Source of the DNA: Planctomycetota bacterium
GTDB taxonomy: Bacteria > Planctomycetota > UBA1135 > GCA-002748355
Assembly (NCBI GenBank): GCA_011321845.1
Contig: DROQ01000231.1
Coordinates: 1-33,188 of the forward strand
Direction of reading: 5' to 3'
Length of the DNA: 33,188 bases
Positions 1 to 33,188 of the stretch are shown in pieces. Every line of letters begins with the position of its first letter. Position 1 is the stretch's first letter. A program made the position numbers and the translations under genes. The notes below the pieces were generated by a model that made no database searches, was not told the origin of the DNA, and saw nothing but the letters and a program-made list of their open reading frames with translations.

Positions 1-232
1 AGGGGAGAAACAGCTTTGTGCTGGGGATCCGGAGGGCCAGGGGAAAAACAGCTTTGTGCTGGGGATCCGGAGGGCCAGGGGAGAAACAGCTTTGTGCAGA
101 GGATCCGGAGGGTCAGGGGAAAAACAGCTTTGTGCAGAGGATCCGGAGGGCCAGGGGAGAAACAGCTTTGTGCTGGGGATCCAGAGGGCCAGGGGAGAAA
201 AGGTTTTGTGCAGGGGATCGGGAGGGCCAGGG
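1..232. repeat. 38-bp tandem repeat array (six copies plus a partial one)
   Basis: Units begin at 11, 49, 87, 125, 163 and 201, exactly 38 bases apart, each starting near CAGCTTTGTG and containing GGATCC and GGAGGGCCAGG. A partial unit fills 1-10, so the array continues beyond the window edge. Copies differ by only a few substitutions, such as CTGGGG versus CAGAGG after TTTGTG, and the last copy is the most diverged. No spacers lie between units, so this is a minisatellite rather than a CRISPR. Because 38 is not a multiple of three, the array reads open in all three plus-strand frames and gives the same repetitive peptides in rotation. Confidence 0.95.
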
Positions 233-330
233 GGTTCGGTTGGGCTTCCCCTGGCTCCCATATGGGCATACCATGGGCTTCCTCGGGCCTCCCTGGGCTT
301 TCTTTGCCTCCTTCTTGACTCCCTCTTGGG

Positions 331-408
331 CTCCTTGGACCTCCTGGCCTCCTTGGACCTCCTTGGGCCTCCTTGGACCTCCTTGGACCTCCTTGGACCT
401 CCTTGGAA
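331..408. repeat. 10-bp tandem repeat array (CCTTGGACCT)
   Basis: From 351 the unit CCTTGGACCT recurs at 351, 361 (with GGG for GGA), 371, 381 and 391, and degenerates at 401. Imperfect units extend back to about 331. It lies about 100 bases after the 38-bp array and has a strong strand bias: pyrimidines dominate here on the plus strand, while purines dominate in the 38-bp array. Confidence 0.9.
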
Positions 409-957
409 ATCCGGTGGGTACAAAAAAGCCGAGGATTCACCCCGTGCCCCCGAGATCCCGAACCCCGTGCCCGGAATCTCTCGGTGTGAACCCTCGTGCG
501 TACTGTTCTATTCTCTCTCTAACCCCTTTATCTGGACTCATTTAGCCCATCCAAGGAGTCTTTTTTCTCTCTCTCCACTCGGGACCGAGGAGCGAGGCTC
601 CCAATCCCTTGGGACCCGCAAATACATAGGGACCTGTCCAAAGTTTCAAAGATTTTGCGACTTTTTCAAAATATTCTCGCCCTCCCCACCTCTCCCCTCG
701 GGCCGCAGGAAGCAGGGCAAGAAAGAACCCGATCTCTCCCTTCCCATGGGGCCAAGGAGGATCCAAGATTCTTTTCATTTTTCATCATCTCTCTTGCATT
801 CCGCAAGAAAGGACGCATACTGCTCCGACGTTTTTTGGATCCAAGCCACAGCGAGATACCAGCACCTTCGTGATCCTGGATCGCATCCTTTAGAGACCGT
901 GTTTGCCCATCCAGCAGCTCGTTCTCGCTTGTTTCCCTTTCATCACAACGTACCAAA
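409..957. other. Gene-free stretch before the PEP-CTERM gene
   Basis: No ORF here looks coding. The open frames are low-complexity continuations of the upstream repeats or short overlapping frames without a ribosome binding site or a recognisable domain. I saw no tRNA, insertion sequence or clear promoter. It may be a long untranslated or degenerated region next to the minisatellites. Confidence 0.5.
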
Positions 958-1000
958 CCTTGAAGCCCCTTCAAGGCAACTCCTCAAGGCAGCGCCTTGA
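958..1000 (+). promoter_or_regulatory. Two tandem perfect hairpins upstream of the PEP-CTERM gene
   Basis: Hairpin 1 pairs CCTTGAA (958-964) with TTCAAGG (970-976) around a 5-base loop. Hairpin 2 pairs TCAAGGC (984-990) with GCCTTGA (994-1000) around AGC. Both share the CTTGA/TCAAG core, which appears again at 1019-1025 just before the start codon. No T-run follows, so they are not standard terminators. They could be an mRNA leader structure or a binding site, which is inference. Confidence 0.55.
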
Positions 1001-1029
1001 TCGTAGAACCTTAAACACCCTTGAACGAC

Positions 1030-1248
1030 ATGAAAACTCTCATCGCAGGAACTGTTCTCCTAGTACTCACCGTCCCCAGTCTCCCCTCCCAGACGAGAAC
1101 CAGTGGGGTTCGAAAAGCAACGACCCTGTACGGCCACAACAACCCCGGTCGTCCCACTCCCGAACCCAGTTCCGTGCTAACCCTGGCGGTTCTCGGGGCT
1201 GCGTTGGCAGGAATGAGCTTTTTTGCTTTCAAGAAAAGGAAACGCTGA
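1030..1248 (+). CDS. Minimal PEP-CTERM sorting-domain protein
   Basis: This 72-residue protein has a signal peptide (about residues 1-20, MKTLIAGTVLLVLTVPSLPS). A polar stretch of only about 25 residues follows, then a PEP motif (Pro44-Glu45-Pro46), a hydrophobic helix (about 47-67) and a basic KKRKR tail. That tripartite end is the known PEP-CTERM sorting signal, which exosortases recognise and cleave after export, usually in bacteria that make extracellular polysaccharide. The start is ATG at 1030; an in-frame TTG at 1021 would add three residues ahead of the signal peptide. No strong ribosome binding site is visible. It converges on the EpsI/exosortase genes, with 12 bases between the stop codons. 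The cargo between signal peptide and sorting signal is unusually short, so it may be a dedicated small surface peptide. Confidence 0.85.
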   Translation: MKTLIAGTVLLVLTVPSLPSQTRTSGVRKATTLYGHNNPGRPTPEPSSVLTLAVLGAALAGMSFFAFKKRKR

Positions 1249-1260
1249 ACCTTTCCCCGA

Positions 1261-1908
1261 CTAGTCCTCAAAACAAGAGGCCACTCGCTGGATCATGGCC
1301 TTGATTTGGGCCTTCCAGACATCATTCAGAGGCCGAGGGAGAAAGCCCGGGTCACTCTCAATACGGACCCACGCATAATCCCTCCGGCCTCTTCCCATTC
1401 TCCCAGCGAGATCCCGCCCAATCGCCACGAGCCCGCTTTCCGCTTTCTCGGGGAGACGGCCCGGCTCCTGCCTCCAAAAAACAACCTCCCGCTGCTCTTC
1501 GCCAAAAGCGACCTCGAGACGATGCACGTAGGCGACCTTCCCATCACCCATGGGGACCGCCTCGCTGATCCGACCCTGGGCCAACTCCCAGCCCTGGGCC
1601 TGATAACAGACTTCGGGATCGTGAGGTTGCTCCCCCAGAAAGACGATCCCCGGGTAGTACCCCAGATAGATCGAGAGCTTGGGGCTTTCGCCTTCCTTTG
1701 TAACAAACAGCAGGTAGTCCTTTGGGAGCAAGGGACTGGGTTGGAAACGATCCTCCACCCAGGTAGGGCCGGGGAAGAGCTCGTCGATGGACTCGGCCAA
1801 AGCGATAAAGTCGAAACGAGCCCTGCTCCCCTGAGCCATAAACCGTTCCCGCAGGATCAACCCGCTCCCGATCAGGAGGATCAGGAGGAATACCCATCGG
1901 CCCTTCAT
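1261..1908 (-). CDS. Exosortase-associated EpsI-type protein (DUF3485)
   Basis: The 215-residue protein has an N-terminal membrane anchor (about 4-20) followed by a periplasmic domain. The segment at about 96-109 reads HDPEVCYQAQGWEL and matches the hallmark EpsI motif in which Cys101 and the GW pair (106-107) are conserved. EpsI proteins stand alone or are fused to exosortases and are found in exopolysaccharide and protein-sorting loci. Their exact activity is not settled. The ATG at 1908 overlaps the exosortase stop codon by four bases (ATGA), so the two are translationally coupled. The 3' end converges on the PEP-CTERM gene. Confidence 0.85.
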   Translation of the reverse strand: MKGRWVFLLILLIGSGLILRERFMAQGSRARFDFIALAESIDELFPGPTWVEDRFQPSPLLPKDYLLFVTKEGESPKLSIYLGYYPGIVFLGEQPHDPEVCYQAQGWELAQGRISEAVPMGDGKVAYVHRLEVAFGEEQREVVFWRQEPGRLPEKAESGLVAIGRDLAGRMGRGRRDYAWVRIESDPGFLPRPLNDVWKAQIKAMIQRVASCFED

Positions 1909-2846
1909 GCCTTACTCTCCTGGGTCCCAGTCCCATTCTGGGCCCGATCCGCCTTGGACCTGAAGAGGAACCAGGCCAGGGGTAGAAAGAAAACAGCCAG
2001 GCTCACCAGGCCCAAGATCTCATGAAACAAGGGGGAATGGTTCCAGGACAGTCCCTGGAACTCAAAAATGGCCGTCAAAAGAATCCGAAACAGATTGCCC
2101 CCAAAGGCGGCGACAAAGGAGAGCAAGAGCATCAGAACAACTGTTTTCCAACGGGTCACCCGCCAATAAGCCACAAGGATAAGCCCCAGAACGGGAAAGA
2201 GCAGAATTCCCGCCAGACCGTTACAGTCGTCCACCACCTCCACCGCGGTCCCGGAGGGAAGAACCAGACTGTAACCCAAGAGTTCCAAGCCCTCGAAGAA
2301 AGGGCTCAGAAGGGCATGAGAAACGGTAGCAGCCGCTTCGACAAGGACTTGGCCGATTCTCGCCATCACTCCCCCTGGTATTGGAACCGTAGCAAGGAGG
2401 AAGAGGCCTGCCAGAAGGGTGGAGGGCCCCCGCTTGAAAGCAAAGAGGAACTCCAGGGAGGACCAAAGGAGGAGAATGGAAAACAAGGCGACTGCGGACC
2501 GAACGTCCATCAACAGGGCGAGCCAGAGGACAGTGATAAAAACTCCGACGAAGAGAAGAGGAAGATGTTTCGACAGGCCCTTGCCACCGAAGACTTCTTT
2601 CCTCCTCCCCAAAAACATCCAAAGCGCACCGACAAAGGCAATGAGAGATGCCGAATTCTGCTTGGAGGCAGAAAACCAGAGGCGTATCTCCATCTCGAAA
2701 TAGGGTTCCAAGGCTGCTCCAAGAAGAAGCAGAACCGCCCCCAAGAAAAGCCGATCCCAGGGCTTGGACGGGCTGGAAACTCCTTCAAGATGATTCAAGT
2801 TTTCATCCATTTTCCTACTGTTTCGGCTCGAATCCCGATGATTCAT
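1905..2846 (-). CDS. Exosortase (PEP-CTERM processing transpeptidase family)
   Basis: This 313-residue polytopic inner-membrane protein has about eight hydrophobic segments between residues 32 and 295. It carries the exosortase/archaeosortase catalytic triad in the expected contexts: Cys208 in VVDDCNGLAG, Arg254 in GGNLFRI and His275 in LFHEILG. Family members cleave the PEP-CTERM signal of exported proteins at the membrane and probably transfer them to a surface component. The ATG at 2846 gives a 12-residue polar extension; the ATG at 2810 is an alternative but has an AGGA only two bases away. It heads the exosortase-EpsI pair, diverges from the glycosyltransferase genes, and lies near a PEP-CTERM protein that is its likely substrate. 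Confidence 0.93.
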   Translation of the reverse strand: MNHRDSSRNSRKMDENLNHLEGVSSPSKPWDRLFLGAVLLLLGAALEPYFEMEIRLWFSASKQNSASLIAFVGALWMFLGRRKEVFGGKGLSKHLPLLFVGVFITVLWLALLMDVRSAVALFSILLLWSSLEFLFAFKRGPSTLLAGLFLLATVPIPGGVMARIGQVLVEAAATVSHALLSPFFEGLELLGYSLVLPSGTAVEVVDDCNGLAGILLFPVLGLILVAYWRVTRWKTVVLMLLLSFVAAFGGNLFRILLTAIFEFQGLSWNHSPLFHEILGLVSLAVFFLPLAWFLFRSKADRAQNGTGTQESKA

Positions 2847-3035
2847 GAGATCGGATCAACGGAACGCTGGGAACAAAAGGTCACGAAGAATTCGAAGGAA
2901 CCCCATAGCTTTTCCCCGCCATGAGGGAAAAGAGGGTTTTCCTTCAAGAGGATCTTATAAGGAAGTCGAGAAGCCAAGAGTAGGATCAGGGGAAATTGCT
3001 GAAAAGGGGGGACCCTGGAGACAACGATTCAAAGG
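2847..3035. promoter_or_regulatory. Divergent intergenic region between exosortase and glycosyltransferase genes
   Basis: This 189-base spacer separates two outward-facing transcription units and should hold both promoters. GGAAAA and TTTTCC pair around GAGGG at about 2925-2941 to form a small hairpin. No confident -35/-10 or -24/-12 pair could be assigned by eye. Confidence 0.35.
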
Positions 3036-4271
3036 ATGGGTCAAGAACAGGCGAGGGAAATGAACGGGGCGAAAGGACGGGAAGACCTGCTCGCTCAGCG
3101 CTCCTTCATCTGCTTTTGCGGGCTGGATTGGTGGTACCACAACCGGGCCCATTCCGATTTCCAGCTCATGACCCGGCTTGCCCATACCCATGATGTGCTG
3201 CTGATCAACAGCATCGGAATGCGTATGCCTACCCCGGGCAAGAGCAGTGGCTTCCTCAAGAAGATCCTTCGCAAGGCAAAGAGCATGGCCAAATTCCTGA
3301 GGACCCCAGTTCCCAGCCTCCCTCGGTACCATGTCCTCAGCCCCATCCTTTTGCCTCTTTACGGGTCAGCGAGAATGCGTGCCCTGAACGCAAAAATGAT
3401 CCGAGCCCAGGTCCGGTTCGCTGCAAAGAAGAGTGGTATCAAAAACCCCATCTATTTCGTAACTGTCCCCACTGCCTGGGAAGTCCTTCGACACGAGGAC
3501 ACCGATTGCCTGATCTACAATCGCTCCGACAAGCACTCCGCCTTTGGAGAGGCAGACGGCGGTTATATCGAAAGCCTCGAAAAGGAGCTGATGGATCGCG
3601 CCGATGTAGTTCTCTACGTGAGTAGAGCCCTCATGGAAGAGGAAAAGGATCTTTGCGGAGACAAGGCGGTCCTCTTCGACCATGGGGTCGACACGAAACA
3701 TTTCACCAGGATCCCTGAGGAGCATCTCCCCCCTGAAACCCGGGATCTCCCCAGGCCCATCATTGGATGGTTCGGAGGCCTGCGGGACCATGTGGTCGAT
3801 TTCGACCTTCTGAGGGCCACAGCTGAGACCTTTGCCGAAGGAACACTCCTTCTGGTCGGAGACGCCACCACTCCCATGGACAGCCTCACGGAACTCCCCA
3901 ATGTGAAGTGGTTAGGCCCAAGAAGCTTCGAGGAGATCCCCGCGCTCGGCTCTTCCTTTGATGTCGCCATCATGCCATGGAAACAAAATGACTGGATCAA
4001 GAACTGCAATCCCATCAAGCTCAAAGAGTACCTCTCCCTCGGCCTCCCGGTAGTGACAATGGATTTTCCGGAGGTCCACCGGTACGAAAGCCTTGTCCGG
4101 ATCGCCCAATCCCCGAAGGAATTCTTGGAGGGGATCCAAAAGGCTCTTGACGAGGATCGTGGAGAAGAAAAAACGGCACAAAGGCGGAAAAGCGTTCAAA
4201 AAGACTCCTGGGACCAAAGGGTCTTAGACCTAGCCGAGCTCTGTGAAAAGATCCTCGAGAAAAAAGGATGA
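3036..4271 (+). CDS. Glycosyltransferase, GT-B fold (GT4-like)
   Basis: The 411-residue protein has the two-Rossmann-domain pattern of family 4-type glycosyltransferases. The C-terminal half has PIIGWFGGLRDHVVDFDLL, a LLLVGD strand, PNVKWLG, and a nucleotide-sugar-binding segment NPIKLKEYLSLGLPVVT at about 328-344. The middle has a YVSRALMEEEK helix and a DHGVD motif typical of the domain junction. It probably adds a sugar to an exopolysaccharide or a lipid-linked precursor at the cytoplasmic face; donor and acceptor cannot be read. ATG codons at 3036 and 3060 are both possible and neither has a well-spaced ribosome site. Its stop overlaps the next gene by four bases (ATGA), making a two-gene unit beside the exosortase genes. 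Confidence 0.88.
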   Translation: MGQEQAREMNGAKGREDLLAQRSFICFCGLDWWYHNRAHSDFQLMTRLAHTHDVLLINSIGMRMPTPGKSSGFLKKILRKAKSMAKFLRTPVPSLPRYHVLSPILLPLYGSARMRALNAKMIRAQVRFAAKKSGIKNPIYFVTVPTAWEVLRHEDTDCLIYNRSDKHSAFGEADGGYIESLEKELMDRADVVLYVSRALMEEEKDLCGDKAVLFDHGVDTKHFTRIPEEHLPPETRDLPRPIIGWFGGLRDHVVDFDLLRATAETFAEGTLLLVGDATTPMDSLTELPNVKWLGPRSFEEIPALGSSFDVAIMPWKQNDWIKNCNPIKLKEYLSLGLPVVTMDFPEVHRYESLVRIAQSPKEFLEGIQKALDEDRGEEKTAQRRKSVQKDSWDQRVLDLAELCEKILEKKG

Positions 4272-5608
4272 AGGCAGAAAAAAGAGAAAAGGGATCACCC
4301 TTCCGGAAAATCCGCGTAGGGATGGTGGTTCACGCTTACTACGAAAAAGACGCTCGTGTCCGAAGGTACGCCGAATCCCTTGCCAAGCTAGGCCATTACG
4401 TGGAGGTTGTCGCCCTCCGGGCCAAGGGGCTGCCCAAGCATGAGATCATCGAGGGTGTGCATCTCGTTCGCGCCCCCCTCGACAGGAAGCGGGGAGGAAC
4501 CCTCAGATACATCTTTGAATACTTTGTCTTCCTTCTACTCTCTTTCTGGCATCTCGCCAAACAAACGTTCCGCAAGCGCTTTGATGTCGTGCATGTCCAT
4601 AACATGCCTGACTTCTTGGTATTCAGCGCCCTCGTCCCCAAGATCTTTGGGAGCAAAGTCGTCCTGGATGTCCACGATCTCATGCCCGAGGTCTACGCGA
4701 GCAAATTCCACTGCAGCTTGAATCATCCCATGATCATTCCGCTGCGGATCCAAGAAATCGCTTCCCACCTCTTTGCCGACCGCGTGATCTTCGCCACTTC
4801 CATTTTTCAACATTTGGCTGTCGCAAGAGGAACCTGCGAAAAGAAAGACTCCCTCGTCGTCCTCAACGCGCCCGACACAGATCTTTTCGACGAATGCAAA
4901 CATCCCTGGAAAGGTCCCGAAAACCCGCAAGAATTCAGGCTCCTCTATCTAGGAACCGTCTCCGATCGGCATGGACCCGACCAGCTCATCCGAGTCCTGG
5001 CCAAAGCCAAGGATCGGATCCCAGGGATTCGCCTGGTTTTGCATCCGAAACTGGCCGACGGAGAAGGAGAGCCCCTGGCCGCCCTCGAACGCCTCGCCAG
5101 GGAGTTGGGAGTGGAGGATCGGTTGGATATCCGGCCATCCATCGATCTTCGAGAAGTGCCCAAGGTCATGAGCCGATCCTCCGTGGGGACCTTCACCCCC
5201 CATATGGATGTCCATATAGACATCGCGCTGTCCCTCAAGGTCCCCGAATATGTCGCGATGGGCCTCCCCATTGTGACCGTCAACACCAAGATCATGCGGA
5301 CCTTGTTCCAGGAAGGTGAAGTGCTCTACTTTGAGGATGGGGACATCGAAACCTTCGCAAACCACCTCGTGTTCCTCTATGAGCACCCGGCCGAAGGGCA
5401 GGCCATGGCTCGAAGAGCCAAACGATTCCTCAACGAACATTCCTGGGATCAAGAGTTCGCAAACTACAGGTTGGCCTTGGAGTCCTTGTGTGGATGCAGC
5501 CTCCTCCAACAACCGGCTGACTCCAAGGGACCGAGCCCTTCGGAGGAACACTCACGAACTCTTCAGACTTCTTCTCAGACCAAGGCGGAAAAAGCATCCT
5601 CCAGATAG
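4268..5608 (+). CDS. Glycosyltransferase, GT-B fold (GT4-like)
   Basis: The 446-residue protein opens with RVGMVVHAYYEKDARVRRYAES, the N-terminal acceptor domain of GT4 enzymes, followed by VVHVHNMPDFLVFSA and VVLDVHDLMPEVYASKF. The C-terminal domain carries LLYLGTVSDRHGPDQLI, a strand region RLDIRPSI, and a donor-binding segment with SLKVPEYVAMGLPIVT at about 323-338. It is similar in plan to the preceding gene and coupled to it by an ATGA overlap, so both probably act on the same surface glycan. The last 40 residues are Ser/Glu/Gln-rich and unlike the family. Its 3' end overlaps the convergent aroB gene by 34 bases. Confidence 0.9.
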   Translation: MKAEKREKGSPFRKIRVGMVVHAYYEKDARVRRYAESLAKLGHYVEVVALRAKGLPKHEIIEGVHLVRAPLDRKRGGTLRYIFEYFVFLLLSFWHLAKQTFRKRFDVVHVHNMPDFLVFSALVPKIFGSKVVLDVHDLMPEVYASKFHCSLNHPMIIPLRIQEIASHLFADRVIFATSIFQHLAVARGTCEKKDSLVVLNAPDTDLFDECKHPWKGPENPQEFRLLYLGTVSDRHGPDQLIRVLAKAKDRIPGIRLVLHPKLADGEGEPLAALERLARELGVEDRLDIRPSIDLREVPKVMSRSSVGTFTPHMDVHIDIALSLKVPEYVAMGLPIVTVNTKIMRTLFQEGEVLYFEDGDIETFANHLVFLYEHPAEGQAMARRAKRFLNEHSWDQEFANYRLALESLCGCSLLQQPADSKGPSPSEEHSRTLQTSSQTKAEKASSR

Positions 5609-6651
5609 GAAGAGGCCTTGAGCCGCTCCACATGGCAACCCCCCAGGGAATGGATCCTTGGTTCGTGGATCCACTCTCCTTCCCTTTTCTTGTCCCGCGA
5701 AAAGAACACCCTAAGCTCCTCCAACTTTGGGGTGGACGGGAGCACCTGTTCGAAGGCGTTCGGCAGCCCCAAGTGATCCAGAAAGGCTTCGCCTTCTCTC
5801 TGTTCCGAGGGGGAGAGCTTGCCAATCCGTAGCTCCGCTCTGAGGCCGAGAGCAACGGCATTGCCATGGTTGAGCGTATCGGGACCGGCCAAAGCTTCGA
5901 GGGCGTGGGCAAGACTGTGCCCCAGATTGAGCGTGCGACGCAGCCCCTTTTTTTCCCAAGGATCTTCAAGGACGACATCGGACTTGATCCGAAGACATCG
6001 ATGCACCAATTCTTCGAGAAGCTTGGGTGAAGTCTGGGCATTCAGGGGAGGGATCTCTCTCAGCCAATCCATGAGAATCTTCGAGAAGCCCAGCCCATAT
6101 TTGGCCACCTCCCCCAGGCCACTCGAAAACTCGGTCTTCGGGAGAGTTCCTAACAGTTCAGGATCCACAACAATCCTCTCCGCGAAGTGAAAGGCGCCCA
6201 AAAGATTCCGACCCTCCGGAAGATCAACCGCGCATTTCCCTCCCAAACAAGCATCCACCGCCGACAAAAGGGTCGTGGGAACCTGAATGAGGGGCAGCCC
6301 CCGCAAGACAAGGGCAGCGGCGAGTCCTCCCAGATCGAGAACCGCCCCCCCACCCAGGACAACAACTCGGTCCCCTCGCCCTAAACCGGCTCCGACAATG
6401 TGGGAACAGAGCCGAATCAACTGCTCGGGAGTCTTGTGGCTTTCGCCGCCTGGGATCAGGGCGACCCCCGAAGCCTTCTCGCTGAGAGACTCGGCCAGCG
6501 TCTTGTGCCCCTCTTGGAAACCCTGGTCCAGGACCAAAAAAAACGTTCCAGAAAGCTCCTCCAGATCCCTCAGGAGATCCCGACTCGCCCCACAGGCGAT
6601 TTCTACCCGCGTAGCAGGACCTGGGCTCTCAAGGCGGAGATCCCAACGCAC
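5575..6651 (-). CDS. aroB: 3-dehydroquinate synthase
   Basis: This 358-residue protein matches the usual AroB length. It has the NAD-binding segment DRVVVLGGGAVLDLGG (about 94-109), the signature QVPTTLLSAVDACLGGK (about 123-139), and metal-site segments GLGEVAKYG, LNLGHSLAHALE and HGNAVALGL supplying Glu, His and His. The enzyme converts DAHP to 3-dehydroquinate, the second step of the shikimate pathway, using NAD+ and a divalent metal in the cytoplasm. It starts with GTG, with GGGAGG eight bases upstream, four bases after the stop of the preceding gene. It is the last gene of a five-gene run, and its final 34 bases overlap the glycosyltransferase gene on the other strand. Confidence 0.95.
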   Translation of the reverse strand: MRWDLRLESPGPATRVEIACGASRDLLRDLEELSGTFFLVLDQGFQEGHKTLAESLSEKASGVALIPGGESHKTPEQLIRLCSHIVGAGLGRGDRVVVLGGGAVLDLGGLAAALVLRGLPLIQVPTTLLSAVDACLGGKCAVDLPEGRNLLGAFHFAERIVVDPELLGTLPKTEFSSGLGEVAKYGLGFSKILMDWLREIPPLNAQTSPKLLEELVHRCLRIKSDVVLEDPWEKKGLRRTLNLGHSLAHALEALAGPDTLNHGNAVALGLRAELRIGKLSPSEQREGEAFLDHLGLPNAFEQVLPSTPKLEELRVFFSRDKKREGEWIHEPRIHSLGGCHVERLKASSYLEDAFSALV

Positions 6652-6655
6652 CCTC

Positions 6656-8059
6656 CTATCCTCCCATCCGCCGATTCCGCATCCGTTCGATCTTCTTCCG
6701 CCGAAGGCGGTCCCTTATTTCTTTGTCAGCCCTGGAGTCGCGGACCGCAAGGATCATCAGGGCGAGGATGAGGAAGGCTGTAAGCCCCAGGAAAAAAATG
6801 CGAAGGATCCCATTCACAGGGTTGTCCACAATCCTGAGTCGGTAGAGTTGGTCCGCGACAAAGAACGGAATGATCCTGAACCGGTATTTCCATTCGGACT
6901 TGCGCGCTCCAGTCTCGTAATAGATCCTCTTCAGAAAGGCCCCATAGACAACGACCTCGTCTCCCGTTTTCCAATCCATGGGGAGCTTCCCCGGGATTTT
7001 GAGAGCGATTGTTCCGATGGTCGGATGGTAAACCCAGACCCGGGACCAGAACGCCACCTTGAGAGGGTTGGGCTCAGCCTTGATCACCTGGACCCAGAGC
7101 AAGTTGGCCATAATCTTGAACATCTTTCCCCGCGGGATGGTTCCATCGGCCTGGGCCATATGGACAGCAATCTCGCGCGTCAATTCCGGGATCTTTTTTG
7201 GCCAATCCTTGCGATCCTTCTGGTTCATCAACCAAGACGCCAGGTGGTAGTAAGGGAGATCCTCGATCTTCTTACTCTCCCGAAGGCTCTTGTCCTTGAC
7301 CAGCCCCAGGATTTTGGGATCCAGGGTTTTTACGGGGGGGAATTCTTTGAAGGCACGCTTGAGGTTGACCCCGATCAAGTAGGGGGCCTTCTTGACCTTG
7401 AAGGGGAAGTTTTCGTCCCGGAGCTTGAAGAAAAGCCCCTCGATCCGCACAAGGCTCCCGCGGTGGATGTCCTCAGGAAGCGGCTCAATGATCGCAAAAA
7501 GGATCTTCTCTTTGGCCTTGGTCTCAATCAGCCCTTCAGTAACCTCGAAACCATCCAGCCCTGGGATCTTCTCCGGAGGGCGGATGCTGAGGAGTTCGCC
7601 TTCGTAGAAGAGGGGAGATCCCCTGAACTTGTCAGGATTTTTTTGTAGTTCCGCGACGGGGACAGGTTGATCGGGAAGCCCCATTTCGCGCAAGGAACCG
7701 GGAACAAGCTTCAGGGCCGCCCTCAAAAGATGCAAATAGGGCTTGGGCTCATTGGTATATCTTTGGGCGGAGGTTTCTTCTTGAACCTCCTTGAAAAGGG
7801 AGAGGTCGATCTCCGGGACGGGGACCGAGTAGCCCGCATCGTTTGGAATCTGGTCCCGAGGAGGGGTAATCAGAGTTGTTCTTTCACCTGGCTCCAGGAG
7901 ATTCCCCAGCCCTCCAAAAATCATGGATCCCAGCAGGACCGCCGCCACAAGTAGCACTCCAATGCGGACCGCGGGACCTTTGGCCCCCCTTTTTCGGCGG
8001 CCTTCCTTCTGTTTTCGTGAGGAAAAGGGCGGGGGATTCAATTGGTTCTTCAGTGACAC
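6656..8059 (-). CDS. Uncharacterised protein with a membrane anchor at each end
   Basis: I do not recognise a named family. The 467-residue product has a basic cytoplasmic N-terminus (1-30), a membrane segment at about 31-52, a long soluble region, a second membrane segment at about 423-444, and a very basic tail (RDRLRRKKIERMRNRR). The soluble part contains two regions, about 140-215 and 355-395, that read like small beta-barrel segments (SPLFYEGELLSIR and KTGDEVVVYGAFLKR). Topology suggests a mostly periplasmic body. The start is GTG with AGAGG four bases upstream. It lies between the amidotransferase-like gene (17-base gap) and aroB (4-base gap), so it is probably co-transcribed, though its role is unclear. 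Confidence 0.8.
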   Translation of the reverse strand: MSLKNQLNPPPFSSRKQKEGRRKRGAKGPAVRIGVLLVAAVLLGSMIFGGLGNLLEPGERTTLITPPRDQIPNDAGYSVPVPEIDLSLFKEVQEETSAQRYTNEPKPYLHLLRAALKLVPGSLREMGLPDQPVPVAELQKNPDKFRGSPLFYEGELLSIRPPEKIPGLDGFEVTEGLIETKAKEKILFAIIEPLPEDIHRGSLVRIEGLFFKLRDENFPFKVKKAPYLIGVNLKRAFKEFPPVKTLDPKILGLVKDKSLRESKKIEDLPYYHLASWLMNQKDRKDWPKKIPELTREIAVHMAQADGTIPRGKMFKIMANLLWVQVIKAEPNPLKVAFWSRVWVYHPTIGTIALKIPGKLPMDWKTGDEVVVYGAFLKRIYYETGARKSEWKYRFRIIPFFVADQLYRLRIVDNPVNGILRIFFLGLTAFLILALMILAVRDSRADKEIRDRLRRKKIERMRNRRMGG

Positions 8060-8076
8060 AAAACCTCTCTATGATT

Positions 8077-8799
8077 TCAATCGACCTTTGGTTCCAGTGG
8101 CTGCCCCTTGCTTACGCGCACAAGGGCTTCTAGCAAGGGATGTCCTCCCAAGCTCTCGAACTGGAGCTCAGGATGCCATTGCACGCCGAAAAGAAAGGGC
8201 TTCCCAGGATGCCGGAAGGCCTCGATGACTCCATCTTCGCCCCGGGCCTCGAGAAAAAGCTCCGCTCCCAAGGTCCTGGCAGCCTGGTGATGATGACTTT
8301 TGAGCCTTTGGGGACACATTTTCCAGTAACGACCTAAAAAGCTTTGGGGTTCAGGAAATACCAGATGTCTCTTCCCCCCCGAATGATCCAAGGCACCGGG
8401 ATATTCACTCGGAAGATCCAGGACCAAATCCCCTCCAGCAGCCAGATTCAAAGCCTGGCTCCCAAGGCAAACAGCCAGGCAGGGAAGATCTCTGTCCCAA
8501 ATCTCCCGCGCCAACCTGAGGACAAATCGTTCCCTCCGCACCGGAAGGAGGGTCATCGGTGTTTTGCCCGCCAGCCTCCCCACATGCCGGGGATGAATGT
8601 CGTCCCCTCCCGTCAGGAGCACCCCATCCAGACCTTCCAGGATCTCGCCCGCCGGCCTGGGATCATCCGGGCAGAGAAAAACGGGGAGTCCCCCCGCCCG
8701 GACAACCGCGGCGTGGTAGGTCGCGGGATTCTTGTAAACCCACCTGCGCCCATCATGGTCCAGGTCCAGGTCGATGCCAATGCGGGGAGGAGAATCCAT
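8077..8799 (-). CDS. Class-I glutamine amidotransferase-like hydrolase (peptidase C26 family)
   Basis: The 240-residue product carries the gamma-glutamyl-GABA hydrolase (PuuD-like) pattern: GVLLTGGDDIHPRHV at about 59-73, the nucleophile elbow CLAVCLGSQALN with Cys111, KSHHHQ, and the catalytic GVQWHPE with His209 and Glu211. The family removes gamma-linked glutamyl groups from small amines or related amides. The nucleophile context is CLGSQ where CRGxQ is more common, so substrate preference may differ. The ATG at 8799 is preferred because it lies four bases after the upstream stop; the open frame extends to 8850 but would overlap the exchanger gene. It is the third gene of the run. Confidence 0.88.
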   Translation of the reverse strand: MDSPPRIGIDLDLDHDGRRWVYKNPATYHAAVVRAGGLPVFLCPDDPRPAGEILEGLDGVLLTGGDDIHPRHVGRLAGKTPMTLLPVRRERFVLRLAREIWDRDLPCLAVCLGSQALNLAAGGDLVLDLPSEYPGALDHSGGKRHLVFPEPQSFLGRYWKMCPQRLKSHHHQAARTLGAELFLEARGEDGVIEAFRHPGKPFLFGVQWHPELQFESLGGHPLLEALVRVSKGQPLEPKVD

Positions 8800-8803
8800 A
8801 GCT

Positions 8804-9763
8804 TTACGCAAACCAGAGGAAAACCAGGTAGAACAGGACGAGCGCTCCACCCCCGATCCGCCCCAACACCATGCGGGGGAGGGTGAGAAGACACAGAGGG
8901 TAAATCAGTAGAGTGATGGCGGCCACCATTGGGAGCTGAAAGGCAAGGACCTGATCCCCGACGGAAATGGGACGGAGCACTCCAAGGAACCCACCGACGA
9001 GAAGCAGGTTGAATAGGTTGCTCCCCAGCAAATTCCCCAGGCTGAGATCGATTTCTCCACGAAAGGCGGCCACAAGGGAGGTCACAAGCTCCGGAAGGCT
9101 CGTTCCAAAAGCGATCACCGTTGCCCCGATCATCTCTTCGGACATGCCGAAGCGAAGCGCCATCCCCCCCGCTCCCTCCACAAAGAGGTGCCCCCCTCCG
9201 GCGAGGGCAGCCAGGCCGCCAATGACAAAGAAGAGGTCCCACCCGAGACTCCCCTCCCGCTCCTGCTTCTCCAAACCTGGAGGGAGGGCGATCCGGGACA
9301 CCCTTACCAGGTAAAGGTAGATTCCCGCAAAGGCCAGCAGAGAGAGCCCCCCCGTCACCCGCCCCAGGCCCAACTGGGCGATCAGTCCCCAGAAGAAGAG
9401 GGTGGCGAGGAAGACAATGGGCAGTTCCCGCATGAGAATGACCCGCGAAATCTTCATGGGGCGAAGCAGAGCCGTGGCGCCCAGGACCAGGCCCAGGTTG
9501 CAGACATTGGACCCGAGGATATTCCCCACCGCGACCCCACCCCTTCCCTCGAAGAGAGCCATCACGCTCACAAAACCCTCGGGAGCGGAGGTCCCAAACG
9601 CGAGAACCGTAGAACCGATCAGGATGGGAGAAAATCCCAGGGATTGGGCGAGTCCGATCCCTCCCTTCACGAGGAACTCGGCCCCGGCCCAGAGCAGGAC
9701 CCCACCACCCAGGAGGAGGAAAATCAGCGGAAGGAGGGAATGGGCTGTAATCTCAGCAAGCAC
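8804..9763 (-). CDS. Calcium/sodium antiporter (CaCA family, YrbG-like)
   Basis: The 319-residue, roughly ten-helix membrane protein has the two inverted alpha repeats of cation/Ca2+ exchangers. Repeat 1 contains VLAFGTSAPEGFVS and GNILGSNVCNLGLV (about 53-92). Repeat 2 contains VIAFGTSLPELVTS and GNLLGSNLFNLLLV (about 217-256). The acidic residue after GTSxP and the GS-N motifs are the ion-binding positions. It should exchange Ca2+ for Na+ or H+ across the cytoplasmic membrane. The start appears to be GTG with no strong ribosome site. It is followed four bases later by the C26 hydrolase gene and preceded by the Nudix gene after 91 bases. Confidence 0.93.
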   Translation of the reverse strand: MLAEITAHSLLPLIFLLLGGGVLLWAGAEFLVKGGIGLAQSLGFSPILIGSTVLAFGTSAPEGFVSVMALFEGRGGVAVGNILGSNVCNLGLVLGATALLRPMKISRVILMRELPIVFLATLFFWGLIAQLGLGRVTGGLSLLAFAGIYLYLVRVSRIALPPGLEKQEREGSLGWDLFFVIGGLAALAGGGHLFVEGAGGMALRFGMSEEMIGATVIAFGTSLPELVTSLVAAFRGEIDLSLGNLLGSNLFNLLLVGGFLGVLRPISVGDQVLAFQLPMVAAITLLIYPLCLLTLPRMVLGRIGGGALVLFYLVFLWFA

Positions 9764-9854
9764 GGCTGGGGATCATAGCCAAGCCCACCCGGGAGTCTTG
9801 GAGGAAAAGGACAAGCCTCGTGAATCGAAGTCTCCCTTCCCACGGGTCAGGGGC

Positions 9855-10280
9855 TCAACCTGCCTCCAGGGTCATCTTGAGGCGGACGAGGGCCGAGCGA
9901 TCCTCAGGCATCTCCAAGCAGTCAAAGGCCCGATCGAACCCGGCCCAGAGCGAATCCACCACCTCCCCCCGGGGCTCGATCTCCTTGGCCAGGCTCAGCG
10001 AAGATACCTGGTAGCCAAACTCCCACTCGCAGAGGGCCTCGTCGCCGAAAACAAGGGAGGAAACATGATTGAGGTCGATGAGATGGGCAGGTTGGATCAG
10101 GCCGGTTTCCTCCCGGACCTCCCGGAGGACAGCCTCCTTGGGGCATTCCTCGATTTTGATCGTCCCTCTGACGGGGCCAAAGCTATGCTCGACGATCGGC
10201 CACTTTCGGACCAGGAGGAAGTCTACCTGGCTGCCCAGCACCCGAAAAACGAACACCTTTACCTGGTGGCTTATCCCCAT
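9855..10280 (-). CDS. Nudix hydrolase
   Basis: The 141-residue single-domain protein has a complete Nudix box: Gly39, Glu45, then REVREETGL at 53-61, matching GX5EX7REUXEEXGU exactly. The box binds Mg2+ or Mn2+ and hydrolyses a nucleoside diphosphate linked to another moiety. The substrate cannot be inferred. The ATG at 10280 has GAGGTGGGG just upstream. It is the promoter-proximal gene of the minus-strand run leading to aroB and diverges from folC. Confidence 0.9.
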   Translation of the reverse strand: MGISHQVKVFVFRVLGSQVDFLLVRKWPIVEHSFGPVRGTIKIEECPKEAVLREVREETGLIQPAHLIDLNHVSSLVFGDEALCEWEFGYQVSSLSLAKEIEPRGEVVDSLWAGFDRAFDCLEMPEDRSALVRLKMTLEAG

Positions 10281-10393
10281 ACCCCACCTCGCTCTTGAAC
10301 CCGACCATTCATGAAAGTGTCTCTTCCTGTATATATCGGCAAGATGAAAGATGTTTCACCAATGGGATTCCGGATGGAGGGGGGCGCAATTCC

Positions 10394-11734
10394 ATGAGCC
10401 AAACCCCCTTTGACAAGGCATTCAAACGCCTCTCCAGCCTGACCAATTATGAAAAAGCCCCGGTAACACGGAACTATCGCTTCGATCTTCATAAGATGGA
10501 AGCGCTCCTTGCCAAGCTCGGGAACCCTGAAAAAAAACTTGCCTGCGTAGTCCAAGTCGGGGGAAGCAAGGGGAAGGGAACGGTTTCTTGCATGACAGGG
10601 GCCCTTGCGGCCTCCACGGGAGCCAAGGTGGGGGTCTACCTCTCGCCCCACGTCAGAGATGTCCGGGAACGGATCCTCCTGCATGGAGAACCTGCCTCCG
10701 CCGAGGCCCTGGTCCCCCACCTTCACAGGGTGGCCTCCCATTTCATCGAGGGGCAAACCTGGTTCGAAGCCTTCACGGCAGTCGCCCTCTCCTTTTTCGC
10801 AGAACAGGACCTGGATCTCGTTGTCCTTGAGGTCGGTCTCGGAGGGCGCCTGGATTCCACCACAGTGGTCCCCAAGCAAGCCTGCTGCCTCACTACCATT
10901 GAGCGGGAACACACCCAAACCTTGGGAGACCGGATCGAAGAGATCACACGAGAGAAGGCTGGAATCCTCCGGCCTGGCATCCCCTGCATCTCCGGCCTGA
11001 CGGGAGTCGCCTGGGATGTCCTCCAAAAGGAAGCCCAAAAAGCCGGAGCCCCCCTTGTTCCATTGACCAAGGAGTTCCAGTGTACCATCTTGGACCAGGG
11101 AACCTGGGGAATGCGCCTCACCCACCCCCTGCTCGGGAAGGAACCCTGGGAACTGCCCATCCACACCCGGACCCAGGCACGCTCCCTGGCCCTGGCCCTG
11201 CTCCTTTTCCGAGAAATTGCCCCTGAAAAAACCCCAGACCTCCAACCCAAGGCCCTTGCGGACGCGCTGCGATTGTTCCATCCCCCTGGGCGGTTCCAGA
11301 TCCTTGAACTCGCCGATGGGAGAACCGTCCTCCTGGATGGAGCCCATACCAATGCATCCTTGGAGGCCCTGGGGAAAGACCTGGCATCTGTTTTTGGAAA
11401 CAAGCCAAGAGACCCCGGCCAAACCCGGAACCTCCAAGCCCCCCCCTTCGACCTGGTATTCGCCATAGCGGATACAAAGCAATGGCAAGAGGGGTTAGGG
11501 AGCATCGCTCCCTTCGTCGATAAGGCCATCGGGGTTCCACTCCGCGAAAAGCGGAGCCAAGCCCCGCAAAAAATGGCCGAATGGTTCGCAAAGAGGGAGA
11601 TCCCCTTTGAGGCCTTGGATTCGGTCGAAAACGCGATCCGAAAAATTCTGCTCAGCTCACCCGACAGGGGAATCCTGGTCACAGGTTCTTTTTATGGGGT
11701 AGGCGAGGCACTTGAGGTTTTAGAAGAAAACTGA
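10394..11734 (+). CDS. folC: Dihydrofolate synthase / folylpolyglutamate synthase
   Basis: The 446-residue product has the Mur-ligase-like FolC signature. GGSKGKGTVSC forms the P-loop, YLSPHVRDVRERI the folate-binding loop, and VLEVGLGGRLDSTTVV and REHTQTLGDRIEEITREKAGIL follow in order. The C-terminal domain has HPPGRFQIL and LDGAHTNASLEAL. The enzyme joins dihydropteroate or folates to glutamate with ATP. The ATG at 10394 is chosen because GGAGGGGGGCG lies 10-17 bases upstream; the frame is open back to 10295 but that part has no family similarity. The usual LDGAHN motif reads DGAHT here (Thr319), a small departure. It leads a three-gene plus-strand run. Confidence 0.93.
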   Translation: MSQTPFDKAFKRLSSLTNYEKAPVTRNYRFDLHKMEALLAKLGNPEKKLACVVQVGGSKGKGTVSCMTGALAASTGAKVGVYLSPHVRDVRERILLHGEPASAEALVPHLHRVASHFIEGQTWFEAFTAVALSFFAEQDLDLVVLEVGLGGRLDSTTVVPKQACCLTTIEREHTQTLGDRIEEITREKAGILRPGIPCISGLTGVAWDVLQKEAQKAGAPLVPLTKEFQCTILDQGTWGMRLTHPLLGKEPWELPIHTRTQARSLALALLLFREIAPEKTPDLQPKALADALRLFHPPGRFQILELADGRTVLLDGAHTNASLEALGKDLASVFGNKPRDPGQTRNLQAPPFDLVFAIADTKQWQEGLGSIAPFVDKAIGVPLREKRSQAPQKMAEWFAKREIPFEALDSVENAIRKILLSSPDRGILVTGSFYGVGEALEVLEEN

Positions 11735-11793
11735 GCAGGAGAACTCCTGGAAAGGAAGGCTCCGGTTCCGGAATTTCCCAAGGAAGAGGCAAC

Positions 11794-12336
11794 ATGATGA
11801 CAGATGGAAAAAACGCACTATCCCAAATGGTCGAAGATGTGATCCTGACCAGGGCCTTTCTGATCAAAGGAAAGGTCCAAGGGAAGTTCCATCGGCTCAG
11901 CAAGCTCCTCAACACCTACGGGCGAAACTTTTTGGTCCTCTCGGGAGCCACCATGATCGATCTTGCAAGGGGCGAAACGATCCAAACCCCCAAGGTCCAC
12001 ATCAACCTGAGCGAGATCGTCCTCGCCCACGAGTTGGTGGAAACCTCCGGAGATTTTTACCAAAAAACCCTCGCCTCCGAAGGGGTGAGCGACAAGTCAG
12101 TGAGGATCCGCGCCTTCCATCACGGAGGAGTCAATCTGGAATTCACCGGTCTCATTCGCCCTGGCGCGTACGAGGCACAGGCCCTGGAGAGCAAGTTCTT
12201 TGTCATGGAAGATTGCTCGATCCGAGGTTTCGACCCTGAAATGGGGAAGGACTTCCAGCAACTGGAGAAGCTCCCCTACGCCATCCTTCGCAAAGAAGCG
12301 ATCTCCTATATCTACGACTTCAGCCAGGGCACATGA
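11794..12336 (+). CDS. Uncharacterised protein, 180 residues
   Basis: I do not recognise a named family with confidence. The N-terminal half contains FLIKGKVQGKFHRLSKLLNTYGRNFLVL followed by a short beta strand, a pattern loosely like small DUF6812-type barrels. The C-terminal half has alternating strands and a helix ending EKLPYAILRKEAISYIYDF. No signal peptide or membrane segment is visible, so it is probably cytoplasmic. AAGGAAGAGG precedes the ATG. Its TGA overlaps the ATG of the PilZ fusion gene (ATGA), so the two are translationally coupled. That suggests a shared function in c-di-GMP or cNMP response, which is inference. Confidence 0.8.
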   Translation: MMTDGKNALSQMVEDVILTRAFLIKGKVQGKFHRLSKLLNTYGRNFLVLSGATMIDLARGETIQTPKVHINLSEIVLAHELVETSGDFYQKTLASEGVSDKSVRIRAFHHGGVNLEFTGLIRPGAYEAQALESKFFVMEDCSIRGFDPEMGKDFQQLEKLPYAILRKEAISYIYDFSQGT

Positions 12337-13172
12337 ACTTGGGGAACAAAGAACGCAAGGATCAGCGTGTTGGAGTCCACATCCCCGTTCGGATCACGGA
12401 TCCGCGAACGGGGGAGGTCCGGAACTATCAGGCCCTGAATTTGAGCGCAGGAGGGCTCATGCTCAGAGGGAGGCAACCTCTCTTTGTCGGAACTTCCCTC
12501 GAAGCCAGCTTCAGACCCACCTCGAACGACCCCCTTCTGGATGTTCAGGGGACTGTCCGCTGGGTGATCCCCTCCGACAACGGCACCGATGGCCCCATGT
12601 TCGTCGCGGGACTTCGTTTTGAAAACCTCACGGGCCTGCGAGCCAAGCTCTTTCAACGCATTGTGCTCGAACTCACCATGGACCTGACGCAAACTCTCCG
12701 GGACCTCCCCGCCTTCTCCCGGCTGAACCAGCTGGACCTCATGGCCCTTGCCTCGGTGGCCCACCACCGAAACCTCCCCGCCGGAGCCGTCCTCGCGCGC
12801 CAGGGGGACGAGGCCAAGAGCCTCTTCATCGTGGAGAAGGGACTCGTCAAGCTCTGTGGTCCAGGGACCTTGGATGGCTTCAGCTCCGTGGAGATCGCAG
12901 GGGTCGGGCAGATTTTTGGAGAAGTCTCCGCGCTTGTGGGGCTCCCCCATGACCTGGAGATCACAGCCCTCGAACCGAGCAGCCTCATCGCCCTCCCCAA
13001 GGACGGTTTGAACTGGCTCCGGCAGCGGCATCCCGAATCCGCCCTTCGTCTCATGGACACATTTTTCCGGGCAACGGGAATGAAACTCAGGAGAATCACC
13101 AGAAAACTCCTGAAAGCAGGGAAGGACCAAGCTCAGACGGCAGGGAAGGAAAAAGGGCGCAACCCAGGGTAG
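12333..13172 (+). CDS. PilZ domain fused to a cyclic-nucleotide-binding domain
   Basis: The 279-residue protein begins with a PilZ domain. Arg8 and Arg12 form the RxxxR motif and NLSAGG (36-41) forms the D/NxSxxG motif, the two elements that bind cyclic di-GMP. A cNMP-binding beta-roll follows (about 122-245): LPAFSRLNQLDLMALAS, LPAGAVLARQGDEAKSLFIVEKG, IFGEVSALVG, ITALEPSSLIALPK. The tail is basic and there is no helix-turn-helix, so it is not a Crp-type regulator. It may bind two second messengers, or use the CNB fold as a protein-interaction module. The last codons and the stop lie in the first unit of a 17-bp tandem repeat. Confidence 0.9.
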   Translation: MNLGNKERKDQRVGVHIPVRITDPRTGEVRNYQALNLSAGGLMLRGRQPLFVGTSLEASFRPTSNDPLLDVQGTVRWVIPSDNGTDGPMFVAGLRFENLTGLRAKLFQRIVLELTMDLTQTLRDLPAFSRLNQLDLMALASVAHHRNLPAGAVLARQGDEAKSLFIVEKGLVKLCGPGTLDGFSSVEIAGVGQIFGEVSALVGLPHDLEITALEPSSLIALPKDGLNWLRQRHPESALRLMDTFFRATGMKLRRITRKLLKAGKDQAQTAGKEKGRNPG

Positions 13173-13220
13173 AGCGCAACCCAGGGTAGGGAACAACCCA
13201 GGGTAGGGCGCAACCCAGGA
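13157..13220. repeat. 17-bp tandem repeat spanning a stop codon
   Basis: Units GCGCAACCCAGGGTAGA/G start at 13157, 13174, 13191 (with GAAC for GCGC) and 13208 (13 bases, ending AGGA). The TAG of the first unit (13170-13172) is the stop codon of the PilZ fusion gene, and the two following full units repeat that TAG in other frames. The gene's C-terminus NPG is therefore encoded by repeat sequence. Confidence 0.9.
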
Positions 13221-13638
13221 CCCTTCGGCGGGTTCGGAGACAAACAGGGTCAGAGCTGGATCAGGGCTTTGACTTCTCGATAACGATCAGGCGATCCCCC
13301 CAGGGCTGGGCTGGTTTTGTCCTTGGCATGGGAGGAGGCCTGTTTTTTTCGTTCCAGACGAAGGACCCCCTTCTCCCCCCCCCGCTCCCTCGAACCAAGA
13401 TCGGAATCCGATTGGGTGGTCGTCGCCTCGGACGACTCGAGGTGTTCACTTGTGGACATCATGTACCTCCAGGGGAAAAAGCCCTCCCCATTACCCGCCG
13501 CATTCTGTCACAGACCACCGCTGCAAGCAAACCCCGTGAGCAAAGGAAGCACCGTAAGGGCGGCATACATGAACAAGATGGACCAAAGCTCCCGCCGAAG
13601 AGCGGAGCCCGGGTCGGATCCAGGGTCCCTTTTTTTCT
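13221..13638. other. Convergent intergenic region; possible small minus-strand ORF with a G9 run
   Basis: This spacer lies between two convergent transcription units. A minus-strand frame 13462-13250 (70 residues) starts at tandem ATGs preceded by a good GGAGG, but its product matches nothing I know. A run of nine C on the plus strand (13375-13383) would put G9 inside it. A shift there joins its start to a second frame ending ..GDRLIVIEKSKP (stop at 13261). Hairpin arms GCTCCCGC and GCGGAGC at 13588-13608, followed on the minus strand by TTT, may be a weak terminator for the minus-strand operon. I see nothing else. Confidence 0.35.
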
Positions 13639-15159
13639 TCATGGAGCCTCCGCACACAAATGGAAACTTCTCGCAACAAAAGCCCTGCCCAGGCCCAGGA
13701 GAAGGACGCTGAGAAGCACCCCCCAGAAAAGCGGAAGAAGCTCGAACCCCATGGAAACCACGGGAACCAGGATCGCCAGCAGCATCGGCCCCCCTCCCAT
13801 CTCGGGAGGCTTGAGATCTGCTGGATCCAAGGAGAAAGGAACCTCTTCCAAGGCTGTCACCAGAATCGGCAACAGGACCAAGGCGAGTCCCAAGCTCTGA
13901 AGGCTGGAGAGGAGTGAAGGGCCCCATCCCCGAAACCCGAGATCCAAGAGGAAGAGGAGGACCTGGAGCCGCAGCATCAGGACAGCGAAGGAGAGAAGGA
14001 CCCCCCTCCTGCCCGCGAGGAGGGGATCCTGTGGCCCGATCTTGGTGAGCCATGCACCCTCGAAATCCGTGGCGTAAGGTACGAAGTGGAGGAGGAAAGG
14101 AAGCCAGGCCAAGGGGAGGTTGTGGACCAGGGCAAAGAAAAAGGGGATCTCCTTTTCGGAGACTCCTGAGTGCAAGGCGAGCAGCACCACGGCGACGGGA
14201 AGCCCCAAGAGGGGGATGGCCCGAAGCCGAAAAGCACGGTCCCGAGCCAACATCGTCAGGGTAAAGCGCAGCATCCCCTGGTCCGCCCGGCTCGTTCCGA
14301 ACAGTGATGCAACAGGGGGGATCCTTTCCCGCCTTGGCCGGCCGATCTTGGGTTGGGCGGGGATCTTGGAGACGATCGCCCCACATACGACCGGAAGCAG
14401 AAGGAGACCGAGGAACAGCCAAGCGAAGACCCCCGGCGCACGTCCTTGCACAAGCCAATCGGCCACCCGGGCCGCCCAATAGGGAGGGAGAGCATGGAGA
14501 AGGACTGCCCCACCAGGGAATGCACTCACACCCTGAAACATGGCCCGCAAACCCAGGAGGGAGCCCAGGAAGAGGCCCGAGACCAAGAGGGTTTGTATCA
14601 GACTCATCAAGGAGGCCACTGCGGAAGGCCCACGGGTTTTCTGGAGCAACTCCATGAGGGTGGCCAGAAGGCCAGCCAGGCCGCCGACCAGGAGAAGGGA
14701 GACCAGAGGGATGGCCCAAACATAAGAGAAGCCACCATTCCACATTCCGAGAATGGCCGGCGCCAACACGAGTCCCAGATGAAAGAGGAGGAGCAGAAGG
14801 AGTGAGTGGATCGCTTTGGCCAGATGAAAGGCCCAGGCAGAGATCGGGCTGGTCAGAACAAAGTCCTGGTCCGCTTTTCTTTGATCCTCGCCAAGCACCT
14901 CACCCAACATTGCGGTCAGGCTGAGCGCTATGGCGAAAGCGATATTGCCTGCAACAAACGCCGTCGTCTTGACGTCCTGATAGGTAAGAGCCGCAAAGAC
15001 GAAGGTCAAAAAACCCTGGGAAAAGAGTGTCGGAGTCAGGGAGGAGACGGCGCGCTTCCCCGAGCGCCGGGCCTTCCCAAGGAGGTCCTGGGTCAACCAT
15101 GCGATGAGCAAGGCTCGAACCGGTCCGAGAGTCGTTGCCTTGGGTTCAGTCTCCCTCAT
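13639..15159 (-). CDS. Polytopic membrane protein resembling an ABC-2-type permease
   Basis: The product of about 506 residues has some ten to twelve hydrophobic segments. The segment RKADQDFVLTSPISAWAFHLAK near residue 95, followed by a long leucine-rich helix, is like the region of ABC-2 exporters where a cytoplasmic coupling helix (L.SPIS...LAK) precedes a membrane hairpin. No ATP-binding partner lies in the window, so export is inferred. The ATG at 15159 has GGGA five bases upstream and overlaps the DUF2304 gene by 14 bases. An ATG at 15177 is also open. It is the last gene of the four-gene minus-strand operon. Confidence 0.75.
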   Translation of the reverse strand: MRETEPKATTLGPVRALLIAWLTQDLLGKARRSGKRAVSSLTPTLFSQGFLTFVFAALTYQDVKTTAFVAGNIAFAIALSLTAMLGEVLGEDQRKADQDFVLTSPISAWAFHLAKAIHSLLLLLLFHLGLVLAPAILGMWNGGFSYVWAIPLVSLLLVGGLAGLLATLMELLQKTRGPSAVASLMSLIQTLLVSGLFLGSLLGLRAMFQGVSAFPGGAVLLHALPPYWAARVADWLVQGRAPGVFAWLFLGLLLLPVVCGAIVSKIPAQPKIGRPRRERIPPVASLFGTSRADQGMLRFTLTMLARDRAFRLRAIPLLGLPVAVVLLALHSGVSEKEIPFFFALVHNLPLAWLPFLLHFVPYATDFEGAWLTKIGPQDPLLAGRRGVLLSFAVLMLRLQVLLFLLDLGFRGWGPSLLSSLQSLGLALVLLPILVTALEEVPFSLDPADLKPPEMGGGPMLLAILVPVVSMGFELLPLFWGVLLSVLLLGLGRAFVARSFHLCAEAP

Positions 15160-15589
15160 CGTTTCCCAAGTCTTCACCCTCTTCGGGAAAGCGGCGTTTC
15201 AACTCACGAAGCTCTTCTTCGAGCAAGGCAACGCGCCGGGTCAAGGAGCGAGACCGATACGTCAAGCGTGAGAGCCGAACCGAAAACTGCAATGCGAGCA
15301 GCATCAAAAAAACAAGGCCGCCAAAAAAGAGGGTGCTGGTCGGAAGGACAGCTCCGATCAAGTGTGTCAACCAGACCAGAATGCGGTAGTTCAAAGCCAG
15401 AACCAGGAGTCCCAGGGCGGTCAGGACCCAGAGCGCCGAATACTCCTCCCGGAGCTTGCGCTGACGCACCAACTCGAGCACACCCAAGAGAATCAGGATG
15501 GAGACCAGCACCGCCACGACCCGTTGCCGAGGGGGGAGATCCAGGTTCTCCGCGGCCTCTTGACTCAAAATCCAAGCCAAGGAAGTCAT
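15146..15589 (-). CDS. DUF2304 family membrane protein
   Basis: This 147-residue protein has three hydrophobic helices (about 24-41, 52-72, 83-104). RQRKLREEYSALWVLTALGLLVLALNYRIL is the DUF2304 core. After the last helix comes a basic and acidic coiled coil (RVALLEEELRELKRRFPEE). DUF2304 proteins commonly sit beside polyprenol-phosphate glycosyltransferases and are thought to act with them in the membrane; the biochemical role is unproven. Its ATG overlaps the preceding glycosyltransferase stop by four bases, consistent with that pairing. Confidence 0.88.
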   Translation of the reverse strand: MTSLAWILSQEAAENLDLPPRQRVVAVLVSILILLGVLELVRQRKLREEYSALWVLTALGLLVLALNYRILVWLTHLIGAVLPTSTLFFGGLVFLMLLALQFSVRLSRLTYRSRSLTRRVALLEEELRELKRRFPEEGEDLGNDEGD

Positions 15590-16404
15590 GAATAGATTCC
15601 CCCGAGAGGCCCCTCACCCAAGCTGTCGTCCTCCATAGGGCGCTGCCTCCGGTAAGGGGAGTTCCTTCGAATCGGCATCAGGAGCAAACAAACGGCCATT
15701 CGATAGTAATAATAAATCGCTTTCCAACCCCCATGCATCGTTTGGCCATGGAGCCTTGGTCGCATCGCGACGGGGACCTCCCGAATCCGGATGTTTTTTC
15801 GATGCAAATGGATCAGGACATCGATATCGGGATAGTCATCGGGGAAGCCATCTGTACACAACTCCAAAACAGCCTTCTTGGAGAGTGCCTGAAAACCGGA
15901 AGTCGGGTCCGTAATCCTGGCTCCGATCCAGAGGCTGGCCACGAGAGAAAGCGGCAAAGCACCCAAGCGCCTCAGGAAACCAGTCGGAGACTTGCCTTCG
16001 AGGTACCGTGATCCGACAACAACGTCGCTCTCACCTCGGAGAACAGGATCCAGCAGACGGGGGATCAGTTCTGGGGGATGCTGCCCATCCCCATCCAGCT
16101 GAACGACAAAATCGTAGTCATGGAGAAGGGCGTAGTGATACCCCGTCAGAAGAGTGGATCCATAGCCCAGGTTGTGGAGATGGCTCACGACCTTGCAACC
16201 ATAGCCGGCTGCGATCTCGGGAGTCCGATCCGAGGATCCATCATCCACCACGAGGATATCCTGGGGCGAAAAATGGCACACGAGTGGATCCAGGACCCCT
16301 CCTAAATTCTCCTCCTCGTTCATCGCAGGAATGAGAACGAGAACGCGAGAGCCCTTGGGGCGCTCCTCGTGATGCAGCCTAGGCGCCGAGGTTCCTACAG
16401 GCAT
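15586..16404 (-). CDS. Family 2 glycosyltransferase (polyprenol-phosphate mannose synthase-like)
   Basis: The 272-residue GT-A enzyme has VLVLIPAMNEEENLGGVL, DILVVDDGSSDRTPEIA, the DxD-type motif VVQLDGDGQHPPELIP, and ITDPTSGFQALSKKAV. These are the hallmarks of dolichyl/polyprenyl-phosphate sugar transferases, which move a sugar from a nucleotide donor to a lipid phosphate on the inner face of the membrane. The short hydrophobic stretch near 225-240 (YYYYRMAVCLLLMPI) may touch the membrane. It lies five bases after the TPR gene and overlaps the DUF2304 gene, so all are probably one operon. Confidence 0.92.
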   Translation of the reverse strand: MPVGTSAPRLHHEERPKGSRVLVLIPAMNEEENLGGVLDPLVCHFSPQDILVVDDGSSDRTPEIAAGYGCKVVSHLHNLGYGSTLLTGYHYALLHDYDFVVQLDGDGQHPPELIPRLLDPVLRGESDVVVGSRYLEGKSPTGFLRRLGALPLSLVASLWIGARITDPTSGFQALSKKAVLELCTDGFPDDYPDIDVLIHLHRKNIRIREVPVAMRPRLHGQTMHGGWKAIYYYYRMAVCLLLMPIRRNSPYRRQRPMEDDSLGEGPLGGIYS

Positions 16405-16409
16405 TCAGT

Positions 16410-19400
16410 TCAACGACTCCTCTTGAGTTTGAGGTCCAGGCCCTCCGTCTTCTCCACCTTTTCGAAGAGGTTTTGAAGCTCGGGATACCTCTCTGCAGGA
16501 ACCCGCTGGGTCTCCAACTGAAAGGACCTACGAACAATCAGTGTTTTTCCATCCTTTTCGAGAACACATTCATAGCCTCCGAGACCCGGATATTGAACCT
16601 TGGCCCCCTTGGGAATCCCTGTCCACTCGAAGCCCTCGGGAGCCACATAACGGATCTCCACATCCCGCCCACTGGGAGGGTTCAGGAGCATGTCGTACTT
16701 CCTCGTCGCGGCCGCGGTCAAACGGGCCAAGCGGATCGGACGATAGGCGATTCTCACCCGGAAACCGTCTCCCACCTTTTCAGCCAATTTTTTGACCTGG
16801 AAGTTGACGCGATACTGAACCGGAACTCCCAGATCCTTCAGATTGGAGAAAGAGAAATCCGTGATCTTCACTTGTCCGAAAATGGAGCCTAAGCGATCGG
16901 CCAGCTTTTCTTTGCGACGGCCCGCCTCATTCCCATAGGCCTGCCGGACGGGAGGGCCGAAGTTGAGAAGGGGGTTCCTGCGCATTTCGACTTCGGCGTC
17001 TCCATTCGCTTTGAGTTGGATCGAATACCTGTATTGGTCTCGATTGCGCATGGGATCGGTCCAGGGAACCTGGACGACCTTTCCCTTGCCCCCTTCCACC
17101 AAGAGCACCTTGGCCCCGGCGTCCATGAGGGGGAGAGTGTCGATGGGGTGGTATTCGGCCGTCCCATCCAGGAAGCGCCCCTTGAGCCCAGGCTGATCAG
17201 GCACATAACTGATGCAATGGTTGAAATGCTCCACAAGAGGAAGGCTGAGGTCGTCCTTCTCCCTCACACTCTCCCCCCGGATCAGGACAGGCCAGGCCTT
17301 GACCCCGATCTGGGCGAGCATGGTGTTGAGAAGGATCGCCTTGTCCTTACAGTCTCCGTGCCGGCGCCCGAAAATCGCCCCCACCGAGTAAGGCTTGTAG
17401 CCATGCACTCCAAACTCCCAGGCAACGTAGCGAATATCCGTGACCACAAACTCATAGATTTTGCGGACCTTGTCCTCGAGGGTCTTTTGGTCTCTGGTCA
17501 GCTCCGCCACCTTCTCTTTGATTTCCGGTGTGGGCACCATCTGCTTGCGGATCAGGTTCCACCACCAAGAGGCGAATTCATCCCAACTTCCATAGGTGGA
17601 GACGCGGAGCAGAGGGCCACTCTCACGCGGGCTGGGCGCTCGCTCCTCGATGTCACGACGTGGGATTTCGGGGATGGAATAGCGTAGATAGGTCGCTCCG
17701 TCCTCGAGGATCCTCTTCGCAGGCTCGGGGACATTCCCCACTTTTTGGAAGTGGTATTTCCGGCCCTTCTCGAGGATCAGATCCAGGACCGAGTGGTACA
17801 TCCCCACGGCCTCGGGCGGCACAAAGAGGTGGGAAAGGCCAAAGTAGTCGCCAAAGAAGCTCCGTTCCCGATCATCCACCCGTGCCTTGATCTCCACATA
17901 ATCTCCGATCTTGATCGGTGGGAGGTCCACCCAATAGACGCGACCTAAACGAGCCTGGGCGGAGCTTCCGTCGGGGTGGATCACCCGCGCTTCGAGAATA
18001 CGAGCGTCCTGGTCCGAGCTAAAGAAAGGGGGCCGATAGGTGTCGAAGATCCTTGCTCCCTCATCCGTCAGAATCTTAGCGACAAAATGGACATAGCGGC
18101 TCTGGGTGCCGTCTCGATAGGCCCGCACCAGAGTGTGCCTCAGCAAGTAGTAATGAGAATCCCCCCCCTTCTTGGCCCCCTTGGGCGCTCCAGGATCCTT
18201 TGCGATCAGGGCCTTGCCGTCGAATTCGTATCCCGCGTAAAAAGGCTTCTCGTCCTTTTTCAAATACTCCAGGTGCCGCCTCTCCTCCTTGAGGTTCGGG
18301 TCCAACCGCAAGGCCTTTTCCAGGAATCCGATCTGCAGGTCGGTTCGCCCCCGGATCGCCGCGATGCGGGCCATTCCCAGGATGGCACGCTCATCTTCGG
18401 GGCAGATCGAGAGACGCCGTTGCAAGGCCTTTTCGGCTCCATCCAAATCACCCTCCGCCTGGAGGTTGAAACGAAGGAAGAAGGGGAGATTAGCACTCTG
18501 AGGGAAATCGGCCATCAGCTTGAGCACGACCTCCTTGGCCTCTTGGCGCTTTCCCATCCGAAAGAGAAGCCGACTCAATCTTTGCCGGACAGTGGGCTGG
18601 CCATTCAGCTCCACCTGCTGCCGAGTGAGTTCGATCGCCCTGAGGATCCGATCATTCCTCATTTCCATACTCACAGCCTGTCCCAGCACCCGGGAGGAGC
18701 GTTTCCCTTCGGAATCCTCCATCAACTGGCGAAGCTCCCGGTCTGCGAGGAGATCCAAGTCCCGTCCCCGTAGGATTCGAATCTTTTCGAGCCTGGCAAG
18801 CACAAAGCGGGGGTTGATGGCGAGGGCTTTGTCCACCCACATGGTCGCCTTGGTCCAATTCTTTCGCAGGCGGCGCTCCATCTCGGCCAGGCCCCGCATG
18901 GCCTCCGCGTAACGTGGCCATACTGCAATGGCTTTTTCCCAGGCATGGTATCTGGGGTTCTCCTCACGGTCCGCGTCCGACGCCCCACGCTTGATCAAAG
19001 TGACTCCATACAAGTACCAGGCCGGCCCGAATTCGGGGAGCAGCTCGGCAGCTCTCAAAGCCGCCTTTCGATCCCGCCGGTTGGCCTCTTCGTCCGTCCC
19101 CCGGTTCGCCAAGAGGAAACCCAATTGAAACGCCACCGCACCCACCTTGCGCGCCTCTTCCCCATCGGAGACCTTGACCTTTTTCGCACGGCTCAGGGCC
19201 TTGGCCAGGTATTCCACTGCCCCCTCGCGAACCGCCACCTTGGGCGCAGGATGATCCAAGGGGCGAATCCCCGTCAGAGCCTTGGGATCGGCCGAGACAT
19301 CGAGGTTGCCTGGAATGGGCTTTCCATTGGGCAGGGTCAATCGGATCCTGGACTCGAATTTGGAACTCTGGGTGCAGAGCTTGACCACGACGAGGTTCCG

Positions 19401-20210
19401 TCCCCGCCGGGTTTTAAACCCGCAGGCGTCCTGGTCGAAGGAGAGAGGCCTCTCCTGGATTTCCCGCCGTGCCACCTCCTGACCGTTGACGAAGACAGCG
19501 AAGCTCCCGGTTGTGGAGAGACGCAGGGCCAGAGCCATCTCCTTGTCCGTAGTCACCTGGAATACAGCATAGGCGAGCACCTGGCGATTGGGGCGGAGCC
19601 TCGAACCCAGGTCCAGGCGGAAGAGGGGATTGGACAAACGCACTCTCCGGAATCCGACTTCGCGTTTTTTCCCTTGGATCCGCTTCTTCAGATCCAGGGG
19701 TTTCGCCGGTGCGTCCTCGGGAAAAAACCTTCGCCGAAACCCGGAGCCTCTCTCGTTGTCCAAGGGCCCAAGGATCTGAAAATCCTGCACATAGCCGAGG
19801 GCCCTCATCTCCGCGCGGGCCTTCTCGCTCTTCCCAAGGAGCATATAGGCATTGACGAGCACATTTCCGATGGCCGCGTCCAGAATGGGACTCTTTTGAA
19901 TGGAGGGAGCCTTTCTCAGATTGCCCAAGTTTTCGATCAGATCGGCTCTCCGGTCCGTCTTGTCGGTCAGACTCTCCGCCAAACCCACTAGGAACTCACC
20001 CCGTGCTTCGGAGGCATTGTCGAGGCTCGGCATTTGGGAAAGCTGTCGAAGAGCCTGGAAGGTCCGCTCCAAGGCCGGGACATATTTTCCTTCGGCCTTC
20101 AGGGCCAGGATCCCACGATCCACCTCGAAAAAGGATCGATCCTGGGCGGGGAGGCCCCGCCCACCCATGATCCCAAATGCCCATATCAACAATGAAAGAT
20201 GAAATCGCAT
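16410..20210 (-). CDS. Secreted TPR / DUF3857 / transglutaminase-like protein
   Basis: The 1266-residue protein starts with a signal peptide (MRFHLSLLIWAFGIMGGRGLP). An N-terminal region contains a beta-sandwich-like segment (about 160-300), TPR-like helical repeats run from about 310 to 650, and DUF3857 spans about 685-850. A transglutaminase-like core follows with Cys954 (RRHGDCKDKA), His998 (FNHCI) and Asp1015 (LDGTAEY) in the papain-like triad order. The C-terminal 230 residues are beta-rich. The TGase domain may cleave or crosslink peptides outside the cytoplasm; the target is unknown. The ATG at 20210 is preferred over the open frame to 20384 because AAGGA lies six bases upstream and a signal peptide follows directly. 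It is the first gene of the operon with GT2, DUF2304 and the membrane protein. Confidence 0.92.
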   Translation of the reverse strand: MRFHLSLLIWAFGIMGGRGLPAQDRSFFEVDRGILALKAEGKYVPALERTFQALRQLSQMPSLDNASEARGEFLVGLAESLTDKTDRRADLIENLGNLRKAPSIQKSPILDAAIGNVLVNAYMLLGKSEKARAEMRALGYVQDFQILGPLDNERGSGFRRRFFPEDAPAKPLDLKKRIQGKKREVGFRRVRLSNPLFRLDLGSRLRPNRQVLAYAVFQVTTDKEMALALRLSTTGSFAVFVNGQEVARREIQERPLSFDQDACGFKTRRGRNLVVVKLCTQSSKFESRIRLTLPNGKPIPGNLDVSADPKALTGIRPLDHPAPKVAVREGAVEYLAKALSRAKKVKVSDGEEARKVGAVAFQLGFLLANRGTDEEANRRDRKAALRAAELLPEFGPAWYLYGVTLIKRGASDADREENPRYHAWEKAIAVWPRYAEAMRGLAEMERRLRKNWTKATMWVDKALAINPRFVLARLEKIRILRGRDLDLLADRELRQLMEDSEGKRSSRVLGQAVSMEMRNDRILRAIELTRQQVELNGQPTVRQRLSRLLFRMGKRQEAKEVVLKLMADFPQSANLPFFLRFNLQAEGDLDGAEKALQRRLSICPEDERAILGMARIAAIRGRTDLQIGFLEKALRLDPNLKEERRHLEYLKKDEKPFYAGYEFDGKALIAKDPGAPKGAKKGGDSHYYLLRHTLVRAYRDGTQSRYVHFVAKILTDEGARIFDTYRPPFFSSDQDARILEARVIHPDGSSAQARLGRVYWVDLPPIKIGDYVEIKARVDDRERSFFGDYFGLSHLFVPPEAVGMYHSVLDLILEKGRKYHFQKVGNVPEPAKRILEDGATYLRYSIPEIPRRDIEERAPSPRESGPLLRVSTYGSWDEFASWWWNLIRKQMVPTPEIKEKVAELTRDQKTLEDKVRKIYEFVVTDIRYVAWEFGVHGYKPYSVGAIFGRRHGDCKDKAILLNTMLAQIGVKAWPVLIRGESVREKDDLSLPLVEHFNHCISYVPDQPGLKGRFLDGTAEYHPIDTLPLMDAGAKVLLVEGGKGKVVQVPWTDPMRNRDQYRYSIQLKANGDAEVEMRRNPLLNFGPPVRQAYGNEAGRRKEKLADRLGSIFGQVKITDFSFSNLKDLGVPVQYRVNFQVKKLAEKVGDGFRVRIAYRPIRLARLTAAATRKYDMLLNPPSGRDVEIRYVAPEGFEWTGIPKGAKVQYPGLGGYECVLEKDGKTLIVRRSFQLETQRVPAERYPELQNLFEKVEKTEGLDLKLKRSR

Positions 20211-20398
20211 GTCGGTCCTTTTTCGAACTTGGCTTGTTGCTGGAGAGCCCGGGGCCGGGGCATCATCCTCACGAATCAGCCTGGCGAACGGGGAGCCCAA
20301 ATTACTCTCCCCCTCCTCCTCATGCCATCCCGGAGCCTTTTTATCCAAATCTCGTATGAAGTCCTCCTTGCCTCCCATCTTCATGACTATGATGTTCG

Positions 20399-20416
20399 CC
20401 CCGGTTCAGGCCGGGG
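20399..20416 (+). promoter_or_regulatory. GC-rich hairpin in the arsM leader
   Basis: CCCCGG (20399-20404) pairs perfectly with CCGGGG (20411-20416) around TTCAGG, 36 bases before the arsM start. It lies in the 242-base divergent spacer between arsM and the TPR gene. There is no T-run. It may be a leader structure or an operator; no ArsR site could be recognised with confidence. Confidence 0.4.
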
Positions 20417-20452
20417 AGAGCCATGGAATTCCGCCGATCTTCAGGAGAACCG

Positions 20453-21286
20453 ATGAAACAGAGTGAAAACCGGGTCCGAAACATCGTGAGAGACCGTTAC
20501 GCCGACATCGCAAGGAACGCCCCGGCCCCCTCCTCCAGCGGCACCTGCAGCCCAGCCTCGGACTGCTGCGGCGGAGGGACCAAGGACCTGAATGTCGACG
20601 AAGTCGCCCATATGCTGGGTTACACCCCCGAAGAACTCAAAGACATCCCCCAAGGCTCCAACATGGGCCTGGGCTGCGGAAACCCCCAAGCAATCGCCGC
20701 TTTGAAAGAAGGCGAAACCGTCCTGGACCTCGGGTCGGGAGGCGGCGTGGACTGCTTCCTGGCCTCCAAGAAGGTTGGGCCCAAGGGTCAGGTCATCGGC
20801 GTCGACATGACCCCCGAAATGCTCGAAAAAGCCAGGGAAACGGCCAAGGAAGGCAATTTCCACAATGTCGAGTTTCGTCTCGGGGAGATCGAACACCTAC
20901 CCGTCGCGGATGAATCCGTGGACGTCATCATGTCCAATTGCGTCCTCAACCTCTCCCCCAAGAAGGACCAGGTCCTCAAAGAGGCTTTCAGGATCCTGAA
21001 AAAAGGCGGCCGACTCGCCATCTCCGATGTGGTGGCCACGACTCCCCTGCCGGATTCTCTCATGAACGACCCCGAGCTGCTGACCGGTTGCATCACGGGG
21101 GCCGCCTTTGTCCCCGACCTGCGCAGATGGATGGAGGAGGCAGGCTTCGAGAACATCAGGATCGATCTCTGGGAAGAGAGCCGTGCCTTCATCAAGGACT
21201 GGGCCCCTGGATCCGGCATCGAGAAGTATGTCGTCTCGGCGCAGATCCAGGCGACGAAGCCCGGTGGCGGATGCTGCTGCGGCTAG
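20453..21286 (+). CDS. arsM: Arsenite S-adenosylmethionine methyltransferase
   Basis: The 277-residue protein has the SAM-binding motif VLDLGSGGGVDCF (90-102). It also has the arsenite-binding cysteines in ArsM contexts: Cys75 in MGLGCGNP, Cys163 in MSNCVLNL and Cys213 in LTGCITGA. The N-terminal CC pair (38-39) and the C-terminal GGGCCCG are also typical of bacterial ArsM. It methylates As(III) stepwise to mono-, di- and trimethyl forms in the cytoplasm. The ATG at 20453 is chosen because AGGAGA lies five bases upstream; the open frame extends ten codons further to 20423. No arsR or arsB lies in the window. Its stop abuts the stop of the convergent ODP gene. Confidence 0.95.
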   Translation: MKQSENRVRNIVRDRYADIARNAPAPSSSGTCSPASDCCGGGTKDLNVDEVAHMLGYTPEELKDIPQGSNMGLGCGNPQAIAALKEGETVLDLGSGGGVDCFLASKKVGPKGQVIGVDMTPEMLEKARETAKEGNFHNVEFRLGEIEHLPVADESVDVIMSNCVLNLSPKKDQVLKEAFRILKKGGRLAISDVVATTPLPDSLMNDPELLTGCITGAAFVPDLRRWMEEAGFENIRIDLWEESRAFIKDWAPGSGIEKYVVSAQIQATKPGGGCCCG

Positions 21287-22048
21287 CTAGACGAGCTGGG
21301 GAGCGGGGTCGGCAGCCACCCCGACCTTGAGGGCGGAGAACCAGTCGAGGAAACGCCCCACGTCCTTGCCCTTGAACAGAAGGCCATGCTGGGGAGCGAG
21401 GATGTCGATCTCGAGACTCCGGATCCTTCGGACCCAGGCCTGCTTGGCCTCCTCGGAAGGCATCCAGCGTTGATGGAATCCTTCCATATATGGGATATGG
21501 GCGTCGAAATCCTCGACGAAGAGGCTCGTCTTGGCTGTCTCGGGAACGAGGGCGGCGCCGATGTCCCCCGTGAACAGCACCTTGGCCTCCGGATCATAGA
21601 GTGAGAAATTCCCGGAGGAATGCAGATAGTGCGCCGGGATCAACCGGAGAGCCCGCCCGGAGGAAAAGCGTAGATCCATCCCCTCGTCGGGGATCGGAGT
21701 AAAACTCGCCTGGGGATCGAAGTGGGACACAAATCCGGTCCACAACCATGACACATAGATTTTGACCTCGCCGGGAATGATGGATCGCCAGAGAGGGAGA
21801 GAGGAGCTGACATCCGGGTCCTGGTGGGAGAGAAACATCGTGGTGATGCTCTGGGGGTCGACGCGACCGGTCAAGGCGCCCAGCATCGTGGGAAAGACCT
21901 CGGATCCACCCGGATCGACGAGAAGGGTTTCATCCCCGTCGATCACCACGAACTGGTTGGTGTCAATAATCTGCTCGGGGCGATCCGGATCCTGGCCAAA
22001 AGCCATCCAGCGACGGTGGGAACTGCGGTAAAGGGTTTCGCACTTCAT
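21287..22048 (-). CDS. Oxygen-binding di-iron protein (ODP), metallo-beta-lactamase fold
   Basis: The 253-residue protein has the flavodiiron-type lactamase fold without a flavodoxin domain. The first metal motif is His75-Gln-Asp77-Pro-Asp79 (LSHQDPDV), the signature of the ODP family, where flavodiiron proteins have HxExDH. Further ligand candidates are His140 (or His143) in PAHYLHSSGN, Asp162 in LFTGD and His221 in PQHG. ODPs hold a di-iron centre that binds O2 reversibly and signal through chemoreceptors in bacteria where they have been studied. The ATG at 22048 overlaps the stop of the MCP-tip-like gene (ATGA), which suggests a stoichiometric pair. An open frame to 22132 exists but lies inside that gene. 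Confidence 0.9.
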   Translation of the reverse strand: MKCETLYRSSHRRWMAFGQDPDRPEQIIDTNQFVVIDGDETLLVDPGGSEVFPTMLGALTGRVDPQSITTMFLSHQDPDVSSSLPLWRSIIPGEVKIYVSWLWTGFVSHFDPQASFTPIPDEGMDLRFSSGRALRLIPAHYLHSSGNFSLYDPEAKVLFTGDIGAALVPETAKTSLFVEDFDAHIPYMEGFHQRWMPSEEAKQAWVRRIRSLEIDILAPQHGLLFKGKDVGRFLDWFSALKVGVAADPAPQLV

Positions 22049-22758
22049 TCTTTTATCCTCGAAGAACTTCCATTCTTTGCTCTGCGGATCGCGCGCTTCG
22101 TCCTCAAAAGCATGCTTCGCAGGGCTTCGCAATCGCCCCGCATCCTCTCGGCCACTTGCACAAAATCCGTCTCCTGGTCACGAATCCCGGTCGCCTCGAT
22201 GGCCACGCGGGTCGCGATGTTTTCCATCCGCATCAGGACATCTCCAAGGTCCTGGGTAAGGCTCATCAAGGCATCCAAATACCCGAAGACGGCCTGGAAG
22301 CCCCGCTCGATCTCCCCACGAAAACGCCCCAAAGCCTCCTTGCACACCTGGGTATAGACCGCCCTCCCCTGTTCGTCATCCCGATCGGAATCGATGGCTC
22401 GCTTGGTCCCGGAGAGCAGGTCGATGCAGGAGATCAAGCTGGACTCCTTGCCCTGGAGCAGGAGCAACTCGGCGTTCTTGCGATAGGTCTTGGACCGTAG
22501 ATCCTGGATTTCATCGTGAGCATGCAGCAACTCTTCGGATGCCCTGCGGGTGAACTGGGTCAGCACAGAGACGGTTCTCCCATCCTCGCCGGCTCGGAAG
22601 CCCGCGAACCCCGCGTTGTAGGAGAGAAAGGAGAGATTGGTTGCCAGATTCTCCAATCCAGCCAATTCCTCGAAGGCGAGCAAGGCGAGATGGGTCGCCT
22701 GGGCGATGGAAGGCCCCAGCACAGCACGATCCGGGGTCAGCAAAGTCGAAGTTGTCAC
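22045..22758 (-). CDS. Soluble coiled-coil protein with two chemoreceptor-like hairpin tips
   Basis: The 237-residue helical protein has no membrane segment or sensor domain. Residues 31-74 align with the MCP cytoplasmic hairpin tip: NLSFLSYNAGFAGFRAGEDG keeps the spaced pattern N-A-x5-R-A-G-E-x-G-R of canonical tips, followed by the conserved downstream Arg. Residues 168-213 align to the same motif with a different subset retained (AIEA, F..VAE..R). The middle is a polar coiled coil. I infer a soluble signalling partner of the coupled ODP protein, perhaps joining a chemoreceptor array. The GTG at 22758 is preferred over 22833 because AAAGGAG lies eight bases upstream. Whether it can bind CheA/CheW is unknown, since key tip residues are substituted. 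Confidence 0.78.
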   Translation of the reverse strand: MTTSTLLTPDRAVLGPSIAQATHLALLAFEELAGLENLATNLSFLSYNAGFAGFRAGEDGRTVSVLTQFTRRASEELLHAHDEIQDLRSKTYRKNAELLLLQGKESSLISCIDLLSGTKRAIDSDRDDEQGRAVYTQVCKEALGRFRGEIERGFQAVFGYLDALMSLTQDLGDVLMRMENIATRVAIEATGIRDQETDFVQVAERMRGDCEALRSMLLRTKRAIRRAKNGSSSRIKE

Positions 22759-22917
22759 GGGCGGCACTCCTTTCCCAGCCCGGAACTTCCTGCGTGAATC
22801 CACAAAACGGGGCAACGCGAACAACCCGGGCAAAAAATGAACAGGATCTCGCCTACTTATCGAACTGCTTCGATTCGGAGCTTTAACCTCCCCAGGAATC
22901 GAGGAGGAGCTTCGCCC

Positions 22918-23805
22918 TTAGCGGACCTCAGGGCCGGAGAGGCTCCCGTCCCCGTCCCTGTCGGCGTCCCGGAGAACACGGGCCGAGTGGCGCACAAGGA
23001 ATGGGGAGATCCTTCCTAGGGCCCTTTTGATTTCCCGCGCGTCCAAGCGGGTGTCCGCGTTGAGATCGGCACCCGCCATTTCCGGGGGGAGAGGCCGGAG
23101 CTTGGGGGCGGGGATGGACCTGAGGGCTTTGTCGAAGACGACCAGGAGGGGAAGGAGAGGTTTGAGTTCCCGCATGGAGAGATACCCGGAGAGGTCCTTG
23201 TCCAACTCCGAAAAACCCTCGGCCCGTTTCCCCAAAAGGGGTTTTACCGCCGCCCATTCCTTGGGGCTGATCCTCTCATCGAGATCCAGGTCCAGGAGAC
23301 CGAAGAAGCGTTGCAACGCGGGGGGCAGCTCGAGGAGCCGGGAAATCCCGAAGCGGGACCGGCTCAGAGCTTTGGGAGCGAGAACGATGGCCCCGCCGTA
23401 GGCACTCTGGGTCTTGAACCAGGAATCGAACTCTTCGAAGGTCACAAAACCGTTGCGGTTTTTGTCCAGCTCTCGGTGGAAGACACTGCGGTTGAGGCGC
23501 CCCCCCAGAGAGTCGAGGGCTTCGAAGAGGGAAATGCGGTCGTCCGCATTGGCGTCGCAAGCCGCAAAGAGGTCCCGGGACATGCTCTTGCGGTAGACGC
23601 GGAACACCGCGGGCCGGGGAGGAAGAGTCTTGGTTGGGAGGGGCTTGGAATGTTTATTGGGGGAAATCAAAGGGGAGCTTGGAGAGGGCAGGGGACTTTT
23701 GCGAGGCGTGGCCAGGGGTTTGGCAACGGTAGCTTGGGACTTCCCGTCCGCAGACAGGAATCCCAGAACAAACAGAGCAATCGTTGCGGCGCCGTATACC
23801 TTCAT
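22918..23805 (-). CDS. Secreted multi-EF-hand protein
   Basis: The 295-residue protein has a signal peptide (about 1-20) and a Pro/Ser/Lys-rich linker to about residue 65. Six EF-hand loops follow, at 84-95 (DANADDRISLFE), 114-125 (DKNRNGFVTFEE), 172-183 (DLDLDERISPKE), 202-213 (DKDLSGYLSMRE), 247-258 (DLNADTRLDARE) and 282-293 (DRDGDGSLSGPE). Most loops keep Asp at 1 and 3 and Glu at 12, so Ca2+ binding outside the cytoplasm is likely. They group as three pairs. No enzymatic domain is visible, so it may be a calcium-dependent structural or adhesive protein. GGAGGAG precedes the ATG. It is probably transcribed alone or with the gene at 23945. Confidence 0.9.
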   Translation of the reverse strand: MKVYGAATIALFVLGFLSADGKSQATVAKPLATPRKSPLPSPSSPLISPNKHSKPLPTKTLPPRPAVFRVYRKSMSRDLFAACDANADDRISLFEALDSLGGRLNRSVFHRELDKNRNGFVTFEEFDSWFKTQSAYGGAIVLAPKALSRSRFGISRLLELPPALQRFFGLLDLDLDERISPKEWAAVKPLLGKRAEGFSELDKDLSGYLSMRELKPLLPLLVVFDKALRSIPAPKLRPLPPEMAGADLNADTRLDAREIKRALGRISPFLVRHSARVLRDADRDGDGSLSGPEVR

Positions 23806-23944
23806 CCCTTTTCTCCTCCCCCCATAGGACCCCAGACCTCGTCAGGTCAAGAACCAGGGTTCATCCATTCGAACTATACTCGAAAAGAAGGGGGCGGGAA
23901 GCCCAAGATCCACCGAATTCGGCCTCAGGCTTCCCTGTAGGGGA

Positions 23945-25345
23945 TCAGGGGATGAAAACCGACTCGGCCCCGAGACCCACCTGGCTGGCTCCTCGGGACT
24001 GGGCTTCCTCAAAGGCCGATGGCATCGGACCGAAACAGCCAATCTCGACCTTGAGCCCCATTCCCGCGAGGTATTCGATCAGGGGAGTAAGTCCCGGGTC
24101 CGTGCTTGCAATGACCACGGCATCCACCCGGGCGGAGAGTGCGAGGGCGTCGGTGGAGAGGCGCACGAGCTTGCGCGCCCGGTCCTCCTCCTCGATCAAA
24201 GTGTCAAAACCCTGGGAGAGCAGGATCTTGCGGCGATTCTCGGGGAGGTTGCCTTGGTAACCGATGGTCCTCGGGTTCTGGCGCCCCTGGAGGAGTTGTT
24301 CCAAGAGCCCGTTCGCGCTGAGGTGCCCCCCGAAATCCTCCTGGGCCCTGGCCTCTAGTTCATCGAGATCCACCAGGAGGGCGACCCGCTGGCTGTTGCG
24401 ATGCTGAAGAGGAACGGGGATGGAGGGGACCCGCTGGCCCTGGGGAGTGCGGGAGCGTCCCGAGTCCCTGGAGCCCTCGCTTCGCTCGCGGCGCCCCCGG
24501 TCGCGATCACGGCCACGACCACGGTCCTCGCGGTTTCGATCCCGGTCACGACGGCTCCCCCGATCCTGGTCTCGATCACGATCGGAACCGCGATCACGAT
24601 CACGGCGATTTCCCCTGTCCTGGTCGCGGTCTCGCCGGGACTCCCGGTCTCCACGTCCTCGACTTCTTCCCCGGTCGCGGTCCCGGCCACGGTCCGTGTC
24701 GCGATCCTGGTCGCCCTCGGCCTCGCGGCTCCGTTCTTGATCTCGCTCGCGCCCTCGAACCCGTTCACGACCTCTGCCCTCCCGTCCTCTCTCGCGACGG
24801 CCAGTGGAAGAAGGCGAGCTAACGGCCTCGTCCTCGTCCTGGGCTTCCATCCGTTCGTCAGGAGGATTCACAACAGCGATCTCGTCCAGCTCTTCCGGAG
24901 GCAAAAGCCCCGCCCCAAAGGGATCGTTCTCGAGGCTGACATCTTTTTGCACCTCCGCGCCAGGGATCACAATCCGGCCACTCGAGGTCTCGAGGGTCTC
25001 GTCGGGCTCTCTGCCCAGCTTGGCTGCCGCCTCGCGCTTGCGGGCTTCCCGCTCTTCGGGAGAACGGCGCTTGCGCGTGCGCCGGGGTTTCTCCTCGGCA
25101 GCCTTGGGCTCTTCGCCTTCCTCGGGGGCATCGGCGGGAGAAGCTGCGGCTTCCACCACATCCTCTTCGGCCGATGCAGCCTTTTTGGTCCGGCTCCGAC
25201 TCCTGGTCGCCGTTTTTTTGCGTTTGCTTGTCTTTTTCTTGCTTGTCTTTTTCGAACCACTCTTCGAGCTGCTCGAGGTCGTTTCCTCGCGCTCGTTTTC
25301 TTCAGAGTCTCCGGGAAGAATCCCAGAACCGAAATCTGATTCCAT
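23945..25345 (-). CDS. NYN/LabA-like domain protein with a long Arg/Asp-repeat region
   Basis: This protein of about 466 residues has an acidic N-terminus, Lys- and Ala-rich segments (KKTSKKKTSKRKK), and then an almost pure Arg/Asp/Gly/Glu/Ser region (about 184-301) made of repeated RDRDRGR and DQDRGS motifs. The C-terminal domain (about 320-466) reads as NYN/LabA type. RVALLVDLDEL is the first acidic strand, FDTLIEEEDRARKLVRLSTDAL the second, and VVIASTDPGLTPLIEYLAGMGLKVEIGCF the third. NYN domains are PIN-like nucleases or RNA binders. The Arg/Asp region is similar in style to RNA-associated low-complexity domains and may drive condensation or RNA binding. The ATG at 25345 follows AAGGAAAAG; an ATG at 25378 is also open. 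Confidence 0.8.
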   Translation of the reverse strand: MESDFGSGILPGDSEENEREETTSSSSKSGSKKTSKKKTSKRKKTATRSRSRTKKAASAEEDVVEAAASPADAPEEGEEPKAAEEKPRRTRKRRSPEEREARKREAAAKLGREPDETLETSSGRIVIPGAEVQKDVSLENDPFGAGLLPPEELDEIAVVNPPDERMEAQDEDEAVSSPSSTGRRERGREGRGRERVRGRERDQERSREAEGDQDRDTDRGRDRDRGRSRGRGDRESRRDRDQDRGNRRDRDRGSDRDRDQDRGSRRDRDRNREDRGRGRDRDRGRRERSEGSRDSGRSRTPQGQRVPSIPVPLQHRNSQRVALLVDLDELEARAQEDFGGHLSANGLLEQLLQGRQNPRTIGYQGNLPENRRKILLSQGFDTLIEEEDRARKLVRLSTDALALSARVDAVVIASTDPGLTPLIEYLAGMGLKVEIGCFGPMPSAFEEAQSRGASQVGLGAESVFIP

Positions 25346-25378
25346 CACGATCTTTTCCTTATTTCTTTGACGATCCAT

Positions 25379-25641
25379 TTCGTCCCGGGGCCAGAGCGTT
25401 TTGGTTTTCGCCCCCTAGAATTGGGTCGGGCCTCTCTCTTCCCCTCATGCGCCAAGGCATGCTTGGGATGGATCGTTCTCATTGCAACGGGCCGCCTTGC
25501 GGCCCCCTGTTTTTCCTGTTGGGGCTCATGCGCCCAACCACTCCTGCCGCCCAAATCAAACCCCGGAGCCCAAAAGGTTCACGGGAGGGGCGCACAGGCC
25601 AGAGACTGTACGCTCGGCTCCTACAAAAAGAAAGGACACCC
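25379..25641 (+). promoter_or_regulatory. Structured gene-free leader before the repeat-protein gene
   Basis: Three hairpins lie in a row. CCAAG/CTTGG pairs around GCATG (25452-25466). GGGCCGC/GCGGCCC pairs around CTT (25489-25505) and is followed after four bases by TTTTT (25510-25514), which is terminator-like on the plus strand. GTTGGG/CCCAAC pairs around GCTCATGCG (about 25518-25538). No gene ends just upstream on the plus strand, so the terminator-like hairpin could attenuate transcription into the downstream genes or end a short RNA. No promoter could be assigned. Confidence 0.4.
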
Positions 25642-25695
25642 ATGGAAAAAGGTCTTGGCCTTCTCCCCCTCTCGGGGCGAACCTATGAGCCATGA
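25642..25695 (+). CDS. Putative 17-codon leader peptide ORF
   Basis: ATG at 25642 is preceded by AAAGGA with five bases spacing, the best ribosome site in the region. It encodes MEKGLGLLPLSGRTYEP, and its TGA overlaps the ATG of the 962-residue repeat-protein gene (ATGA at 25692-25695). That arrangement would couple translation of the large gene, which has no good ribosome site of its own, to the leader. The peptide has no recognisable regulatory codon run. This is a prediction from the sequence alone. Confidence 0.5.
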   Translation: MEKGLGLLPLSGRTYEP

Positions 25696-28580
25696 AGCTC
25701 TTAGGATGGATGTCCCCTCTCGCCGGTCCTCTCCGGCTCTCCCTCGCCCTTGCCCTGGGAATCGGCGCCAGCGGCCCCTTGGCACGGGGACAGGGCGGCC
25801 CCCCCATCCCTCCCGACCCGATCCGGGATCTTCGCCCCACCATCGCGGAGGCTCTCGACTTTTTGAACCTCCAGGCCCAGGAACTGGGGTTCGACAAAAC
25901 CCGCAAGGACAGCTTTGTCCTTGCCGCCCCCACCAAAGTCCTGGGGGCCCCCCTCGAACTCCCCCGCCTCCTCTCCGGCTACCGCATGGCCTCCCTCGGC
26001 TTCGTGCGCCAGCCCAACCCCTTCGGCGCTTACCGCATCCTCACCTCCATGGCAGGCCTCCCCCCCTTTCCCAACTTTCCCGAAGAAGCGGGACACCCAC
26101 GCACGGCCCGCGAGGCCCTCCTCCTGGCCCTTGGCGACCTCGACCGCGAGGGCGCCCCTTGGCAGGAAGCCGCCCGCGCCCTCGACTGGAAAGGAACCCC
26201 GGGCAAGGGGCTCCTGCAAATTTTCCAAGGCATCGCCGCCCTCCGCATCGCCAGCGACAGCCGCTGGGGCAGCCCTCTCGTCGGCAAAGAGCGCAACCAA
26301 ACCCTCCGCGCCCTTCCCAGTCTCTGGCTCGAAAACTTCGCCCCCGGCCCAAAGGGGACACCCTTGTCTGCCCCCGCGGCCGCCCCGGGCGCCGAGCCAG
26401 AGGGGCTGCCGGCCCGCATGCAGGACGGCCTTCGCCTCGACTGGGAGCTGCTGGCCTCCACCGGCCTCGGCGGCCTGCGCAGGATCCAGGCCGGGGTCAT
26501 CCTTCTCAAAAAACTCGACCCCAAGTCCCTGCCCCCCCGGATCAGCCACCCGAAGGTCGAGGGGGATCTGCGCGTCTACATCGACACCCCCATGGGCCCG
26601 GTCGCCATCGGCGGCCCCGGACCCACCATCTACCACGGTGATTACTTCTTTATCCTCGACCTCGGCGGTGACGACCGCTACGAGGGCCGGGTGGCCGCCG
26701 CCTCCAGCGCCTGGAATCGCCCCGTATCCGTTCTCCTCGACCTCGGGGGCGAGGACTCCTACATCAGCGGGGAGCCCCTCGACCAGGGCGCGGCCCTCTT
26801 CGGGACGGCCCTGCTCTGGGACATGGGCCAGGGCCGCGACCTCTACCGCGCCGGCGATCTCTCCCAGGGCGCGGCCATTCTCGGCGCGGGCATTCTCCTC
26901 GACGAAGGCGGCAGAAACCGTTTCGAGGGTGGGGCGCTGACCCAGGGCGCGGCTGGCTTCGGCTTTGGCATCCTCGCCACTGGCCGGGGCAACGACAGCT
27001 ACGACGCGGCCCGCTTCGCCCAGGGTTTCGGTGGTGTGCGCGGTTTCGGCGCCCTCGTCGACATCGGCGGCAACGAGGTCTACCGCGCCGGCGGCGTCTA
27101 CCTGCACAAACCCCTCTTCAATGACCGCTACCAGTCCCTCTCCCAGGGTTTCGGCATCGGGGAGCGCTACAAGGACGCCTCCGGCGGCATCGGCCTCCTC
27201 TACGACGGCGGCGGCAACGACGTCTATCTCTGCGACATCTACGGCCAGGGGGCTGGGTACTGGATGGGCCTCGGCGCCCTGATCGACGAATCCGGCAATG
27301 ACCAATATGTCTGCGGTCAGTATGGGCAGGGGGCCGGCATCCACCTCGCCGCCGGGGGGCTCTGGGACCGCGGTGGGAACGACAGCTACACCCTCCACCA
27401 CGGTGTCGGCCAGGGCGGAGCACACGATCTCGCGCTGGGCTGGCTCCTCGACGAAGGGGGCGACGACTTCTACCAGGGCAGCGGCCTCACCCAAGGAGCG
27501 GCCAAGGCCAACGGCGTCGCTTTCTTCATCGACCGCAAGGGGAAGGACGCATACTCCGGCATTCCCTTCAACGGCCACGGCACCCAGCAGGGTTACGCAG
27601 AGGACGCCCGGGGCTACGGCTCCATCGCCCTCTTTCTCGACCTCGGCGGGGAGGACGCCTTCACCTTCCCCCCCAAGAAGCGGGACAGCCTCGGCCGCGC
27701 CATCCGCCGATCCCACGGCCTCTTCTGGGACTTCGTCGAGCCCAAGGTCCCAAGCAGACCGACCGCTCCAAGCCCCAAAAAAGCCCCCGCCTCCCTCCCC
27801 AACCCCCCCCCCCCCGCCAACGCCAAGACCTACGCCCTCCTCTACCAGAAGGCACGCCTCTGGCAGGTCGGCGACAACATCCCCGTCGTCGCCCGCGCCC
27901 GCGCCACCCTCGTCGCCCTCGGTCTCCCCGCCGGCCGCTGGCTCATCCAGCACAAGCTCGGCGCCAGGCACACCCTCGACCGACGCGCCCTCCGCGGCGT
28001 CATCCCAAAAATCGGCGCATCCCTCCTCCCCGACCTGCGCCGTGCCCTCAAGGACCCTTCCAACCCGGACCGCCGCTGGAACGCCCTCGACCTCCTCGGC
28101 CGGATGAAAGACCTGGCCGCCATCCCGGACATGCTCCCCATCCTCAGCAACGACCCCGTCCCCGGCCTACGCCGAAAAGCCGCCGAGACCCTGGGCCGCC
28201 TCCAGAGCCAAAAGGCCCTCCCCGGCATCCTCAGCCTCAGCATCTCCAAGGATCCCGCCGACCGGCGCGCCGCCGCCCTCGCACTTGCCAACATCCCCGG
28301 CGAAGAATCCACCCGCATGCTCGCCGGACTCCTCCGCGACAAGAGCTTCACCGTCCGCGACCCCGCTCGCCGCGCTCTCGGCAAACACATGGCGGAAGCC
28401 CTCAAGCTCGCCCCCCAAATCCTCCCTCAGGCCAAGGCCCCCGCCCTGCGCGAATGGCTCCTACTCCTCCAGGGCCAGAAACTCCCCAAGGAAAGCCCAC
28501 TCCGCAAAACCATCCAAACGATCACGGAGTCCAAGGACAAAATCGCGGCCGCATTGGCCCGTCGTCTTCTCGAAAACTGA
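25692..28580 (+). CDS. Secreted Gly/Asp-repeat protein with C-terminal HEAT-like repeats
   Basis: The 962-residue protein has a likely signal peptide (1-34) and a helical N-terminal region to about 300. From about 318 to 660 come some 12 repeats of roughly 25-36 residues with consensus LLDxGGxDxY followed by QGxxxxGxG; examples are LDLGGDDRYEG, LLDLGGEDSY and YDGGGNDVY. A Pro-rich linker (about 690-715) leads to HEAT-like helical repeats (about 750-950; LPDLRRALKDPSNPDRRWNALDLLGRM is one). The Gly/Asp motif resembles calcium-binding RTX-type turns and suggests an extended beta-roll or solenoid; calcium binding is inferred. Codon use is much richer in C/G at third positions than in neighbouring genes. 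Start ATG 25692; ATG 25710 is an alternative. Confidence 0.85.
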   Translation: MKLLGWMSPLAGPLRLSLALALGIGASGPLARGQGGPPIPPDPIRDLRPTIAEALDFLNLQAQELGFDKTRKDSFVLAAPTKVLGAPLELPRLLSGYRMASLGFVRQPNPFGAYRILTSMAGLPPFPNFPEEAGHPRTAREALLLALGDLDREGAPWQEAARALDWKGTPGKGLLQIFQGIAALRIASDSRWGSPLVGKERNQTLRALPSLWLENFAPGPKGTPLSAPAAAPGAEPEGLPARMQDGLRLDWELLASTGLGGLRRIQAGVILLKKLDPKSLPPRISHPKVEGDLRVYIDTPMGPVAIGGPGPTIYHGDYFFILDLGGDDRYEGRVAAASSAWNRPVSVLLDLGGEDSYISGEPLDQGAALFGTALLWDMGQGRDLYRAGDLSQGAAILGAGILLDEGGRNRFEGGALTQGAAGFGFGILATGRGNDSYDAARFAQGFGGVRGFGALVDIGGNEVYRAGGVYLHKPLFNDRYQSLSQGFGIGERYKDASGGIGLLYDGGGNDVYLCDIYGQGAGYWMGLGALIDESGNDQYVCGQYGQGAGIHLAAGGLWDRGGNDSYTLHHGVGQGGAHDLALGWLLDEGGDDFYQGSGLTQGAAKANGVAFFIDRKGKDAYSGIPFNGHGTQQGYAEDARGYGSIALFLDLGGEDAFTFPPKKRDSLGRAIRRSHGLFWDFVEPKVPSRPTAPSPKKAPASLPNPPPPANAKTYALLYQKARLWQVGDNIPVVARARATLVALGLPAGRWLIQHKLGARHTLDRRALRGVIPKIGASLLPDLRRALKDPSNPDRRWNALDLLGRMKDLAAIPDMLPILSNDPVPGLRRKAAETLGRLQSQKALPGILSLSISKDPADRRAAALALANIPGEESTRMLAGLLRDKSFTVRDPARRALGKHMAEALKLAPQILPQAKAPALREWLLLLQGQKLPKESPLRKTIQTITESKDKIAAALARRLLEN

Positions 28581-28635
28581 GCCCCCCACTCCCCCGAAAC
28601 CTGAGGCTAAAGGGAGATCGGGAAGAGCCCGAAAC

Positions 28636-30390
28636 ATGCTAAAGCTCTTTCCCTATGACCACACCTTTCTCTCATGGTTTCCAAGAATGACAAGCAACGG
28701 TAACAAGCATCCTCAATCTCCCAGCCACTCATCCCAAGCCGCCTCCTCCAACAAGCACCCCCTCGAACGCCGTCGATCCCCCAAGGAGAGAGGGTATGAC
28801 TTTCTCTCTCCTGAATGGGAGACCCGCACCGCAATCTCGGCCATCCTCGAAATCACCCTGAGCGACGAGAGTTTCAAGACGCAGCTCGAGAAGATCCTCG
28901 ACGTCATTTGTTCGGTTTCCTGGCTCAAAGCGACGGAGCAGGGTGCGATCTTCGTCACGAATGCGCGAAAGGAGCTGGTTCTTGTCGTTCACCACTCCCT
29001 CGCCCCAGAACTTGTCAAACTCTGTGCCAAAGTTCCCTATGGGCATTGCCTTTGTGGAAGAGCCGCCCAGAGCAAGAAACTGCTCTTCAAGACCTGCGTC
29101 GACGAGGAACACGACACTCGCTTCGAAGGAATGCGCCCCCATGGCCACTACAACGTCCCCTTGATGGACGGCAACCGGGTCATCGGTGTCATGGTTCTCT
29201 ACATCGAGCACGAGCACGAGCCCCATCCCGAAGAGAAGTTTTTCATGTCCCTCCTGGGGCGCACCGTTTCGAGCTTCATCATCAACCGCACCCTCGCGGC
29301 GAGAGCCAAGATCAGCAGCCTCCGGCTCAAGAAGGCCCAGCAGGAAATCGTCCAGAAGCTCCTCACCGCCTCGGAGTATCGCGACGACGAGACCGGCGCC
29401 CACATCCAGCGCATGAGCCGCTACGCGGTCATCCTGGGACGCGCCATCGGCCTGGACCAGGAGAAACTGCAACTGCTCGAAATGGCCACTCCCATGCATG
29501 ACATCGGGAAGATCGGCATCCAGGACGGCATCCTCCTCAAGCCGGATCGTTTGAACGAAGAAGAATTCGAGACCATGAAGGAGCACACTCTCATCGGAGC
29601 GAGCATCCTGCAGGGGAACCATCCCCTCCTGGTCGCGAGCCGGGAGATCGCCCTCACCCACCACGAGCGCTGGGATGGAACCGGATACCCTCATGGACTG
29701 GCCGGAGAAGACATCCCGCTCTTCGGCCGTATCTGCGCCATCGTGGACGTCTTCGACGCCCTCACAAGTGAGCGGCCCTACAAACCAGCCTGGTCCGCCG
29801 ATGAGGCAGTCGCCTACCTCGCGGAGAACGCAGGAACCCACTTCGATCCCAACCTCGTCGAAGCCTTCCTGGCCAACCTTGGAGAAATCCTCGAAGTCAA
29901 AAGCTTCTACGACCACCTCTCCAGCGATTCCGAAGAGTTGGGCACACTCCTCCCTGAGCAACATGTAGGAAACGAATTCGTTTCATGGACCGACACCCTT
30001 TCGGTGGGAGTTCCCTTCGTGGACCAGCAGCATCGTTTCCTCATCAACATCATCAACCGCATCCACGAAGCCATCGACGCCTCGAACTCCGATGAACTCG
30101 CAGAAGCCCTTCTCGACATGAAGACCTATGCGCAGGTGCACTTCCAGGAAGAGGAAACCCTCATGGAGCAGGCAGGCTTCCCGCACCTCCCCGCCCACAA
30201 AAGCCAGCACAAAGCGTTCTTGGACCGAACCGAGACCTTCTTGAACGAACTCGAAGAATTCCCCCTGGCCATCGGCCCCGAGGCCGCGACCTATCTCAGG
30301 GACTGGCTCGTAAACCACATCCAGGGCGCTGACCAGGAATACGCCGCCTACCTCAAGCGAAAAAACAAAGAAGCCGTGAGCCCAAAGTAG
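28636..30390 (+). CDS. GAF / HD-GYP / hemerythrin signalling protein
   Basis: The product of about 584 residues has a polar N-terminus, a GAF-like domain (about 65-230, with GHCLCGRAAQ), an HD-GYP domain and a C-terminal hemerythrin domain. HD-GYP residues are His288-Asp289 in HDIGKIG and HHERWDGTGYP at 342-352, the intact c-di-GMP phosphodiesterase motifs. Hemerythrin iron ligands are all present: His466 (VDQQH), His502 and Glu506 (HFQEE), His521 and His525 (HKSQH), His561 and Asp566 (HIQGAD). The protein should hydrolyse c-di-GMP under control of an O2-binding di-iron site. The ATG at 28636 is the first after the upstream gene; 28687 is an alternative with a weaker site. The open frame back to 28285 lies inside the upstream gene. 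Confidence 0.92.
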   Translation: MLKLFPYDHTFLSWFPRMTSNGNKHPQSPSHSSQAASSNKHPLERRRSPKERGYDFLSPEWETRTAISAILEITLSDESFKTQLEKILDVICSVSWLKATEQGAIFVTNARKELVLVVHHSLAPELVKLCAKVPYGHCLCGRAAQSKKLLFKTCVDEEHDTRFEGMRPHGHYNVPLMDGNRVIGVMVLYIEHEHEPHPEEKFFMSLLGRTVSSFIINRTLAARAKISSLRLKKAQQEIVQKLLTASEYRDDETGAHIQRMSRYAVILGRAIGLDQEKLQLLEMATPMHDIGKIGIQDGILLKPDRLNEEEFETMKEHTLIGASILQGNHPLLVASREIALTHHERWDGTGYPHGLAGEDIPLFGRICAIVDVFDALTSERPYKPAWSADEAVAYLAENAGTHFDPNLVEAFLANLGEILEVKSFYDHLSSDSEELGTLLPEQHVGNEFVSWTDTLSVGVPFVDQQHRFLINIINRIHEAIDASNSDELAEALLDMKTYAQVHFQEEETLMEQAGFPHLPAHKSQHKAFLDRTETFLNELEEFPLAIGPEAATYLRDWLVNHIQGADQEYAAYLKRKNKEAVSPK

Positions 30391-30416
30391 AACGACCAAA
30401 GCCGTGTCCAGCCCTG

Positions 30417-31042
30417 TTAAAAAAGCTGGGACAAAAAGGGTTTGGCGGGAACGACCTTCGGCGTTCCAGGCCTGGCGAAACAATCCGCCTCCACGTAGTC
30501 GGCCTCCAGAACGACCTGGAACGCGAAGGGGGCCCCAATCTGCTCCTGGAAATAGGAAAGCGAAGGGGCAATCGTAGTCTCCTGGTTCTTCACCTCCACC
30601 AGGAACCAAGGGGCCCCATCTCGAACCACGACGAAGTCCACTTCGCGCCCAGCCTTGTCACGAAGATAGCAGAGCTGAAACGCCCCAAGCCCAAGGTCTG
30701 TCCAACCCTCCACAGCCTTCAACAAATGACAAGCCACAAAGGTCTCCGCCTTCGCCCCATTCCCCCGCACTCCCGACCAATCCCTGAGGAACCACTTGGG
30801 CTCCTTGCGCAAGGAGCGTGAGACATTGCGGAACCAGGGCCTGACCAGGAAGCCAAAGTAGAACCCACTCAGCACCTCGAGCCAGCGCCGCACCGTCTCC
30901 GCTCCGGTCCGAACGCTCCTGCCAGCTTGCTCATGACAACCTGCTGCCCCGACCGTTCCCGTAGCAGCTCGACGAGCATGACCAACTGGTTCAAGTGTTG
31001 GATCTGGGTCAGGTCCCGGATGGTCTTCCACCACCGCGTCAT
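30417..31042 (-). pseudogene. Broken AAA/DUF4143-type ATPase remnant
   Basis: The C-terminal half of a DUF4143-type ATPase is clear: ETVRRWLEVLSGFYFGFLVRPWFRN, AKAETFVACHLLKAVEGWTD and YLRDKAGREVDFVVVRDGAPW. The preceding segment IRDLTQIQHLNQLVMLVELLRERSG is also family-like but lies in another frame; a one- or two-base change near 30900-30925 separates them. The whole P-loop ATPase domain (about 180 residues) is missing upstream. An ATG at 31042 with AGGAGGAGGG three bases before it could still start a short product. The family acts as ATP-dependent proteins of uncertain role. I call it a pseudogene from the deletion and frame break. Confidence 0.85.
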
Positions 31043-31084
31043 AGACCCTCCTCCTCGCTTTCATTTGACCATTTTTCCACATAT

Positions 31085-31132
31085 CGTATTTTGGTCACGA
31101 CCAAATTACGATGTATCTGATTTTGGTCACGA
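31085..31132 (-). promoter_or_regulatory. Palindrome and 13-bp direct repeat upstream of the broken ATPase
   Basis: On the plus strand, CGTAT..TTACG (31085-31110) is an imperfect 26-bp palindrome with the core TTTGGTC/GACCAAA. The 13-mer ATTTTGGTCACGA occurs at 31088-31100 and again at 31120-31132, 32 bases apart, close to three helical turns. It lies 43-90 bases upstream of the ATG at 31042, where an operator for autoregulation would be expected. What binds it is unknown. Confidence 0.65.
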
Positions 31133-31169
31133 GGATGGATGCGCTACGTTCTTGCCTCTCTTTCCGGTC

Positions 31170-31787
31170 TCAACCCTCCACCCGCCGGCGCAGAATCGTC
31201 TTCAGCCGCTCGGGGGGGACGCGCCTGGGGTCCGAGAGATAGATCTCGTGATGAGGCTTGGCGAGGGCCAGCCCCTCTTCGGCCGCAAAGCCCGCCATGA
31301 CTTCCAGGGTCCGCCCCTCCTCCTCATAGGGCCCGAGGTGGAGCATCTGCACACAGCGCCCCTCTTCTACCACTTCGATCCTGACTTCTTTGACCGCCGG
31401 GTCCTTGCCCTTGTCGAGGAGCGCCGCTTCGGCCTCGTCCCGCTCCTCCTGGGTGATGAATTCCGGAACGCGAATCATCAGCCTCCAATCCCACTCCTCT
31501 TTGGGGAGAGAGATCAGATCCATCTTGGGGTTCTTCTCGCCATAGATCCCCTCCAGCTTGCAGACCACATAGTCCTGCCCTTGCCCAAACTTCCGGCGCA
31601 TTTTGATGGTAAAAGCCATACCGTAGAGGGCACTGATGCAGCGCTCAAAGTCTTCGCCCCCCGGCCCCCCCTTCCCATGGATACTCAGATAGGGGATGGG
31701 AGGAAGCTCCACAAAAACCGGCTTCCTGCGAGCGATGTATTGGTCCTTGTGGGCCTTGAACAGATCGATCTTTTCATCCTTGCTCAT
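31170..31787 (-). CDS. GyrI-like small-molecule-binding protein
   Basis: The 205-residue protein matches the stand-alone GyrI-like family of about 200-residue proteins: the N-terminus with VELPPIPYLSIHGKGGPGGEDF, a FTIKMRR segment, EWDWRLMIRVPEF, and a C-terminal GRCVQMLHLGPYEEEGRTLEVM. These domains bind small hydrophobic or amphipathic ligands in two-helix/four-strand cups; some inhibit DNA gyrase or detoxify compounds. It starts two bases after the AraC stop, with AGGAG seven bases upstream within that gene's end, so the two are coupled. Confidence 0.85.
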   Translation of the reverse strand: MSKDEKIDLFKAHKDQYIARRKPVFVELPPIPYLSIHGKGGPGGEDFERCISALYGMAFTIKMRRKFGQGQDYVVCKLEGIYGEKNPKMDLISLPKEEWDWRLMIRVPEFITQEERDEAEAALLDKGKDPAVKEVRIEVVEEGRCVQMLHLGPYEEEGRTLEVMAGFAAEEGLALAKPHHEIYLSDPRRVPPERLKTILRRRVEG

Positions 31788-31789
31788 GC

Positions 31790-32779
31790 TTATTCTCCTG
31801 TTGCAGGCCTGGTCTCGGGTCGAAAGCGATCGTCCGAAGATGGGGAATCAGGATTCATGTGGGCTAGAGGCCGAATGGGGAGGAAGAGATCCGTGCAAAG
31901 GTCCTCCTCCGCGCAGCTCTCCGGGCTGTTGAGGTATTGTTCAAAACAGGGGTTGTCCGCAGGTTCATATCCACTCCCCGGGAGCCAAGCCCCAAAGAGC
32001 CGCTCCCAGCTCTCCCCGATCCTTGCATAAGCTCCAAAATGGGTCGTCACCGCGAAGTCCCCTCCCGGAAGCTCCCCCAGCTCCAACCCCTCGAAGCCGG
32101 CAAAGTGCGCCGGGACCGTCGCACAAGCATCGTAGCGCAAGGCTTCGACCGGCACCTCGTCGGGGTTGTCGTAGCAAATCCCGAAAAAATCCACATCTCC
32201 GCCCAACCAGCCCTCCACCCCGAGAACCCCGAGGAGCCGGTCCCAAGCCTCTCCACACTGGTCCAAGGGACCCACATGACGGACAAAGGCGATACGGGCT
32301 GCCGGTCTCTTCACCAGCCGCAACCCAAACCCCTCCCCCGGCGCCGCAGGACTCTCAAAATCCATGGGTGTCCCTCCCATATCCCAGTGAACACCGTTGG
32401 ACACGCGAATCCTGGGATTGGGAGCCTCGCTCCGCCCAAACACCGAGGGTGGAATCCCATAGGCTCCCTTGAAGGCCCGGCTGAAGGATTCGAGGTTTTC
32501 AAAGCCCGCCTCAAGAGCCAGCTGGGTCACGCTCGCCTTCCCCTCACGCAATCCAAAAGCAGCCCGCTCCAAACGAAGGCGCTTCACAAGGGCCGCGACT
32601 CCCTCCCCCAGCATCCCGCGGAAAACCCGATGGAAGTGAAACCGGGAAAAGCAAGCCAGCTCAGCCAGGCTCTCCCCCCGCAGATCCCTGTCAAGGTTCT
32701 CCACGATATGCGCGAGAACCCGCTGGATGCGCCTGCGGTATTCCCGAGCGGTCCCTCTCCTGTATTTCTTCGGTTCCAT
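31790..32779 (-). CDS. AraC-family regulator with GyrI-like effector domain
   Basis: The product of about 329 residues starts with two helix-turn-helix motifs of AraC type (about 10-110). RRIQRVLAHIVENLDRDLRGESLAELACFSRFHFHRVFRGMLGE is the first and VTQLALEAGFENLESFSRAFKGAYGIPP the second. A linker leads to a GyrI-like effector domain (about 140-295), as in Rob and related regulators. It likely senses a small molecule and regulates itself and the downstream GyrI-like gene. The ATG at 32779 is preferred over 32920 because it begins at the AraC homology and has GGGA nearby. Confidence 0.9.
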   Translation of the reverse strand: MEPKKYRRGTAREYRRRIQRVLAHIVENLDRDLRGESLAELACFSRFHFHRVFRGMLGEGVAALVKRLRLERAAFGLREGKASVTQLALEAGFENLESFSRAFKGAYGIPPSVFGRSEAPNPRIRVSNGVHWDMGGTPMDFESPAAPGEGFGLRLVKRPAARIAFVRHVGPLDQCGEAWDRLLGVLGVEGWLGGDVDFFGICYDNPDEVPVEALRYDACATVPAHFAGFEGLELGELPGGDFAVTTHFGAYARIGESWERLFGAWLPGSGYEPADNPCFEQYLNSPESCAEEDLCTDLFLPIRPLAHMNPDSPSSDDRFRPETRPATGE

Positions 32780-32916
32780 GGCGATCCCATTCTGACGGAG
32801 AAACCCGATGCCTGCTTGACCAGGATTGCTCTTTTTCGGGATGAGGGATCTTCGGATCGTGGTCGGAACCGTCCCTCCATTCGACCTTGTATCCCCCAAA
32901 GGGGAAAACCCTGGCC
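32780..32916. other. Short intergenic spacer before the AraC-type gene
   Basis: This 137-base spacer lies between the end of the SCP2-domain gene and the AraC-type start on the same strand. It probably holds the regulator promoter, but no clear boxes or operator repeats were seen. CCCC and GGGG pair around 32893-32904 in a very short hairpin. Confidence 0.3.
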
Positions 32917-33188
32917 TCAAGACGGAAAGCAGCGGCCGAAGCGGAGCAGGAGGCGGGGGTTTCCGTGGATGCGGATCTTCCGGGTCAGGAGGGCCCAGGG
33001 GAGGTTTCTTTCTTTGGCGAGGAAGCCCAGCCAGGTTTGGGTATCGGCGGTGACGCGGAGGCTGGGTTTATGGGAGTGGCCCTCCGAGACTTGGACGCGC
33101 TGCTCCCGGATGATGACGGTGACCTCGCGGCGTTCGGCGCCCCTGAAGGTGAAGTGGTAGACGGCGTCGAGGTCCCCCGCCCGGCCGG
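32917..33188 (-). CDS. SCP2 sterol-binding-like domain protein, 3' end only
   Basis: A minus-strand frame open from the window edge ends with TGA at 32917-32919. Its roughly 89 codons read LDAVYHFTFRGAERREVTVI, then KPSLRVTADTQTWLGFLAKE, and RIHGNPRLLLRFGRCFPS. The pattern of an amphipathic beta sheet, a Thr-W-L helix start and the closing I-x-GxxxLLxRF is that of SCP2 lipid-transfer domains, usually the C-terminal module of a larger protein. The upstream part lies beyond the window, so full length and partner domains are unknown. The frame has no internal ATG, so it is certainly incomplete. Confidence 0.75.
   Translation of the reverse strand, partial: GRAGDLDAVYHFTFRGAERREVTVIIREQRVQVSEGHSHKPSLRVTADTQTWLGFLAKERNLPWALLTRKIRIHGNPRLLLRFGRCFPS

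Follow-up and report, generated by a model that had tools for sequence, protein, structure and literature searches.

The 33,188-nucleotide stretch of Planctomycetota DNA that we analysed, referred to here as the window, encodes a small protein whose two predicted helical hairpins both appear to derive from the signalling tip of a chemoreceptor (MCP), and whose gene overlaps that of an oxygen-binding di-iron protein (ODP). Relatives of this double-tip protein, of about 200-270 aa and mostly unrecognised by Pfam, occur in Planctomycetota, Alpha- and Gammaproteobacteria, SAR324, Myxococcota and Krumholzibacteriota. New here are a single chain with two tips, the wide occurrence of the family, and the way in which conserved residues are divided between the tips. 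We think it probable that this chain is a pseudo-dimer that serves as a soluble O2-input module, coupling ODP to CheA/CheW arrays.

The double-tip gene (22045-22758, minus strand), delimited from its open reading frame, family homology and an AlphaFold2 model, encodes 237 aa between a GTG start at 22758 and a TGA stop at 22045-22047. A good Shine-Dalgarno sequence, AAAGGAG (22767-22773, minus strand), identified from sequence, lies an 8-nt spacer away from the start. The stop codon shares an ATGA at 22045-22048 with the ATG of the ODP gene, which starts at 22048. The original prediction for this DNA had proposed both this coupling and a product with no sensor, HAMP or membrane part, and it holds up on both points: Pfam and hydropathy analysis of the window protein found no sensor, HAMP domain or membrane segment, with a maximum 19-residue hydropathy of 1.16. 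Weak matches to PNMA, ZorA and PRK02166 were far below cut-offs and were set aside as coiled-coil noise, the PNMA match not being common to other family members.

The core of tip 1, residues 45-71 (22546-22626, minus strand; LSYNAGFAGFRAGEDGRTVSVLTQFTR), keeps N381, R388, A389, G390, E391, G393 and R394 in Tsr numbering and is without E385. The core of tip 2, residues 181-207 (22138-22218, minus strand; IATRVAIEATGIRDQETDFVQVAERMR), keeps I-E385-A, F396, V399-A400 and R404 and is without N381 and R388. The expectation of a first hairpin with canonical MCP-tip residues and a second with a complementary subset is thus sustained. Recognition of the separate hairpins by Pfam MCPsignal (PF00015), to which the original prediction also appealed, was split: residues 39-90, which include tip 1, match at E = 6.4e-4 with 20.1 bits, short of the 34.6-bit cut-off, and tip 2 of the single sequence gives no match and is recovered only through the family profile. 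No other Pfam family rises above its cut-off in the window protein.

Each tip was taken separately from a 22-member family alignment and compared by hhalign with MCPs, most of them from the same genome. The probability was 98.5% for tip 1 and 95% for tip 2, both in tip register, and the two tips matched each other at 92-93%. In each of these three comparisons none of 100 shuffles of seven-column blocks, which preserve coiled-coil character, reached the real score, and reversed controls and column shuffles also fell below it. Searched against all PDB chains, the family profile returned MCP chains as its top 13 matches (3g67, E = 1.7e-13). Sixteen of the 22 members match MCPsignal individually at E <= 0.01 and, in the reverse direction, ordinary MCPs of the window's class match the family profile. 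Profile-level homology to the MCP tip hairpin therefore establishes MCP ancestry, with tip 1 resembling MCPs clearly and tip 2 at the profile level only. We considered whether this might be a generic coiled-coil likeness combined with an incidental pairing, given that the Pfam match is below cut-off and that helical proteins cross-match easily. This reading, which we regard as highly improbable, is contradicted by the failure of heptad-preserving shuffles to match the real scores, by the MCPs heading the PDB list, by the invariance of N381 in tip 1, and by the 38 of 39 profile-found members that abut an ODP gene.

AlphaFold2 models, built on 22 sequences, bear out the paired helical hairpins that had been predicted. 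The window protein (pLDDT 89, pTM 0.82) is modelled with helices at residues 11-30, 35-55, 57-120, 126-189 and 196-236, as long helices that turn at both tips, and a divergent member of 18% identity (L044; pLDDT 91, pTM 0.81) as four clean helices at 8-47, 51-101, 108-162 and 166-204; the predicted turns coincide with the two tips and a single linker. Because the two middle helices are of near-equal length, both tips should share one end, as in an MCP dimer. We infer from these helix boundaries and lengths, rather than from coordinates, that the chain would form an up-down four-helix bundle whose two tips lie together, reproducing the shape of an MCP dimer from a single polypeptide. In Foldseek searches of the PDB with both models, MCP structures gave no significant E-values. 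This is to be expected of a four-helix chain set against single hairpins, and the searches were counted neither for nor against MCP ancestry. The L044 model matched best the fold of 5vju, a de novo designed four-helix-type protein (TM 0.54).

The division of conserved residues between the tips, first noticed with 26 members, was counted in 57. N381 is present in 57/57 sequences at tip 1 and 17/56 at tip 2, E385 in 0/57 and 49/56, and R388 in 44/57 and 17/56, respectively, so that neither hairpin carries the full canonical MCP tip motif across the family. In addition, tip 1 has mostly lost E402 and V398, and tip 2 has mostly lost R394. In trimers of dimers, E385 pairs with R388' in an ionic lock between dimers (PMC8144572), and the counts thus imply that each half mainly keeps one lock partner. 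In an array, the two halves may make correspondingly different contacts. The consensus methylation motif was matched twice in the 57 sequences, against a shuffle mean of 1.6, by a search that matched only 5/8 control MCPs.

The ODP gene (21287-22048, minus strand) encodes 253 aa and was assigned from its Pfam and PDB matches and its ligand residues. Its product reaches the gathering score of PF19583 (E = 1.2e-75, 254 bits against a cut-off of 27.2) and is closest in the PDB to 6qrq, 'Oxygen-binding diiron protein' (E = 8.7e-71). All candidate iron ligands of the HxDxD...H...D...H set are conserved (H75-x-D77-x-D79, H140/H143, D162 and H221), with roles that we assign presumptively by analogy with flavodiiron proteins. 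By these sequence measures it is a genuine member of PF19583 (6qrq, 6qnm), from which we found no difference in sequence. Other ODP genes occur in different settings. The window's own genome (C135) has a second ODP, 38% identical (L019, 1420-2187), between a PAS/histidine-kinase-like and a receiver-like open reading frame, both read by eye, a context that suggests that ODPs serve two-component systems too. Elsewhere, two tandem ODP genes with an ATGA overlap follow one double-tip gene (L047, 3995-5487), and the ODP of a marine alphaproteobacterial MAG, in a genome without a CheW match, has no double-tip neighbour and carries a D to E change at its GDIGA ligand motif (L032, 4001-4729).

Converging on the ODP gene in the window is a class I methyltransferase gene (20423-21283, plus strand; Pfam Methyltransf_31) with Cys-rich ends, CSPASDCCGGG and GGGCCCG, whose product we take to resemble an arsenite methyltransferase. 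Three further genes, all on the minus strand, encode a protein predicted to be secreted, with several calcium-binding EF-hand repeats by Pfam (22921-23805), an NYN-domain protein with a long Arg/Asp (RDRD) repeat region (23948-25378), and a protein of 1324 aa that combines TPRs with DUF3857 and a transglutaminase core (16410-20384).

Homologue searches with the window double-tip protein as a single query gave no usable relative, and the family was found instead through ODP. Searches with ODP yielded 27 loci in many phyla, at 23 of which a double-tip relative is the adjacent upstream open reading frame on the same strand; this relative is frameshifted at L037 and has an internal stop at L046. 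In leave-one-out profile searches all 22 alignment members were recovered above shuffled decoys, the weakest (L047) at E = 4e-5 against 0.025 for the best decoy; the scores of the close pairs L040/L042 and L036/L041 are inflated. Among full-length matches to the family profile, 38 of 39 stand directly upstream of an ODP gene, a count to be read with the profile's origin in mind, as it was built from ODP-linked members, some themselves counted, and could miss divergent ODP-free relatives. The matches adjoining ODP comprise 6/6 in the window's class (window included), 24/24 in Gammaproteobacteria (23 carrier genomes among 369 searched) and 8/9 in Alphaproteobacteria (385 genomes searched). Four partial matches within long MCP-like open reading frames (L108 and L109 in the gamma sample, L111 and L112 in the phylum sample) have no adjacent ODP. 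The pair is therefore conserved across several phyla, a point on which the original prediction had called for a survey.

Proximity to cheA and cheW, the other subject of that survey, is found in some genomes but not in the window itself, where the pair stands alone with no che gene nearby, although its genome encodes CheW-domain proteins and no fewer than eight MCPs. At least four genomes have the pair within a cheA operon or adjoining one. In one (L114, G407) the order on a single strand is cheY-STAS-cheA-MCP-MCP-cheW-cheB-double-tip-ODP-cheR; in a second (L115, G429) a large cluster with cheY, cheA, two cheW, cheR, cheD, cheB and MCPs runs into double-tip-ODP. In a third, GC-rich locus (L113, G352), read from plus-strand open reading frames only, cheA-MCP-cheW-double-tip-ODP is followed by cheR-like and cheB-like frames recognised by eye from their N-termini, and in Krumholzibacteriota (L046) the order is double-tip-ODP-STAS-cheY (receiver)-cheA.

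These contexts bear on the idea that the MCP-derived bundle no longer works with CheA/CheW and is instead a scaffold or partner through which ODP acts on another target, such as a c-di-GMP enzyme, a histidine kinase or a STAS protein. Many pairs, that of the window included, do not adjoin che genes; a GGDEF protein lies beside one pair (L045) and a histidine kinase beside another (L040), and the second ODP of the window's genome, flanked by the kinase-like and receiver-like frames described above, points the same way. However, CheW domains are present in 23/23 gammaproteobacterial carriers against 275/369 sampled genomes (hypergeometric p = 9e-4, relatedness ignored) and in 27/29 carrier entries of the first survey. 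The two exceptions (G136 and G161) carry an identical protein (L055 = L035) and probably represent a single incomplete Planctomycetota genome. The organism of the window belongs to the same order as G136, which is a further sign that it is a planctomycete. Together with the four che-operon cases, this leads us to regard a target outside the che system as improbable, though less so than the coiled-coil explanation.

Copies of the double-tip gene also occur without ODP. A lone gene in Magnetospirillum sp. UT-4 (L126, 6863-7600, minus strand) is placed among phage genes but on the opposite strand, with a head-tail connector gene on one side and a tail gene on the other, and a search of viral contigs with this single phage-region copy as query found copies of 80-83% identity at the same place, again with no ODP, on three IMG/VR contigs (L127-L129, ~5001-5735). 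No plasmid or annotated-phage matches to the family were found. An oxygen receptor is a hard explanation for a phage copy that lacks ODP, and interference with the host array or the host ODP system would fit better; the phage-borne copy is a possible chemoreceptor mimic.

Such copies raise the alternative that the double-tip protein is generally an array antagonist or cap and no receptor, which would occupy receptor or CheW sites and break receptor contacts, with ODP releasing or arming it according to O2. A prophage could profit from interfering with its host, each tip keeps the canonical contact set only in part, and the methylation motif is not above shuffle level, in a search with the same limited recovery of control MCPs (5/8). 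On the other hand, the invariant N381 and the kept RAG suggest productive contacts, and pairs are placed within intact che operons just as ordinary components are. We therefore consider a general antagonist unlikely, if somewhat less so than a target outside chemotaxis, and continue to favour the soluble O2-input module.

Several known systems share features with the family. The soluble MCPs 3g67/3g6b, which give its top PDB sequence match, are likewise cytoplasmic without a membrane part, but they have one tip per chain, are homodimers, and possess a full-length hairpin with a canonical tip. DosM of Vibrio cholerae, a double-signalling-domain receptor (Briegel et al. 2016, cited in PMC10653840), resembles the family in having two MCP signalling domains in one chain. 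Unlike the ~220-aa four-helix chain, DosM is a receptor of full size in which both signalling domains are complete, and it is not known to be linked to an ODP.

The nearest precedent is the TDE2498/TDE2496 pair of Treponema denticola, where an ODP likewise has as its genetic partner a soluble MCP homologue with neither membrane nor sensing parts. This ODP is reportedly the subject of a 2019 study by Muok et al. in PNAS. TDE2498 senses oxygen for chemotaxis. The MCP homologue to which it is genetically coupled, TDE2496, has neither membrane nor sensing modules and can modulate CheA, and the order of CheA in arrays is altered when the ODP is deleted (PMC7666581). The original prediction, which knew ODPs as linked only to ordinary MCPs, must be corrected in this respect, since a sensorless soluble MCP beside an ODP was already known (PMC7666581). 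Compared through its description only, TDE2496 is an MCP homologue, whereas the present proteins are double tips of 200-270 aa. We found no description of an ODP-linked double-tip family in a literature search that left most subscription papers outside its reach.

We suggest that an MCP signalling hairpin was duplicated, or two were fused, and trimmed to the array-contacting end, and that the two hairpins of the resulting chain would fold as an up-down four-helix bundle with their tips at the same end. The translationally coupled ODP would bind O2 at its di-iron centre and pass its state to the bundle, which would sit in or against the CheA/CheW array and change CheA activity. Lacking a membrane part, a HAMP domain and any detectable methylation region, the bundle would act as a soluble O2 input without adaptation, and tip 1 (N381, R388, AGE) and tip 2 (E385) may have taken over different contacts. 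Insertion into the array, contact with ODP and the direction of signalling are what we infer here, and the T. denticola precedent (PMC7666581) makes a soluble receptor unit that carries an ODP oxygen signal to CheA plausible. A broader proposal, to which we give somewhat less than even weight, is that this unnamed, widespread family consists of single-chain receptor pseudo-heterodimers with a genetically fixed asymmetry (N381/R388-AGE against E385), which receive O2 information through ODP and whose lone phage copies interfere with host chemosensing.

With this family, oxygen sensing based on ODP would reach beyond a spirochaete into several phyla, and the lone copies point to chemoreceptor-tip proteins carried by phages. 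In arrays, the identical subunits of a receptor dimer make different contacts, and mutation of a single subunit is hard. In the double-tip chain each half can be mutated separately, and the diverged halves of this natural single chain show which residues evolution keeps in each. If the proposal is correct, an asymmetry that identical subunits adopt only through their position in the array would here be genetically fixed.
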